Assembly (NCBI RefSeq): GCF_030824455.1
Contig: NZ_JAVBXR010000010.1
Coordinates: forward strand, 1-64,000
Origin: Desulfobulbus sp.
Lineage (GTDB): Bacteria; Desulfobacterota; Desulfobulbia; Desulfobulbales; Desulfobulbaceae
Length of the DNA: 64,000 bases
Direction of reading: 5' to 3'
The notes beneath the pieces are model-generated. The model saw only the letters and a program-made list of their open reading frames with translations. It was not told the origin of the DNA and did not search any database. The first letter of the stretch is position 1; every line of letters starts with the position of its first letter. This document shows positions 1-64,000 of this stretch, in pieces. The position numbers and the translations under genes were made by a program.

Positions 1-20
1 CGTTGGAACCTTCCGAAGGT

Positions 21-1512
<1,492 letters not shown>

Positions 1513-1684
1513 TGTTGACTCGTATCTATTCAATACAAGTCAATTTTTACGGCAGGTTCCGCGAACGTCTCTTTCAGACCGCTTCGTTCATTTGCGTTCG
1601 CAACCTGCATTGTTCTTAAACGCTGTCCTGCCAACCAGCGCGATCCTCCTGGCTTTTGCTGGTTGCCAACGGTTCGCGGACCGT
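1513..1684 (-). promoter_or_regulatory. CRISPR leader with nested inverted repeats
   Basis: This 172-bp non-coding stretch lies between cas2 and the youngest repeat, where leader, promoter and integration signals should be. Two bases from the first repeat is an imperfect palindrome: TTGACTCGTAT (1515-1525), a 7-base loop, ATACAAGTCAA (1533-1543), with ten of eleven positions pairing. Further in, GCAGGTT and GCGAACG (1552-1567, interrupted by CC) are inverted at 1595-1608. CGGTTCGCGG near 1670-1679 is a further inverted copy of the CCGCGAAC core. I see no convincing -35/-10 pair. Confidence 0.75.
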
Positions 1685-1975
1685 TCAGACAATAAGCGGG
1701 CCCTCCTGGTCCACGCTTTCCTTGGCGCCGACATGCTCCACCCGGTTGCGCCAATGCGCGCCGAGGAAATAAAAACGGAGACTGTCGGCGTCCATGTCGA
1801 TCTCGTTGATCAGCAGTTGGCGAATCCTGGTCCACTGTGCCGGGTCCACCACGCACTCGAACACCGAAAACTGCACTCGTTGCCCGAAATTACGGCATAC
1901 TTTGGCTACCCGCCGCAACCTTTTCGCGCCGCCGGGCTCGCTTGTGCGCACATCGTAACTCACCAGCACCATCAT
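1685..1975 (-). CDS. cas2: CRISPR-associated endoribonuclease-fold protein Cas2
   Basis: Cas2 is 96 residues, the usual length. The N-terminus MMVLVSYDV is the first strand of the ferredoxin-like fold and ends in the conserved Asp. The segment around GQRVQFSVFECVV is the second conserved Cas2 strand. Cas2 dimers bridge two Cas1 dimers in the spacer-integration complex. The gene starts 12 bases after the cas1 stop and is the last gene before the leader, the standard type I-C order. Methionine 1 or 2 could be the start. Confidence 0.95.
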   Translation of the reverse strand: MMVLVSYDVRTSEPGGAKRLRRVAKVCRNFGQRVQFSVFECVVDPAQWTRIRQLLINEIDMDADSLRFYFLGAHWRNRVEHVGAKESVDQEGPLIV

Positions 1976-1987
1976 GGCCGCACCCCG

Positions 1988-3016
1988 CTATTTCCAAATG
2001 ACCGGCGGATAGCCGTCGAGTTCGCCCCGGAGAAAGCGGGCAAACAGCAAAGCCTGGGTGTGGAAAAACAGGCCCAGCGACATTTTTTCCTCTAAAAACG
2101 GATGGTTCATTTCTTCCTGTTTTCGTTTTTGATACGCCACCAGCAGGGTTTTGCGGGCCGCGTCGCTCATTCGCACCGCGCCGCCGTCGCTGATGATAAA
2201 ATCTCCCTGTTGCAATTGCCCCAGGTTGACCAGCGACAGGGCCAACCGATCCGCCAGCGGCCGAAACTCCTCCATCAGATCCAGGGCCAGTCCCGCCCGA
2301 CCCGGCCGGTCGCGGTGCAGATAACCAACTGCGGGATCGAGCCCCACGGTTTCGAGCGCCGAGCGAATATCATGCGCCACCAGGGTGTAGAGAAAGGAAA
2401 GCAGGCAGTTGATGCGGTCAAGCGGCGGCCTGCGGCTGCGCTGATGCAGAAAGAAGTTGTCCTTGTCGCGGACGATGAGATGATCGAAGGCGCTGAAATA
2501 GACGCGGGCGGCATCGCCTTCAACGCCGCGAACCTCATCTAGCCCCAAGCCGCCTTGCAGCCTTCTCAGCGCGGCGCCCAGGCGATCCACCGCTTCTTCC
2601 ACAACCGGGGCGTCGATTTTGTCGCTATGATCGCGCAGCGCCCGCAGCAACACCGTCCGGCAGTTGGCCACCTTGCCAAGCACGCAGGACGTCGCCACTC
2701 CGGCGGAAAAACTCAGATCGTCGGCACGGCGATACTGTTCTCGTCGCAAAAGCACGTTGCCCGAAACCGGCCCTTGCACCCGCGCCAAAAATCGCCCGTA
2801 TTCGCTGAGGAAACTCAGGCCGACATTGCGCTCGCCGCAAAAGCCCATCAAAAACGGGCTGCATCCGACATTGCCGAAACAGACGATGGAATCGAGCGTA
2901 TGCAACGGCACCCGCAGCGCAACTTCGCCCTCAATGCGCACTGCCACGGTCTCGCCGTCCTTGGCCAGATACGCCCCTTGGGTGGTGACAAACAAGGTGT
3001 TGAGATGTTTTTTCAT
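1988..3016 (-). CDS. cas1: CRISPR integrase Cas1, type I-C
   Basis: This 342-residue protein is the metal-dependent integrase that inserts new spacers. Expected active-site residues are visible: Glu166 in RGVEGDAARVYF, His234 in GYLHRDRPGRAG and Asp246 in LALDLMEEFRP. I take the ATG at 3016 (MKKHLNTLFV) rather than an earlier in-frame codon. It matches the usual Cas1 N-terminus and overlaps the cas4 stop in an ATGA junction at 3013-3016, which suggests translational coupling. The gene forms the adaptation module with cas4 and cas2. Confidence 0.97.
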   Translation of the reverse strand: MKKHLNTLFVTTQGAYLAKDGETVAVRIEGEVALRVPLHTLDSIVCFGNVGCSPFLMGFCGERNVGLSFLSEYGRFLARVQGPVSGNVLLRREQYRRADDLSFSAGVATSCVLGKVANCRTVLLRALRDHSDKIDAPVVEEAVDRLGAALRRLQGGLGLDEVRGVEGDAARVYFSAFDHLIVRDKDNFFLHQRSRRPPLDRINCLLSFLYTLVAHDIRSALETVGLDPAVGYLHRDRPGRAGLALDLMEEFRPLADRLALSLVNLGQLQQGDFIISDGGAVRMSDAARKTLLVAYQKRKQEEMNHPFLEEKMSLGLFFHTQALLFARFLRGELDGYPPVIWK

Positions 3017-3690
3017 GCAGCCGCCATGGTGCGCAGATAGTTGCTTACTCTTTTCTTGGTCGCCACCTTGGGCAGGCAAAGCGGCAGGAACGAACAGCTC
3101 TCGCAGCGGGCGTCATAGCGGGGCGGCGGCGTTACTCCTGCCGCCAGCATGTCGTGTGCCGCGTCGGCCGTCCGAGCGACCGTCTCCCGCAAGGCCGGAT
3201 CGAAAACAACGGCTGTCCGTCGCTTCTTTTCGCCGTAATACAAGGCTCCTTCCGGCACAACGCAACCCAGCATTTCTTCCAGGCAGATGGCTTGGGCGCA
3301 GAGTTGCACCCGGTCAGAATCGTCTTTTTTAGGCCGCCCACGCTTGTATTCCACCGGCAGCGGCCGCCACAAACCGCCTTCGCAAAGATGAAACTCGACA
3401 ATGTCGGCCCGGCCGGCCAACCCCAGCCGCAAGGAACGGATGGGCACGTCGAATTCCACCCGCAGCGTGCGCCGCGACTCGCGGCCGCTGGTGTGCACCC
3501 GCTCGTGGAGCACCCGCCCCTCGGCGGTCAGCCGGTTTTCCAGCCATTGCTGTTCGATGTGGATCAGGGCGCACTGGCGCGGACAGAACAGGTAATGTTG
3601 CAGGGCGGAGATCATCACCAGATCGTCCTCGTCGTACAACCCCGGCAGCGACGATTGCTGGCCGGATTGTTCCAGGATGCGCTCAGTCAT
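3013..3690 (-). CDS. cas4: CRISPR-associated exonuclease Cas4
   Basis: This is a 225-residue RecB-family nuclease with an iron-sulfur cluster. In type I-C it trims prespacers and selects the PAM and orientation before Cas1-Cas2 integration. Visible motifs are one N-terminal cysteine (Cys36, LFCPRQCALIH), GRADIVEF with catalytic Asp96, VEYKRG with Glu114 and Lys116, and three C-terminal cysteines (196, 199, 205) that complete the cluster site. The start at 3690 follows a GGAGG about 8 bases upstream and overlaps the end of the RhuM/Fic gene by 8 bases. An upstream in-frame start at 3726 looks less likely. Confidence 0.95.
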   Translation of the reverse strand: MTERILEQSGQQSSLPGLYDEDDLVMISALQHYLFCPRQCALIHIEQQWLENRLTAEGRVLHERVHTSGRESRRTLRVEFDVPIRSLRLGLAGRADIVEFHLCEGGLWRPLPVEYKRGRPKKDDSDRVQLCAQAICLEEMLGCVVPEGALYYGEKKRRTAVVFDPALRETVARTADAAHDMLAAGVTPPPRYDARCESCSFLPLCLPKVATKKRVSNYLRTMAAA

Positions 3691-4723
3691 GCGCCCTTCC
3701 TCCGTTGGGCAGTGTGGATTCGCCAAGCAGATGAATGATCAGACGGATGAGCACATCTTTCTGGCTCGGGTCAGAGGCGGCGACCAGCAGCGCCAGGGCC
3801 ACCAGCCCCTTGTTGTCGAAGCGGACCGTATCAACAAGACTGCTTTCCTGGAGGAAAAGAAGAAAGAGAAAGGAACCGATGCGCTTGTTGCCGTCGCTGA
3901 AGGGATGATCCTTGATCACGAAATAGAGCAGGTGGGCCGCTTTTTCCTCGATGCTCGGGTAGAGGTCCTCACCGCCAAAGGTTTGGTGGATGGCGCCGAG
4001 GATGCCAGCCAGGCTCTCGCCACGCTCGCGGCCAAAGAGATCGGTGACCTCGCCCCTGGCGGCCAGATCATCACGCAGACAGGCAATGCCCCGGCGCACC
4101 ACGGCCAGATCAAAACCCACCGACTCCCGCCGGGTGAGCCCAGATGGCAGGGGCAGCCGGTCTTCGTCATATTGGAGCAGCAATTGCCAGCTCAGGCCGT
4201 AACGCCTCACCAGCTCCACCACAGCTAACCCGGTTGCATCCGCCAGTTGATGCTGCTCCAAGGTTGTGGCCAGCAAATCGAGCACCCCGCGCAACTCAGC
4301 CACCCCCTGTTCCGCCAGCTGCCGCTGATTGAGGGCATAGCCCTTGATCAGATACTCCTTGAGTACCGATGAGGCCCAGATGCGGAACTGGGTGCCGCGT
4401 TTGGAGTTGACCCGATAGCCGACGGCAATGATAACGTCCAGATTGTAAAAATTGGTTTGGTAGGTTTTGCCATCCGCGGCAGTCTGTGCAAATTTTGCAC
4501 AGACTGCCTCTCTGGCTAACTCTTCTGATTTGAAAACATTGTTAATATGCTTGGTTACGACACTGCGCTCCGTCTGAAAAAGAAAAGCCATCTGCGCTTG
4601 CGTTAACCAGACGGTTTCATTCCTCAGGTGGACATCCAGCCTTATTTGCCCGTCATCGGCCTGATAGAGGACGATGGCGCTGTGATCAGAAGGCGAGGTT
4701 TGCTGTTCTTGTGAGAACTCCAT
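3683..4723 (-). CDS. RhuM-like / Fic-Doc domain protein inside the cas operon
   Basis: The protein has 346 residues. Residues ~15-130 resemble the RhuM virulence-protein family (VWLTQAQMAFLFQTERSVV, then a segment around NLDVIIAVGYRVNSKRGTQF). The C-terminal half carries a Fic/Doc active-site motif, HPFSDGNKRIG, at residues 273-283. Fic proteins transfer AMP or phosphate to hydroxyl side chains, and Doc is a toxin. The gene lies between cas7 and cas4, on the same strand, 40 bases after the former and overlapping the latter, so it should be co-transcribed. It is not a standard type I-C gene. I see no clear inhibitory-helix motif and no separate antitoxin. Its role here is unknown. Confidence 0.85.
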   Translation of the reverse strand: MEFSQEQQTSPSDHSAIVLYQADDGQIRLDVHLRNETVWLTQAQMAFLFQTERSVVTKHINNVFKSEELAREAVCAKFAQTAADGKTYQTNFYNLDVIIAVGYRVNSKRGTQFRIWASSVLKEYLIKGYALNQRQLAEQGVAELRGVLDLLATTLEQHQLADATGLAVVELVRRYGLSWQLLLQYDEDRLPLPSGLTRRESVGFDLAVVRRGIACLRDDLAARGEVTDLFGRERGESLAGILGAIHQTFGGEDLYPSIEEKAAHLLYFVIKDHPFSDGNKRIGSFLFLLFLQESSLVDTVRFDNKGLVALALLVAASDPSQKDVLIRLIIHLLGESTLPNGGRAHD

Positions 4724-4763
4724 AGAAAGCTAGCTCCGTTTATCGGTTCAAACAATCACGCGG

Positions 4764-5630
4764 TCATAATTTTATATCCAACTCCACTCCCTTCGGGACA
4801 TCGCCTACGGTTACGGAGTAATCCTTGAACGAACGGGCCGGACCGGTTGAGCCTTCCGCGCGCTGGATGTCGATCAAGTCAAACAGCTTGTGCGCCAGGG
4901 CATTACCCATCTTGTTCTCATGTTTGAACACAAAGAGCTTACGGCTGCTCATCAATCCACGGGCGGCGGAACGGTCATGCTCGAACATGTTGATGAGGGC
5001 ATCCCAAAGAAGTTCCAAATCATCTTCGGAAAAACCGGTTTTATCCGCCAGGGCGGCAGAAACAAATCCATGTGCTACATAGAGGCCATACGGCACGATA
5101 TGCTTACGCCCCATGGTGCGTTCTTTTTCCAAATCTTTCTCATTGGTCACCGCCATTCTGGTAATGCTGATTTCCTGGGGCATGATACTTTCAACGCTTT
5201 TGGCAAAGGCCAACTGTATCGGCCCTCGCACCTGTCCGCAGTTGACTTCCGTGGTCATCACCGCGCCAAAAGCGCGAATATCGTAAAAATTAGCGCACAT
5301 CCAGCCAGTGACCTTCTGTGCATCTTCAATGTTTTTGGGCAATTTCTTGGCTTCCGATTTCAATTCAAAGGCTTTGTACGCCTCCTCGTTGGTACGATTT
5401 AAGACTGCCTTTTCCTGAATATAAATTTTGAATCCTTCAGCGCCGTCCTTGGCTAACGCCACATGATTTCTGATCTTGCGTTTTAAACAGACATCCGTCA
5501 CCAGGCCATGCCCGGTTTCCGGGTCGACGCGAGGAGTGTTGCCAGCATCCGGGTCACCATTGGGATTGCCGTTTTCCACATCAAAAAGCAGCACAAATTC
5601 ATAACGATTGGCAATTGCAGTCATGGTCAA
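4764..5630 (-). CDS. cas7: Type I-C Cascade backbone protein Cas7 (Csd2)
   Basis: At 288 residues this is the usual size for Csd2/Cas7c, the RAMP protein that polymerises along the crRNA to form the Cascade backbone. The N-terminal block with FDVENGNPNGDPDAGNTPRV is the family hallmark, and the central FYDIRAFGAVM and the IQLAFAKS region also fit. The start at 5630 overlaps the cas8 stop by 4 bases. After it come 40 non-coding bases and the RhuM/Fic gene, where cas4 would normally follow directly. Confidence 0.96.
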   Translation of the reverse strand: MTMTAIANRYEFVLLFDVENGNPNGDPDAGNTPRVDPETGHGLVTDVCLKRKIRNHVALAKDGAEGFKIYIQEKAVLNRTNEEAYKAFELKSEAKKLPKNIEDAQKVTGWMCANFYDIRAFGAVMTTEVNCGQVRGPIQLAFAKSVESIMPQEISITRMAVTNEKDLEKERTMGRKHIVPYGLYVAHGFVSAALADKTGFSEDDLELLWDALINMFEHDRSAARGLMSSRKLFVFKHENKMGNALAHKLFDLIDIQRAEGSTGPARSFKDYSVTVGDVPKGVELDIKL

Positions 5631-7387
5631 TTCTCCTCGGTCGTGTTGGCTGTGGTGTTTTTACTAGTATAGAAATCCTTCATCCGTTGGTAATAGCCGA
5701 TCATGAACAGTCCCTGGTCCTCCAGCGACATTGTTGGCGGAAAGTGAGCAAGATGCGCTACCGAATCCTGGATGGATTTTTCTAAATTGATGGCCCAGCC
5801 GGTCTTCGCGGGGTCTTTGCGCAATTTTGCGATGTGGTTGGCGGCATTTTTCAGCAACATGGGAAAGACCCTGGCTGGCGTTGCAGGCGCCGAAGCGAAA
5901 AAACGATCTTTCATAGTGGCTGTCGCTCCTGGAATTGCATCTGCCTGGGCTTTCTCGAGAACGGCAAACAAGCCTCCGAGCAAATAAGGGACCTCTTTCC
6001 TGCTGGGGTCGTAATACATAGAAATCTCCATTTGTTTATTACGGACGAGAAAGGCTTTCAGCAAAGCCGCCCGAAAATATCCGACTTCACGTTCGGCTCG
6101 AATACGACCTAAGACCGCCGCAAGCAAACTCTGCGGATACAAGCCGCCGTTCAGCATGGCCTTGGTCATGCCGCCCGCAAGCACGGGCAAGACATTCTCA
6201 CTCTTTCCAAGGGTTGCAGTCTGGCAGAGCAACCGCCAAAGAGGAGGAAACTCCGGTTCGCTGTCGTACTGGCGCACTATCTCCAGGTGGCGAAAATGCT
6301 CCCCGATATTCTTCAAAAAGTTTCCCACGGTGCTTGCCATCCAGAACCGGATGGATAAACGTGAAGCATTGGGGGCAAGCCCCAAAATATAAAAACGGAC
6401 GGACTCGTCCAATTCGGGGATAATATCGACTGCTCGTTTACCGGATCGAAGGCTGGTCAGCAGGTGCAATATTTTCCCGGCAGTTTGCTGGTCATCATCG
6501 GCCGCTACCGGCTTAACGCGGCTTTCATCCGGAGCAAACAGGTCGGCAAACAGCTCTTCGGCAACACTGCGACATTCTGCCCAGAACACAATAGTCGTAT
6601 CGCCAACCACTACCTTTTGGCGACTATCTATGGCCAACAATGTATTTAACGCTGTGACATAGTTAAAAGTTGCCTTTTGGCTGATAGGTGCATTCGCCCC
6701 CTGTTCCTTGCCATAGGATTCAAAGGATTGTTTATTAAACGAAACAATATCCGCCCCGCCTTGTTGAGAACCGCGCACGCCTTTAATGGAAGGATGCAAA
6801 CGGGCAAGAGGTTGCTCGTCTTCCCCTGAGACGAGACATTGCCCAATTGTGGCAGCCTCACGTTGCCCTAGACACTGTTCCCATGCCTTACGCGCTGCCG
6901 CACGGTCATGGATGAACCCCGGCGTACCACTCAAACGGAAAACCAAGTTTGCACCGCAGATGTCCACCCAATTCGGCAGGGTGGTTATTGTCCGGAAATC
7001 GTGGTCATAAAAGAAGATAATTGCCTTGAGGCCAGGATCTTCAGCCGCGCAGAAAGTGCGCACCTGCTGGACAAAGGCCTTGTGACATTTATCCGTTCGC
7101 TCCTGCTTGCCCTTGTCATCCAGCCCTAGGACATAGCTGGTCGAATCCCAAAGAAAATTTGGCTTAATTCCATTGGCTTTCTTCTCGGCTGCCGGCACGA
7201 CCATTTTACGGGGCCGCAGTTGCTTGCCCTCCTGCAACCGAAGGTCTTCCACGTTCAACAATTCCCCATTGTCACCAAGGACAAGAGCAAACGAGATATT
7301 CTCCACACTGGAGCCATAGGCGGGGATTGCAGTATCAGGCTCCGCCGCTTTGCGTTCATAATAACGGTTCAATTCCTGAAGAATCAT
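5627..7387 (-). CDS. cas8c: Type I-C Cascade large subunit Cas8c (Csd1)
   Basis: This 586-residue large subunit recognises the PAM and recruits Cas3. In type I-C an internal start in this gene commonly yields a small Cas11-like subunit. The N-terminus MILQELNRYYER and the conserved WDSTSYVLGLDDKGK block fit Csd1. I chose the ATG at 7387 over an upstream in-frame codon because it gives the ATGA overlap with cas5 (7384-7387) and matches the family start. I did not identify a specific internal Cas11 start. Confidence 0.95.
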   Translation of the reverse strand: MILQELNRYYERKAAEPDTAIPAYGSSVENISFALVLGDNGELLNVEDLRLQEGKQLRPRKMVVPAAEKKANGIKPNFLWDSTSYVLGLDDKGKQERTDKCHKAFVQQVRTFCAAEDPGLKAIIFFYDHDFRTITTLPNWVDICGANLVFRLSGTPGFIHDRAAARKAWEQCLGQREAATIGQCLVSGEDEQPLARLHPSIKGVRGSQQGGADIVSFNKQSFESYGKEQGANAPISQKATFNYVTALNTLLAIDSRQKVVVGDTTIVFWAECRSVAEELFADLFAPDESRVKPVAADDDQQTAGKILHLLTSLRSGKRAVDIIPELDESVRFYILGLAPNASRLSIRFWMASTVGNFLKNIGEHFRHLEIVRQYDSEPEFPPLWRLLCQTATLGKSENVLPVLAGGMTKAMLNGGLYPQSLLAAVLGRIRAEREVGYFRAALLKAFLVRNKQMEISMYYDPSRKEVPYLLGGLFAVLEKAQADAIPGATATMKDRFFASAPATPARVFPMLLKNAANHIAKLRKDPAKTGWAINLEKSIQDSVAHLAHFPPTMSLEDQGLFMIGYYQRMKDFYTSKNTTANTTEEN

Positions 7388-8049
7388 GACCGCACCTCCG
7401 ACGACCGGGGTGCAGGCGGGGTGATGATGCCGTCCTGCATGGTGGCCTTGAAAAAGAGTGGTTTCATGCCGTTGGCAAAATCGATATCCAGCAGCATGTA
7501 TCCCAACTCTTTTGTTTCTCCCTTGTAGCAAGAAATCGGTAACTCGCCCTCCAACAGCTCAAAAAAAGAAGGAAATTCACGACAGCCGAAACAAGGCTGG
7601 TGGAAAAATTGCCCGGTGCGAGCTCGCCGGTTAAAAATATCAAGATGTTTGCCCTCATTCTCCCCCGGCCCCGCTTTCTCTGTCAGTTCAAAATGGGCTT
7701 CAATCACATAGTCCACTTTGCGAAGCAAAGTTGTGGCTCGCTGTTGCCGGTTATCCCCCTCATCCACCAAATAAAACAGCGATTTTTTATCGCGCATCAC
7801 CGTTGTCGGATTGGGCTTGGGAATTTTTGACTTCACCTCATTACGACGAACATTGTCGAAACGGATAGGGTTGAGCACATGAATCCTGTCCACCACCCAA
7901 CGAATGGCCGGCTTCCAGTGGATTGCCTCCAGAATCCCCCGCGCCGCCGAGGGAGTCATAACATCATACGACACCCGTTCCACTTTCATCTCCGGCCTGG
8001 AGAAACAAGCGTAGTCACCCCAGACACGAAGTTTAACTCCATACCCCAT
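7384..8049 (-). CDS. cas5c: Cas5c pre-crRNA endoribonuclease
   Basis: At 221 residues this is the catalytic Cas5 variant (Cas5d/Dvulg) that replaces Cas6 in type I-C. It cuts the repeat 3' of the stem-loop, leaving an 11-nt 5' handle, and stays bound to it. Supporting segments are VWGDYACFSRPEMKVERVSY at the N-terminus and PSAARGILEAIHWKP. The ATG at 8049 has AAGGAGG seven bases upstream. A GTG at 8055 is also in frame but sits too close to that Shine-Dalgarno. A solitary repeat-like RNA element lies directly upstream, between this gene and cas3. Confidence 0.95.
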   Translation of the reverse strand: MGYGVKLRVWGDYACFSRPEMKVERVSYDVMTPSAARGILEAIHWKPAIRWVVDRIHVLNPIRFDNVRRNEVKSKIPKPNPTTVMRDKKSLFYLVDEGDNRQQRATTLLRKVDYVIEAHFELTEKAGPGENEGKHLDIFNRRARTGQFFHQPCFGCREFPSFFELLEGELPISCYKGETKELGYMLLDIDFANGMKPLFFKATMQDGIITPPAPRSSEVRS

Positions 8050-8078
8050 AGGCACACCTCCTTACGTAGAGGATTCCT

Positions 8079-8207
8079 GGAGCGTTACATCCAAGCAACG
8101 CTCCAATAACAAACGACAAATTGCACCAGCTATTATTTCAATCCGCATCCCCGCGCGGGGGATGACCACAAACTGCACCTTCGCCCAAGGGGTACCCTCC
8201 CGGTCCT
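8079..8207 (-). ncRNA. Solitary CRISPR-repeat-like RNA between cas3 and cas5c
   Basis: Bases 8135-8166 align over all 32 positions with the array repeat, with seven substitutions. In transcribed (minus) orientation, two stem pairs have changed together: position 4/20 from G-C to A-T and 5/19 from C-G to T-A. One change is in the loop, one is at the first base of the 11-nt handle and one at its last base. The 7-bp hairpin and the GGATTGAAA core are kept. A 30-nt spacer-like segment (8105-8134) follows, then a perfect 8-bp hairpin (8079-8104, GGAGCGTT/AACGCTCC). The layout is repeat, guide-length segment, hairpin, inside the cas operon. Cas5c processing is inferred, not shown. Confidence 0.65.
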
Positions 8208-8214
8208 TGATGGG

Positions 8215-8244
8215 AGCATACATATGGCCGATGGTCGCCGTCAA
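8215..8244 (-). promoter_or_regulatory. Possible sigma-70 promoter for the solitary repeat RNA
   Basis: On the minus strand, TTGACG (8239-8244) is followed after 18 bases by TATGCT (8215-8220), placing a start near 8207. It lies after the cas3 stop and points through the solitary repeat into cas5c. The match is five of six at -35 and four of six at -10. It would allow expression independent of cas3, but this is only a sequence match. Confidence 0.4.
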
Positions 8245-8281
8245 TTTTTTTTCAATAGTTGGTGTATTTTTTCTAAATTTT

Positions 8282-10465
8282 CTATCTGCAAAAAAACTCA
8301 GGATCCCAAAGCTCGGCCATATCTTCTCGAAATCCCAAGCGTGCATCGTAGGCGGCGGCATTCAACATGATCGGGAAAACATCACGAACCATCTCAATCA
8401 CCCCTTTTTGTTGCAAGCGAAACAGCACGTTGCTCCGTACCACCACCGCATAGCGTTGCAGTTTTCGCCCTGTCGCCAGGGGAAACTGCGCGTGTCGCAA
8501 TTGCTCAACCAATCGTTGCACCTCGTCTCTGTCTTCGGGGAGCCCCGGCATAATCACGCCAACGCCTTCATCTTCAATGAGGCGGAAATCCTTGGCCACC
8601 TCCTGAAACGGCACGATCAGTTCTGAATGCAGGCAGGGATTCGCTCGCTTGACGATGTCTTTTGCATCCAAACTTTCCACGTCGTACAGCAATTCGAAAT
8701 AACGTTGCATCGGAACGAGTTCCAAGCAGTCACCCGAGGGAAATAATCGCAGAGTTTCCTGGGCACGCGAGATGCGACGCCGTAACCAAGGCATGGCGGG
8801 CAGTTCTTCCGGTTCATACACATACACCAAGCCAAAATCCGACAGCCCTTCACGATTGCACCGCCCGGCTGCCTGGGCAATGGAATCGAGGCCTGCCATG
8901 GCCCGGTAAACAACCGGGAAGTCGAGATCGACACCGGCCTCAACCAACGAGGTAGAGATCACCCGGCACGGCAACCCATCCGCAAGCCGCTGCCTGATGA
9001 CATCAAGCACACGCAACCTATGCACCGGGTACATGTTCGTTGACAGGTGGAATGTGCCCTCAGTTTCTCTCATAATTGCAACTGCCTGTTGCGCCTGTTT
9101 TTTGGTCGAGACAACGCAAAGCACCTGGGGGTGGCCGTCGAGCTGCCGAGCGAGTTCCTCGGTGGTCAATTTGCCGATGAATTCGACACGAACCCTTTTG
9201 AGCTCCGCAAACAATTGATCAGGATCATCAACAATCTCTTTGGTCTCAGGGAGTTGTAAACGCTTCAGGTTCGTATCATCCAACGCTGGCTGAGTGGCGG
9301 TGCATAACACGACCGTGCACCGGTAATGAGCGACCAATTCGCGCAACGCGAGGAGGCAAGGTTGAAGAAATTCGGTAGGAATCGCCTGGGCCTCGTCAAG
9401 GACGATCACGCTCCCGGCTATATTGTGCAGTTTGCGACAACGTGACGGTTTATTGCTATATAATGACTCGAAAAATTGCACATTGGTGGTCACCACCACC
9501 GGCGCGGCCCAGTTCTCGGTCGCAAGTCCCCGCCACTTGTTGTACATGACCGCATCGTCATCCTCCCGAGCATGGTAATTGCAATGGTGCTCAAGCACGT
9601 TGGCCTCACCAAGGGCCTGCCGGAACACTTCGGCGTTTTGCTCGATGATTGAAGTAAAGGGGATGGCATAAATTACCCGTGAAAGGCCGTGCGTTTCCGC
9701 ATGCTCCAAGGCAAAGGCCAGCGAAGAAAGTGTTTTTCCGCCGCCAGTCGGTACAGTTAACGAGTAGAATCCTTGGGCTTCTCTCGCTTGCTCAATACAC
9801 CGCGCCAAAACCCTCTGCCGCGCAGCGTTCACCTTTCCCAGTTCTGCCGATGCCTGTTTTTGAGAAATGAAGGACTGTAAAGAACTCCTCAGATTACCAA
9901 AATTATTCTGCTGTAATGCCCGCCGCAGTGCTGATTTGTCAGGGTTACAAAAGGCTTCGGTGTCGAGGAAATCGGCGTCCACCAGACAGGAGAACAGCAT
10001 GCGGGTAAAAAAAGCCAGATTGAACATGGACCATTCTCTTTCTAATTGAAAAGGAAAGAGTAATGGTTTGGCACCGCCGAGTTCCGGCAATATTTCGGTA
10101 TTTGTAATTTCTTTGCGTAATCGATGGTGCAGCTGTCCTTCCTGAACACCGCCATCGGGCAATCCACCATGATGTCCACAGATCACATACGCGAGTAAAA
10201 AACCTAATTTACCGTCACGCATTTGGGCCAACTGAGCCCCGAAGGTGGCATGGTCAACGCGGTTTGCTCTACCTTCCAACCGCGCGATGAAATCTGGGCA
10301 CGCCTTGCCGGCATCGTGCAATTCCCCCACGCATCGTCCCCATTGCCCTGCCATGAATGCGGCGGCAAATTGCTCGGACAGTTTCCCCACGTTGTGCAAA
10401 TGTTCATCAAGTGGTTGCCAGTCGGATTTATCTGCCTTTTCAGTTGAATGGGCGTAATATTCCAT
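8282..10465 (-). CDS. cas3: CRISPR-associated helicase-nuclease Cas3
   Basis: This 727-residue HD-nuclease/DExD helicase fusion has the standard type I-C length. It is recruited by Cascade to unwind and degrade target DNA. The N-terminal HD domain shows HLHNVGKLSEQF and ELHDAGK (His50-Asp51) and a later GHHGG. The helicase has Walker A TGGGKTLSS and motif II DEAQ within VIVLDEAQAIP. Motif VI-like QAAGRCNREG is near residue 560. It is the first cas gene after the WYL regulator, with a 110-bp gap that should hold the operon promoter, and its Shine-Dalgarno is weak. Confidence 0.97.
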   Translation of the reverse strand: MEYYAHSTEKADKSDWQPLDEHLHNVGKLSEQFAAAFMAGQWGRCVGELHDAGKACPDFIARLEGRANRVDHATFGAQLAQMRDGKLGFLLAYVICGHHGGLPDGGVQEGQLHHRLRKEITNTEILPELGGAKPLLFPFQLEREWSMFNLAFFTRMLFSCLVDADFLDTEAFCNPDKSALRRALQQNNFGNLRSSLQSFISQKQASAELGKVNAARQRVLARCIEQAREAQGFYSLTVPTGGGKTLSSLAFALEHAETHGLSRVIYAIPFTSIIEQNAEVFRQALGEANVLEHHCNYHAREDDDAVMYNKWRGLATENWAAPVVVTTNVQFFESLYSNKPSRCRKLHNIAGSVIVLDEAQAIPTEFLQPCLLALRELVAHYRCTVVLCTATQPALDDTNLKRLQLPETKEIVDDPDQLFAELKRVRVEFIGKLTTEELARQLDGHPQVLCVVSTKKQAQQAVAIMRETEGTFHLSTNMYPVHRLRVLDVIRQRLADGLPCRVISTSLVEAGVDLDFPVVYRAMAGLDSIAQAAGRCNREGLSDFGLVYVYEPEELPAMPWLRRRISRAQETLRLFPSGDCLELVPMQRYFELLYDVESLDAKDIVKRANPCLHSELIVPFQEVAKDFRLIEDEGVGVIMPGLPEDRDEVQRLVEQLRHAQFPLATGRKLQRYAVVVRSNVLFRLQQKGVIEMVRDVFPIMLNAAAYDARLGFREDMAELWDPEFFCR

Positions 10466-10575
10466 AGTCGTCAGTACCGTTTTGAATGAGGAAGGCTGAA
10501 GGGCCGCAAAATAGACAAGGAGTCAGAGCTAATCCACTCATTCACCTTTGCCTCCACCCTACCACCCCCGCCCTG

Positions 10576-11562
10576 TCAGGGGATGTCAGGGCGCCGATAA
10601 TTTCTGTGCATTTTTTCAATTTCCTCACGAACCAGGGTTTGCAGTTCCGGGGGCGCCACCACCCGCACCTCGGCGCCGTAACTGAGGATATTTCTGATCA
10701 GTTCGCGGTAATCGGCGGTGAGAAAGCTGAGCAGCAGGCTGCCGTCGGGTTCCAAGCTGGTCTGCTGGTCGGGATGCCAGATCTGTTCAATAATGCGGGG
10801 AGCGATGTGGGGCGAAAAACGCAGGGTCGCCGTGGTGGTGGCTTTCCCTTGCATAATGCCGAAATGGCGGCGGGTGTATTCCTTGATCGGCGGGAGGTCG
10901 GCCGGCACTTGGATACGATTTTTTGAGATGTCAACCGCCTGCAGGCGAGCCAGGGCAAAATCCCGGATTGCGCTTTTGGACGCGCACCATGCCAGCAGAT
11001 GCCAACTGCCCATGTAGTGCATCAGGTGGAGCGGTTGCACCGTCCGCTCGGTGACGGCGCCGCTGTGGGGAGAGTGATAGGTGATGCGAAGCGCTTGATC
11101 GGCAAAGAGCGCTTGAACAACCAACCGAAAATGCTGCTCGTTGACCTTGGCGTACTCGATGTTTTTAACGGAAACCTTGTCGCTGATTCCGTCCAGGCAG
11201 GATGCGCCGTTTTTGCGGGAGGCGTTGGTCATCTGGCCAATCAGGCGGCAGAGTTCCTCTTTGATGGCGGCGTCGGGGATGGTTGAGGCAAGTCGGACGG
11301 CAAGTGCCAGGGCCAGCACGTTGCCCTCGTTGATCCAGTATCCGGGAATTTCGTAGGTGTTGTCGGCATAACGATAGCCGTTGCGCGACCGGTCGAATTC
11401 AAGGGGCGCCAGCAGCGTCTCGCGCATGAACTCGATGTCGCGCAGAGCAGTGCGTTGCGACACCTCAAACTCGTGAACGAGGCTCTGCGAGTTGGGATAC
11501 TTCGCCAGCTTGATCTGATGATGCAACCATACATACCGCTCAAACTTCAACCGTTCAGACAT
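10576..11562 (-). CDS. WYL-domain transcriptional regulator upstream of cas3
   Basis: This 328-residue regulator has an N-terminal winged helix (residues ~1-60, with SQRTALRDIEFMRETL as the recognition region) and a WYL ligand-binding domain followed by a WCX-type C-terminus (GSWHLLAWCASKSAIRDFAL). WYL regulators often accompany CRISPR-Cas and other defence loci and are thought to sense nucleic-acid ligands. The start MSERLKFERY at 11562 is preceded by GGAGGAAATC, and an upstream in-frame ATG at 11661 lacks that support. The gene is on the cas strand and ends 110 bp before cas3, so it is a candidate regulator of the cas operon. Confidence 0.9.
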   Translation of the reverse strand: MSERLKFERYVWLHHQIKLAKYPNSQSLVHEFEVSQRTALRDIEFMRETLLAPLEFDRSRNGYRYADNTYEIPGYWINEGNVLALALAVRLASTIPDAAIKEELCRLIGQMTNASRKNGASCLDGISDKVSVKNIEYAKVNEQHFRLVVQALFADQALRITYHSPHSGAVTERTVQPLHLMHYMGSWHLLAWCASKSAIRDFALARLQAVDISKNRIQVPADLPPIKEYTRRHFGIMQGKATTTATLRFSPHIAPRIIEQIWHPDQQTSLEPDGSLLLSFLTADYRELIRNILSYGAEVRVVAPPELQTLVREEIEKMHRNYRRPDIP

Positions 11563-11810
11563 GATTTCCTCCGGTGACGGGCGTGTTGACGTCATCAAGC
11601 AGCCAGCGCAACAAAATGTTCCTACCACGCGGGGATAGTTGGGGCAACGATCAAATGTCACCCTCTTCTTTCATGAAAATAGTGTCAGCATAACTAGTTG
11701 GGCCACAATGTGTCTGTGCGCGTCAACGGCGGTTTGCCGCTTTTTATTGATGACGCAAGGGCTACGGGAAGGGGAAGGGCAGGCGGACGGTATGAGCCCG
11801 GCGGGTTTGG

Positions 11811-11886
11811 CAGGTTGCCGGAACAGGCCGCTGAAGAGCAGCGCTTGTTGCGCCCAAACATGGCGAACAATCAGGGGGGCGTCTGT
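11811..11886 (+). repeat. Dispersed 76-bp element, copy A
   Basis: This aligns without gaps to 14675-14750, with about 56 of 76 bases identical by hand count. In one frame both copies read PEQAAEE, then a variable stretch, then NN. Several differences fall at third codon positions (GCC/GCA, CCG/CCT, AAC/AAT), as if the element is or was coding. Both copies are on the plus strand and flank a segment of mixed composition. Confidence 0.6.
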
Positions 11887-12080
11887 AGAAACAGCAGCGT
11901 TGGGATATTTTGGGGCGGTCAGATGGACGACAACTCAACCATTGCGGAGAGCGTCGAGGAACCAGGGATGGCTTGGATTGAGCTCTGTTTTTTCGCGCAC
12001 AATGCGGATTGTGCGCATTGCCGGACTGGTGAAAGGGGAGGCGCTTTATCCTGAAAAGTAGGGTTTGCAGAAATGGCGCG

Positions 12081-12116
12081 CCTGCCGCCCGCTCTTTTGG
12101 GGGGCGGGCCAGCAGG
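12081..12116. repeat. Strong GC hairpin downstream of the Cys-rich gene
   Basis: CCTGC (12081-12085) pairs with GCAGG (12112-12116), and inside it GCCCGC (12087-12092) pairs with GCGGGC (12104-12109). It lies 49 bases past the stop of the minus-strand gene at 12165. There is no U-tract, so it is at most a weak terminator or an RNA end-stabilising hairpin. Confidence 0.5.
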
Positions 12117-12164
12117 TTGCTTTGTAGTAAGAATTCACTTGAAAACTGCTTGTTTTTCCGTCGG

Positions 12165-12377
12165 TTATTTGATCATAGACGGACTGCACAGACGATCAGC
12201 ATCTGCCGACACGCTGCCGCAAGAGTCACATGCGTATTGAATGGTTTTCAGTTTGTCATCGCAAACCTGGGTTGCCGGGGCGCCGCAAAATTTGCTTTCG
12301 AATTCCTCGTTGATTGGCTTGCAGAGGCTGGTGGGAGTGTCTGCAGATGCGCCGCAATTCTGACATGTATAGGCCAT
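12165..12377 (-). CDS. Small Cys-rich, probable zinc-binding protein
   Basis: This is a 70-residue protein with paired cysteines: TCQNCGA at the start, single cysteines around residues 19 and 31, and ACDSCGS near residue 49, each giving a zinc-ribbon-like CxxC knuckle. The two halves look like an internal duplication (CxxCG...LC.P). The start at 12377 has a GGAG about 8 bases upstream. It stands alone. Similar small proteins occur in sulfate-reducing bacteria as far as I recall, with no known function. Confidence 0.7.
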   Translation of the reverse strand: MAYTCQNCGASADTPTSLCKPINEEFESKFCGAPATQVCDDKLKTIQYACDSCGSVSADADRLCSPSMIK

Positions 12378-13101
12378 GGTTGTTCTCCTCTTGTAGAGCT
12401 ATGTGCACAATCTCAATTGCAAAGCGATGGGTGTCGGACAGGTCGGTTGAACCCATCGATTTTGTTCCCAAAATACAACAGTGTATCTTGACCGGTTGCC
12501 TGTCGTGCACGCCGGGAAACCTGCTGATACAGTAAGCGGCAGCGGTGGCCCTGTCAATATTCGCACTGGCTAAAAGTTATAGGCGGTTGTGATGAGCGCG
12601 GCGGAAGGCCCGTTTGCGCCAGACCTTCCCATTGCTGTCGAGTTATTCCATTTCCATTTCAAAAGTGAAACGCGCTTGTTTGTCCCTTCGAGCGAAGGGA
12701 CAAATCGCAGGCAAGGACCGAGATTGCCCCCTTGGTCACAATGATGCAGCGTTTTGGCTGGCCCAACGAAATGTTCCCATACGATGCTTGGAAACCAGAG
12801 AACGAGAGCAGGCCGGCGGACCGTAGCCTGGATGAAGTGCAACGGAATCCGGGAACAGATCACATCAAACCCCGGATTCCGCAAGCTGCATCCAGGCTAC
12901 AGGTTGATATGACGCACCCTCCTCGACGAGATGTTGCTGTGTGCAGCAGGCCTCGTTTGATTTAAAAATGGAATTAGCCGGCCGAATCAGGCCAAAATAT
13001 TAGGGGTGGCAAATGTCGCGGGGAGACAGCGTCAAATTGATGCTTACAATAACTGCAAGATGGCAGATTGATCTTTTCCCCTACTACAAATGAGGCGGAT
13101 T
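12378..13101. other. 724-bp intergenic stretch
   Basis: I see no gene. The open frames overlapping 12570-12965 have no recognisable content, and they run across the palindromic repeat at 12823-12900, which is the only structured element I see here. Confidence 0.55.
12823..12900. repeat. 78-bp palindromic intergenic repeat
   Basis: GTAGCCTGGATGAAGTGCAA at the left is mirrored by an arm ending GCATCCAGGCTAC at the right, with inner arms GGAATCCGGG and CCCCGGATTCC around a 17-base loop. Repeats starting GTAGCC(T/C)GGATG and containing GGAATCCGG are widespread in proteobacterial intergenic regions and behave like small mobile palindromic elements. Only one copy is in this window. Confidence 0.75.
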
Positions 13102-13401
13102 ATGGATACCTTCAGAAAAGAAGACCTGGTGTATGAGTACGCGTGGTCCCCGTATGAAAAAGATGACCCCAGAGTTTCAGGGGTTCCTGACGTCACACCG
13201 TTCAACCGCAAAGATGGACAGGAAGTTCTGTATATTATCAGCTCGTTAACTGACCACGTAGCTTGGAGCGTGGAAGGTTTTGGCAATAGGGTGGAAAAAA
13301 TGATCCATGATCGACTCCCTGATGAAATTAAAAATCAAGAGGATGTGATCAGGTGGATTAAAGAGAATTGGAAGAATTCTTCAGGTGAAAAATTGAAGTA
13401 A
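13102..13401 (+). CDS. Small hypothetical protein
   Basis: I do not recognise this 99-residue soluble, charged protein. It starts MDTFRKEDLVYEYAW and ends in a Lys/Asn-rich tail (IKENWKNSSGEKLK). The ATG at 13102 has AGGCGG just upstream, and an ATG at 13090 has no Shine-Dalgarno. Base composition is lower in GC than the cas and signalling genes, which agrees with this being part of an acquired segment. There is no membrane segment or signal peptide. Confidence 0.6.
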   Translation: MDTFRKEDLVYEYAWSPYEKDDPRVSGVPDVTPFNRKDGQEVLYIISSLTDHVAWSVEGFGNRVEKMIHDRLPDEIKNQEDVIRWIKENWKNSSGEKLK

Positions 13402-13564
13402 AAAAAGATCTTTATTGCAGCTTGAATTTACGGTTGATGATGATTTTGTATCAGCATATTTTGATATGGAATATGTCGGTGTGACGTTGAAAAGGTGGGA
13501 AAGGCATGAGTTGACCGTTGAATAATTTTGTCATTATTTGATGTTTTATGGGCTTGTTTTGTGC

Positions 13565-14374
13565 TTATTCCTTTGGAGGCATTGGAATGTCCCATTTGTA
13601 GTATAGTTTTTCAAGTTCTCCTGATTCGCGCAATTCATCCATTCTGCAGTCAAATAAGTCCATGAGTTTGTTGCTTTTTTGTGTTTTTGAAAAAGCAACA
13701 AACAGTTGATTTTCTAAGATTGGTTGCATGGTGTATTGTTTGTCGTCAAAGTTATATTTTTTTATTGTCCTTTTTATATCGTATTCATTGTCTAGATAGT
13801 AATCGATTCTTCCTATTTGAAGCAATTTCAATCCCTGTAATTGGTCTGATATTCTCTGGTACTCATAATCAACAGGTATTCCTTTCTCGAAATTATATCC
13901 ATCCATCCAGGCAACTCTTTTCCCAACCAAAGAATCGGGGAAAATCCATTTGCTAGAATTATTTTTAAAGATTGCTGTTAGCCTTTCAGTGTTTATTGGA
14001 CGTTTCGGAGTTTTGTAATAGTTTAAACCATTATCTGATGCAACCTTTGAAGAGTAAAAAGAAATTGACGCATCAATTTTATTTTTAGTTAACAACATGT
14101 TGACTCGGTTAAATGGAGCGTTGCTTGTTTTTACGGTAATCCCTACTGGATTGTAAATCAACTTTACAAGCTCGAAATAAATGCCTGATCCATCATTGGT
14201 TGCTCCGCCTTCTAATTCTGGGGATACGATATTGATTTTTTTAATATTTTGATAGTTAATGTTGTCGCATTTTGTGCCTGCGTATATTTTGTTTGTGAGT
14301 AAAAATAGAATTGAAAAAATTATGCAAGTAAGAAATTTTTCATTTTTATAATTTGTAAATTTTATTACTTTCAT
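13565..14374 (-). CDS. Periplasmic solute-binding protein (family 3), AT-rich
   Basis: This 269-residue protein has a signal peptide (FLTCIIFSILFLLTNKIYAG) and the two-lobed layout of bacterial extracellular solute-binding protein family 3: a strand leading to GSGIYFELVKLI, then DASISFYSS, VGKRVAWMDG and a C-terminal FDCRMDELRESGELEKLYYKW segment. Such proteins bind amino acids or similar ligands for ABC transporters or act as sensors. No permease or kinase partner is adjacent. The gene is strikingly AT-rich against its neighbours and uses many ATT, AAA and TTT codons, which points to horizontal transfer. Confidence 0.8.
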   Translation of the reverse strand: MKVIKFTNYKNEKFLTCIIFSILFLLTNKIYAGTKCDNINYQNIKKINIVSPELEGGATNDGSGIYFELVKLIYNPVGITVKTSNAPFNRVNMLLTKNKIDASISFYSSKVASDNGLNYYKTPKRPINTERLTAIFKNNSSKWIFPDSLVGKRVAWMDGYNFEKGIPVDYEYQRISDQLQGLKLLQIGRIDYYLDNEYDIKRTIKKYNFDDKQYTMQPILENQLFVAFSKTQKSNKLMDLFDCRMDELRESGELEKLYYKWDIPMPPKE

Positions 14375-14798
14375 TTTTTCGCCATTTTTGCTAGCTGTTA
14401 TTCTTTGATCTATATTGCAATTCGATAATTATGTAATAACACTGATGGAGTGTTATCGGTTGCATGGATCGTCAGGATGGAATTCCAATATATATCGGAA
14501 TCAAGCCATTGCGGCATGTCTGCCAATTAAGGGTCGCTTTAGTGTTTCGTCAATCAATCGGCCGCCAATTTTTTGCTCCCCCTGCGCAACTCTACCCTTA
14601 ATACTTATATCCATTTGATTTAGCAACGATTACCCTGTGATAATCTTGGGGAATGAATCAGTCCCCTTTTCCCGCCGGTCGCCTGAACAGGCAGCTGAAG
14701 AGCCGCACTTTTTTCGCGCAGGCATGGAGAATAATCGGGGACTTGTGTATGATGGCGACAATTTTTCCGTCACTGCACGACCTCCTCCAGGAGCAACC
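14375..14798. other. 424-bp intergenic stretch before the ABC operon
   Basis: The left part is AT-rich like the solute-binding gene, and composition changes near 14640. The stretch contains copy B of the 76-bp element (14675-14750). The frame of the downstream ABC gene stays open through this region, but its supported start is at 14799. Confidence 0.5.
14675..14750 (+). repeat. Dispersed 76-bp element, copy B
   Basis: This is the ungapped partner of 11811-11886. Its frame runs into the ABC ATPase gene downstream, so it might be a leader-peptide remnant, but the proper start of that gene lies 48 bases beyond it. Confidence 0.6.
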
Positions 14799-16670
14799 AT
14801 GGCTCGGCCCGCCGTTTCACCTCTCCACTCTTCCCCGCACGCCGCCTTTGCGCCCACCGCTCCGTCCGCCGCTCCAACCGGCGCTGCGCCTGATAGCGCC
14901 GCAGCCCTTGTCCTGGATCAGGTCCGCAAGACCTTCACCATTGAAAAGAAACAGATCACCGCTCTGGACGGGGTGAGTTGCGCCATTCGCCCTGGCATGG
15001 TCACTGGTCTGATCGGCCCGGACGGCGCGGGCAAGACCACCCTGATGCGGTTGTGCGCCGGCCTGCTGACCCCGGACCAGGGCAGCCTGAGGGCGCTGAA
15101 CATCGACGTGGTGCGGGAGCCGCTCAAGGTGCAGGCCAGCATCGGCTACATGCCGCAGCGATTCGGCCTTTACGAAGATCTCACCGTGCTGGAAAACCTG
15201 GACCTGTACGCCGATCTGCAGGGCGTGGAGGCGGAGGCGCGGGCCGAGCGGTACGCGCAGTTGCTGGCCATGGCGGGCTTGGAAGGGTTTCGCGGTCGTC
15301 TGGCCGGGCGGCTCTCCGGCGGCATGAAGCAGAAGCTGGGGCTGGTTTGCACCCTGGTGCGCCCGCCGCGTTTGCTCCTGCTCGACGAGCCCACCGTGGG
15401 CGTGGACCCGGTGTCGCGGCGGGAGTTGTGGCAGATTGTCTACCATCTGGTCGAGGCCGAGGGCATGAGCGTGCTGCTCAGCACCGCCTATCTGGACGAG
15501 GCTGAACGCTGCGCCGAGGTGGTGCTGATCCATCAGGGTAAAATCCTGGGGCACGATCATCCCCGCGCCTTCAGCCAACAGGTCGAGGGCCGCACCTGGC
15601 AGGTTCGCGCCCCGGACATGCCCAAACGCGCCCTGCAACGGGCGTTGAGCCATAACCCGGCGGTGCTTGACGCCCTGATCCTGGGCAAGGCGATCCGGGT
15701 GGTCAGTCGCGACCGGACGCCGCTGCAGCCCATCGGCCTGCCCTCGGAGATTGCGGTGGAGGTCGCGCCGGTTGCGCCTCGTTTCGAGGATTATTTCGTG
15801 GCCACCCTCAAAGACGACCACGCCGCCGCCAACGGCGACAATCACATCACCCTGCGGCAAACCAGCGACCGGCTGGCCGGCCAGGACGTGATCACGGTGG
15901 ACAATCTGGTGCGTCGGTTCGGCGATTTTTACGCGGTCGATCATGTCGGGTTTCGGGTGCGGCACGGCGAGATCTTCGGCCTGCTCGGGGCCAACGGGGC
16001 CGGCAAGACCACCACCTTTCGCATGCTTTGCGGCCTGCTGCCCATCTCCAGCGGGGCTTGCACTGTGGCCGGGATGAACCTGCGCACCGCAGCGGCGGCG
16101 GCCAGGGCCAAGATTGGCTACATGGCCCAGAAATTCTCGCTCTACGGCAACCTGAGCGTGATGCAGAATCTCAAATTTTTCAGCAGCGCCTACGGTCTGC
16201 GCGGGGCGCGGCGCAGCGGCCAGATCGATTGGGCGCTGTCCACCTTTAACCTCGAGCCCTTTGCCGCCACTGAGAGCCAGTCCCTGCCGCTGGGGTTCAA
16301 GCAGCGGCTGGCCCTGGCCGTGGCCCTGATGCACGAGCCCGAGGTGCTGTTTCTGGACGAACCCACCTCCGGGGTCGATCCCCTGGCCCGGCGCGAATTC
16401 TGGGTGCAGATCAACAGTCTGGCTGATCAGGGCGTGACCGTGTTGGTCACCACCCATTTCATGGAAGAGGCCGAATACTGTGACCGGCTGGTGATCATGG
16501 CCGACGGCCGGGTGCTGGCCGAAGGCACGCCCGAGGCGATGAAGGAAGGGTTCAGCGGCGGGGTAGGGCGCGAGGCCACCATGGAAGACGCCTTCATCGG
16601 CCTTTTGGAGGCCAACCGCAACGAGGCCAATCTCAAATCCGCCCCACAAGCAGCCAAGGCCAGCGCATGA
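14799..16670 (+). CDS. ybhF: Double ATP-binding subunit of an ABC-2 exporter (YbhF-like)
   Basis: This 623-residue protein fuses two ABC ATPase domains. The first has Walker A GPDGAGKTT, signature LSGGMKQKLGL and Walker B LLLLDEPTVGVDP. The second (from ~residue 360) has GANGAGKTT, a degenerate signature LPLGFKQRLAL, and VLFLDEPTSGVDP. The arrangement with two following permeases matches ybhF-ybhS-ybhR, a drug/cation exporter of enterobacteria, but the usual HlyD-type membrane-fusion gene is absent upstream. The start at 14799 (MARPAV) has AGGAGC upstream and overlaps nothing, and the ORF stays open further 5'. The stop overlaps ybhS by 4 bases. Confidence 0.88.
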   Translation: MARPAVSPLHSSPHAAFAPTAPSAAPTGAAPDSAAALVLDQVRKTFTIEKKQITALDGVSCAIRPGMVTGLIGPDGAGKTTLMRLCAGLLTPDQGSLRALNIDVVREPLKVQASIGYMPQRFGLYEDLTVLENLDLYADLQGVEAEARAERYAQLLAMAGLEGFRGRLAGRLSGGMKQKLGLVCTLVRPPRLLLLDEPTVGVDPVSRRELWQIVYHLVEAEGMSVLLSTAYLDEAERCAEVVLIHQGKILGHDHPRAFSQQVEGRTWQVRAPDMPKRALQRALSHNPAVLDALILGKAIRVVSRDRTPLQPIGLPSEIAVEVAPVAPRFEDYFVATLKDDHAAANGDNHITLRQTSDRLAGQDVITVDNLVRRFGDFYAVDHVGFRVRHGEIFGLLGANGAGKTTTFRMLCGLLPISSGACTVAGMNLRTAAAAARAKIGYMAQKFSLYGNLSVMQNLKFFSSAYGLRGARRSGQIDWALSTFNLEPFAATESQSLPLGFKQRLALAVALMHEPEVLFLDEPTSGVDPLARREFWVQINSLADQGVTVLVTTHFMEEAEYCDRLVIMADGRVLAEGTPEAMKEGFSGGVGREATMEDAFIGLLEANRNEANLKSAPQAAKASA

Positions 16671-17791
16671 AACCGGGAAGACTGCTGCGCGTCAAAGGGA
16701 TGATCCGCAAGGAATGGCTGCAGGTCATCCGCGATCCGTCCAGCATTGCCATTGCCTTTTTCCTGCCGATGCTGCTGCTGTTGATATTTGGCTACGGCGT
16801 CAGCCTGGATGCGAAAAACGTGCGCATCGCCTTGGTGGTGGAACAGGCCGACAGCCAGTCGCTCAGTTTTGCCGGCGGCTTTTACCAGACCTCCTATTTC
16901 GCGCCCCTGGCCCTCAATTCCATCCAGGAGGCGGAAACCGCCCTGCGCCAATCCAAGGTGGACGGCATTGTCTGGCTGCGGCACAACTTTGGCCGCGATT
17001 ACCTGCGCAAGGATTCGCCGCCCATCGGCGTGATTGTCAACGGCGTCGACGCCAACACCGCGCGCCTGATCGAAGGCTACGTGCAGGGCATCTGGTTTGG
17101 CTGGCTGGAGCAGCAGGCGGAGCGGGCGGGCAAGAAGCTGCAGTCGCCGGTGCAGTTGGAGCAGCGCATCTGGTACAACCCCGAGGTGCGCTCCACCGAT
17201 TTCCTGGTGCCAGGGGTTCTGGCGGTGATCATGACCCTGATCGGCGCCCTGCTCACCGCCCTGGTCATCGCCCGGGAATGGGAGCGCGGCACCATGGAGG
17301 CCCTGCTGGTCACTCGAATTTCGGTGGTGGAAATCCTGCTGGGCAAGTTGATTCCCTATTTTATTCTTGGCATGGGCGGGCTGGCGCTGTCGCTGGCCAT
17401 GGCGCACTCGCTTTTTCATGTGCCGCTGCGCGGTTCGCTGTGGCTGCTGCTGGCGACCTCTGCCCTGTTTTTGTGGGTGGCGCTGGGCATGGGTTTTTTT
17501 ATCTCCACCATCTTTAAATCACAGTTCGTGGCCGCCCTGGTGGCCATGGTCAGCACCTTTTTGCCGGCCTTCATCCTCTCCGGCTTTATCTTCGACATTC
17601 AGAGCATGCCGCCGATCATCCAGGGGCTGACCCATCTGATCGCGGCCCGCTACTATGTGTCCATCCTCCAGACCCTGTTTCTGGTGGGCGATGTGTGGAG
17701 CGTGGTGCTGCCCAATGCGGCGGCCCTGGTGGGCATGGGGCTGTTTTTCCACGGCATGGTCTACCGCAAGACCAGAAAAAATCTCGAATAG
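16667..17791 (+). CDS. ybhS: ABC-2 family exporter permease (YbhS-like)
   Basis: At 374 residues it has the ABC-2 permease layout: one N-terminal membrane helix (SSIAIAFFLPMLLLLIFGYG), a ~150-residue periplasmic domain, then five helices with the family motif REWERGTMEALLVT after the second helix. It pairs with the next gene as the membrane half of the exporter fed by the double ATPase. ATGA overlap with the ATPase gene indicates coupled translation. Confidence 0.88.
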   Translation: MKPGRLLRVKGMIRKEWLQVIRDPSSIAIAFFLPMLLLLIFGYGVSLDAKNVRIALVVEQADSQSLSFAGGFYQTSYFAPLALNSIQEAETALRQSKVDGIVWLRHNFGRDYLRKDSPPIGVIVNGVDANTARLIEGYVQGIWFGWLEQQAERAGKKLQSPVQLEQRIWYNPEVRSTDFLVPGVLAVIMTLIGALLTALVIAREWERGTMEALLVTRISVVEILLGKLIPYFILGMGGLALSLAMAHSLFHVPLRGSLWLLLATSALFLWVALGMGFFISTIFKSQFVAALVAMVSTFLPAFILSGFIFDIQSMPPIIQGLTHLIAARYYVSILQTLFLVGDVWSVVLPNAAALVGMGLFFHGMVYRKTRKNLE

Positions 17792-17800
17792 GAGGCCACG

Positions 17801-18907
17801 GTGGGCCATCGTATCCTCGCCCTGATCATCAAAGAATTCCTGGCCCTGTTCCGGGATAAAAAAAGCCGGATGGCGGTGATTGTGCCGCCGATTTTTCAGC
17901 TGCTGGTGTTCGGTTACGCCGCCACCTTTGATTTGGAACATGCGGCCCTGGCGATATTGAACGAGGACACGGGCGGTTTTTCCCGCGATCTGGCGGGCCG
18001 GTTTGAACGCTCAAGCGGGTTTGAGGTGGTCGGCTACCTGCGCTCAGAAGCGGAGATAGCCCCCCTGATCGACCGGGGGGGCGCGCTGCTGGCATTGCAC
18101 ATCGGCCCGCAATGTTCCAGCGACGCGGCCAGGGGCGAAAGCTGCAACATCCAGGTGCTGATCGACGGCCGCAACTCCAACACCGCCATGCTGGCACTCA
18201 ATTATGTACGCAGCATTGTGTCGGATTTCAACGAGGAGCGGGCAGAACTCAACGGCGTCAAGCTGCCGGCGCGGCTCAACATGCGGGCCTGGTTCAACCC
18301 CAACCTCGAGAGCCGTTGGTTCATCGTCCCCGGCATCATCGCCCTGTTGGCCATGATCGTCACCCTGGTGGTGACCGCCCTGTCCGTGGCCCGCGAGCGC
18401 GAGGCCGGCACCTTTGACCAACTGCTGGTCACGCCGCTGCGCCCCTGGGAGATTCTCATCGGCAAGGCCATGCCCGGCTTGCTGGTTGGGGTCGGCGAGG
18501 CCTCGCTGATCATTGCGGTGGCGGTGTTCTGGTTCAAAATTCCGCTGGTCGGCCAGTTGAGCGTGCTCTATCCGGCCCTGATCATCTATGTGCTGTCGAT
18601 CATCGGCGTCGGCCTGATGATCTCCTCGTTCTCCGCCACCCTGCAACAGGCCCTGCTCGGAGCCTTTCTCTTCATTGTGCCGGCGGTGATTCTCTCCGGG
18701 TTTTCCACGCCCATCGCCAACATGCCGGCTTTCATGCAGGCCCTGACCTATCTTGACCCGATGCGGTATTTCCTCACCATCGTCCGCCGGGTGTTTCTTG
18801 AAGGGGCGGGCATCGAATATTTCTGGCACGACCTCTGGCCGATGTCGATCATCGCCGCCGTGACCCTGGCCATGGCCACCTGGCTGTTCCGCCACCGGAT
18901 GTATTGA
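17801..18907 (+). CDS. ybhR: ABC-2 family exporter permease (YbhR-like)
   Basis: This is a 368-residue paralogue of the preceding permease with the same layout: N-terminal helix in the MAVIVPPIFQLLVFGY region, a periplasmic domain, motif AREREAGTFDQLLVTPLRP, and five C-terminal helices ending near YLDPMRYFLTIVRRVFLEG. It starts with GTG at 17801, six bases after a GGAGG that overlaps the ybhS stop region, so the three genes form one operon. No terminator is evident after it. Confidence 0.88.
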   Translation: MGHRILALIIKEFLALFRDKKSRMAVIVPPIFQLLVFGYAATFDLEHAALAILNEDTGGFSRDLAGRFERSSGFEVVGYLRSEAEIAPLIDRGGALLALHIGPQCSSDAARGESCNIQVLIDGRNSNTAMLALNYVRSIVSDFNEERAELNGVKLPARLNMRAWFNPNLESRWFIVPGIIALLAMIVTLVVTALSVAREREAGTFDQLLVTPLRPWEILIGKAMPGLLVGVGEASLIIAVAVFWFKIPLVGQLSVLYPALIIYVLSIIGVGLMISSFSATLQQALLGAFLFIVPAVILSGFSTPIANMPAFMQALTYLDPMRYFLTIVRRVFLEGAGIEYFWHDLWPMSIIAAVTLAMATWLFRHRMY

Positions 18908-19151
18908 TCTGCTTTGATTGAAGAAATCACGTTTTGTGCAATGGGCGCCCTGTGTGCTTTTGTGCCCATCCTCCAGCAATCTCCCCAGTGAAATTGATCA
19001 ATGTTCCCGTGTCGATTGGTGCAAATACTGCATGTTTACAGCTTACTCCTGCGTCGGAGACGAACGGGCGCGCAACTTCCTTGGCTGGGAAATTGCGGCG
19101 TTGTCGCCTCGAAAGGACGCCGCATGTAATCCACAGCGAAAGGATACGGTT

Positions 19152-20582
19152 ATGTTGAAAAAAATATTTTTTGGTTTGAGTTTTAAAATCATAACAGTGC
19201 TCATGTTTTATATATGCGCTGTTATTCTTATGGCGTTTGTGTCGTATGACGATCTGGTGACCACTGAGAAAAAAGCCGTAGTGCTCGAGCTTGCATACGA
19301 TATTCATAACATCATTCTTGAAGCGCGTAGGTATGAGAAAAATTATTTCTTGTATGGCGAGAAGGAGTCTCTTGTTGATAACATCGATATGCTTAAAGAG
19401 GTTATATCGATTGGAGAAAAGATAATCCAGAACGATGGAAATTTGTCTGTTAATCCAAAGCTGAATCTTTTAGATAAGAATGTGTCAATATATATTGAAT
19501 ATATTAACGAATTGATGCAGCTGAAAAATGCAGACGTCGATGTTCGCAATGATGTTTCCGAAAAAATCAGGCAGCAGGGGAAGTTGATTGCTGAAATCAG
19601 TGGCGAGGTTGTTAATTTCGAGAAAAATAGAATCCATATAATGATGACCCTCTTGAAGGGACAGCTGGTTTCGTGGTCGTCAATGGCCATCTTTATTGGC
19701 GTTATGCTTTCAATGTTGATTGTGTATTTCATTTTCAAACCACTTTCGGTGATCAAAAAGGCAACAGAAGCCATTGCCGGCGGCCAGTTTAAAAAGATCG
19801 ACGTCATCAACACCCGTGACGAAATTCAGCAGGTCATGGAAACGTTCAACATTATGGTCTCCGAGCTGGAGCGGCGGCAGGATCAATTGATCCAAGCCGA
19901 AAAACTTTCTTCATTGGGCACGCTCACCGCCGGTGTTGCCCATCAATTGAACAATCCATTGAACAATATTTCCACCTCGTGTCAGATCGCCATTGATGAA
20001 TTTGACGCCGGCGATGTGCCTCTGCTCAAACGGATGCTGAAAAATATCGATAAAGAGACCCTTAGGGCGAGGGATGTCGTTAAAAATCTGTTGGAATTTT
20101 CCAGAAGCCAGGATTTCTGCCTGCGGGAGGCGCAGTTGGTCGATGTGGCAAACAAAGCCGTCATTTTGGCCAGAAGTCAAGTGCCGGCCAACATCAACAT
20201 GTCTGTCGACATACCCGACGACCTCTTCTGTTATATTGACGTGCAGCGGATGCAGGAGGTGTTCATCAATTTGATCATCAATGCGGCTCAGGCTATTGAA
20301 CGGGAAGGGGACATTGCGATGACCGCCGTCAAAGATCCTGCCGCCGAAGAGGTTGTTATTGAAGTCAGCGACACCGGGCAAGGCATTTCCGAGGAACACC
20401 AAGCCAGAATCTTTGATCCTTTTTTTACCACCAAGGAAGAAGGGCAGGGCACAGGTCTCGGTTTGTCGGTGGTGTACGGCATTATCCAAAAACATCGGGG
20501 CACTATTGCCGTGCAAAGTCGTCCTGGCCGGGGTACATCGTTTTTCATTCACCTTCCTTTTCCGGGCGAGCAAGAGAACTGA
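19152..20582 (+). CDS. Membrane sensor histidine kinase (NtrB/ZraS-like)
   Basis: The protein has 476 residues. Two membrane helices (about 12-31 and 176-196) flank a ~145-residue helical periplasmic sensor, followed by HAMP (~197-247), HisKA with phospho-acceptor His264 (LTAGVAHQLNNPL) and an HATPase domain (DTGQGISEEHQARIFDPFF, GTGLGLSVVYGI). I start at 19152 (MLKKIFFG), preceded by AAAGGA. The frame is open upstream but without sensible content. The first half is more AT-rich than the kinase core. It is 12 bp upstream of its probable cognate sigma-54 activator. Confidence 0.92.
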   Translation: MLKKIFFGLSFKIITVLMFYICAVILMAFVSYDDLVTTEKKAVVLELAYDIHNIILEARRYEKNYFLYGEKESLVDNIDMLKEVISIGEKIIQNDGNLSVNPKLNLLDKNVSIYIEYINELMQLKNADVDVRNDVSEKIRQQGKLIAEISGEVVNFEKNRIHIMMTLLKGQLVSWSSMAIFIGVMLSMLIVYFIFKPLSVIKKATEAIAGGQFKKIDVINTRDEIQQVMETFNIMVSELERRQDQLIQAEKLSSLGTLTAGVAHQLNNPLNNISTSCQIAIDEFDAGDVPLLKRMLKNIDKETLRARDVVKNLLEFSRSQDFCLREAQLVDVANKAVILARSQVPANINMSVDIPDDLFCYIDVQRMQEVFINLIINAAQAIEREGDIAMTAVKDPAAEEVVIEVSDTGQGISEEHQARIFDPFFTTKEEGQGTGLGLSVVYGIIQKHRGTIAVQSRPGRGTSFFIHLPFPGEQEN

Positions 20583-20594
20583 CAGAGCAGGGGC

Positions 20595-21956
20595 ATGAAA
20601 GATCGGAAAATTCTTATTGTTGACGATGAACCTATCGCCCGCGACAATTTGGCGCACATCATCACCAAAGACGGGTATTCGGCGCGGGTTGCGGAAAATG
20701 GACAGCAGGCGATAGACATCCTCAAAAAAGAAGAAATCGATCTGGTGCTCACCGACCTGTGCATGAAGGGAAAGGACGGGATGGCCGTCCTGGACGAGGC
20801 CAAGAACCTGTGGCCCGCCATCGAAGTGGTGGTGATCACCGGGCATGCAAGCGTCGACACCGCAGTCGAGGCGATGCGGCGCGGAGCCTATCATTACGTC
20901 GCCAAACCATTCAAAATCAATGAATTGCGGGTCATTGTCGAAAAGGCCCTGGAGAAAAACCTGCTGCGCAAGGAAATCCGTTTGCTGCGCAACCAGGTGG
21001 ACGCCAGCAAAGGCGCCCTGCGAATCGTCGGCCACAGTCGAAAAATTCAGGCCCTGCGCGAAACCATCCACCAGGTGTCGCAGCTTGATTGCAATGTGTT
21101 GATTCAGGGGGAAACCGGCACCGGCAAGGAGTTGGTGGCCCGCACCATCCACGAGTTAAGCCCGCGCGGCAAAAAGCGTTTTGTCGCCTTCAACTGCGGG
21201 GTTTTTACCGAAGAGTTGATCACCAGCGAGTTGTTCGGTTACGAACGGGGCGCGTTCACCGGGGCCAACAAGGCCAAGAAAGGGCTGTTGGAAATGTCCG
21301 AAGGCGGCACGGTGTTTTTTGACGAGGTAGGGGAATTGCCGCTCTCCATGCAGGTGAAACTGCTGCGCGTGCTCCAGGAACGGACGCTGCTGCGGGTGGG
21401 CGGCACCGAAGAGATTGCGGTCGATTTCCGGGTGCTGGCGGCCACCAACAAGGATCTCAAACGCGAAACCGAAGGCGGCGGCTTCCGGTCGGATCTGTAT
21501 TATCGTTTGGATGTGCTGACCATTGCCGTCCCGTCGCTTTCCGAGCGCAAGGAAGACATCCCCCTGCTGGCCCGCCATTTCCTGGCCAAGCACGCCCGCC
21601 TGGGCAGGATCGCTCCCCAGTTGTCGCCCGAGGCGGAACGGCGGCTGATGCTCTATGATTACCCCGGAAACATCAGGGAGTTGGAGAATATCGCACAGCG
21701 CATTTTGATTGCCTGCGACGGCGACCTCGTTGAGCCGCAGCATATTGCCGCAGTTTTTGGCGACACCGAGGGGTTGACCATTCGCGACAACCGCGAGGAC
21801 TGGCCTTCCCTGGAAGAACACGAAAAACAGTATATTCTCGAGGTGTTGGACGAGGTGGAAGGCAACAAGTCGGCGGCCGTGAAAATCCTTGGCATCGACC
21901 GGGTTTCCCTCTGGCGCAAGATCAAACGTTATGGGCTGGAAAATCCGGACGCCTGA
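20595..21956 (+). CDS. NtrC-family sigma-54-dependent response regulator
   Basis: The protein has 453 residues. The receiver domain (1-120) has phospho-acceptor Asp54 (VLTDLCMKGKDG). The AAA+ domain has Walker A GETGTGKE, the sigma-54 loop GAFTGA within YERGAFTGANKAKKG, and Walker B GGTVFFDEVGEL. A Fis-type HTH lies at the end (NKSAAVKILGIDRVSLWRKI). With the kinase 12 bp upstream it forms a two-component pair that should activate -24/-12 promoters. One such promoter with paired upstream palindromes lies at 24518-24675, a plausible but unproven target. Confidence 0.93.
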   Translation: MKDRKILIVDDEPIARDNLAHIITKDGYSARVAENGQQAIDILKKEEIDLVLTDLCMKGKDGMAVLDEAKNLWPAIEVVVITGHASVDTAVEAMRRGAYHYVAKPFKINELRVIVEKALEKNLLRKEIRLLRNQVDASKGALRIVGHSRKIQALRETIHQVSQLDCNVLIQGETGTGKELVARTIHELSPRGKKRFVAFNCGVFTEELITSELFGYERGAFTGANKAKKGLLEMSEGGTVFFDEVGELPLSMQVKLLRVLQERTLLRVGGTEEIAVDFRVLAATNKDLKRETEGGGFRSDLYYRLDVLTIAVPSLSERKEDIPLLARHFLAKHARLGRIAPQLSPEAERRLMLYDYPGNIRELENIAQRILIACDGDLVEPQHIAAVFGDTEGLTIRDNREDWPSLEEHEKQYILEVLDEVEGNKSAAVKILGIDRVSLWRKIKRYGLENPDA

Positions 21957-22109
21957 GCCGCGATCCGCCACACATCCGTCCGCTTCCGTTAATTTCGTTA
22001 GCCCAAGTTGAACAGCCGAGCAGGATTGTTCCTATGCTCCAGCGTCCTGTTGTGTCAGACGCCAGGGGCCGCTTCCTCTTCTCCCCACGTGTTGAGTTCA
22101 ATTCGCGCA

Positions 22110-24200
22110 TCAAGCCTCGTTCGATGAAGCAATCGAACAACTCCCTGGAGTCGCACTGGATTCATCAAACTCCTGCTGCGCAAACAGGTGTGCAATGGTT
22201 TCGCCGGCATTGGCGACCAACACCCAGCGTAACCCTTCCGTTACGTCCGGCTCCAGCGCCTCGACCTCCTCCTGGTTGGCAAGCGGCAACAGCACCATGC
22301 GCACGCCCGCTCTTCTTGCCGCCAGCACCTTCTCTCTGATGCCGTTGACCGGCAGGATCCGGCCGGTCAGGGTCATTTCTCCGGTTAGCGCCACGTCCCG
22401 TCGCGCCGGTCGCCGGGTCAGCAACGACAGCAGGGCGGCAAAGATGGTGACCCCGGCCGATGGGCCGTCCTTGGGGATGGCCCCGGACGGGAAATGGATG
22501 TGCACGTCGGAGTTTTTGAAAAAATTGTCGGGAGCGCCGAATTCTTCGCTTCTGCTGCGCAGAAAACTGAGCGCCGTCTGCGCCGATTCCCGCAACACCT
22601 CGCCCAGCGAACCGGTGAGCAGCAGCGTGCCTGAACCGGGCATCAAAACCGCCTCAACGCTGATGATCTCCCCCCCTGTCTCAGCCCACACCATGCCCGT
22701 GGCAACCCCGATCTGGGGGTTGGCTTCCGCCGCCTCCCGGTGGAATTTCCGCGGTCCGAGCAATTTTCCCAAGGTTTGGGCGTCGATGTGCACCTGCTCA
22801 TCCTGGCTGCGATTCGATTTGAGACACATCATGGCTATTTTTCGACAAACATCGGCAAGCTGGCGCTCCAGGTTGCGCAGCCCGGATTCTCTGGTGTAGT
22901 CGTTGATCACCCGCGACAGGGCTTCAGGGGAGAATTGCACCGCTGACTTGGACAACCCGGCAACCTTAAGCTGCCGAGGGAGAATGAACTGTTGCGCAAT
23001 CTTGAGTTTTTCTCGCTCTGTATAGCCTGTAAATTCAATACACTCCATGCGGTCAAGCAGTGGCTTTGGCAGTTTGGAGAGATCGTTGGCCGTGGCGATG
23101 AACATGACCCGGGAAAGATCAAAGGGCAGTTCCAGGTAATGATCGGTGAAGTTGACGTTTTGTTCCGGGTCCAAGACCTCAAGCAGGGCCGACGCGGGGT
23201 CGCCCCGGAAATCCTGACCAATTTTATCGATCTCATCAAGCATCAGCACCGGGTTGTTGACTTCGGCCCGCTTCAGTTCGGTAATGATGCGACCGGGCAG
23301 GGCGCCGACGTAGGTGCGCCGGTGACCGCGCAACTCGGCCTCGTCGCGCAATCCCGCCAAAGAGACGCGGATGAACTGCCGCTGCAGCGCCTCGGCAATG
23401 GCCTTGCCGACCGAGGTTTTGCCTGTTCCAGGAGGGCCGGTGAAGCACAGAATCGGCCCTTTGCCCATCTGCACGAACAGCTTCTTTTCCAGAACGTCCT
23501 TCACGGTCCGGCGCAACTCGTCGAGATTGACCGGCTTGCCCAGATAGTGCGCGGCCCCTTTCTTCAAGGCGTCCACCGCTGAGCTGACCGTCGCAAACCC
23601 TGTGACCATAATCACAGGGATTTCCGGCGAGATGCGGTTGACCTCCTGCAGCAGTTCAATGCCGTCCATCCGCTCCATCTTCAAATCCGTGATCACCAGA
23701 TCAACGTCTTCCCGCGCCATCACCTCCAATGCCTCGGCGCCGTTGCCGGCGCAATGGCAGGTGTAGCCCTCTTTTTTCAGTACATGTTCCATGTTGGCGC
23801 GGGCTATTTCCTCGTCGTCGACGATGAGGATGGTTTGTCGCGCCTTGCTGCAGAGCGTTTTGGCCGCCAGAAACTCCAAAATCCGTTGCTTGACCTGGAA
23901 GAGGCCAAAGTGACGGGTGTCGAGCACGGCTTGCGCCCGCGCCAGGTCCAGCTTGCATTGCGAGGATTTGTTCCAGGGCAGGGCGAGGATCAATTCGATG
24001 TAATTGAATCCCACCGAATATTCGGCCACAGAGGCGTCGGTCTTCTCCAGCTTCTCCAGTTCGTTGTTCACCGCTTCCAGGGCGTGGTGGGGCAGGTGCG
24101 CCACTGCTGTTCGGGAGCGAAGGGCGTCCAGGGCGGAGGGCGCCGTTGTCTGCTGGCGAGGAGCCTCTTCAGTGTGTTCCGTTCGTTTTTTAAAGAACAT
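22110..24200 (-). CDS. Lon-family protease with an inserted receiver (REC) domain
   Basis: The protein has 696 residues. Residues ~25-116 match the helical part of the Lon N-terminal region (YIELILALPW, then FQVKQRILEFLAAKTL). The beta LON substrate domain is missing. A complete receiver domain follows at ~122-240: acidic pair Asp128-Asp129, phospho-acceptor Asp172 (VITDLKM), Thr200, Lys222. Then the Lon AAA+ module resumes exactly where expected (KGPILCFTGPPGTGKTS, Walker B LMLDEID) and the protease domain has Ser581 (PKDGPSAG) and Lys624 (VNGIREK). The start MFFKKRT at 24200 fits best; an upstream frame to 24263 is unsupported. Phosphorylation-controlled proteolysis is an inference. Confidence 0.92.
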   Translation of the reverse strand: MFFKKRTEHTEEAPRQQTTAPSALDALRSRTAVAHLPHHALEAVNNELEKLEKTDASVAEYSVGFNYIELILALPWNKSSQCKLDLARAQAVLDTRHFGLFQVKQRILEFLAAKTLCSKARQTILIVDDEEIARANMEHVLKKEGYTCHCAGNGAEALEVMAREDVDLVITDLKMERMDGIELLQEVNRISPEIPVIMVTGFATVSSAVDALKKGAAHYLGKPVNLDELRRTVKDVLEKKLFVQMGKGPILCFTGPPGTGKTSVGKAIAEALQRQFIRVSLAGLRDEAELRGHRRTYVGALPGRIITELKRAEVNNPVLMLDEIDKIGQDFRGDPASALLEVLDPEQNVNFTDHYLELPFDLSRVMFIATANDLSKLPKPLLDRMECIEFTGYTEREKLKIAQQFILPRQLKVAGLSKSAVQFSPEALSRVINDYTRESGLRNLERQLADVCRKIAMMCLKSNRSQDEQVHIDAQTLGKLLGPRKFHREAAEANPQIGVATGMVWAETGGEIISVEAVLMPGSGTLLLTGSLGEVLRESAQTALSFLRSRSEEFGAPDNFFKNSDVHIHFPSGAIPKDGPSAGVTIFAALLSLLTRRPARRDVALTGEMTLTGRILPVNGIREKVLAARRAGVRMVLLPLANQEEVEALEPDVTEGLRWVLVANAGETIAHLFAQQEFDESSATPGSCSIASSNEA

Positions 24201-24517
24201 GACGATATCCCTTGTGTCCTTCCTCAATTTTTGACGGGCGGGTGCGGCGCGAAATGGCTGCAACGGTCATTGTCCGCCAGCGCAACCACTGCGCGAAAAC
24301 CATGTATAGACCAAATTCAGATCTATGCAAGACTAATGCCCTGACGTTCCGTCAGAGCCCACTGCAAAGCGTCGTCGTCTTTGCACAGGGGCGACCGCCT
24401 TGGGTCCACGCTCGCTTGATTCATTGCCGTCTTGTTCCCGGTCGATTGATCAACCACGTCGCTAGCGCAGGGCTGGTGCGCCCGCAATCGGGCAATGTTA
24501 CACCCTTTGGTGGGTTG

Positions 24518-24532
24518 GTTGCATAATGCAAC
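24518..24532. promoter_or_regulatory. Upstream palindrome 1 (GTTGCATAATGCAAC)
   Basis: A 15-bp palindrome, perfect apart from the central base, centred about 160 bp before the predicted sigma-54 transcription start. It has a near-identical partner 53 bp downstream, about five helical turns, as is typical for paired NtrC-type activator sites. It also lies in the divergent region shared with the Lon-like gene. Confidence 0.6.
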
Positions 24533-24570
24533 GGCGAATGCAGGGTATGCGTTCGTCGATCGTTTTCAGT

Positions 24571-24585
24571 GTTGCGTAATGCAAC
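24571..24585. promoter_or_regulatory. Upstream palindrome 2 (GTTGCGTAATGCAAC)
   Basis: Second copy of the 15-bp palindrome, differing at one base, centred about 108 bp before the predicted start. I found no further copies in the other intergenic regions I scanned by eye. Confidence 0.6.
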
Positions 24586-24659
24586 TGCATCTACGCGGCT
24601 CAGCTGGTGGCTTTGGTAAAAATATATTGAATAACAATATGTTGAGAGAAACAATCGTT

Positions 24660-24675
24660 TGGCACGGTTCTTGGT
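24660..24675 (+). promoter_or_regulatory. Sigma-54 (-24/-12) promoter of the USP/TauE operon
   Basis: TGGCACG, four bases, then TTGGT matches the consensus TGGCACG-N4-TTGCW at all but one position, the C of the -12 element. The predicted start is about 24686. The -24 GG and -12 G are correctly spaced. Expression would need an AAA+ activator, and two palindromic candidate sites lie upstream. Confidence 0.65.
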
Positions 24676-24723
24676 ATTGCATGAGCAACGAATATGCAAA
24701 CACCCAAAGGCATCGTACCAGCT

Positions 24724-25575
24724 ATGCACAACGAAACCGCCGCTTTCCCACAAGATCCGCAAGATCACAACCAGATCGACCGCCAACTGCTCCTGGAGCG
24801 CCAGAAGGATCGACCCTTCATCCTGGTGGTGACGCGCAACGGGCACCTGTCCGAGCATGTCATGGAGTATGCCGTCAACGTCGCCCATCGCCTGCAGTAC
24901 GGCATTTTGGCTGTGCATGTCGACACTCTGCCGCTGTTTCACGACCGGGGAAAGCGGAGCAAATTGTTTGCCGCCGCCATGCGGGAGAGCGAAGCGCTCT
25001 TCAACCGCAAAGCCCACAACAAAGAGGTGGTTGTCGAACATCTTGGCGAGACCGGCAAGATCGGCGGGGTCGTCAGTCGGCTGTGTCATGCAAAAAAACG
25101 CATTGAGTTCGTCGTCGTCGACAAGGGCATTCGTGTGCAGGAAGTGGCCCGGCAATCGCCGGTTCCCGTGTTCCCCGTCATCACCACTCAGTCAGGTCAA
25201 TGCAGCAAGACCATTGTTCATAACCCAAAAGAAAAAGGAGTATTCGCTATGTCCACCACAAGCAGAAAACGGCATGTAAAAAATTGCTTCCTCTTTGGCG
25301 CGCTGACTTCAGGGTTGTATGCGGCGGTGTTTGTCAATCAGGACGCGGTCATGACCTACTTCACCAAAGGGGGCGCGTTTGCTCTGCTGCCGGTGGCCAC
25401 TGTCTTTGCCGTGTCCTATTTCCACGGCAATTTTACCAGCGCCTTTTGGTCGGCGCTCGGCATTGAAGCTTCCAAGAAAACTGCGGCGCAACGCGTCGAA
25501 GCGGATCAGCCGGTCAAAGAGGGCGTCGTTGCTCCGCGTCCGGACGCCAGACCGCGCCTCCAGGTGAACGTATAA
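24724..25575 (+). CDS. USP-like domain in frame with a small membrane protein
   Basis: The protein has 283 residues. Residues ~20-155 look like a universal-stress-protein fold (PFILVVTRNGHLSEHVMEYA at the start, ending SPVPVFPVITTQ). The C-terminal ~108 residues start MSTTSRKRHVKNC, hold two probable membrane segments (NCFLFGALTSGLYAAVFV and FALLPVATVFAVSYF) and a basic tail. The internal ATG at 25249 has a strong AAAGGAG upstream, so the second half may also be made as a separate 108-residue protein. I prefer the start at 24724 over 24694, because the predicted transcription start at 24686 leaves almost no leader for the latter. First gene of the TauE operon. Confidence 0.7.
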   Translation: MHNETAAFPQDPQDHNQIDRQLLLERQKDRPFILVVTRNGHLSEHVMEYAVNVAHRLQYGILAVHVDTLPLFHDRGKRSKLFAAAMRESEALFNRKAHNKEVVVEHLGETGKIGGVVSRLCHAKKRIEFVVVDKGIRVQEVARQSPVPVFPVITTQSGQCSKTIVHNPKEKGVFAMSTTSRKRHVKNCFLFGALTSGLYAAVFVNQDAVMTYFTKGGAFALLPVATVFAVSYFHGNFTSAFWSALGIEASKKTAAQRVEADQPVKEGVVAPRPDARPRLQVNV

Positions 25576-25662
25576 GGTTTGAGGCGCAATCCAGCAGAGG
25601 CGAGACGTTGTCTTGCAAGTCGCAATACTCAAGGTGAATTCATACAATAACGGGAGCATACA

Positions 25663-26721
25663 ATGCACGGGCCAATCAGTGAAGTGATACAGTTCATCGA
25701 CCTTAATGCGTACACCATCACGTTTTTATTTATTGTCGGTTTCATCGGCGGACTTGTCAGCGGTTTCATCGGCTCCGGCGGCGCCTTTGTGCTCACGCCG
25801 GGCATGATGAGTCTGGGTGTTCCGGGAACCGTGGCGGTTGCCAGCAACATGTGCCACAAGTTCCCCAAGGCCCTGGTCGGATCGATCAAACGGTACAAAT
25901 ACGGTCAGGTGGACATCAAGTTGGGGCTGATCATGGGCGTCTTTGCTGAAATCGGCGTTCAGGTGGGCATCATGCTGCAAAAGCACATTCTGGACAAGTG
26001 GGGTCAGGCTGGTTCCAACCTGTACGTCAGTATTGTCTTTGTGATGGTTTTGGTCATTGTCGGCTCCTTTGTGATGCGCGACGCCGTCAAAATGAAGCAG
26101 GCCGGCAACGAGTCCGCGCCTGGGACTTCGTTGGCCAAACGATTGCAACAGATTGAACTCTGGCCGATGGTCACCCTGAAGACCGCGAATCTGCGCATCA
26201 GCATCTGGTTCCTGCTTCCGGTCGCCATCGCCACCGGCATGCTTGCCGCCACCATCGCGGTGGGCGGTTTCATCGGCGTTCCCGGCCTGATGTACATCAT
26301 CGGCGCAACCAGCATTGTCGCCTCCGCCACCGAACTGGTCATCGCCTTTGTCATGGGGCTGGGCGGCACCCTGATCTGGGCCTATTACGGCATGGTCGAC
26401 ATTCGTCTGGTGATGATCATTCTCGCTGGTTCGCTCTTTGGCGTGCAGTTGGGCGCCATTGGCACCACCTATGTCAAGGACTACATGATCAAGTACGTTA
26501 TGGCCACGATCATGCTGATCGTCGCCGTAAGCCGCTTTTTTGCCATTCCCAAATATCTCAACCAGCTGCACCTGATCTCGCTTGCCGACAATCTTGAAAA
26601 TATTATGACCAAGCTGAGCTTTGCAATCATGTGTTTTGCCCTGCTGGTCGGCGCCTCGATTATCCTCGCCAGTCTGTTCAAAGCAAGAAGTCAGGAAAAG
26701 GCGGCGGCTGTCACCAGTTAA
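25663..26721 (+). CDS. TauE/SafE family anion permease
   Basis: This is a 352-residue inner-membrane protein with about eight helices in two halves. The first half has the Gly-rich family motif GFIGSGGAFVLTPGMM and the second has the matching IAVGGFIGVPGLMYIIG. TauE/SafE proteins export or import sulfite, sulfonates, sulfoacetate or similar anions. Placement between USP-type genes behind a sigma-54 promoter suggests a stress- or nutrient-induced role. The start has GGGAG about 7 bases upstream. The substrate cannot be read from sequence. Confidence 0.88.
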   Translation: MHGPISEVIQFIDLNAYTITFLFIVGFIGGLVSGFIGSGGAFVLTPGMMSLGVPGTVAVASNMCHKFPKALVGSIKRYKYGQVDIKLGLIMGVFAEIGVQVGIMLQKHILDKWGQAGSNLYVSIVFVMVLVIVGSFVMRDAVKMKQAGNESAPGTSLAKRLQQIELWPMVTLKTANLRISIWFLLPVAIATGMLAATIAVGGFIGVPGLMYIIGATSIVASATELVIAFVMGLGGTLIWAYYGMVDIRLVMIILAGSLFGVQLGAIGTTYVKDYMIKYVMATIMLIVAVSRFFAIPKYLNQLHLISLADNLENIMTKLSFAIMCFALLVGASIILASLFKARSQEKAAAVTS

Positions 26722-26742
26722 TCTTTGCTGAGGAGAGAGAAT

Positions 26743-27627
26743 ATGCCCGAGAGCACCAAAACCATTCTTGTCGCTGTCGATCCGAGCAGTGTCGGGCAGG
26801 CGGCCTTTCAACAAGCGCTCCGGTTGGCTCTGTTGCTTAAGGCGCAATTGATCGCCATTTCGGTGACACCCCGCTATGAGGGGAACATGCACCGGTGGAA
26901 GATCAGCAATGCCGAAGAACAACTCAGTCAACCCTTTCAACGCTGCCTGGAGGAGGTGCGGCAGGCCGCCACTGCCAAGGGGCAGACTGTGCGGACCATC
27001 CACGCCGTTGGCGAACCGGTGGAAGAGATCGTGCGGGTGGCTGAAGAGGAGAATGCAGGGTTGGTGCTCATGGGGTATCCGAAACGTTCTCGGCTAGAGC
27101 GCGTTCTGCTTGGCAAAACCACTGCCAAGGTGATTGGCTGCAGCCCTTGCGACGTGCTGATGGTTCCTGAACATGCGGAAGTCAATTTTTCCCGGATACT
27201 TGTTGGCGTCGACGGCTCCCGCTACAGCATGGATGCCGGGCAACGGGCCTTGGATTTGGCCCTCGCCTTTGGCGGCGAAGTGCATGCCCTGACCGTGCTT
27301 GACGTCCCCCTTGAGCGCAGTTTTCTCTACGGGGTGCTCGAAGAGGCGCGGCGGAAAAGTTTCCCGCCGCTGCAAACCCTCGCCGGGCAAGGGGAAAGAC
27401 TTGGGGTGCGCGTGACCACCGAAATCCTGCACGGCGCGCCGTATGACGCCATCGTCAAATACAGCGAGGCCAACAAAATCGACCTGATTGTCCTGGGAAC
27501 CTACGGCAGAACCGCGCTTGGCAATCTGCTCATGGGGAGTGTGGTTGAGCGGGTGGCGGCGATTTCTCCCTTGCCCACGCTGGTGGTGAAACGGCTGGGA
27601 GAAAACGGGGTGCGCGATTTGATTTGA
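26743..27627 (+). CDS. Tandem-domain universal stress protein
   Basis: This 294-residue protein has two USP domains. The first (~1-145) runs from KTILVAVDPSSVGQ to VIGCSPCDVLMVP. The second (~150-290) runs from RILVGVDGSRYSM to a GTYGRTALGNLLMGSVVERV segment with the ATP-binding G-2x-G-9x-G(S/T) pattern. The start at 26743 has GAGGAGAG upstream, 21 bases after the tauE stop, so it is in the same operon. USPs of this type aid survival in stasis and anaerobiosis. Confidence 0.9.
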   Translation: MPESTKTILVAVDPSSVGQAAFQQALRLALLLKAQLIAISVTPRYEGNMHRWKISNAEEQLSQPFQRCLEEVRQAATAKGQTVRTIHAVGEPVEEIVRVAEEENAGLVLMGYPKRSRLERVLLGKTTAKVIGCSPCDVLMVPEHAEVNFSRILVGVDGSRYSMDAGQRALDLALAFGGEVHALTVLDVPLERSFLYGVLEEARRKSFPPLQTLAGQGERLGVRVTTEILHGAPYDAIVKYSEANKIDLIVLGTYGRTALGNLLMGSVVERVAAISPLPTLVVKRLGENGVRDLI

Positions 27628-27709
27628 GTCTCGACGACAGGTGGGGCAGGGAGAGGTCGAAGAGGAACTCCCCCTCAAAGGGTATTTCAAAGTAGTCAGG
27701 AGGTCGGCC

Positions 27710-28009
27710 ATGGAGATGAATCTATATTTTAGCGGATTAGTGCTGCTGGTGTGCGCAGTTCATCTGGCAACCGTTGCGGGGCAGGCTGTTGAGGATCTCG
27801 CGCGGGCGCTATCGGGCGAGAAAAAGATCCTGAACGCGCAGCCGCAAGAGCGGGATGATTGGTATGTCTTCTTTTGTTGCGCTGATTTGCTGGGTACAGC
27901 ATCGGTCAACAGTGTGTCTCGCGGGGAGGAACAACGTCAGGTTGCTTGTCCGTCAGACGCTATTGGGCAAGACAAACGCCGTCCTGCACGCATGCGTGCA
28001 GGAATTTGA
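27710..28009 (+). CDS. Possible small membrane-anchored protein after the USP gene
   Basis: This 99-residue frame starts with ATG behind a good CAGGAGG. The N-terminus holds one hydrophobic helix (LYFSGLVLLVCAVHLATVAG), followed by an acidic amphipathic stretch. After about residue 48 the sequence stops looking protein-like, and another frame at 27855-28124 looks at least as good, so a frameshift may have split one gene. I do not recognise it. Confidence 0.35.
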   Translation: MEMNLYFSGLVLLVCAVHLATVAGQAVEDLARALSGEKKILNAQPQERDDWYVFFCCADLLGTASVNSVSRGEEQRQVACPSDAIGQDKRRPARMRAGI

Positions 28010-28167
28010 GCACTTTCTGGCGCTTCTTGGCAAAGGCGTTCTTTTTGGATTTCATTTCCGGCAAAAAAACAGGCAAGGGTGCGCCTCAACACCACTGAAT
28101 CTCTTGGTGCAGCTGCGGCGATGATGAAAAATTACAGCACAATGTGTGATTGATAAAAGGGTGAAAC

Positions 28168-28395
28168 GTGAAAGTGCAGATGGGAATTTTTCAAGAAAAA
28201 GAACAGATCAATACATATCTTGCATCAAAAGGGATTGCGCATAACGACATCGTGGAGGCGGGGCCATTCCCTTCTCGATTACAGGCGATGGAATGGATGG
28301 ATTTTGTTGAGAAAAAATTGGGTTCGGGCGAGGTGGAACGGCACGCCGTAGGCTATATGAACCAAGCCCCGTGGTATGGATTTGCTTTTGAATAA
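28168..28395 (+). CDS. Small hypothetical protein
   Basis: This 75-residue protein starts with GTG at 28168, preceded by AAAAGGG. It is soluble and mixed-charge, ending MNQAPWYGFAFE. Codon usage and the balanced composition look coding, but I do not recognise the family. It follows the USP region with no obvious own promoter. Confidence 0.5.
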   Translation: MKVQMGIFQEKEQINTYLASKGIAHNDIVEAGPFPSRLQAMEWMDFVEKKLGSGEVERHAVGYMNQAPWYGFAFE

Positions 28396-28684
28396 CACCC
28401 GAGGTTAATCTCCAACCTGCGGGCCGGGCAGTTGGTGAGGCCGGGATTTGCCACGGTTGTTTTTTGCTGCGGCGCAAAGGCCCAAACAATTACTGCGCTG
28501 GTGCGTCAAGCCCCAAGTCGCCGCTCAACATTGGCTTGATTGTGCGGATTTTTTGGGGCTTGTTTGACGCTTCGGTTTGAGTTGATTTGGCGCTTGGTTA
28601 TTTCCGGGCCGCCGGCGGCGGGTGTTCGGGGATCTCGTCCTTGCGGCTGGAGCCAAGTCAACTCCTCAATGCCGGGTTTACATG

Positions 28685-28804
28685 TTATGCTCTGTCTTTG
28701 AATTTCTCCTCGCGCTTGATCTGCTTGGCGGCGCGCTTTTCTTTAAGGGATTTGGTGGGTTCTTTTTTGGTGTTCTGCTGTTTGATGTTCTTTTCTTTTG
28801 CCAT
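28685..28804 (-). CDS. Tiny Lys-rich basic protein (39 aa)
   Basis: Reading the minus strand from ATG at 28804 gives a 39-residue protein starting MAKEKNIKQQNTKKEPTK, continuing SLKEKRAAKQIKREEKF and ending KDRA. GAGGAA lies about 10 bases upstream. It is nearly half Lys, Arg and Glu and should be an extended or helical nucleic-acid-binding peptide. It lies 98 bp downstream of the RhlB-like helicase on the same strand. I recall similar tiny proteins in proteobacteria without an assigned function. Confidence 0.65.
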   Translation of the reverse strand: MAKEKNIKQQNTKKEPTKSLKEKRAAKQIKREEKFKDRA

Positions 28805-28902
28805 GGTGTTTGATTCCTCGGATAGGTGATGATGGAGCAGGGGGCGGAAGGAGCCTTGGGTTGGTCAGGCGCCTTCCGTGGCTTGGCGCGTCAAGAACAG
28901 GA

Positions 28903-30138
28903 TTACTTCGGGAACGGTCGAGTGCTTCTGCGGGAGCCGGAAAAAGCGCCCCGTTGCACGGGCTTGGTCCGTTTTGGTTTAACCACGTGTTTGAAATCAT
29001 TTACAAAGAGTTCGTCCTCCGCCCATTCGGTGGGAATCGGATGGCCGATGTACTCTTCAATGGCCTCCAGCGACAACACGCCTTGCTCGTCGGCCAGGGA
29101 GATGGCCTTGCCTTCGGCGCCGGCGCGGGCGGTACGGCCGATGCGATGCACGTAATCCTCGCAATCTTCGGGCAGGTCGTAGTTGACGACGTGGGAAACG
29201 CCTTCAATGTGCAGTCCGCGTGAAGCCACATCGGTGGCGATCAGCATCGGCAATTTGCCTTCCTTGAAATCCCTCATGATCCGCAACCGTTTTTCCTGGG
29301 CCACGTCGCCAGAGATCATCCGACAGGGCTGGTCGTTGGCTATTAGGCGGGACTGGAGGTATTCGCCTTCGCGCTTGGTGTTGACGAAAATCATGGTGCG
29401 TTCCATGCCTTCGCGGCGCAACAGACCAAGCAGCAGGGGGAATTTTTCCTTGCGGGAGACGTGGAACAAAATCTCCTCGATGTTGTCGGCGGTCATTTGA
29501 TCGCCGGTGACGCTGACTTTTTCCGGCATGTTCATGAATTCATAGGCCAGTTCCATCACCCGGTGGTTCAAGGTGGCGGAAAACATCAGGTTCTGGCGTT
29601 TGTCAAAGGTCGGCAGGCGGCGCAGGATAAAACGCAAATCGCCGATAAAGCCCATGTCAAACATCCGGTCGGCCTCGTCAATGACCAGCATTTCAACATC
29701 GGAGAGGGTGTAGACCTTCTGCTTGAGATAGTCGATCAGGCGGCCCGGGGTGCCAATCACGACGTCGGCGCCGTGGCGCAGGTCGTCGCGCTGTTTGTTG
29801 TAGTCCACCCCGCCGTACACCGCCTGCACCGAAAAGCCGCAGTGCTTGCCGAGCAACAGCGCGTCTTGGTGGATTTGGACCACCAGTTCCCGCGTGGGCG
29901 CCAGAATCAGGGCGCGGGGATTCTGGCCCGGACCTTGGTCGTTTTTCAGCAGTCGGTCGAACAGGGTGATGAGAAAGGCGGCGGTTTTGCCCGTGCCGGT
30001 CTGTCCCCGGCCGGCCACGTCTTTGCCGTTCAGGGTGAGGGGGAAAGTCATCTCCTGGATGGGAGTGCACTCGGTGAAGCCTGCTTCGGCAATACCCTTG
30101 CCGAGGGATTCTGGCAGAGCCAGTTCGTCAAATCGCAT
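28903..30138 (-). CDS. rhlB: DEAD-box RNA helicase, RhlB-like
   Basis: This 411-residue protein has the full motif set: Q motif (FTECTPIQEMTFPLTL), motif I TGTGKTA, Ib GTPGRL, II DEAD within VIDEADRMFDMGF, III SATLN, IV-V (MIFVNTKREGE, ATDVASRGLHI) and VI HRIGRTARAG. A basic tail follows (VKPKRTKPVQRGAFSGSRR). RhlB-type helicases remodel structured RNA, often with RNase E, in mRNA decay and ribosome assembly. The start at 30138 has AAGGAACCGA upstream. RhlE is the alternative subfamily name. Confidence 0.9.
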   Translation of the reverse strand: MRFDELALPESLGKGIAEAGFTECTPIQEMTFPLTLNGKDVAGRGQTGTGKTAAFLITLFDRLLKNDQGPGQNPRALILAPTRELVVQIHQDALLLGKHCGFSVQAVYGGVDYNKQRDDLRHGADVVIGTPGRLIDYLKQKVYTLSDVEMLVIDEADRMFDMGFIGDLRFILRRLPTFDKRQNLMFSATLNHRVMELAYEFMNMPEKVSVTGDQMTADNIEEILFHVSRKEKFPLLLGLLRREGMERTMIFVNTKREGEYLQSRLIANDQPCRMISGDVAQEKRLRIMRDFKEGKLPMLIATDVASRGLHIEGVSHVVNYDLPEDCEDYVHRIGRTARAGAEGKAISLADEQGVLSLEAIEEYIGHPIPTEWAEDELFVNDFKHVVKPKRTKPVQRGAFSGSRRSTRPFPK

Positions 30139-30229
30139 TCGGTTCCTTGGTTGTGTTGAATATTTCGTTCATGTTGCCCTTATATAATAGACATTGCCGG
30201 CGCATCCGGCAAGGAAGGAGTCGCCGCCG

Positions 30230-30724
30230 TCAGAGGATTTTGAAATTGAGCAGCAGCGAATCCCGCGAGGGAAAAAACTGGCGGTAACGGGTGTGGGATT
30301 TTTCCATCATGATTTTGGAGGCTCGAACGGCGTCGGTCTCCTTGTATTTGTCGGACAGATAGATGATCTCGCGGATGCCGGATTGGATGATCACCTTGGT
30401 GCATTCATTGCACGGAAACAAGGCCACATACAGCCGGCAATCGCGCAGATCGTAGGTGATGGAGTTGAGCACCGCGTTGAGTTCGGCGTGGCAGACGTAG
30501 GGATACTTGGTGTCCAGGTAGTCGCCTTCGCGGGCCCAGGGCAGTTCGTCGTCCGAACAGCCCCAGGGAAAGCCGTTGTAGCCGACGCCGACGATTTTGT
30601 TCTGGCTGTTGGCCACGCAGGCCCCCACCTGGGTGTTGGGATCCTTGGAACGGTGGCCGGAAAGAATGGCCACGGCCATGAAATACTCGTCCCAGGAGAG
30701 GTAGTCGGCGCGCTTGCTGGTCAT
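30230..30724 (-). CDS. dCMP deaminase-family protein (ComEB-like)
   Basis: This 164-residue zinc-dependent cytidine/deoxycytidylate deaminase has the metal ligand and proton shuttle in CHAELNAVLNS (HAE) and the second half of the zinc site in PCNECTKVI. DPNTQVGACV and GYNGFPWG are the other family blocks. It converts dCMP to dUMP for dTMP synthesis. Its ATG overlaps the stop of the hydrolase gene by 4 bases, making it the third gene of an overlapping set with the DtxR-type regulator, a curious partnership. Confidence 0.92.
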   Translation of the reverse strand: MTSKRADYLSWDEYFMAVAILSGHRSKDPNTQVGACVANSQNKIVGVGYNGFPWGCSDDELPWAREGDYLDTKYPYVCHAELNAVLNSITYDLRDCRLYVALFPCNECTKVIIQSGIREIIYLSDKYKETDAVRASKIMMEKSHTRYRQFFPSRDSLLLNFKIL

Positions 30725-31707
30725 CGGGGGGCGCCGGAGGCCTGACTCGCCTGCTGTTCCGCCTGCTGCGCCTTGAACAGCCGCCTGCGTTCCCGCCAGT
30801 CCGGGGCCAGTCCGGCCGATTTTTCAATAAATTTACGGATGGCCTGAAAGTAGAGCGGTCCGGCCACGGCGATCAGCGAGTTGTGGTCCGCGCCCGGCAC
30901 GATCTGGAACTCCTTGCTCCTGGCGCCGCATTCCGCCTGCAGGGTTTCCGCCTGCCACAGGGGGATCAGCTGGTCGTACTGGCCGTGGAGAATAAAGGTG
31001 GGCTTGGTGAATTTGGCGATCTTGCCGCTGTTGTTGAAAGATTGCTCCTCGCCGATGCCCATGGCCGCGAGATCCACGCCCAGCACCTTGGCCAGCGGCA
31101 GGGTCTTGGCAAAACCGGAGTCAATAATCAGGCCGGAGATTGCGTCGCTGTGGTTCACTGCCACGTCAATGGCGCTGGCGCTGCCCAGAGACCGACCCAT
31201 GACGAACAGCGCCCCGGTGTAGCCGTGGTCGCGGAGCCAGGCCTGCAGAAAGAGAAACACAGCGTTGCTGTCCGGCAGCAGGGTGCTGGTCAGCGGGGCC
31301 CCGGTGCTCCAACCGTAGCCACGGTATTCGGCCACCAGGAAATTGAGCCCCTCGCGGACGTAACCGGGGCCGACCTGGTCGTAATCGGGAATGATTTCGC
31401 CGTTGCCGTGGAAAAAAATCAGGGTGGGCGAGCCCACTGCGTGGCTGTGCAGCCTGCAGGCAATGGTCACACCGTCGGCAATCGGAACCTCAAGATCGAT
31501 TGCGCCGGCGGGCGGGGTGTTCTGAGGGGTTTTGATGGGGTGGAAAATGAGTTGGGTGATTTCAGGTCGATCCATAATTGCTTGAGAAGACGATTGGTTC
31601 TTGATGATTGATGGGGCGGGGCCGTCGGCGTTGGCTGTCGACAGCCACACCAGCGCCCCCCACAGGCACAGCGCGATCACACGACCGCATCGGCCCGTTG
31701 GGCTCAC
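30721..31707 (-). CDS. Secreted alpha/beta hydrolase
   Basis: The protein has 328 residues. A signal peptide (VIALCLWGALVWLSTANA) precedes an alpha/beta-hydrolase domain with oxyanion region IFFHGNGE, nucleophile Ser in GRSLGSAS, acid in HGQYDQLIP and His in GADHNSL. The layout is that of the ABHD13/Bem46-like serine hydrolases. I start at the GTG at 31707, whose GTGA overlaps the TGA of the DtxR-type gene, so translation is probably coupled. An ATG further in (near residue 45) would remove the signal peptide. The C-terminus is Gln/Ala-rich. The substrate is unknown. Confidence 0.8.
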   Translation of the reverse strand: MSPTGRCGRVIALCLWGALVWLSTANADGPAPSIIKNQSSSQAIMDRPEITQLIFHPIKTPQNTPPAGAIDLEVPIADGVTIACRLHSHAVGSPTLIFFHGNGEIIPDYDQVGPGYVREGLNFLVAEYRGYGWSTGAPLTSTLLPDSNAVFLFLQAWLRDHGYTGALFVMGRSLGSASAIDVAVNHSDAISGLIIDSGFAKTLPLAKVLGVDLAAMGIGEEQSFNNSGKIAKFTKPTFILHGQYDQLIPLWQAETLQAECGARSKEFQIVPGADHNSLIAVAGPLYFQAIRKFIEKSAGLAPDWRERRRLFKAQQAEQQASQASGAPR

Positions 31708-32222
31708 TTGTCCGGGGGGGCGGCGCAATCCGGCTGGGGCCTGTCGCAGGACTTGCCGCGCTCGCACGCGTCTGGCGCGCAGCCTGTTTTGCAGTAGTAG
31801 CCGAACCCGGAATCCCAGGTGATGCCGCCGCGCGGACAGTGGGTGATGTAGTCGGCGTATTGGATCAACCGGTTGACAATCGATTTCGGCACCGAATGCT
31901 CCATTTTGCACGCCGCTTGATCGGCCTCGGTTTCATCCACCCCGAGAACGGTCACCAGGAAGTTGGACAGGGCCACATGGCGGCCGACAATCTCTTGGGC
32001 TGCGGTCAAGCCGGCTTCGGTCAGGGTGATCAGGTCGTAGGGCGCGTAATTGATCAGGCCAAGCGAGGAGAGAATGCGCAGCGCATTGGTCACCGAAGAG
32101 GCCCGGACGTCAAGTCGTTTGGCTATGTCCTTGGCGCGGGCCACTTTTTTTTCTTTGGCGATATGGTACACCGCCTCCAGGTAGTCCTCCTGGCTGGCGC
32201 TGAGTTGCGATTGTTGTTTCAT
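31704..32222 (-). CDS. DtxR/MntR-family metal-dependent regulator with Cys-rich tail
   Basis: This 172-residue protein has an N-terminal winged helix (SQEDYLEAVYHIAKE, with VRASSVTNALRILSSLGLI as recognition region) and a dimerisation/metal domain (VGRHVALSNFLVTVLGV, EADQAACKMEHSV, where Cys, Glu and His are typical ligands). The ~35-residue tail holds several cysteines (YYCKTGCAPDACERGKSC), unusual for the family. Such regulators repress metal-uptake genes when Fe(II) or Mn(II) is abundant. The start is taken as ATG 32222; TTG at 32231 is possible. It heads an overlapping operon and is divergent to an outer-membrane barrel gene. Confidence 0.9.
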   Translation of the reverse strand: MKQQSQLSASQEDYLEAVYHIAKEKKVARAKDIAKRLDVRASSVTNALRILSSLGLINYAPYDLITLTEAGLTAAQEIVGRHVALSNFLVTVLGVDETEADQAACKMEHSVPKSIVNRLIQYADYITHCPRGGITWDSGFGYYCKTGCAPDACERGKSCDRPQPDCAAPPDK

Positions 32223-32516
32223 TCCTGGCAAACCTGTGTGGATTGAGAGTGCTTATCTCTCGTTCCATACCGCAACTTTGCGCTTTTGGCTACCTTGAAA
32301 CGTGGCTGGGTCCCCAGCAGCGCCCTGGCGGCAACCTTTTCCCGGCGTGCAAGGCTCCCCATCTCCATTTTTTGCATTGACGTTCCGGCGGGACAGGGGC
32401 AATCCGCGCGGCGCAGCTTGCAATATTTCTCTAAAGTTTCTACTCTATTATCCGCCAATCAAAACGATTTTTACCGTTTCTTCTTTTTTAACCAGGTTTT
32501 ACAAAGAATCAAGCAG

Positions 32517-33692
32517 ATGGCCAACCGACTGCATCAACTCCTCGCCGCGACCGCAGCGGGATGGCTTTGCCTGCTCACTGCGGCGGCGTCCGGCGCCGAG
32601 GATAATCAACCGCCAGCGGACGTTTCCACCCCTGTTGCCGCCGCCCAACCTGCGAACGCTCGCCAAGCTGGCGAAAAAGCCGTCGCGCCGCGAAAAGAAC
32701 GCGTTCGCCGCGCCAAGAAAAAAGGCGCCTCCAAACCCAGCGCCTTTGTCCTGCTCAGCCAGAGAATCCTCTACGAGCCCTTTGCCTGCAGCCATTGTGC
32801 ATCCGCCGTCTTTTTCGACCCAACCGCCTCTGAGGCGCTGCTGTTTGCCGCCCAGGAGGTGTCGTGGGCCTCTGCCCGGCTGGAAGGTTCGACAGGATTG
32901 GCCGGCGACGACGCCTCGGGTTGGGACGCCCTGCGGCGCATCCATATCGACATCCAACCCCTGGATTACAACTTTGGCGCATTCAACCCCTTTGCGGGCG
33001 ATCTGTTTGCGCCCCTGATTGCCGGCCCGTTGCTGACCGCAGCGGACGCGGTTTCGTTTGCCCAATTGGCGGCGCTTGGCATGGATCCGTTTGCCGCCGA
33101 TGCCGGATATGCCGAATTGGAAGCAACAGGTTTTTATTCGCCAACGTCCAGCGCCTCGGCTTCTCCCTTTGCCTATCGGTACCGAATGGATAAAAAAACC
33201 TCGGTTAATGCCGGGGTTGCCTGGATTCAGGATCTGGCCGACACCCAGGGGCTCTCGCCGGTCGAGGAAGCGATTGGGTACGGCGCGGTGTCCTCCGAGA
33301 CGATTGCCGCCGTGAATTTCACCCTGGGCGCCAGTTACCGCGCCTTCACCTTGACCGGCGGCTACATCCGCGCCGTCGAGCCGAGACTTGGCCCGGCGGA
33401 TCTCGATCTGACCGGCAACGAGGCCGAACCCACCGCCTGGAACAGTGAACTGGCCTACTCCACCGAACTGTTGCGTAAAGAGACGACCCTGGCGGTGGGC
33501 TATCAGAAATCGTCCGAATCCCTCCAGTTGTACCTGCCGGAAGAGCGGTACAGAACAAAGGCCTCCATGGAGATGTTCGACTCCGCGACCCTCACGCTTG
33601 AATATTATCTGGACAAGGAATATTCGACCAAGGACGGGGGCGTGGAGGACGAAGGCTACGGCATCACCACCAAAATCGGTTTTCCTTTTTAG
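32517..33692 (+). CDS. Outer-membrane beta-barrel protein, LbtU-like
   Basis: This 391-residue protein has a signal peptide (LLAATAAGWLCLLTAAASGA), then a basic Lys/Arg stretch, a middle region with a CSHC motif, and a C-terminal half of alternating hydrophobic beta strands ending in Phe (TKIGFPF), the usual barrel-assembly signal. The stretch from TLAVGYQKSSESLQLYLPE to LTLEYYLDKEY resembles LbtU siderophore porins. Its divergent neighbour is a DtxR-type metal regulator, which fits metal-related regulation. I found no clear operator in the 294-bp gap. Confidence 0.6.
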   Translation: MANRLHQLLAATAAGWLCLLTAAASGAEDNQPPADVSTPVAAAQPANARQAGEKAVAPRKERVRRAKKKGASKPSAFVLLSQRILYEPFACSHCASAVFFDPTASEALLFAAQEVSWASARLEGSTGLAGDDASGWDALRRIHIDIQPLDYNFGAFNPFAGDLFAPLIAGPLLTAADAVSFAQLAALGMDPFAADAGYAELEATGFYSPTSSASASPFAYRYRMDKKTSVNAGVAWIQDLADTQGLSPVEEAIGYGAVSSETIAAVNFTLGASYRAFTLTGGYIRAVEPRLGPADLDLTGNEAEPTAWNSELAYSTELLRKETTLAVGYQKSSESLQLYLPEERYRTKASMEMFDSATLTLEYYLDKEYSTKDGGVEDEGYGITTKIGFPF

Positions 33693-33781
33693 GCCAATCA
33701 ACTCACCAAAAATACGCTTTTTTGCAGAAGCGGCTTCAACCGGAGTTCCAGAGGATCAAATCGTCGGGAGATGCTGGGGGG

Positions 33782-33863
33782 AAGCCGGCAATAGATGCCG
33801 GCTGTGTGAACCGGTCGCCGGAAAACCGCTCCCATGCAACTGCTGGGGTTAGCATGGGAGCGG
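33782..33863. repeat. Two consecutive perfect hairpins between convergent genes
   Basis: The first has AGCCGGCA and TGCCGGCT arms with a 5-base loop near 33783-33803. The second has 12-bp perfect arms CCGCTCCCATGC (33826-33837) and GCATGGGAGCGG (33852-33863) with a 14-base loop. They lie between the barrel gene (+) and the chemoreceptor (-), where a bidirectional terminator would be useful, but neither has a U-tract. Confidence 0.55.
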
Positions 33864-33879
33864 AGCGGGACGGCTGGGT

Positions 33880-35568
33880 TTAGATTTTGAACTGGTTGAC
33901 AATGCTCTTGAGTTCAGTGGCCAGATTCTGCAGGGAGCCGGCGCTGGACTTGACCTGCTTGCTGCTGTTGGCGATTTCGCCGGAAGCGTTGCCGACGCCG
34001 GCGATGTCGCGGGAGATGGAGGTGGCCACCGCCGAACTCTGGTTGACGTTTTCGTTGACCTCCTGCAGCCCCAGCGACGCCTGGGAGATGTTGGCGGCGA
34101 TTTCCTGGGTGGCCTTTGCCTGTTCAGCCACGGCTCCGGCAATCGTGCCGACGATTGTGCCCATCCGGTTGATGACCGTGGTGATGGCGCCGATGTCGGC
34201 CACGGTTTCAGCGGTGGTCTGTTGCACGCCGGCGATCTGCTCTTTGATGTTGAGGGTGGCCTCGGCGGTTTGTTTGGCCAATTCCTTAATTTCGTTGGCA
34301 ACCACCGCAAAACCTTTGCCTGCCTCGCCGGCCCGCGCCGCCTCAATGGTGGCGTTAAGCGCCAGCAGATTGGTTTGCTCCGAGATTTCGGTAATGGTTT
34401 CCGTCACCTTGCCGATGGCCTGGGCCGCGTCGCCCAGCGCATCCATTCTTGTGGCGGTTTTGGCCGCCTGCTGGACCGCGTCGCTGGCGATGTGGTTGGC
34501 CTGCTCGACGTTATGGGCTATGTCGCCGATGGTTGCGGTCATCTCTTCGGCGGCGCTGGCCACCATACTGATGTTGGTGGTCGACTCTTCCATCGCGGCC
34601 GCCACATTGGCGAGATTGGCGTTCATCTCTTCGGCGGCGGCGGCTACGCTTGCGGTCTGGCGCGAGGCGTCGCCGGCGCCGACGGCCAGTTTGTCGGCAA
34701 AGCCACGCAGGTCGTTGGACGAAAGATCCAGGGCCTGGGTGTTGGCGCTGATCTTGCCGATAATGCCTTGTAATTTTTCCATGAATACGTTCAGCCAGGT
34801 GGCCAGTTCGCCGATCTCGTCTTTGGTGCGCACAGAGAGCCGTTTGGTCAAATCTCCCTCACCCTGGGCAATGTCCTGCAGGCCGGCAACCGCAGCATTG
34901 ATCGGTTTGGCAATGGCCACGCCAAGGATAACCGCCAAGATTGCAGCCACAATCACTGCTGCAACCAGAATCCCCATCAGGGTGAATTGAGCGCGGCGGT
35001 AGATGCTCTGGGATTCCTGCTGCGATTTCTCCGCGTTTTTCAAGCTGATTTCAGTCAACTTGTCGAGATTGTCGCGCGCGGCTTCAAACAGTTCGCTTGC
35101 CTTGCCAAACGACATTTCCAGAGCCTTGACGCGGGCCTCCTGCTCGCCGGATTTGCTGCTTTCGGCGATCTGGCGGGACACCGGTTCCCAGGCGGCCCGA
35201 TCGCGCTCGAACTTGGCGATCAACGCCTTTTCCTCGGGCGAGTCGACCAGCATCTTGTACTTGTTGAACCGTTCGGAAACCTGTTGAAGATTTTTTTCGT
35301 AATCCTTTTGCAGCGAGGCAAAAATAGGCGCCTTGGGATCGGCGGAGATCATTGACCGTTCGGCCACCAGCAATTGTTGCAGATCCCGGTCCGCCTCAAT
35401 CAACAGATCGATACTGGGCAGGCTGACGGAGAAAATGTCGTTGAGATTGCGGTCGATATGGGTCATGCCGCGATTGGCGACCCAACCGATGCCGGCCATG
35501 AACAGCAGGATCAGGGTGAAGGTCGCAATCAACTTGTTGCGAATCTTCATGTTGTTGAAATTGAGCAT
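33880..35568 (-). CDS. Methyl-accepting chemotaxis protein
   Basis: This 562-residue protein has an N-terminal helix (~8-30), a ~170-residue four-helix-bundle periplasmic sensor (4HB_MCP type, with [19 protein letters not shown]), a second helix (~200-222), HAMP, and a long cytoplasmic coiled coil. The highly conserved hairpin tip reads [20 protein letters not shown]. The start at 35568 has AAGGAGAACC upstream. The ligand is unknown. Together with the CheA and CheW at 53756-56940 it could feed one of the cell's chemosensory arrays. Confidence 0.93.
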
Positions 35569-35637
35569 GGCGGGTTCTCCTTGTGGTTGGTTGCGGTGAT
35601 GGTTGAAAAAGGATGAATATTCAGAGGGTATATAAAA

Positions 35638-38448
<2,811 letters not shown>

Positions 38449-38743
38449 TTCCTTATCTCGCGCTCACCGTGATTGTGACCAAAATGGGGCTGCGAACGAC
38501 CCACCAACAGGGTTGTTGCATGGCGGCGATTGCAGACCCATACTTTTGAAACCAGACGTTTTGTTACATTATAGGGGGCGCGGAATAATTATCAAATTGA
38601 GGGCGGTGTTTTTTTGAAGGCGGGGGAAATATCCTTTTTCCATCACGGACAAAAAAGATACAGTGAACAGAGTCGGGCGCGGGCGGATTGGCGGTGTTGC
38701 GCAACCCGCAGGCCATCGGAATTCAGCAGACAAAGGAGAGGAA

Positions 38744-39802
38744 ATGAAGAGAACAACAGGCGGACGGTTGGCGCGTTTCTTGGGCAGGATGTTGTTTGTT
38801 GGCTGTTGCTGGGTTTGTTGCGGGGTTTTAGCGGCGGCGATGACCGGGCAGGCCATGGCCGCCGATCTGGCGGGCGCCAAGGATCACCCGTTGCTCAAGC
38901 GTTTCGGCGGTTCGGACATCGTCGGATTCGACACCAAGCGGTTTGTCGAATACGACCTGCAGACCTCCACCTTTGTCGTCTATGATCTGGATGCCAAGAA
39001 ACGGCAATACGCCGCCCCGCCGCTCAAACTCGAGGGGGCGCTGACCCGCATCTGGTATGAGGCGGCCGGAGACGCCAGCGGCGTGGAGTTGTTGCGCAAC
39101 TATCAAAACGAGATGGCGGATCAGGGCTTTGAGATTCTCTACGATTCAACCAAGGACGGAGCGGCGGTCAAATGGACCAATTTCCTGTCCTTTTTCAGCG
39201 GCATGAACATCAAGACCAACCGCAGCCACTATGTATTTTACGCTGCCGACGCTCAAAGCGTCAAAGTCGTCAGCGCTAAAAAACAGCGGCCGGAAGGCGA
39301 CCTGTACGTCTCATTGACAACCGTGGAATGGGACAAGGACGACGCCACCTATAAAGCAAAGCGTGGAGCCTACATTGCGGTGGACATCATTGAAGTCAAG
39401 CCGATGACCCAGAACATGGTTACGGTTAAGGCCGACGACATGGCAAAATCGATTGCCTCTTCAGGACGGGTGGCGCTGTACGGCATCCTGTTTGATTTCA
39501 ACAAGGCAGACATCCAGCCCGCATCGAAGGCGGCCCTGGAAGAAATCGCCAAGCTCTTGAAAGCGGATGCGGGTCTTGCCCTGCATGTGGTTGGCCACAC
39601 CGACAATGTCGGCAGTTACGAGGCCAATCTGAATCTCTCCAAGCGGAGGGCCGAGGCCGTGGTTGCCGCCTTGACCGCGGAATACGGGGTCAGCGCCAGC
39701 CGCCTGACCGCCAACGGCGTAGCCAATCTCGCCCCGGTCGCCGTCAATTCCACGGAAGAGGGGCGCGCCAAGAATCGCCGGGTGGAGCTTGTGCCGCGAT
39801 AA
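38744..39802 (+). CDS. OmpA-family peptidoglycan-binding outer-membrane protein
   Basis: The protein has 352 residues. A signal peptide (MLFVGCCWVCCGVLAAAMTG, then AMAAD) is followed by a ~200-residue beta-rich N-terminal domain (residues ~30-235, not a recognised barrel). The OmpA C-terminal domain spans ~245-352, with LYGILFDFNKADIQPAS, VGHTDNVGSYEANLNLSKRR and ENRR-type end KNRRVELVPR. The start at 38744 has AAAGGAGAGG upstream. It should anchor the outer membrane to peptidoglycan. Confidence 0.9.
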   Translation: MKRTTGGRLARFLGRMLFVGCCWVCCGVLAAAMTGQAMAADLAGAKDHPLLKRFGGSDIVGFDTKRFVEYDLQTSTFVVYDLDAKKRQYAAPPLKLEGALTRIWYEAAGDASGVELLRNYQNEMADQGFEILYDSTKDGAAVKWTNFLSFFSGMNIKTNRSHYVFYAADAQSVKVVSAKKQRPEGDLYVSLTTVEWDKDDATYKAKRGAYIAVDIIEVKPMTQNMVTVKADDMAKSIASSGRVALYGILFDFNKADIQPASKAALEEIAKLLKADAGLALHVVGHTDNVGSYEANLNLSKRRAEAVVAALTAEYGVSASRLTANGVANLAPVAVNSTEEGRAKNRRVELVPR

Positions 39803-39826
39803 GCTCGGTCGCTTTTGGGGTCGCGT

Positions 39827-40468
39827 TCAGTAGAGGATGCTGTCCAGGACAGAGGGGCTGGGCGGCCGCACCATCTCGTCGCCGTCGGAGCCGTTGGCGT
39901 ATTTGAAACCAAGCAACCGCAGGCTGTTGTCGTCGAGATAGAGCTTGTCTTCATAGACGGAGCGGATGGATTGATTGGCCGTGGAAACCAACCGCACCGA
40001 CAGGTACATGACCCGGTTGGTCAAGGTGTAGGTGCCCACCACCACCGCCTGGGCGCGTTGTGCGCCGGCCATCTCCGGCAGGTTGCGGGTGAGCATGAAT
40101 TCGCCTTTGTGCAACTCGACCAACAAATCCCGGCGCAGTTTGATTTCCTTGACCGCAAAGCCGCGGCTGACAAAGCCGGCGGCGATATTGTTCTGAAAGC
40201 TGCGGCCAAAGCTGGAGGTGTCGTTGAGTTTGTCGTTGTTGACCAGGGTGGTGACCAGGATCGGTTGATCAGCCTGCTGGGCGATGAGCGGCGGCAGGGT
40301 CTGGCTGATCAGCGTATCCGCCACCTTGTCGCCCAGTTCGACCAGATTGACGTCTCCGCCCAAGACCGGCTCCAGGCGGGTGCCGTTGAGTTCGCTGCAG
40401 CCGGAGGCGGCGAGAAGGGTAAACAGGCAAGCCAGGACGGTCAAACCGGAACGGATCATGGGCGTCAT
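39827..40468 (-). CDS. FlgO-family outer-membrane lipoprotein
   Basis: This 213-residue protein has a lipoprotein signal (VLACLFTLLAASGC) and a FlgO-type domain: a strand with ILVTTLVNNDKLNDTSSFGR, then a GFAVKEIKL helix-strand unit and VVVGTYTLTNRVMYLSVRLV. FlgO-type proteins sit in the outer membrane, in Vibrio near the sheathed flagellum, but many homologues are not flagellar, and no flagellar genes are nearby. Its ATG overlaps the stop of the upstream lipoprotein gene by 4 bases. Confidence 0.8.
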   Translation of the reverse strand: MTPMIRSGLTVLACLFTLLAASGCSELNGTRLEPVLGGDVNLVELGDKVADTLISQTLPPLIAQQADQPILVTTLVNNDKLNDTSSFGRSFQNNIAAGFVSRGFAVKEIKLRRDLLVELHKGEFMLTRNLPEMAGAQRAQAVVVGTYTLTNRVMYLSVRLVSTANQSIRSVYEDKLYLDDNSLRLLGFKYANGSDGDEMVRPPSPSVLDSILY

Positions 40469-41163
40469 AACGAAGTTTTATGGATTGGTGAGGAAGGCGT
40501 TGGACCGCCGGGCCCGGTGAGTCGAATCTCGGGGGCAGAGTTGGGCTTGCGGTACTGCCAGAAATCGGCGTTTTTGATGGAATAGATGTCCGACGAGCGC
40601 ATGACGTACCGTTTATTGTCGACAATCGACGTGGAGATGATCACCTCGTACTGCCCGTCGTCCCGGTAATTGGCCCGGAACGCGTCGAGCGCTCCGGCTG
40701 CGGCGACGATTTCCCAGGGCGCGTCGCGGAGCACGACAATCCCGGCCGCCAGAGCGGTATGCACTCCGGGTTTGGGCCAGCTCCACGCCTGCCAGTCGCC
40801 CGGATGATACACCACCTGCACCTTGTAATCCACCAACAGGCTGGCGTTTTCCGGGGCGGTTACGGTGTTGACCCCAAAATGCACCAGTTGGGTGGTCAGC
40901 AGATCGTTGAATCCCTCATCAAAAGGAAAGGTCTCGCCGGGGCCGCAAGCGTTTGGTTTGCCGCAGCTGTGACGAACATGCACCGAGGCGGAGATTTTTT
41001 TTTGCCGCATCAGTTCATTGTTGATCCGGTTGGCGACGTCGTTGGCCAGCACATTCCAATGGGAAGCCGACTCCATCTCCTGCTGGCCGCCAAAAAAGCC
41101 AGAACATCCAGCCGTTGCGCCCAGTGCGCCCATCAATAGCATCAAAAACAATCTGTTTCGCAT
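40465..41163 (-). CDS. Lipoprotein of unknown function
   Basis: This 232-residue protein starts MRNRLFLMLLMGALGATAGC, a clear lipoprotein signal with Cys near residue 20. The mature part is a mixed alpha/beta domain with two cysteines (HSCGKPNACGPGE) that could form a disulfide and a strand pair VDYKVQVVYHPGDW. I do not recognise the family. The start at 41163 was chosen for the lipobox; the frame is open further upstream without sensible content. Coupled to the FlgO-like gene, so the two probably act together at the outer membrane. Confidence 0.75.
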   Translation of the reverse strand: MRNRLFLMLLMGALGATAGCSGFFGGQQEMESASHWNVLANDVANRINNELMRQKKISASVHVRHSCGKPNACGPGETFPFDEGFNDLLTTQLVHFGVNTVTAPENASLLVDYKVQVVYHPGDWQAWSWPKPGVHTALAAGIVVLRDAPWEIVAAAGALDAFRANYRDDGQYEVIISTSIVDNKRYVMRSSDIYSIKNADFWQYRKPNSAPEIRLTGPGGPTPSSPIHKTSL

Positions 41164-41421
41164 TGCGATTCCGCACAGTTGTGAGGTTGAAAAGAGCCTG
41201 CCAGCTCCCTGCTTTTCGGCAGCATCCCTCTGAAACAATAGAAAAATTGTCCACCCAAGCCGTGAAAACCCCAGGTCAATGGCGCAAGCGGCTGCGGCCG
41301 GCTCGGCAACAAACAGCAAACAAGGGCCGACATGAACGCCCCATGCCGGCCCTTGCTCCCCGTTGTTGCGGGACGAAATGTGGATTGACGTCAATTGCCG
41401 CGACTTTGCTCCCGCGCCCTG

Positions 41422-43821
41422 TCAGCGCAGGTAGAGTTCGTCCAGGGCTTTAAAAAACTCATCCCGCACCTTTTCAAACTCCAGCATCAAAGCCGCCGCC
41501 TTGTCCTTGTTGCCCTGCTTGACCAACTCGGCAATCTGCTTGGCGTACTGATGGACCTTGGCGTGATGTTCGCCAACCTCCGCAAAGTAGGGTCTGTCGC
41601 TCAACGCCTGCCCCTCGGGACCATGATACCATTTGCCGAATTCGCACTCGCGGTCAGAGGTCACCTCCTCCGGCCGCAACGCCTCTTTGCCGTTCAGCAC
41701 CGCTTCAAGCCGGGACCGCCACTGCATATGCGCTTTTTTGACCATGCCGATGTCGAAACTGGCTTTTTCGGTTCGAAAGCGATCAACCACCTCGGCAAGC
41801 CGCTCAGACAGTTTGAGCAGATCACTGGCGTGGCTGGTTAGTTGGGCGCTGACAATGTGCATCTCATCCGAGGCAATATTGACTCCGGTAATATCTTGGG
41901 AAATTTCACCGGCAACCACGGAAACCTCCGCCACATTCTGATTGACCTCCTGGATGCCCTGGGACGCCTGACTTAGATTGGCGGCTATCTCCGCCGTGGC
42001 GACCGATTGCTCCTCTACGGCGGTGGCAATGCCCCCCACAATGTCGTTGACGTCGTTAATGACCGTCAGAATGGCGTCGATTTCGCGCACCGTGTCGCCG
42101 GTGGAGGCTTGGATGGCGTCGATCTTGCCTTTGATCTCGCCGGTGGCCATGGCCGTTTGCTTGGCAAGTTCTTTGATTTCATTGGCCACCACCGCAAACC
42201 CCTTGCCGGCTTCACCGGCGCGGGCCGCCTCAATAGTGGCGTTCAGAGCCAGAAGGTTGGTTTGTTCAGAGATCTCGGTGATGACCTCGGTCACCTTGCC
42301 GATGGCGTCGACGTCGGCGCCAAGCCTGTTGACTTTCTCCGAGGTCGTTTCGGCGCTAGCGGCCGCCTTTGCCGCGATCACCCGCGCCTGCTCGGAATTG
42401 ACGGCTATCTCCTTGATCGTGGCCGCCATTTCCTCAACTGCCGAGGCCACTGCATTGACGTTGGTGGCCGCCTCTTCGCTGGCGGCGGCCACAGACGACA
42501 TGTTGCCGCTCATCGCTTCGGAACCAAGCGCCACCCGCGCGGATTTGGCCAACGAATCCTGAGTGGTGTGCGACATCTGCCCGGCAATGGCGCTGAGGTC
42601 GTCGGACGACAGCCGCAGGCTGTACGCCTTGGAGCCAAAATCCCGGACGATGCGTTCTATTTTGTCGAGAAAGATGTTGAACCATTGGGCTAATTCACCC
42701 ACTTCATCGTGTTTTAATATTTTCAACCTACTGGTCAAATCCCCCTCGCCTTCAGCGATGTCCTTGAGCATGGCCGCCGTGCGCGCGATGGGCACGGTGA
42801 CCGAGCGCACGCTGAAGAACAGGGGCACAATGACGGCAAGCAGCAGGGCAACGCACAGGCCGATCAGGCCCTGCTCGATTTGCTGCGCCTGTTTATAGAG
42901 TTCCGCAGCGTTGTAAACAAACGCCATAACGCCCACCTGCTTGCCGCTGAAGTCCTTGATGGGAAAGAGGGCGGTGAAATAATCGTCGATTCGGGCCATC
43001 CGCAGGCCGGCCTGCCCTCCGGCCAGCATTTCAGGGGTGACGATTTTGTCGGTTATCTGGCGGTTCGACGAGGACACAAACACAAAAGAGTCGCCGATCA
43101 CCGGGTGCTTGGCGGCGTCCTGCAACTCTGTGGCAATGTTCAGGTATGCCTTGTTCATGTACACGGCGATATGCTCCTGATCGTTGCTGACGCCGTATTG
43201 CACCAGGGGATCATAGGACGACAGCGACTCCACAGACCCCAGGTACGTGCCGTTTTCCCCGAGAATGGGGGCTATGCCGCGAATCTCGAACCCGCCGCGT
43301 CCGACCTCGACGCCGACAATCCGCTGATGTCCACCGCCGCTGATGGCGGTCACGGTTTCACGAAAGGAGGTCAAGTCGTCGCTTTTATTTTGATCCTTTT
43401 TCCAGACGCGCAAAAGACTGCGTGCCGGCGGGACATGAAAGTGGAGCCGCAGGGCGCTGCCGTTGTTGTTCTCCTTGAACCCTTTCTCAATGGAGGCGAA
43501 ATACTCTCGCAACTGCTGACGGGCCAGCTCCATCTGAGGGTCGCCCGCATCGCTCAGTTTGCCCTGATGCGCGGTGTTGTACGCCGCCAGCACTGGTTTG
43601 GCTCGACTGAACAAGGCCGCCTGGGCAAGCATTTCGCCGGCGATCCGTTTTTCGCTGGTGGCAATGTCCGCTGCCTTGGAGCGGCCAAGCTGATCCAGGT
43701 TGTTTGTCATCAGGCTCCCGATGGTGCGGCCGGCAATAAAATACAGGGCCAACGAAAAAATGACGGTTGCCGCGGCTATTGGCAAAGCAATGCGGACGCC
43801 AATTTTTTGCATGTTTTTCAT
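41422..43821 (-). CDS. Chemoreceptor with Cache sensor and C-terminal CZB domain
   Basis: The protein has 799 residues. The N-terminal helix (~8-30) and a helix near 320 bracket a large periplasmic double-Cache-like sensor (~35-315). HAMP and the coiled-coil signalling domain follow (tip [20 protein letters not shown]). The last ~105 residues are a CZB zinc-binding domain ([20 protein letters not shown], with HHAKVHQYA supplying His ligands), known in other bacteria to sense zinc or hypochlorite in the cytoplasm. I start at the ATG at 43821 with GGAGG ten bases upstream; TTG at 43827 is in frame but too close to it. Confidence 0.92.
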
Positions 43822-44145
43822 GAACAATAATCCTCCGGCAATGGTTGTAGAGCTTGTTCAACATGAAAGACAACGATCAAGCATGGTTGACGGGCACGCG
43901 GCCTCTGTTGCCCTGGTCTGCCCTCCTGAGAGATTTCCTGAGCCACGGGGAATCTCTGGATATGGAAAGTGAGAGTTATTAATAATGGAATCTTATAGGG
44001 ATCAAGGATTATGTCAAGGCGGGGAACGCTGCGCGGCAAGATGCGGTCCGGTAAGGCCTTGATGCGCAAGGAGTCAGCGGGTGATGTTTATGGTGGTGGT
44101 GGGGCGGCAGTGCAGGGCGGAAACAGAGGCAACCGCCGCAGCTGT
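43822..44145. other. 324-bp intergenic stretch
   Basis: No gene seen. It contains an AT-rich palindromic patch (TTATTAATAA, 43976-43985) that may belong to the promoter of the chemoreceptor on the minus strand. The right end lies beyond the fluoride-channel stop. Confidence 0.4.
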
Positions 44146-44529
44146 TCAGAAACGCTTGATCAGGGCGATTGTGGCCAGTCCGAGCAGGGTCATGGATACC
44201 GATCCCGCCACGTGGACGCCAATGGCCGCCCCAGCCCAGAGCAGGCGTCCCTGTTGGAGCAGCGTGGCGACTTCAGCGGAAAAGGTGGAAAAGGTGGTCA
44301 GCCCGCCAAGGAATCCGGTGATAATCAGCAGGCGCCATTCCGGCGACACGCTCGGCGCAGCGGCAAAGACAGCCAGAGCCAGGCCAATAAGGTAGCCGCC
44401 GAGCAGGTTAGCGGCCAGGGTCCCGGGGGGGATGGCGGGGAAGAGGGTGTTCAGCGCCCGCCCAAGGAACCATCGAAGCACGGCTCCGGCCGAGGCGCCA
44501 AGGCTAATGGCGAGAATGGAGTTGAGCAT
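44146..44529 (-). CDS. crcB: Fluoride efflux channel CrcB/Fluc
   Basis: This 127-residue protein with four membrane helices matches Crc[17 protein letters not shown] at the start, then the pore-lining [14 protein letters not shown] (Asn) and [16 protein letters not shown] with the Phe-box and central Na+ site motif. It forms an antiparallel dimer that lets fluoride leave the cell. AAGG lies 7 bases before the start. I looked upstream for a fluoride riboswitch and did not see the conserved core. Confidence 0.92.
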
Positions 44530-44859
44530 GACGAAACCTTGAACTGTTGTGGCGATTATTGCGTCTCCGCGTGGGCGGGGTGTTGCGGCTGTCGTAACGG
44601 GTGGGAGTTAAGGGCATATTGCCGAGGAATGCAAGAGGCGAACGTGTCGAGGCGCAGTTTTTCAGGATGAATGAAAGAAGAGAGAGCTGCTTGGATGTCG
44701 AGCAAAATCAAAGAGTTTTTGATGATTAGCGCGATTTGTGGTAGGCATTGAATGTTTGGCGGCCCATCTGCTCGCTGCTCATCGTCTAAGCCGTCGCCGC
44801 TTGCGCCGTCGCAGCGCAATACACGGCCAGCGCGGCTTTCAACAAAAAACAGGATCCCC
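44530..44859. other. 330-bp intergenic stretch between divergent genes
   Basis: It separates crcB (-) from the ZorA-like fragment (+). I see no gene, repeat or clear promoter motif in it. Confidence 0.4.
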
Positions 44860-45144
44860 GTGACGACTTCCCTTGCCTTTGTTCTGTCGATTTTGCACTC
44901 CTGGCCCAACAGGATCGTCGCATTTTTTCTTTTCCTTTTCATCGTGCTCTTTGTGGTGCAGTTTTTTGTCCCCGCTTTTCGCCTCAAGAGAAAATTAAAT
45001 CGTGTTATCGACAGATTGAAAGCCGTTAAGGAGGCGAACGAGGCGGGCGTCGTTGATTTGGAAGCAATTGCAGGGCAGGCCATGACTGTCGGCAATTTAC
45101 AGCATCTCTGGAGTGCGTATGCCTTTTTGTTGCCGGCCCGTTGA
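44860..45144 (+). pseudogene. Truncated ZorA/MotA-like membrane protein fragment
   Basis: This 94-residue frame starts with GTG behind AGGA. It has one long helix (IVAFFLFLFIVLFVVQFFVP), a basic helical stretch (LKRKLNRVIDRLKAV), then LEAIAGQAM and LQHLWSAYAFLLPAR before the stop. The order helix, basic coil, LxHLWxxY resembles, from memory, the N-terminus of ZorA, the MotA-like subunit of Zorya anti-phage systems, where roughly 600 more residues would follow. Here it ends abruptly inside the start of a GNAT gene. No ZorB or other Zorya gene is present. An intact unrelated small membrane protein is the alternative. Confidence 0.4.
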
Positions 45145-45604
45145 TCAACAGGATTTCGCCTGCATTTGCGGGTTTCCGCAGAATGCAGAAGAACTGTTTT
45201 TTCTGTTCCCCAAGGCGGTGTATCCCCTGACCCCGTCACAGCTGCGCGAGGCGGTCGCCCAACGCTCGGACTCGACTGTGGTGGAGCTTGACGGCAAGGT
45301 TGTCGCTTTTGCCAATTTTTATCGATGGGAAACCGGCGGCTGTTGCGCCATTGGCAACGTCGTCGTTGCGCCGGCCGCCCGTGGAAGCGGGGCAGGGCGC
45401 TGTCTCATCAAGCAGATGATTGACCTTGCCGTTGCCAAACACCGGGCCGCCGAGGTGAGGGTGTCGTGTTTCAATCGCAATGTCGCCGGATTGCTGTTCT
45501 ACCATTCGCTTGGTTTTACGCCCTTTGCCCTGGAAGAACGGCAAGACGGGAAGGGGCAGCGCGTTGCCTTGATTCATCTCCGGCTGCCGTGCATTCCTGA
45601 CTAA
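45119..45604 (+). CDS. GNAT-family N-acetyltransferase
   Basis: This 161-residue GNAT enzyme has the acetyl-CoA-binding motif A in IGNVVVAPAARGSGAGRCLI (R/Q-x-x-G-x-G/A) and a C-terminal strand-helix LLFYHSLGFTPFALEER. The substrate is unknown. ATG 45119 has GGAG five bases upstream, within the end of the ZorA-like fragment, so the first 26 bases overlap that frame. Four cysteines cluster in the first 20 residues. Complete as far as I can tell. Confidence 0.85.
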   Translation: MPFCCRPVDQQDFACICGFPQNAEELFFLFPKAVYPLTPSQLREAVAQRSDSTVVELDGKVVAFANFYRWETGGCCAIGNVVVAPAARGSGAGRCLIKQMIDLAVAKHRAAEVRVSCFNRNVAGLLFYHSLGFTPFALEERQDGKGQRVALIHLRLPCIPD

Positions 45605-45759
45605 TCATTCGGGCGGCTGCCCCGGACCCGCAATGGGTTGTCTGCTTCTTGCGCATTTCTCCCCTGGAAAGGCGGGGCGTTCATGCTTACCATGCTCCTA
45701 TCTGTTCGAATTGTCAGGAAATGAATACGATTTGCCAACAATCCACCCGAGAGGCAACC

Positions 45760-46833
45760 ATGCATCGTCTTTTCCAACCCCTTGCCATTGGCCCACTGAC
45801 CGTTCCTAATCGTATTTTCATGGCGCCGCTGACCCGGTGCCGGGCCGACGGCAATCATGTGCCCACCGCGCTGATGGCCGAACAGTACGCCCAGCGGGCG
45901 AGCGCCGGTTTGATCATTGCCGAGGCCACCATGGTGATGGCCGGCAACTGCGCCTTCCAAACCGAGCCGGGCATCTACAATCAGGCCCAGATCGACGCCT
46001 GGCGCGCAGTCACCGACGCGGTGCACGCCAAGGGGGGCCGCATTTTTCTGCAACTCTGGCACGGCGGGCGCGCCTGTCATCCCCTGCTCAACGGCGGCGA
46101 TCAGCCGGTGTCGGCAAGCCCGGTGGCCATCACCAACGACCTGACCCACACCAAGGACGGCAAAACCACCTACGCGGTTCCGCGCGCATTGCGCGACGAC
46201 GAATTGCCCGCCATTGTCGACGGATTTCGAATGGCTGCGGCCAACGCCAAGGCCGCCGGCTTTGACGGGGTTGAGGTCCACGGCGCCAATGGTTACTTGC
46301 TGGATCAATATCTTCGCGACGGCTGCAATCAGCGCACCGGCCCCTACGGCGGTTCCGTCGAAAATCGGGCGCGTTTGCTGCTGGAGGTGCTGGAGGCGGT
46401 GGGTTCGGTCTGGGGCAGTGACCGGGTCGGGTTGCGCCTGTCGCCGATTTCCAGCTTCAACTCCATGGGCGACAGCGATCCGGTTGGGCTCACCGTTTGG
46501 CTGGGCAAGCGGCTGAATGCTTGCAATCTCGCCTATGTCCATCTGATCCGGGGCGACGTTATGGGCGAACTCCAGGGCGATGTGGTGACGCCGATGCGTG
46601 AACACTATCAGGGCGTGCTGGTCGGCAATTTTCATTACACCCCGGAAGAGGCGGAAACCGCCGTGGCCAGCGGCCAGGTCGACGCGGTGGCCTTTGGCGT
46701 CCCGTACATCGCCAACCCCGATCTGCCGGAGCGGATCAAAGCCGGCGCGCCGCTCAACGCGGCCAATCCCGCCACCTTTTACAAGCCGGGGCCGGCGGGC
46801 TATATCGACTATCCCTTTCTGGGCGCCGCCTGA
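45760..46833 (+). CDS. nemA: Old yellow enzyme-family alkene reductase (NemA-like)
   Basis: This 357-residue FMN-binding TIM barrel fits NemA/OYE length. Motifs are NRIFMAPLTRCRA (FMN phosphate-side strand), WHGGRACHP, and GFDGVEVHGANGYLLDQYL with the His-Gly-Ala-Asn pair that binds substrate carbonyls, then RTGPYGGSVENRARL. It reduces activated alkenes, nitro esters and N-ethylmaleimide with NAD(P)H. The start has GAGGCAACC upstream. DgkA follows 2 bases after the stop. Confidence 0.92.
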   Translation: MHRLFQPLAIGPLTVPNRIFMAPLTRCRADGNHVPTALMAEQYAQRASAGLIIAEATMVMAGNCAFQTEPGIYNQAQIDAWRAVTDAVHAKGGRIFLQLWHGGRACHPLLNGGDQPVSASPVAITNDLTHTKDGKTTYAVPRALRDDELPAIVDGFRMAAANAKAAGFDGVEVHGANGYLLDQYLRDGCNQRTGPYGGSVENRARLLLEVLEAVGSVWGSDRVGLRLSPISSFNSMGDSDPVGLTVWLGKRLNACNLAYVHLIRGDVMGELQGDVVTPMREHYQGVLVGNFHYTPEEAETAVASGQVDAVAFGVPYIANPDLPERIKAGAPLNAANPATFYKPGPAGYIDYPFLGAA

Positions 46834-46835
46834 AC

Positions 46836-47243
46836 ATGCGGGAAAACGGCGAACAATCCGGGCGGGCGGATGAGCGGCCCGCGCCGTTTTCGCTGCAGGC
46901 GCGGGCACGGAGTTTCCGTTTTGCCTTTGCCGGCGGGCGGGTGCTGCTCACGACCCAGCACAACGCCTGGATGCATGCCGCAGCCACTGTTTTGGTGGTG
47001 CTTGGCGGGCTGGCGACGCGCCTCGCCCCTTTGGAATGGGCGTTGCTGGCGTTGGCGATGGGCTTGGTCTGGGCTCTGGAGGCGATGAACACCGCCGTTG
47101 AATTGCTCGCCGACGAGGTTTCGCTTGAACAGCGGCCCGGCATCGGCAAGGCCAAGGATGTGGCCGCTTTCGGCGTGTTGGCCGCAGCTGTTGCGGCGGC
47201 GCTGATCGGGATGTTTGTTTTTGTGCCGCATCTTTTCCATTAG
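46836..47243 (+). CDS. dgkA: Diacylglycerol kinase DgkA
   Basis: This 135-residue inner-membrane kinase has three helices: AARS-like amphipathic N-terminus (ARARSFRFAFAGGRVL), then the active-site block EAMNTAVELLADEVS, and GIGKAKDVAAFGVLAAAV. It phosphorylates diacylglycerol from membrane-derived glycan synthesis, or undecaprenol in some lineages. It begins two bases after the old yellow enzyme stop and may be co-transcribed by position only; it lacks a clear own Shine-Dalgarno. Confidence 0.92.
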   Translation: MRENGEQSGRADERPAPFSLQARARSFRFAFAGGRVLLTTQHNAWMHAAATVLVVLGGLATRLAPLEWALLALAMGLVWALEAMNTAVELLADEVSLEQRPGIGKAKDVAAFGVLAAAVAAALIGMFVFVPHLFH

Positions 47244-47427
47244 CCTCCTTCTATTGCATATTCGACGAGTCTCGGCGCGTTTGCACAAAAACGAACCGAG
47301 AAAAGCGTCGCCGCCTTTATCGAGAAGCACCGTCCGGAGCCGCACATTGGGCTGAATCTCGACGTGAGTCTTGGTCTCAACGGCCAGTGTGCCCCTTTGA
47401 ACAATTTTGCCAGCAAGAGGTGGATAT

Positions 47428-47886
47428 ATGGCCAAAGTTGCCCTGAACACCCCGGCGCCTGATTTCACCTTGCCCGATTTGCACGGCGCCCCGGTGTCGC
47501 TTTCCGATTTTTTGGATCGGCAAAATGTGCTGGTCGTGTTCAACCGTGGATTTCTCTGACCCTTCTGCCGTCGGCACATGGCGCAGTTGCGTCAGGATTA
47601 TCAACAGTTCGTCGCGTTGAACACCGAGATTCTCGTGGTTGGGCCGGAGGACGCCGCTTCGTTTCAGCACTACTGGCGACAGGAAGCCTTGCCCTTTATC
47701 GGTCTGCCCGACCCTCATCAGGTGGTGTTGAAATTGTACGGCCAGGAGGTCAAGCTGCTCAAATTAGGCAGGTTGCCCGCCCTGATGCTGATTGATCGTT
47801 CCGGCCGGATTCGGTTTGCGCATTATGGCCATTCGATGGCTGATATCCCGTCGAACCAGGAAATCTTGAGCTTGATCGAGCCCTAG
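47428..47886 (+). CDS. Selenocysteine-containing peroxiredoxin (UGA decoded as Sec44)
   Basis: Read through one in-frame TGA (47557-47559), this is a 152-residue AhpC/TSA-fold protein: APDFTLPDLHGAPVSL, VLVVFNRGFL, Sec44, PFC47RRH, then a full thioredoxin fold to MADIPSNQEILSLIEP. The TGA sits exactly at the peroxidatic position, where homologues carry Cys in a CPFC motif. A candidate SECIS hairpin follows. The start has AGAGGTGG upstream. A conventional call would split it, giving only the 47578-47886 part. It would reduce peroxides with Sec as nucleophile and Cys47 as resolving residue. Confidence 0.88.
47557..47586 (+). promoter_or_regulatory. Candidate bacterial SECIS element at the Sec codon
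   Basis: After TGA (47557-47559), CTGC (47565-47568) pairs with GCAG (47583-47586), and C47569 can pair with G47581 past a bulged C, leaving a loop that begins GT, as SelB-binding loops do. A shorter UGCC/GGCA hairpin is an alternative fold. The distance from UGA is within the range of bacterial SECIS elements. Not confirmed by folding software. Confidence 0.5.
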
Positions 47887-47999
47887 GGGGGCACCGCCTT
47901 CGTGCAAACGTTGCCTTTGCGGCTGCTTTTATGGCGGCTTTTGCGCAATCCTTTCCCGTTCGCCACAGCTGTTTTTTATCTTCTCTTGGAGAAATCGCG

Positions 48000-48740
48000 A
48001 TGCCGGCACAATCACCCAAGCAGGACCGTTCGGAACGGGTGGCGATCATCAGCGCCGTCAAGACGCCGCTGGGATTTTTTGTCCTGGTTGTGCTCGTGCT
48101 TGAGGCGGTGCTCGGCGCCATTGCCTTGCAAACAGCAGGACAAAATCAGCTGGTTGCCATGTACGGCATGCTGGCCGTTGTTGGGGCATTGATTGCGATC
48201 GTCGCCTTTTTTGCCTACAGCAGTCCCACGGCCCTGCTGCATTCGGAGGAAAACGCCTGCTCCTCGGCTGCACAGCCTCTGCTTGATTTCAGCCGGCGCA
48301 TCTGCGGCCATTGGTGGGAATATATTCGTCCAGACGAACCTTCCGCGCTCAGCTTTGTGGAAATCCATCCCGACGCCGCCGCCGGCACGGTCAAAATGAA
48401 GGGGACGGCCTACAACAGAGAGGGCGAGCCTGTTGCCCTGTGGGAAAGCCTTGCCAGTTGCATCAACCTGAGCGAGCGCAAAGTCTTCTATTATTGGAAA
48501 GGGTGGCATCCGGCGCGTCCGGGCGAGCCCTATGAGGGATTCGGCGAAATTTCCTTTCACCAGTCGCCCGCCATGATCGACAGCGGCGTTGGTTTTTTTT
48601 CCGACACCAACCTGACCAATATGCAAAGCACCACCAGGAAATCAGTGGAATTCAGACGCGCCATGGAACCGGAAATCCAGGCGGTGCGGCACGGCGCCAA
48701 CACCGCCATAGCCGAGATGGTGCGCCGGAAATTGGCGTAG
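48000..48740 (+). CDS. Membrane protein with two helices and a beta-rich cytosolic domain
   Basis: This 246-residue protein has two helices (GFFVLVVLVLEAVLGAIAL and an AVVGALIAIVAFFAY region) followed by a ~160-residue beta-rich domain: GHWWEYIRPDEPSALSFVEI, TVKMKGTAYNREGEPVALWE, VFYYWKGWHPARPGEPYEGF. I do not recognise it with certainty. The two-helix plus small beta-barrel layout recalls Cap15-type CBASS effectors, but there is no cyclase nearby, so I would not name it so. The start has TTGGAG upstream. Confidence 0.7.
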   Translation: MPAQSPKQDRSERVAIISAVKTPLGFFVLVVLVLEAVLGAIALQTAGQNQLVAMYGMLAVVGALIAIVAFFAYSSPTALLHSEENACSSAAQPLLDFSRRICGHWWEYIRPDEPSALSFVEIHPDAAAGTVKMKGTAYNREGEPVALWESLASCINLSERKVFYYWKGWHPARPGEPYEGFGEISFHQSPAMIDSGVGFFSDTNLTNMQSTTRKSVEFRRAMEPEIQAVRHGANTAIAEMVRRKLA

Positions 48741-48925
48741 GTTGGGGGCGGCGGCCGTTGCGCTGTCCGTTGTAAACCGGATGGCCGGACGAGAGGCTGC
48801 CGATTGCCATTGCATGTGGCGGCAAGCGTTGGGTGCGGTGAAAATCCGCAAACCTACGCACCCAAGCAATTTCCCCCAAACAAGTGATCGAAGCGAAAAG
48901 AAAATTCCGCAATGGAGGCATCACA

Positions 48926-49831
48926 ATGCAACTTGGCATCATTGGCATGGGAAAGATGGGGCTGCCTTTGGCTCTCAACGGTCGGGACAGGGGCCTGGAT
49001 ATTGTTGTTTTCACCGAAAAGGCGGAAAAACTGGCTCAACTGGATAAAGAAGGCGTCAAAGGCTGTGGCTCGCTGGATGCGTTCGTCGCCGCGCTGACGC
49101 CGCCCAGGGCCGTCTGGTTGATGATTCCGGCCGGGCAGGCGGTGGACGGCATGATCGCCCAGCTCCTGCCCTTGCTGGCGCCGGGCGATATCCTGATTGA
49201 CGGCGGCAACTCGCGCTACCAGGACAGTCAGCGCCGCTGTGCCCAGTTGCGGCAGGTTGGCATTGCATTTATGGATGTCGGCGCCAGCGGCGGCATCGAG
49301 GGCGCCCGCAATGGGGCCTGTCTGATGGTGGGCGGCGACCAAGCGTTGTACGCGCGGATGGAACCGATCTTCAAGGCGCTAAGCGGCGGCATGGGCTGTG
49401 GCTATATGGGGCCTTCCGGCGCCGGTCATTTTGTCAAGATGATCCACAACGGCATTGAATACGGCATGATGCAGGCGATTGCCGAGGGGATGGAAATTCT
49501 CCGGCACGGGCCGATTCCGATGGAACTGGATAGGGTGACCGAGGTGTGGCGCAAGGGTTCCATTGTTTCCGGGCTGCTGATGGACATGACCGCCGCCGCC
49601 CTGGCCCGGGAGCCCGACCTTGCCTCGATTGAAGGCATTGTCGCCGCCTCCGGCGAGGCCAACTGGACCGTGGAAGAGGCGGTGCGGCTGGGTGTTTCCG
49701 CCCCGGTGATTGCGACCTCGCTTTTCAACCGCTTTAAATCCCAGGACCGGGAAAAATACGCGGAAAAAACCTTGGCGGCCATGCGCCGCGAATTCGGCGG
49801 TCATGCCGTTGTCGCCAAGGGCGAGGGGTGA
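48926..49831 (+). CDS. gnd: 6-phosphogluconate dehydrogenase, decarboxylating (short form)
   Basis: This 301-residue short-type enzyme (GndA/YqeC class) has Rossmann motif GIIGMGKMGLPLAL, DGGNSRYQDSQRR, MDVGASGGIEGARNGACLMV and GPSGAGHFVKMIHNGIEYGM with the catalytic Lys. It oxidises 6-phosphogluconate to ribulose-5-phosphate and CO2. GGAGG lies about 7 bases before the start. zwf follows after 3 bases, so the two make the oxidative pentose-phosphate branch in one operon; a phosphogluconolactonase gene is not in the operon. Confidence 0.93.
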   Translation: MQLGIIGMGKMGLPLALNGRDRGLDIVVFTEKAEKLAQLDKEGVKGCGSLDAFVAALTPPRAVWLMIPAGQAVDGMIAQLLPLLAPGDILIDGGNSRYQDSQRRCAQLRQVGIAFMDVGASGGIEGARNGACLMVGGDQALYARMEPIFKALSGGMGCGYMGPSGAGHFVKMIHNGIEYGMMQAIAEGMEILRHGPIPMELDRVTEVWRKGSIVSGLLMDMTAAALAREPDLASIEGIVAASGEANWTVEEAVRLGVSAPVIATSLFNRFKSQDREKYAEKTLAAMRREFGGHAVVAKGEG

Positions 49832-49834
49832 GCC

Positions 49835-51190
49835 ATGGAGAGCAGGGGCGCGCTTCTGTGCATTTTTGGGGCTACCGGCGATCTGGCGGCCAAAAAAATA
49901 CTTCCCGCGTTGCAGCAATGGTCCAAAGACAATATCCCCTTTGAGCGGATTTGGTGCCTGGGACGCAGGCCCTTGGACGGGCCTGGCTACCATGCCTTTG
50001 TCGAGGCCAAGGGGAACTTCCGCCTGAACGAAGGGTTGAAAAAGGCGATTGACTATCACCGTCTTACGTTTGACGATGCCGCCGCCTACCATAGCTTGGC
50101 GGCCCGCATCGTTGCGGAAGGTTTTGATCCGGCGGCAAAACGGTTGTTTTTTTTGGCCGTCAAACCGGAGGACGTTGTCCCCATAATCGACCAGTTGCAG
50201 GCGGCCGGGCTTTTTGCGACCGGCAACCCTGAGCATCGACTGCTGCTGGAAAAGCCCTTTGGCGAGAGTCTGGAATCGGCTGCCGCCATTCAGCAGCGTC
50301 TGCTGCCTTTGGCGGCGGAAGAGCAGATGTACCGCATCGATCACTACCTGGGCAAGGAGATGATCCGCAACATCCTGACCATCCGCTTTGCCAACCGGAT
50401 TTTCACCGAAAGCTGGCACGGCGGGGCCATTGAGACGGTGGAGGTGATCAGCATTGAGACCTCGGGGGTGGAGGAACGGCTGGAGTATTACGACCGAGCC
50501 GGCGCCGTCAACGACATGGTGCAGAGTCACCTGCTGCAAATGGCGGCGTTGGTGGCTATGGACACACCGCAGACCCTGGAACCCGAGTCCATTCGCCGGG
50601 CCAAGATCGACGTCCTTAAGCAGATGCGCCTCGATTCGCTCCATCCGCCGGTCATCGGGCAGTATGCAGGATACGCCGCCCAGGTCCCTGGATCGACCAC
50701 CGAGACCTTTGTGGAGGCCACGCTGCGGATTGATGCGCCGCAATGGCAGGGAACCCGGTTTGTTGTCCGCACCGGGAAAAAACTGGGCGAGAAAAGAACC
50801 GAAATTCGCCTCCATTTTCGTCCGACCCGTCTGTGCCTGAACTGCAGCGAAACCCTGGAGGCTGCGCCGAACCAGTTGGTGATTGAGGTGTTTCCCCAGG
50901 AAGGGGTGCAGTTGCGGTTTAATTCCAAAACTCCGGGATACGGGTACGGCGTTGAGCCGGTAACTGCCGATTATTGCCACAGTTGCAGGATGATCGGCAA
51001 CAAGCCCGAGGCTTATGTCAAACTGCTCAAAGACGCTTGGTCTGGCGATAAAACGCTGTTCGCCGGATTTGCCGAGTTGCAGGCCCAGTGGCGGATTGCC
51101 GATGAAATTCAGGCCGCCGCCAGGGAGCATGGCCTTGTGGTGTATCCTCCCGGCGTTTGGGACATGCGTGAACAAGGAGGTGCGACATGA
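49835..51190 (+). CDS. zwf: Glucose-6-phosphate 1-dehydrogenase
   Basis: This 451-residue protein has FGATGDLAAKKILPAL (NADP site), EKPFGESLESA, the catalytic YRIDHYLGKEMIRNILTIRF block and the substrate-binding His region. It oxidises glucose-6-phosphate to the 6-phosphogluconolactone. Short compared with the usual ~490 residues but with all core blocks. The start at 49835 lies 3 bases after gnd. Its stop overlaps the cyclase gene by 4 bases. Confidence 0.95.
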   Translation: MESRGALLCIFGATGDLAAKKILPALQQWSKDNIPFERIWCLGRRPLDGPGYHAFVEAKGNFRLNEGLKKAIDYHRLTFDDAAAYHSLAARIVAEGFDPAAKRLFFLAVKPEDVVPIIDQLQAAGLFATGNPEHRLLLEKPFGESLESAAAIQQRLLPLAAEEQMYRIDHYLGKEMIRNILTIRFANRIFTESWHGGAIETVEVISIETSGVEERLEYYDRAGAVNDMVQSHLLQMAALVAMDTPQTLEPESIRRAKIDVLKQMRLDSLHPPVIGQYAGYAAQVPGSTTETFVEATLRIDAPQWQGTRFVVRTGKKLGEKRTEIRLHFRPTRLCLNCSETLEAAPNQLVIEVFPQEGVQLRFNSKTPGYGYGVEPVTADYCHSCRMIGNKPEAYVKLLKDAWSGDKTLFAGFAELQAQWRIADEIQAAAREHGLVVYPPGVWDMREQGGAT

Positions 51191-51813
51191 TGCACTGGCA
51201 GGCGCTTTCGCCGCCGATCAGCGAACAGATGGCCGTGTACAAGAACCTCGACGAAAAACGGCCGGTGATTGAAATCACCAGGGATTTTGCCCGCCATGGC
51301 ATGCACGAGAGCACCCTGCGCCTGCCTTTGCACACCGGCGCCCATGTTGATTATCCGCTGCACGCCATTGCCGGCGGCAAGTGTTCCAGCGATTACCAGC
51401 GGTTTCCCGTCGAATTTTCCGTTTATGTCCTTGATCTTTGTCCCGAAGCTCCGCTCTCCATCACCCTTGCGCAGGTGCAAAATATTCCCATGGATGGGAT
51501 CGAAGCCGTGTTTTTCCGCACCCGCGAGCAGCCCCTTGAGGTCTTTGACCCCCTGTTTCCGTGGCTGACAACCGAGGCGGCGATTTGGCTGGTCGGATAT
51601 CCACTGCTCTTTGTCGGCATCGATCAGCCGGGGATCGAAAGGGCGCAACCCAGTCATCCGACCCACATTCAGTTGCTGGAGAGGGACATCTTGATCATTG
51701 AGGGGCTGGATTTGTCGCGGATCACAGGCGGCCGTCGCCGATGCGCGGCCTTCACCCTGGGCATACAGGGCGTGGAAGCCGAACCGGTGCTGGTGTATGC
51801 CCTTGCTCAATGA
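51187..51813 (+). CDS. Cyclase/arylformamidase family protein
   Basis: This 208-residue protein of the cyclase superfamily (PF04199, KynB-like metal-dependent hydrolases) has metal motif HTGAHVDYPLHA and a GIDQPGIERAQPSHP segment as second-half ligand region. KynB opens N-formylkynurenine, but other members have other or unknown substrates. Co-translated with zwf through an ATGA overlap, so it may be linked to sugar phosphate or lactone chemistry, perhaps the missing lactonase step; this is speculation. Confidence 0.85.
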   Translation: MMHWQALSPPISEQMAVYKNLDEKRPVIEITRDFARHGMHESTLRLPLHTGAHVDYPLHAIAGGKCSSDYQRFPVEFSVYVLDLCPEAPLSITLAQVQNIPMDGIEAVFFRTREQPLEVFDPLFPWLTTEAAIWLVGYPLLFVGIDQPGIERAQPSHPTHIQLLERDILIIEGLDLSRITGGRRRCAAFTLGIQGVEAEPVLVYALAQ

Positions 51814-51938
51814 TTGCAGAGAAGGATGAGGCGGCCGACGGCTGCAGCGCACAATTCGCGCTGCATGCCTCACGCGCTGGAGAGCGGTGCATCACGCATC
51901 GGATGGTCGGGCGCGGAAGCTCATTGAAGGGGTAACCC

Positions 51939-53408
51939 ATGGCACACGTTCTCGTTATTGATGATGATCCCCATTTTCGCGATATTCTCTTGGAATATTG
52001 CTCATTGCTCGGCCATGAGGCCAGTGACGCCGCCAGTGTCGAGGAAGGGAAAGCAAAACTTGCCGCACAATCAACGGATCTGGTTTTTTTGGATGTCCGA
52101 TTGCCTGATGGCAACGGCCTTGATGTTTTGCCTTATATTAACAGGTTGCCTTCCCCGCCAGAGGTCGTCATTGTTACCGGCATGGGAGACGCCAACGGCG
52201 CGGAGTTGGCGATTAAAAATGGCGCGTGGAATTATCTGCAAAAACCTCTGAACAGACAAGAAATCATCCTGCAAATCAACCGTGCCCTGGAATATCACGA
52301 AAAGAAGAGACAATGCGCAAGCAAGGTCATCCTCAAGCGCGATGAAATCATCGGCACAAGTGCAGGTGTTATCTCCTGCCTCAACCAAGTTGCCCAGTGC
52401 TCGAGCACCGATACGGGGGTGTTGATTACCGGTGAAACGGGCACGGGTAAGGAATTGTTCGCCCAAGCCATCCACAACAACAGTCCCCGCGCACATAAAC
52501 CCTTTGTAGTGGTCGACTGTACCAATCTGCCCGACCAATTAGTGGCCAGCATCCTCTTTGGCCATGCAAAAGGCGCGTTCACCGGAGCCGATTGTGATCG
52601 TCAAGGCCTGATTGAACAGGCTGATGGGGGAACCCTTTTTCTTGATGAAATCGGCGAAATCTCTCTCGATTTGCAAAAAAGTCTGCTTCGTGTTCTCCAT
52701 GAGCGGACATTCAGGCCGGTGGGTAAAGTTCGTGAACTGAAAAGCGATTTCAGACTGATTGCAGCCACCAACCGTAACCTTAAGGAAATGGCGCACTTGG
52801 GGCAGTTCCGCCAAGATCTGTACTTTCGCCTCGCTGCGTTCACCCTCCATTTGCCGCCGCTCCGCGAACGAGATGCTGATATCGAAAAACTCGCCATGAG
52901 TTTTGTCCTGACAATTTGTCGGCGCCATCATTTTCCTATCAAAGGTATCCTTCCCGAAACTCTTGAAACCCTGAACGCCTATCCCTGGCCTGGAAATATT
53001 CGCGAGCTTCGCAATGTGCTTGAAAAAGCGATTCTTTCCGACCCCTATAATCCAGCGCTTTACCCCGTTCACCTCTCTCCGGAAATTCGGCTGCACCACA
53101 TTCGATCCATGGTGTCGAGTAAGAACGAACCCCACAATCACTTCCAACCGCCGCCCCCGCATTCTCCAACGGGTACGCTTCTTCCATACAAGGAATACCG
53201 CCGCGTGCTGCTTGACACCATAGAAAAACATTACCTGCAAAGTCTGTTGCAGGAAGCAGATGGCGACATCAGCGCTGCCTGCGCTATGGCTCAATTCAGC
53301 CGCTCTCACCTGTATAATCTATTGAAGATGCACGCTCTCACCGCTTCAACCATTCCCTGTTCAGGCAAACCAGAACACCTTCCCGATCACGATCCGACCA
53401 CGAAATAA
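51939..53408 (+). CDS. Sigma-54-dependent response regulator, orphan
   Basis: The protein has 489 residues: receiver domain with phospho-acceptor Asp in VFLDVRLPDGNGL, an AAA+ domain (GETGTGKELFAQAIH, GAFTGA in HAKGAFTGADCD, GGTLFLDEIGEISL) and a Fis-type HTH (SAACAMAQFSRSHLYNLLKM) preceded by a Pro/His linker. No kinase is adjacent, so its partner lies elsewhere. An intrinsic terminator follows at 53462-53487. GGGG lies about 8 bases upstream of the start. Confidence 0.92.
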   Translation: MAHVLVIDDDPHFRDILLEYCSLLGHEASDAASVEEGKAKLAAQSTDLVFLDVRLPDGNGLDVLPYINRLPSPPEVVIVTGMGDANGAELAIKNGAWNYLQKPLNRQEIILQINRALEYHEKKRQCASKVILKRDEIIGTSAGVISCLNQVAQCSSTDTGVLITGETGTGKELFAQAIHNNSPRAHKPFVVVDCTNLPDQLVASILFGHAKGAFTGADCDRQGLIEQADGGTLFLDEIGEISLDLQKSLLRVLHERTFRPVGKVRELKSDFRLIAATNRNLKEMAHLGQFRQDLYFRLAAFTLHLPPLRERDADIEKLAMSFVLTICRRHHFPIKGILPETLETLNAYPWPGNIRELRNVLEKAILSDPYNPALYPVHLSPEIRLHHIRSMVSSKNEPHNHFQPPPPHSPTGTLLPYKEYRRVLLDTIEKHYLQSLLQEADGDISAACAMAQFSRSHLYNLLKMHALTASTIPCSGKPEHLPDHDPTTK

Positions 53409-53755
53409 GTTGTGCGCAGTCTTCCCTGCGTTCAACTTGCCACGTCTACTGTTTCTGGACCACTGGATAGCTTGCTGTCCAGTTTTTCTGGAAATTCTCT
53501 CCCGTCTCACCGTTGCCCCCCTCTCTTGAAGATGTAACTCTTTAATTTGTTGTCACAAAAAGAAGATTTCCGAAATGGTATGGATTTCGCTCTACAGCAT
53601 ACCATTGCAGAAGACGGGCAATCATTTTCAGCAGCACCCAAAGGAAGACGCCCGCTCGGGCCAAGCCTGGCCCCGCATACGGTTATTTGCAGAAAAGTGA
53701 AACATGCCGGGGGCCAGCTCTGGCGCTCCAGATCCATTTCAGCAAGGAAACATGC
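53409..53755. other. 347-bp intergenic stretch with a terminator and CheA leader
   Basis: It holds the terminator at 53462-53487, then a stretch with TTTGTTGTCACAAA-like symmetry (~53540) and a possible leader of the CheA operon. Plus-strand frames here lack recognisable content. I saw no sigma-54 or sigma-28 type promoter. Confidence 0.4.
53462..53487 (+). terminator. Intrinsic terminator after the sigma-54 activator gene
   Basis: ACTGGATAG (53462-53470) pairs with the CTGTCCAGT arm (53475-53483) around a 4-base loop, with one wobble pair, followed by a run of T to 53487. Convincing rho-independent terminator 54 bases past the stop at 53408. Confidence 0.75.
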
Positions 53756-56464
53756 ATGAGCAGTAGCGAAGACGACGAGCTCCTTGGAGCGTTCGTCGAA
53801 GAGTCGGTTGAACAGCTGGCCGATATCGAGGGCGACCTTCTTGCCATCGAGCAGGGCGGGGCAGTGAATGACAAGGAGCGGATCAACAAGGTGTTCCGGT
53901 CGATCCACTCCATCAAGGGGGGCGCCGGTTTCGTGGGTTTGCATGTACTCCAGAACCTGGCCCATGCGGCGGAGAACGTGCTCAGCCTGGTGCGCACCCG
54001 CAAGCTGACCCCCACCCCGGAGGTGATCAACGCCCTGCTGCTGGCCACGGACAGGCTCAAGCAACTGCTGGCTGATGTCTCCTGCAGCAACGAGACCGAT
54101 ATCAGCGGCCCCGTCGCCGCCTTGAATGCCATCGCCGCCGGGGAACAGCCGGTCGCCCCTCGCCCCCCCGAGGAGTGGTCGGCTGCCCCGGCGGCAATGG
54201 TTCCTCCATCCACTGGCGATGAAACACCGCAGCCAGACGATGAGGCGGCTGCCGGCAAGCCGGAGACCAGTATCCGGGTGTCGGTGGCCCTGCTCGACCA
54301 GCTGATGAATCTGGCGGGCGAACTGGTGTTGTCGCGCAACCAACTGCTGCAGACCATCGGCTCCGGCGCGGTTCACGAGGCCGAGGCGGTGGGGCAGCGC
54401 ATTGACCTGGTGACCTCCGAGCTGCAAGGGGCGATCATGCTCACCCGGATGCAGCCCATCGGTAATGTCCTGGGCAAATTTCCGCGGATGGTGCGGGATC
54501 TGGCCAAGAAACTGGGCAAGGAGGTGGAACTCCACCTGGTCGGCAAGGAGGTGGAACTCGACAAGACCATCATCGAGGCGATCAGCGACCCACTCACCCA
54601 CCTGGTGCGCAACAGCGTCGACCACGGCATCGAGCCCCCAGGGGAGCGGCGGAGCCAGGGCAAGCCGGGGCACGGCGTCCTGGTGCTCAAAGCCTATCAT
54701 GCCGCCGGCCAGGTGGTGATCGAGATCAACGACGACGGCCGGGGAATCGACGGCGACCAACTGGCGGCCACGGCAATGGCCAAGGGGCTGATCTCCGCTG
54801 ACCAGGCCAAATTGATGTCGGCCAAGGAGAAGCTCAACCTCATCCTCCTGCCGGGTTTCTCCACCGCCGCCCGGGTTACCGACGTGTCCGGCCGGGGCGT
54901 GGGCATGGATGTGGTCAAGACCAACCTCGACCAACTGGGCGGGACCCTGGAGATCGACTCGGTGGTTGGCCAAGGCGCCCGCATCGCCATCAAGCTGCCG
55001 CTCACCCTGGCGATCATTCCCTGTCAGATCATCATGACCGGGAACGAGCGCTACGCCATCCCTCAAGCCAACCTCGAAGAACTGCTGCGCATCCCCGCTG
55101 CGCAGATCAAGGAGCGGATCGAGCGGGTGGGCGACGCCGAGGTGGTCCGGCTGCGGGGCACCCTCCTGCCGCTGATCCGTTTGTCCGATGTCCTGAGGAT
55201 CGAGCGGATCTATTACGACGAGGAAGCAGGCTGCACCCGCGGCGATCGCCGCCACAACATCGCCGACCGCCGCTCGCGGACCTCGCCGCTGTTCGACCCC
55301 GCCGCGCCCGCCGTCCGCGATCCTGAGCCGCGGCCGGAGCGCCGGGACGCCGACCGTCGGCAGAGCCCGTCCAGCGCCCTCAATATCGTGGTGGTTACGA
55401 CCGGGGCGTTCCGCTATGGCCTGATCGTCGACCGTCTGCTCGACTCGGAAGAGATCGTCATCAAGCCGCTCGGTCGCCATCTCCAGAGCTGCCAGGGCTA
55501 TGCCGGGGCCACCATCATGGGCGACGGCCGCATCGCCTTGATCCTCGACATCGCCCACCTGGCCTTGATGGCCCGGTTAACCTCCCTGGAGGGCTCCCGG
55601 CGGGCGGGCGAACTGGCACGGGAAACCCTGCTTAAAAGCCAGGACCAGCAGGCGCTGCTCACCTTCCGCAGCGCCCAGGAAGAGCAGTTCGCCGTGCCTC
55701 TGAGTCTGGTGGAGCGGGTGGAGAAGATCAACCGGTCCCAGATCGAAGCCATCGGCAACCGCCGGGTGATGCAGTACCGGGGCGGCAGCCTGCCGTTGCT
55801 CAGCGTCGACGAGGCGGCCGCAGTGCTGCCCCTGGCCGACCAGGACAATCTGCTGGTCATCGTCTTCCATCTCAAGGGCAAGGACGTCGGCCTGCTGGCC
55901 AGTGGTCCGGTGGACGCCATCGAGGTCTCGGCGGAGATCGACGCGGTCACCTTGAAGCAGACCGGCATCATGGGCTCGGCCATCATCGGCGGGACCACCA
56001 CCATGCTGGTCGACATCTTCGAGCTGGTGGAAACCCTGCATCCCGACTGGTTCGAGGATGGGGCTGCCTGCGGCAACGAGAATGCGCCTTTGGTCCTCAT
56101 CGTCGACGATTCCGAGTTCTTCCGCACCCAGGTGCGCAGCTATCTGGAGCAGGCCGGCTTCCGGGTTGTGGACGCGGTCGACGGCCTCGATGCCTGGAAG
56201 CTGTTGGAGGCCCACCACAAGGTCATCGGCCTGGTGGTCACCGATATCGAGATGCCCAACCTGGACGGCTTCGAGTTGACCAGAAGGATCAAGCATTCCC
56301 AGCAGTTCGGCCACCTGCCGGTCATCGCCCTGACCACCCTGGCCGCCGAGGAGGACATTGCCCGGGGCAAGGCCGCCGGGGTTGAGGAATACCATATCAA
56401 ACTGGACCGGGAGCGGCTGGTGGAGGGCGTCTGCCGCTACCTCCGGGCCACGGTCGCCGCCTGA
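53756..56464 (+). CDS. cheA: CheA hybrid kinase with two CheW-like domains and a receiver
   Basis: The protein has 902 residues: HPt (phospho-His51, RSIHSIKGGAGFVGL), linker, H-kinase dimerisation, HATPase (VDHGIEPPGERR, GRGVGMDVVK), first CheW domain from ~residue 410 with a Pro/Arg-rich insert (PAAPAVRDPEPRPERRDAD), a second CheW-like region (~630-770) and a receiver with Asp830 (VVTDIEMPNLDG). Such CheA-receiver hybrids are typical of alternative chemosensory (ACF/Wsp-like) systems. The start at 53756 has AAGGAAACATGC. cheW and an MCP follow; no cheR, cheB or cheY is present in the window. Confidence 0.95.
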   Translation: MSSSEDDELLGAFVEESVEQLADIEGDLLAIEQGGAVNDKERINKVFRSIHSIKGGAGFVGLHVLQNLAHAAENVLSLVRTRKLTPTPEVINALLLATDRLKQLLADVSCSNETDISGPVAALNAIAAGEQPVAPRPPEEWSAAPAAMVPPSTGDETPQPDDEAAAGKPETSIRVSVALLDQLMNLAGELVLSRNQLLQTIGSGAVHEAEAVGQRIDLVTSELQGAIMLTRMQPIGNVLGKFPRMVRDLAKKLGKEVELHLVGKEVELDKTIIEAISDPLTHLVRNSVDHGIEPPGERRSQGKPGHGVLVLKAYHAAGQVVIEINDDGRGIDGDQLAATAMAKGLISADQAKLMSAKEKLNLILLPGFSTAARVTDVSGRGVGMDVVKTNLDQLGGTLEIDSVVGQGARIAIKLPLTLAIIPCQIIMTGNERYAIPQANLEELLRIPAAQIKERIERVGDAEVVRLRGTLLPLIRLSDVLRIERIYYDEEAGCTRGDRRHNIADRRSRTSPLFDPAAPAVRDPEPRPERRDADRRQSPSSALNIVVVTTGAFRYGLIVDRLLDSEEIVIKPLGRHLQSCQGYAGATIMGDGRIALILDIAHLALMARLTSLEGSRRAGELARETLLKSQDQQALLTFRSAQEEQFAVPLSLVERVEKINRSQIEAIGNRRVMQYRGGSLPLLSVDEAAAVLPLADQDNLLVIVFHLKGKDVGLLASGPVDAIEVSAEIDAVTLKQTGIMGSAIIGGTTTMLVDIFELVETLHPDWFEDGAACGNENAPLVLIVDDSEFFRTQVRSYLEQAGFRVVDAVDGLDAWKLLEAHHKVIGLVVTDIEMPNLDGFELTRRIKHSQQFGHLPVIALTTLAAEEDIARGKAAGVEEYHIKLDRERLVEGVCRYLRATVAA

Positions 56465-56487
56465 TGCACGAGGAGCAAGGAGCCCGC

Positions 56488-56940
56488 ATGACCCCATCAT
56501 CCCCCCAGGACAGCCGCGTCGAACTGGCCACCTTTCAGGTGGGCGAGGCCCTCTGCGGCATGGAGATCCGCCAGATCCAGGAGATCAACAAGCTCAGCCA
56601 ACTCACCCGGGCGCCGCAGGCGCCGGCCGACGTGCTTGGCATCCTCAACCTGCGGGGCCAGATCGTCACCGTGCTCGACCTGGCCCGACGACTGGGGCTG
56701 GGCTCCACCGAGCCGGATTCTCAGTGCCGGGTGATTATCGTCAACAGCGCCGGCGGCAAGGTCGGCATCTTGGTGCACCGGATCAGCGACGTGGTCAGCG
56801 TCGATTTCCGCGAACAAGAGCCCCCGCCCGCCAACATGCGAGGCATCCAGGGGCGTTTCTTCACCGGGGTCTGCAAACGAGAACATCGCCTCATCGGCCT
56901 GCTCGACATCGACAAGGTCCTTAGTCTCGATGACAACTGA
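56488..56940 (+). CDS. cheW: Chemotaxis coupling protein CheW
   Basis: This 150-residue CheW fold bridges CheA and receptors. Blocks are LATFQVGEALCGMEI, then ILNLRGQIVTVLDLARRLGL and VGILVHRISDVVSV, with a last strand LIGLLDIDKVLS. I prefer ATG 56488, which has AAGGAGCCCGC in front, to ATG 56464, which overlaps the cheA stop by one base but has no Shine-Dalgarno. Operon partner of the CheA hybrid and the receptor at 57214. Confidence 0.92.
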   Translation: MTPSSPQDSRVELATFQVGEALCGMEIRQIQEINKLSQLTRAPQAPADVLGILNLRGQIVTVLDLARRLGLGSTEPDSQCRVIIVNSAGGKVGILVHRISDVVSVDFREQEPPPANMRGIQGRFFTGVCKREHRLIGLLDIDKVLSLDDN

Positions 56941-57213
56941 CCCGCGTGGCCAAGCCAGATTGGCCGGCCACAACCAACCGTGAAAGGTTGGCACTTCGGC
57001 ATGGCGCCCTTACCGGAGCCACCACGTGTATCTGCAGAAAAACAGCCCGCGCCAATGACGGGACTGCGGGGGTTGGAGCATCAATACCACACGCGCCAAC
57101 CCATTGGGCGGCTGTCAACTCAGAGGAGAAAGGGGTTCGCCCTTTTTATTGATGAAGACGGGATCGGGGTCATCACGAGGCCGCACCCGAAATACTTGCA
57201 AAGGAGTGTAACA

Positions 57214-58884
57214 GTGTTAAACAATTTGAAGATCGGAACGCGGCTGAGCTGCGGCTTTGGCATTCTGCTGGTGTTGATGGTGCTGGTGGGCGGTTATGGT
57301 ATCAAAAAAATCCACGACTTGAACGATGATATCCATATATTGGTCAACGATCGGCTGGTCAAGGTCGAGCAGGCCAACCATTTGATCGACAACGTCAATA
57401 TCGTAGCCCGGGCGTCGCGCAATCTCCTGCTCATCGACAATGACAAGAATCTTACGGCCATGGAGTTCCAACGGATTGCCGAGGCACGCAAGATTGCGAG
57501 CGACATCCTGGAGGAACTCGATAAAACGGTGAAGCAGGGACAAGGGCGGGTCTTGTTGACGAAGATGATCACCGACATCCGGCCGATCTTCTCCCGCCAC
57601 CTCGAGACCTTGCTCGACCTGATCAAAAAAGATCGCCTCCAGGAGGCCAAGACCCTGCTGATGGGCGATTTCCGCCTGATCCAAGGCGAATATTTCAAGG
57701 CCTTGAATGAATTCAACGAATATGAGTCCGAAAAAGCCCAACAGGCTGGCCAAGAAGCCGAGCGCGGCGCCTCCACAGCGACCCGGGTCATTTCCCTGTG
57801 CCTGGCCGCTGCCGTAGGTTTCAGCGTATTGATCGCCTTCCTGCTTGTTCGGTCGATCACCGTGCCGATACGCAAAGCCGCAGCCCTGGCCGAGATCATG
57901 GCCCAGGGGGATTTCACCAACACTATGGTCACCGACCAGAAGGACGAAATCGGTCAAATGGCCAACTCGGTCAATAGCATGGCCACCCAGGTGGCCGGAA
58001 TGATCCGCAACATCATCGCCGGTGTTGACCAGCTGGGCGCCGCCTCCAACGACATGGCGGCGGTGTCTCGCCAACTGTCTTCCGCCGCCAAGGACACCTC
58101 CGACAAGGCCGCTACCGTGGCCGCCGCCACCGAGGAGATGAGCACCAACATGCAGTCGGTCTCGGCCGCCATGGAGCAGTCGACCAGCAACGTCAACATG
58201 GTGGCCTCTTCCACCGAGGAGATGACCTCTACCGTGGGAGAGATCGCCCAAAGCGCAGAAAAGGCGCGTGCCATCAGCGAGGGCGCAGTCACGCAATCGC
58301 GGCTCACCTCGGACAAGATGACTGCCTTGGGCGAGGCGGCCCGCAAGATCGGTAGGGTGACCGAAACCATTACCGAGATTTCCGAGCAGACCAACCTGCT
58401 GGCTTTGAACGCCACCATCGAGGCGGCCCGGGCCGGCGAGGCGGGCAAGGGCTTTGCGGTGGTGGCCAACGAGATCAAGGAACTGGCCCGTCAGACTGCC
58501 GCGGCCACGGTAGACATCAAGAACCAGATCGGTGATATGCAGACCACCACCTCCACCACGGTGGCAGACATCGAGAAGATCTCCACCATTATTGTCGAGA
58601 TCAATCATGTGATCAACGGCATCGCCACGGCGGTAGAAGAGCAGTCCGCAGCCACCGGCGAAATTGCCGGCAACATTGCCCAGGCTTCCCAAGGCATTGC
58701 CGAGGTCAACGAAAACGTGGCCCAGAGCACGGTGGTCATTACCGATATCACCCGCGACATCGCCAGCATTAACCAGCAATCGTCCCAGGTGGGCGACGGC
58801 AGCGGCCAGGTGCAAAACAGTGCCCAGGGACTGGCCCAATTGGCCGCCCATTTGGAACAACTGGTCAAGCAGTTCAAGGTGTAA
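57214..58884 (+). CDS. Methyl-accepting chemotaxis protein of the CheA operon
   Basis: This 556-residue receptor starts at a GTG with AAGGAG upstream. N-terminal helix (~8-30), a four-helix-bundle sensor (4[25 protein letters not shown]), second helix (~190-212, [19 protein letters not shown]), HAMP and signalling domain with tip [20 protein letters not shown]. Being the third gene of cheA-cheW-mcp, it is the likely dedicated input of this pathway. The frame is open 78 codons further upstream without sensible content. Confidence 0.92.
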
Positions 58885-59184
58885 GCAAAAGGCGGCAGGC
58901 CCCTGGGGGACAGCCAAGCGGTTGTTTTCCTGGGGGGCTGCATTACATTTGTCAACGACCAAGACTTTCATCGATATTGTTCTGCAAAGCATTGTGGACG
59001 CTCCACCGGTGAGCGATGGCGTTACTGAATATGGTGGTCGAGATCACCCAGATCAAAACCGAATACCCCCATGCCCCCAAACCAACCTCTGTTGGGTTGA
59101 GACAGCGGTTTTTACCAACAGCGATTGATACAGCTAAATTTCCGGGCCCGTGCAAAACACACCCTCCTATTTTCATGACGAGCC
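58885..59184. other. 300-bp intergenic stretch before the PAS kinase
   Basis: No gene on the plus strand. A minus-strand frame (58952-59197) has some hydrophobic content but no recognisable family. I see no promoter that I would defend. Confidence 0.35.
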
Positions 59185-62100
59185 ATGATGCAAACAATCC
59201 CGCCCTTTGACCAGTTGCTTCCCATCCACAGGCTGCAATCGGCTCTGCGCCGGTTCAGCGCCTCCATCGAAATGGGATGTTGTCTCATCGATCCACATGG
59301 GGAGGTTGTTTTTGAGGCGGATTGGTCCTGTCGGTACGGCATTCAGGGGGCAACCTGCTCCGTCCATTCGTTTCGGAACTGCTTGGCAGCCAACCCATTT
59401 CTGGAACCCCAGCCTTCTTCGTGGGAAAAAACCACGCTCCATACCTGCGACAATGGCTTGAGTGCCATCGGCGCCCCTATCATGATCGACAACATCCATC
59501 TGGGGAGCATTTTTATCGGCATGTTTTCTCGATGTGCCGCAAGTACCGGGTCATGTGCGGAAGGCGAGGGGGACCGCCAAGAGACCGCGATTGGCGATAT
59601 CAGCGGCCCGGCCACGCCTCCGGTTATGACCGATGAGGCCCTGGCCGGGTTGACCGATCGGTTGGAAATCATGGTTGAGCTGCTGGCGGAGATGGGACGT
59701 CTGACTCTCCTAGAGCGACAGACCGCCCAAAAGCTGCACAAGAGCGAGCAGCGGTATCAGCACTTGCTCGATTCCTTCCCCGTGGTGGTCTATGAAATTG
59801 ATCGTGATGGCCGCATGGTGTCGGCGAATAAAACCGCCCTGCACCATTTTAATCGCACTGCGGCGGAGCTTGACCAGGGTATCGATTTTTTTTCCCTGGC
59901 GCCGCCGCAGTTGCACCCCAAGATCAAGCAACGTCTGCAACTGATGTTCAAGGGCCAGCAACTGGAACCAACGGAGTATCCCTTGATCGGCAAGGAAGGA
60001 TCCAGGGGCGCAGCTTTGGTCTACTCCCAGCCGATTTCAGTGGATGACGAGGTTGTCGGTGTCCGGAGCGTCTATATTGACATATCCGAACGAAAGGCCA
60101 TCGAAGAGCGACTCCTGTCCAGCGAACAGCGCTATCGGGCGTTGTTTGAAAGCGCCAGCGATGCCATTCTCCTCTTGGCCGGAGGCGTGGTCATCGAATG
60201 CAATGATGAGGCCCTGCGCCTGTTTCAGCGATCAAGGCAGGATGTGCTCGGCGCGGGGTTTGCGGCCTTGTCGCCCCCCACGCAAGGGGACGGCCACCCC
60301 TCGGTTGCACGTACCGAACAATGGCTTACCGCCGCCAAGCAGCAGAGTCGCCAACAATTTGATTGGGACATTCTTCTCCCCGATGGCAGTATCCGGGAAA
60401 CCGAGGTTTCTTTAAGTGGGTTCGATCTGGCGGGTGCGCCCCATCTGCTCGTCCTGCTGCGCGATATGACCGAACGCAACCAAAACAGACGCGCCCTGGA
60501 AGAGCGAGAATCGGCCTGGCGGGCTATTTTTGAACACGCCCCCTATGGCATTGTCATCAACCGTCTCGGTGATGGGGTGTATCTGGACGCTAATCCGGCG
60601 TACGAACAAATGAGCGGCGGCAGAAAGCGTGACGATATTCTGGGTAAAACGCCTGAAGACTTTCTTCCCCCTGCCCAACTCAAAAAAAGCCGGGAGGCGA
60701 GGACGCAGCTGCTGGCAACGGGAAGTCTCCACAACCAGGAGGCCTTAGGTAGCACAATCGATGGAACCCAACGCCACATCCTCTATTCTTCCGCTGTATT
60801 TCAAGCAGGCGGCGAACCTTGCGTGATCAGCATGTTCATCGACATCACGGCCCGAAAACAGATGGAAGAACAGTTGCGGCACCACGAAAATGTGTTGAGC
60901 AGCCTCTTTCAGGCGGTGCCGGTGGGGTTGGTCATCCTCAAAGATCGCTGCTTCCAGGTGGTCAACGACCAAATCACCACCATCACCGGGTATACCGTGG
61001 CTGATCTACTCAACCAATCTTCTCGTACTCTGTACGAAACCGAGGAGGAATTTGTCCGGGTGGGCCGAGCTCTCTACGATACGCTTTGGGAGCGGGGCAA
61101 CAGTTATGTTGAAACCAAATTCAAGCGGCAAGACGGTATACTACGCCACGTCTCTCTGTTTGCCGCTCCGCTCGATCGCAGCAATCCCGCAGTCGGGGCC
61201 GCAGTGGCCATCCAGGATATCAGCGAACGGGTGGCCATGCTGCAATCGCTGCAGGACAGCGAACAGCGATTTCGTCAAACCGCCGAGCTGAGCGGCCAAT
61301 TGATCTACGATTACGATGTGGCTTCCGGATCCATCTTGTGGTCCGGCCGGATCAAGGAGATCACCGGCTATTCAGCGGAAGCGTTTAACAGTCATGGGTT
61401 TACTGGCTGGGTTGACCGCATTCATCCCGATGACCGAGCCACGACCCTTGGCCTGATAGAGGTCGCCCGCCGTGATCGGTCACTGTATTCAGCCACCTAT
61501 CGATTCCGCAAGGCGGACCAGACCTATTATGATGTCTACGAAGAGGGCGCCTATCTTTACGATGAGCTGGGCAAGTCGGTTCGCATGTTGGGCACGTTGA
61601 AGGATGTCACCGCCCAAAAACTTGCGGAAGAGGCATTGCGACAAAGCGAGGCACGGTTGGCTCACGCCTTTTCCGCCACCACCGACGCGATCTGGGAGTG
61701 GTATCCCAAGGCCTCGCGTACCTATTACAGCCCCCGCTGGTACGAAATGCTTGGATACGACGATAGGGAACTGCCCATGACCGCCGATAGCTGGGCCGAG
61801 CTCTGTCATCCCGAAGACTATCCGGCTGCGGTCGAAGCCCTCAGGCAGTTGATGTCCTCGCCGGACAATGCTCAAAAGGTGGTTGAATATCGGATGCGCC
61901 ACCGCGATGGCCATTGGCGGTGGATAGTCAGTCGGGGCAAGGTTGTGGAACGGGATCAAGACGGAGCCCCTCTCCTGGTCACCGGTATCAATACCGACAT
62001 TACCAATCGTAAATTGGCTGAGTTCGCGCTTATGGAGAGCGAAAGGCGCTACCGAACCCTGTTTGAATCAGGCAGCGACGCTATTTTTATCCTCAAGGAG

Positions 62101-63966
62101 GATGTGGTTGTTGATTGCAACATCAAGACCCTGGAGATGTTCAGGGGGAGTCGCGATCAGTTCGTTGGCATGTCGCCGCAATTCTTTTCACCGAGGCTCC
62201 AGCCGGACGGACGTACCTTTGCCGAACACGGCATGGGCTACATCCACGAGGCGCTGCAGGGCCGTCCCCAACAATTTGAATGGGTACACCTCCGGCTCGA
62301 TGGCGCCCTGTTCCATTCCGATATGCGCATGAGCGCCGTTGACCTCACGGGCGAGACCTGCCTGCAGTGCATTGTCCGCGACATTACCGAATGGAAGCAA
62401 ACGGAATCTGCCCTGCGTGAAAGCGAATTCCGGTTCCGTTCTTTTTTCAACACCAACCCTGACGGTATCCTGCTCGTTAACTTTCACGGGACGATTTTGG
62501 ATGTCAACCGGGCATTCTTGCGGGAAAGTGGCTACTGCCATGAGGAAATGGTCCAGCAACACTTCAGGGAGTTCGTGCCTTCCGAGGATCAGGCCCGGAT
62601 CGTCGAGGCCATCCTCGCCTTCAAGTCGGGAATTGCCCAGGATCAGCCGATCCGGTTTTCATACACGACAAAGGACGGCGCCCTCGTGCCGGTGATGGCC
62701 AAGGGCTGGCTGGTGGTCGACGAGCAAAGCAACCCGATTTACATAGGGGTTTTTATCCACAACTTGAGCAAGGAACTGGCCCTGGCCGAAGAAAAGGCCG
62801 CTCTCGAAAAACAGGTGATCCATGCCCAGAGGAGCGAGGCCATCGGGACGCTGGCCGGTGGAATTGCCCATGATTTCAACAATATTTTAGGTGGGATCAT
62901 CGGCTACACCGAGTTGGCGCTCTATCGGGCCGATTCGGCCATGGATGCAAAAATTCGCGACAACCTGCAAAGGGTGCTGGAGGGCGGCAACCGGGCAAAA
63001 AACCTGGTCCAGCAGATCCTGCGCTTCAGCCGCCACACCGCCACGGTCATGGAACCGTTCGACCTTGTGCCGGTGATTGAAGAATCCATCCAATTGCTGA
63101 GTTCGACCTTGCCGAGCACGATCACCATCCGGCAGCAAATGGCGCAGGTGTCAGGCCGTATTCTTGGTGATTCCACCCAGATGCATCAGGTGGTGATGAA
63201 TCTGGCCACCAATGCCCTCCATGCAATGGGGGAGAAGGGCGGTCAATTGACCATAGCCCTGGATAAAATATTCCTTGATGAACCTCGCCAGTTCCTGTCC
63301 ATGGCCATCCCAGCGGGGGAGTATATCCAACTTCAGGTGATCGATACAGGTTGCGGCATGTCCCCGGCGGTACTGGAACGAATCTTCGAGCCCTATTTCA
63401 CCACAAAGAACGTCAACGAGGGCACCGGGTTGGGCATGGCGGTGGTCTTGGGTATCATCAAGAGCCATCAGGGCCTGATTGAGATTGAATCCGCAATCGG
63501 TACGGGGACGCGGTTCGATATCTATCTGCCGCTCACCCAAGAAAACGCGGCCCCTAATGGCGGCATTTTGCCGCCGCTCCCCATGGGAAGGGGCGAACGT
63601 GTGCTGCTGGTCGATGACGAACCCTTTTTCCTGGAAGTTATTCAAGAAAGTTTGCAACTGCTTGGTTACCATGTCACTGCCAGCCTGAGCAGCACCAATG
63701 TCTTGCAAATGTTTGCCGCCGCGCCTCATAACTATGACCTGCTGATTACCGATCAAACCATGCCCGAGATGACCGGCGTGCAACTTGTCCGGGAAGTGAG
63801 ACAAATCGACAAAGATCTGCCGATCATTCTCTGCACCGGGTACAGTGAAATCGTCAGTAAGCAGTCTGCAGCATACCATGGCATCCATCAATTTCTCATG
63901 AAACCCGTCAACACCAGCGACTTGGCTCAGGCTGTGGCCGCAGCGCTGCACAGTAGAACTTGTTGA
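59185..63966 (+). CDS. PocR/multi-PAS hybrid histidine kinase
   Basis: At 1593 residues this is the largest protein here. An N-terminal PocR-type sensor (IEMGCCLIDPHGEVVF, CSVHSFRNC, TCDNGLSAIGAPIMIDNIH) with conserved cysteines is followed by about eight PAS domains (from ~195 to ~1195, each opening with an EQRYR/ESERRYRTLFE-type helix), HisKA (SEAIGTLAGGIAHDFNNILG), HATPase (IFEPYFTTKNVNEGTGLGM) and a C-terminal receiver with Asp at ~1523 (LLITDQTMPEMTG). No membrane helix, so it is cytosolic. The start MMQTIPP has only a weak Shine-Dalgarno. The gene ends 34 bases before the window edge. Confidence 0.93.
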   Translation: MMQTIPPFDQLLPIHRLQSALRRFSASIEMGCCLIDPHGEVVFEADWSCRYGIQGATCSVHSFRNCLAANPFLEPQPSSWEKTTLHTCDNGLSAIGAPIMIDNIHLGSIFIGMFSRCAASTGSCAEGEGDRQETAIGDISGPATPPVMTDEALAGLTDRLEIMVELLAEMGRLTLLERQTAQKLHKSEQRYQHLLDSFPVVVYEIDRDGRMVSANKTALHHFNRTAAELDQGIDFFSLAPPQLHPKIKQRLQLMFKGQQLEPTEYPLIGKEGSRGAALVYSQPISVDDEVVGVRSVYIDISERKAIEERLLSSEQRYRALFESASDAILLLAGGVVIECNDEALRLFQRSRQDVLGAGFAALSPPTQGDGHPSVARTEQWLTAAKQQSRQQFDWDILLPDGSIRETEVSLSGFDLAGAPHLLVLLRDMTERNQNRRALEERESAWRAIFEHAPYGIVINRLGDGVYLDANPAYEQMSGGRKRDDILGKTPEDFLPPAQLKKSREARTQLLATGSLHNQEALGSTIDGTQRHILYSSAVFQAGGEPCVISMFIDITARKQMEEQLRHHENVLSSLFQAVPVGLVILKDRCFQVVNDQITTITGYTVADLLNQSSRTLYETEEEFVRVGRALYDTLWERGNSYVETKFKRQDGILRHVSLFAAPLDRSNPAVGAAVAIQDISERVAMLQSLQDSEQRFRQTAELSGQLIYDYDVASGSILWSGRIKEITGYSAEAFNSHGFTGWVDRIHPDDRATTLGLIEVARRDRSLYSATYRFRKADQTYYDVYEEGAYLYDELGKSVRMLGTLKDVTAQKLAEEALRQSEARLAHAFSATTDAIWEWYPKASRTYYSPRWYEMLGYDDRELPMTADSWAELCHPEDYPAAVEALRQLMSSPDNAQKVVEYRMRHRDGHWRWIVSRGKVVERDQDGAPLLVTGINTDITNRKLAEFALMESERRYRTLFESGSDAIFILKEDVVVDCNIKTLEMFRGSRDQFVGMSPQFFSPRLQPDGRTFAEHGMGYIHEALQGRPQQFEWVHLRLDGALFHSDMRMSAVDLTGETCLQCIVRDITEWKQTESALRESEFRFRSFFNTNPDGILLVNFHGTILDVNRAFLRESGYCHEEMVQQHFREFVPSEDQARIVEAILAFKSGIAQDQPIRFSYTTKDGALVPVMAKGWLVVDEQSNPIYIGVFIHNLSKELALAEEKAALEKQVIHAQRSEAIGTLAGGIAHDFNNILGGIIGYTELALYRADSAMDAKIRDNLQRVLEGGNRAKNLVQQILRFSRHTATVMEPFDLVPVIEESIQLLSSTLPSTITIRQQMAQVSGRILGDSTQMHQVVMNLATNALHAMGEKGGQLTIALDKIFLDEPRQFLSMAIPAGEYIQLQVIDTGCGMSPAVLERIFEPYFTTKNVNEGTGLGMAVVLGIIKSHQGLIEIESAIGTGTRFDIYLPLTQENAAPNGGILPPLPMGRGERVLLVDDEPFFLEVIQESLQLLGYHVTASLSSTNVLQMFAAAPHNYDLLITDQTMPEMTGVQLVREVRQIDKDLPIILCTGYSEIVSKQSAAYHGIHQFLMKPVNTSDLAQAVAAALHSRTC

Positions 63967-64000
63967 ACATGTGATCTTGTGCAGACAGGCGCCATTCGTT

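Follow-up and report, generated by a model that had tools for sequence, protein, structure and literature searches.

A solitary CRISPR-like guide in a Desulfobulbus type I-C operon and its predicted regulatory target between cas3 and cas5c

The gap between cas3 and cas5c in a type I-C CRISPR operon of Desulfobulbus sp. holds an element that, judged from sequence, is likely to be a one-guide, crRNA-like gene. The type I-C Cascade would use it to regulate a promoter in that gap and so autorepress cas5c, cas8c and cas7 in the manner of a cas-regulating RNA (CreR). Transcription, processing, binding and repression are all inferred; through this guide the CRISPR complex probably switches the targeted promoter down. 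A Cas5c-processed guide of the CreR/CreA kind in type I-C was what the preliminary description of this DNA had envisaged, and that idea is now supported by a target, its PAM, the layout in relatives and covariation both within the stem and between guide and target. The window is the whole stretch of DNA that was analysed (64,000 nucleotides), and all coordinates refer to it.

The solitary element and its place in the cas operon

The operon runs along the − strand in the order cas3, a 226-nt gap, cas5c, cas8c, cas7, a RhuM-Fic gene, cas4 and cas1, followed by the array. cas3 (8282–10465, −; Pfam DEAD, 7e-14, and Cas3-like_C_2, 1.6e-10) ends ~11 nt upstream of the guide's target. The first gene downstream of the solitary element is cas5c (7384–8055, −; Pfam Cas_Cas5d, 8.4e-45), whose product is presumed to be both the processing enzyme and the handle-binding subunit and is 87–88% identical to Cas5c of Desulfobulbus rhabdoformis and D. 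elongatus, its closest named relatives. Downstream of the targeted promoter there follow cas8c (5627–7531, −; Pfam Cas_Csd1, 3.6e-174), for the large Cascade subunit, and cas7 (4764–5630, −; Pfam Cas_Cas7, 1.1e-109), for the Cascade backbone. The array (74–1512, −) has 22 repeats on the strand shared with the element; its distal end would be incomplete, given that the perfect inverted repeat at the contig start (1–58), which contains array half-repeats, is probably an assembly artefact. In ~19 genomes, its own included, a homologue of the RhuM-Fic domain gene (3683–4723, −; between cas7 and cas4) shares a contig with a Cas5 gene at a distance of no more than ~7 kb. Several of these copies are broken or partial, and linkage of the gene to cas genes seems to recur in Desulfobulbales.

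The 32-base repeat-like sequence first noticed between cas3 and cas5c, on the array strand, is borne out: psiR1 (8166–8135, −; GTCATCCCCCGCGCGGGGATGCGGATTGAAAT) is identical to the array repeat (GTCGCCCCCCGCACGGGGGCGTGGATTGAAAC) at 25/32 positions, and four of its seven differences are, as had been described, two compensating pairs (G-C to A-T and C-G to T-A). It is the sole non-array copy of the repeat in the 4.03-Mb assembly, in which a degenerate pattern recovered the 22 array copies and no reversed controls; whole-genome searches throughout this work were pattern-based only. A functional CRISPR array would call for at least two direct repeats with array-like spacers, and the element, with its single repeat, does not meet this definition. 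The last 11 nt of psiR1 (8135–8145, −; CGGATTGAAAT) are the expected 5′ handle, and the succession of repeat-like hairpin, intact handle and guide is that required of a crRNA-like unit of the CreR type; two bases of the handle region that differ from the array repeat (T22C and C32T) count against reading it as a regulatory guide. The 30-nt guide, psiS (8105–8134, −), starts with AATAGCTGGTGCAATTT (5′-AATAGCTGGTGCAATTTGTCG...). It is followed by the equivalent of psiR2 (8079–8104, −), a degenerate second repeat with a predicted 3′ hairpin; the perfect 8-bp hairpin originally proposed here gives way to a 10-pair stem, one pair of which is G-U. At the psiR2 position gamma- and betaproteobacterial relatives still have a repeat-like sequence (GTC-stem-GTGGATT). 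The whole of 8079–8166 is predicted to fold into the repeat hairpin and the 10-pair 3′ hairpin (z-score −2.6), and a search of Rfam gave no matches.

A protein-coding frame in this place, named beforehand as an observation that would refute a guide, was also considered. A 99-aa open frame (8062–8361) does cross the gap and the element, but that it accounts for the sequence is scarcely credible: significant homology ends with its cas3 overlap, and residues 33–99 have no significant match in ~140 loci.

The seven differences from the array repeat could also belong to a stray or decaying repeat without function, whether an array remnant or a repeat mobilised into the operon. Random decay had been thought unlikely from the outset, and comparison with relatives leaves practically nothing in its favour. 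Across 20 loci the six stem pairs are 99.2% paired, with both sides changing in five of the six, and the covariation score of 0.854 compares with 0.324 for shuffled alignments (0/500) and at most 0.27 for slid registers. The test of stem covariation suggested in the preliminary description thus gives a strong signal, to which the conserved position of the element, its layout of target and promoter, and a match within the gap far above that in shuffled gaps can be added. The procedure is biased towards pairing: the 5′ arm was anchored on a conserved GTC, the best-pairing anchor was taken if there were several, and loci with fewer than four pairs were excluded. About six loci (for example L073, L086, L097 and L122) have a good handle without such a stem. 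In L122 an alternative is possible 50–110 nt upstream of cas5, where pairing of the psiR1 3′ arm (CCCGGGGCG) to the 5′ arm of the downstream psiR2 (CGCCCCGGG) would enclose handle and guide and replace the local hairpin; L102, like L073, L086 and L097, likewise has a good handle and no local stem.

Target and promoter in the same gap

No convincing target had been seen for the guide by eye. One exists just beyond the coordinates then considered, at 8251–8270 (+; TTC-AATAGTTGGTGTATTTT), in the same cas3–cas5c gap, and consists of a TTC PAM (8251–8253) and a protospacer (8254–8270). Guide nt 1–5 and 7–11 match it perfectly and nt 13 and 15–17 match as well; with every sixth base left out, guide and target agree at 14 of 15 positions as far as nt 17, nt 14 being the mismatch. 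A search of the genome with a 5′ TTC PAM that allowed seed-only matches, as had been advised, returned the TTC-plus-seed pattern TTCAATAGNTGGTG once in 4.03 Mb, at this target, with no second exact match in the genome; within the 64-kb window every other site scores below 14/15. When every 17-mer of the gap was compared with every TTC-flanked site in it, with the repeat ignored, the guide–target pair was the best of all at 14/15, and the shuffle maximum was 12. TTC is reported as the PAM of a Xanthomonas type I-C system (PMC8406640).

The pairing has a register. In type I Cascade every sixth base of the guide is flipped out and stays unpaired; lower matching at nt 6, 12 and 18 is a known mark of its R-loop, and the guide–target match would thus record Cascade binding, for which there are no binding data. 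In 23 loci the match rate is 0.96–1.0 at guide nt 1–5, 0.22 at nt 6, 0.87–1.0 at nt 7–11, 0.13 at nt 12, 0.70–0.83 at nt 13–17 and 0.17 at nt 18, and it is near background from ~nt 20. The sites in this profile were selected on their score over nt 1–11, so the high values there are partly a product of selection and it is nt 12–19 that provide independent evidence. Pairing that ends at ~nt 17–20 fits, by inference, binding without destruction. The archaeal CreA rule, pairing at nt 1–5 and 7–11 next to a TTC PAM (PMC8501985), is identical to what is found here.

The promoter beside the target, TTGACG-18-TATGCT, is that of the preliminary description (8244–8215, −; −35 box 8244–8239, −10 box 8220–8215). 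It is the only sigma70-like match in 8040–8420, where 0.4 would be expected by chance. A 9/12 match with an 18-nt spacer counts against it, and it convinces mainly because many relatives have a TTGAC-type −35 box in the equivalent position, shortly downstream of the target PAM. The target lies upstream of the −35 box, with 6 nt between the end of the PAM and the box. We found no terminator-like site on the − strand in 8040–8420, and from this absence we infer that the promoter also drives cas5c.

Guides, targets and small ORFs in related loci

Type I-C loci were gathered by Cas5c similarity, and the prevalence figures are not a census. Among 128 non-redundant cas3–cas5 junctions the gap is shorter than 100 nt in 88 and longer in 40. 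Comparison of this gap in relatives, along the lines proposed at the outset as a check, revealed homologous elements in at least 27 of the 128 junctions, all of them within the 40 with long gaps; an element was recognised by its copy of a handle-type repeat ahead of cas5. The laboratory-grown Desulfobulbus elongatus DSM 2908 (L033) is one of the carriers. Every one of these 27 has its own target in the gap, and as the seed sequences differ between loci, guide and target have changed together. In 21 of 23 loci no more than ~20 nt separate the target from the cas3 stop. For 26 elements the best 10-position seed score at TTC sites in the gap is 10/10 in 15, 9 in four and 8 in three, and a score of at least 9 was reached by only 5/646 swapped guides and 28/5200 shuffled seeds. 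One low score, in L102, arises where the target spans the cas3 stop; another, in L003, goes with a TTT PAM, and the guide scores 10/10 and 14/15 at the TTT site. Two other low scores belong to a psiR2 copy in L083 and to a second, upstream copy in L006. Fresh loci also carry the predicted target, with seed scores of 8/10 in L117 and L118, 10/10 in L122 and 9/10 in L155.

These pairs bear on the possibility that the element is an mRNA-processing site, at which Cas5c would cut psiR1, and perhaps the second hairpin too, in a cas3–cas5c transcript, splitting cas3 mRNA from effector mRNA and limiting Cas5c, with the guide merely incidental. The element is indeed co-directional with cas5c, lies directly upstream of it and covaries as a repeat hairpin. 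Processing of this kind leaves the unique target, the PAM, the six-base periodicity and the guide–target covariation in 27/128 junctions unexplained, however, and we consider it improbable as the explanation of the element; such cutting may accompany the main mechanism as a by-product.

A recognisable element is absent from some long-gap loci (for example L049, L068, L078, L089, L091, L098 and L108) and from Nitratidesulfovibrio vulgaris DP4, whose gap is 13 nt; the solved type I-C Cascade comes from its relative Desulfovibrio vulgaris (PMC7684278). The gap of Desulfobulbus rhabdoformis (L004/L032) has lost the guide repeat and the target and keeps a psiR2-like 3′ hairpin upstream of cas5 (GGAGGGG...CCCCTCC), a remnant that suggests recent loss of the element in this close relative. 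A strong hairpin (GGATGTGGCC...GGCCACATCC) followed by AAAGGAGG lies between target and guide in L117 and L118. In L117 a 17-codon mini-ORF (start ATGACAAGGCGGCGT) comes next, and its clusters of arginine codons recall CreT of the RNA type. The 631-nt gap of L122 contains a 16-codon ORF led by a Shine-Dalgarno (SD) site and a 54-aa cysteine-rich, zinc-ribbon-like ORF ahead of the guide.

Most relatives have an SD site and a small ORF between the targeted promoter and the guide. In eight Desulfobacterota loci this ORF is exactly 24 codons long, with E/D-P-P at the C-terminus of its product (the '...EPP' family). Divergence within this family at codon positions 1, 2 and 3 is 0.449, 0.210 and 0.564 (pN/pS 0.5), lowest at position 2 and highest at position 3, and on this pattern the ORF is probably translated. 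The ORFs of other proteobacteria are 28–62 codons long, and most of them encode a hydrophobic segment at the C-terminus. None of these small ORFs in relatives has a credible match in Pfam or NCBIfam; they are candidates for CreT, their toxicity being untested.

A hidden RNA toxin is accordingly the main rival to the CreR-like reading. The element would then be a CreTA addiction module, whose guide is an antitoxin (CreA) repressing a toxin transcript (CreT) from the same promoter and in which loss of Cascade frees the toxin, here a mini-ORF or a short RNA encoded in the 84-nt stretch from the target to psiR1. An SD-led small ORF occupies exactly that place in most relatives, and the 24-aa family diverges as codons do. 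Known CreT genes are, moreover, sometimes only 4–11 codons long, and a short RNA toxin in the 84-nt interval cannot be excluded. The window itself, however, has no SD-led ATG ORF in this interval, where the best SD-like start is that of a 16-codon TTG ORF that runs into psiR1. L043 and plasmid pTM3 of Tistrella mobilis (L155) keep guide and target with no room for an ORF, which indicates that the guide can be kept without a toxin. We regard a toxin–antitoxin function in the window as unlikely, though not excluded.

Known guide RNAs and the proposed regulation

CreR and CreA guides had been cited as known from types I-B and V-A. Both have indeed been reported, and the published range is wider: CreR is described for types I-B, I-E and V-A (PMC13131331, PMC12737573), and CreTA for type I-B archaea (PMC8501985, PMC9458426) and type I-F in Acinetobacter (PMC10097628). 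As with CreR, one crRNA-like guide lies among the cas genes of the window and is complementary, over a limited stretch beside a TTC PAM, to a promoter of the cas locus. No recognisable toxin gene is attached, although an RNA toxin cannot be excluded, and that this promoter drives cas5c is inferred. Unlike CreR, the element belongs to type I-C and is presumably processed by Cas5c rather than Cas6, its target is an internal promoter between cas3 and cas5c, its complementarity follows a six-base register to ~nt 17, and close relatives of the window have a small ORF under the same promoter. With CreTA it shares the psiR1–psiS–psiR2 layout, degenerate repeats, a target in the same intergenic region and, as in type I-B, pairing of nt 1–5 and 7–11 with a TTC-flanked site at a promoter; the location in the gap after cas3 is that of the I-F CreTA. 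It departs from CreTA in subtype and in the absence of a recognisable toxin ORF in this genome, and the candidate toxin ORFs of relatives are new small-protein families co-directional with the guide.

In CrePA a protein toxin, CreP, usually with a KilA-N domain, is repressed by a CreA guide (reviewed in PMC12737573). Repression of a promoter by Cascade and a crRNA-like guide, inferred here, would be common to both, but no KilA-N gene lies under the targeted promoter in the window, where the first recognisable gene downstream is cas5c. The Racr anti-CRISPRs of phages are solitary-repeat RNAs (PMC10651486) and resemble the element as solitary repeat units outside an array. In contrast to Racr, the element sits in a host cas operon rather than a virus or mobile element, and such elements are found again in the cas operons of several bacterial classes; its guide is conserved and has a matching target in the genome. 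Our search of the literature on CreTA, CreR and CrePA with type I-C found no relevant report of a CreA/CreR-type guide in this subtype, although a type I-C prediction in the supplements of the original papers cannot be excluded.

We favor CreR-like control as the best reading because the window lacks a recognisable toxin ORF, cas5c is the first gene that can be recognised after the promoter, and no terminator was found on that strand. In this model, RNA initiated at the promoter 8244–8215, or reading through from cas3, would be cut by Cas5c at the base of psiR1 to yield the 11-nt handle, the 30-nt guide and the 3′ hairpin. The guide matches a single TTC-flanked genomic site at all positions to nt 17 bar 14 and the multiples of six, as seen in the sequence. 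Since pairing stops at ~nt 17–20, Cas3 would not be triggered, and bound Cascade would abut the −35 box and block the promoter. As this promoter is inferred to feed both the guide and cas5c–cas8c–cas7, free Cascade would repress its own synthesis. Competition of crRNAs for Cascade, or an anti-CRISPR that inactivates it, would release the loop, as has been described for CreR; the physiological trigger is inferred.

A broader proposal, to which we give somewhat less than even credence, is that type I-C operons of several bacterial classes carry an undescribed family of Cascade-repressed modules in which a Cas5c-processed guide controls new small-protein toxins, the 24-aa '...EPP' proteins in Desulfobacterota and, in other proteobacteria, short proteins whose C-terminal segment is hydrophobic. 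The window would then represent the last stage of such a module, its toxin gone and its guide retained to autoregulate the effector genes.

Type I-C ranks among the most common CRISPR subtypes, and the junctions with an element, at least 27 of the 128 sampled, already form a set for comparative work. The small ORFs are so far no more than candidate toxins, and reporters of the targeted promoter in type I-C systems could sense anti-CRISPRs. The guide–target pairs display Cascade's six-base pairing register directly in genome sequence and offer a natural measure of how much pairing is tolerated without triggering destruction.
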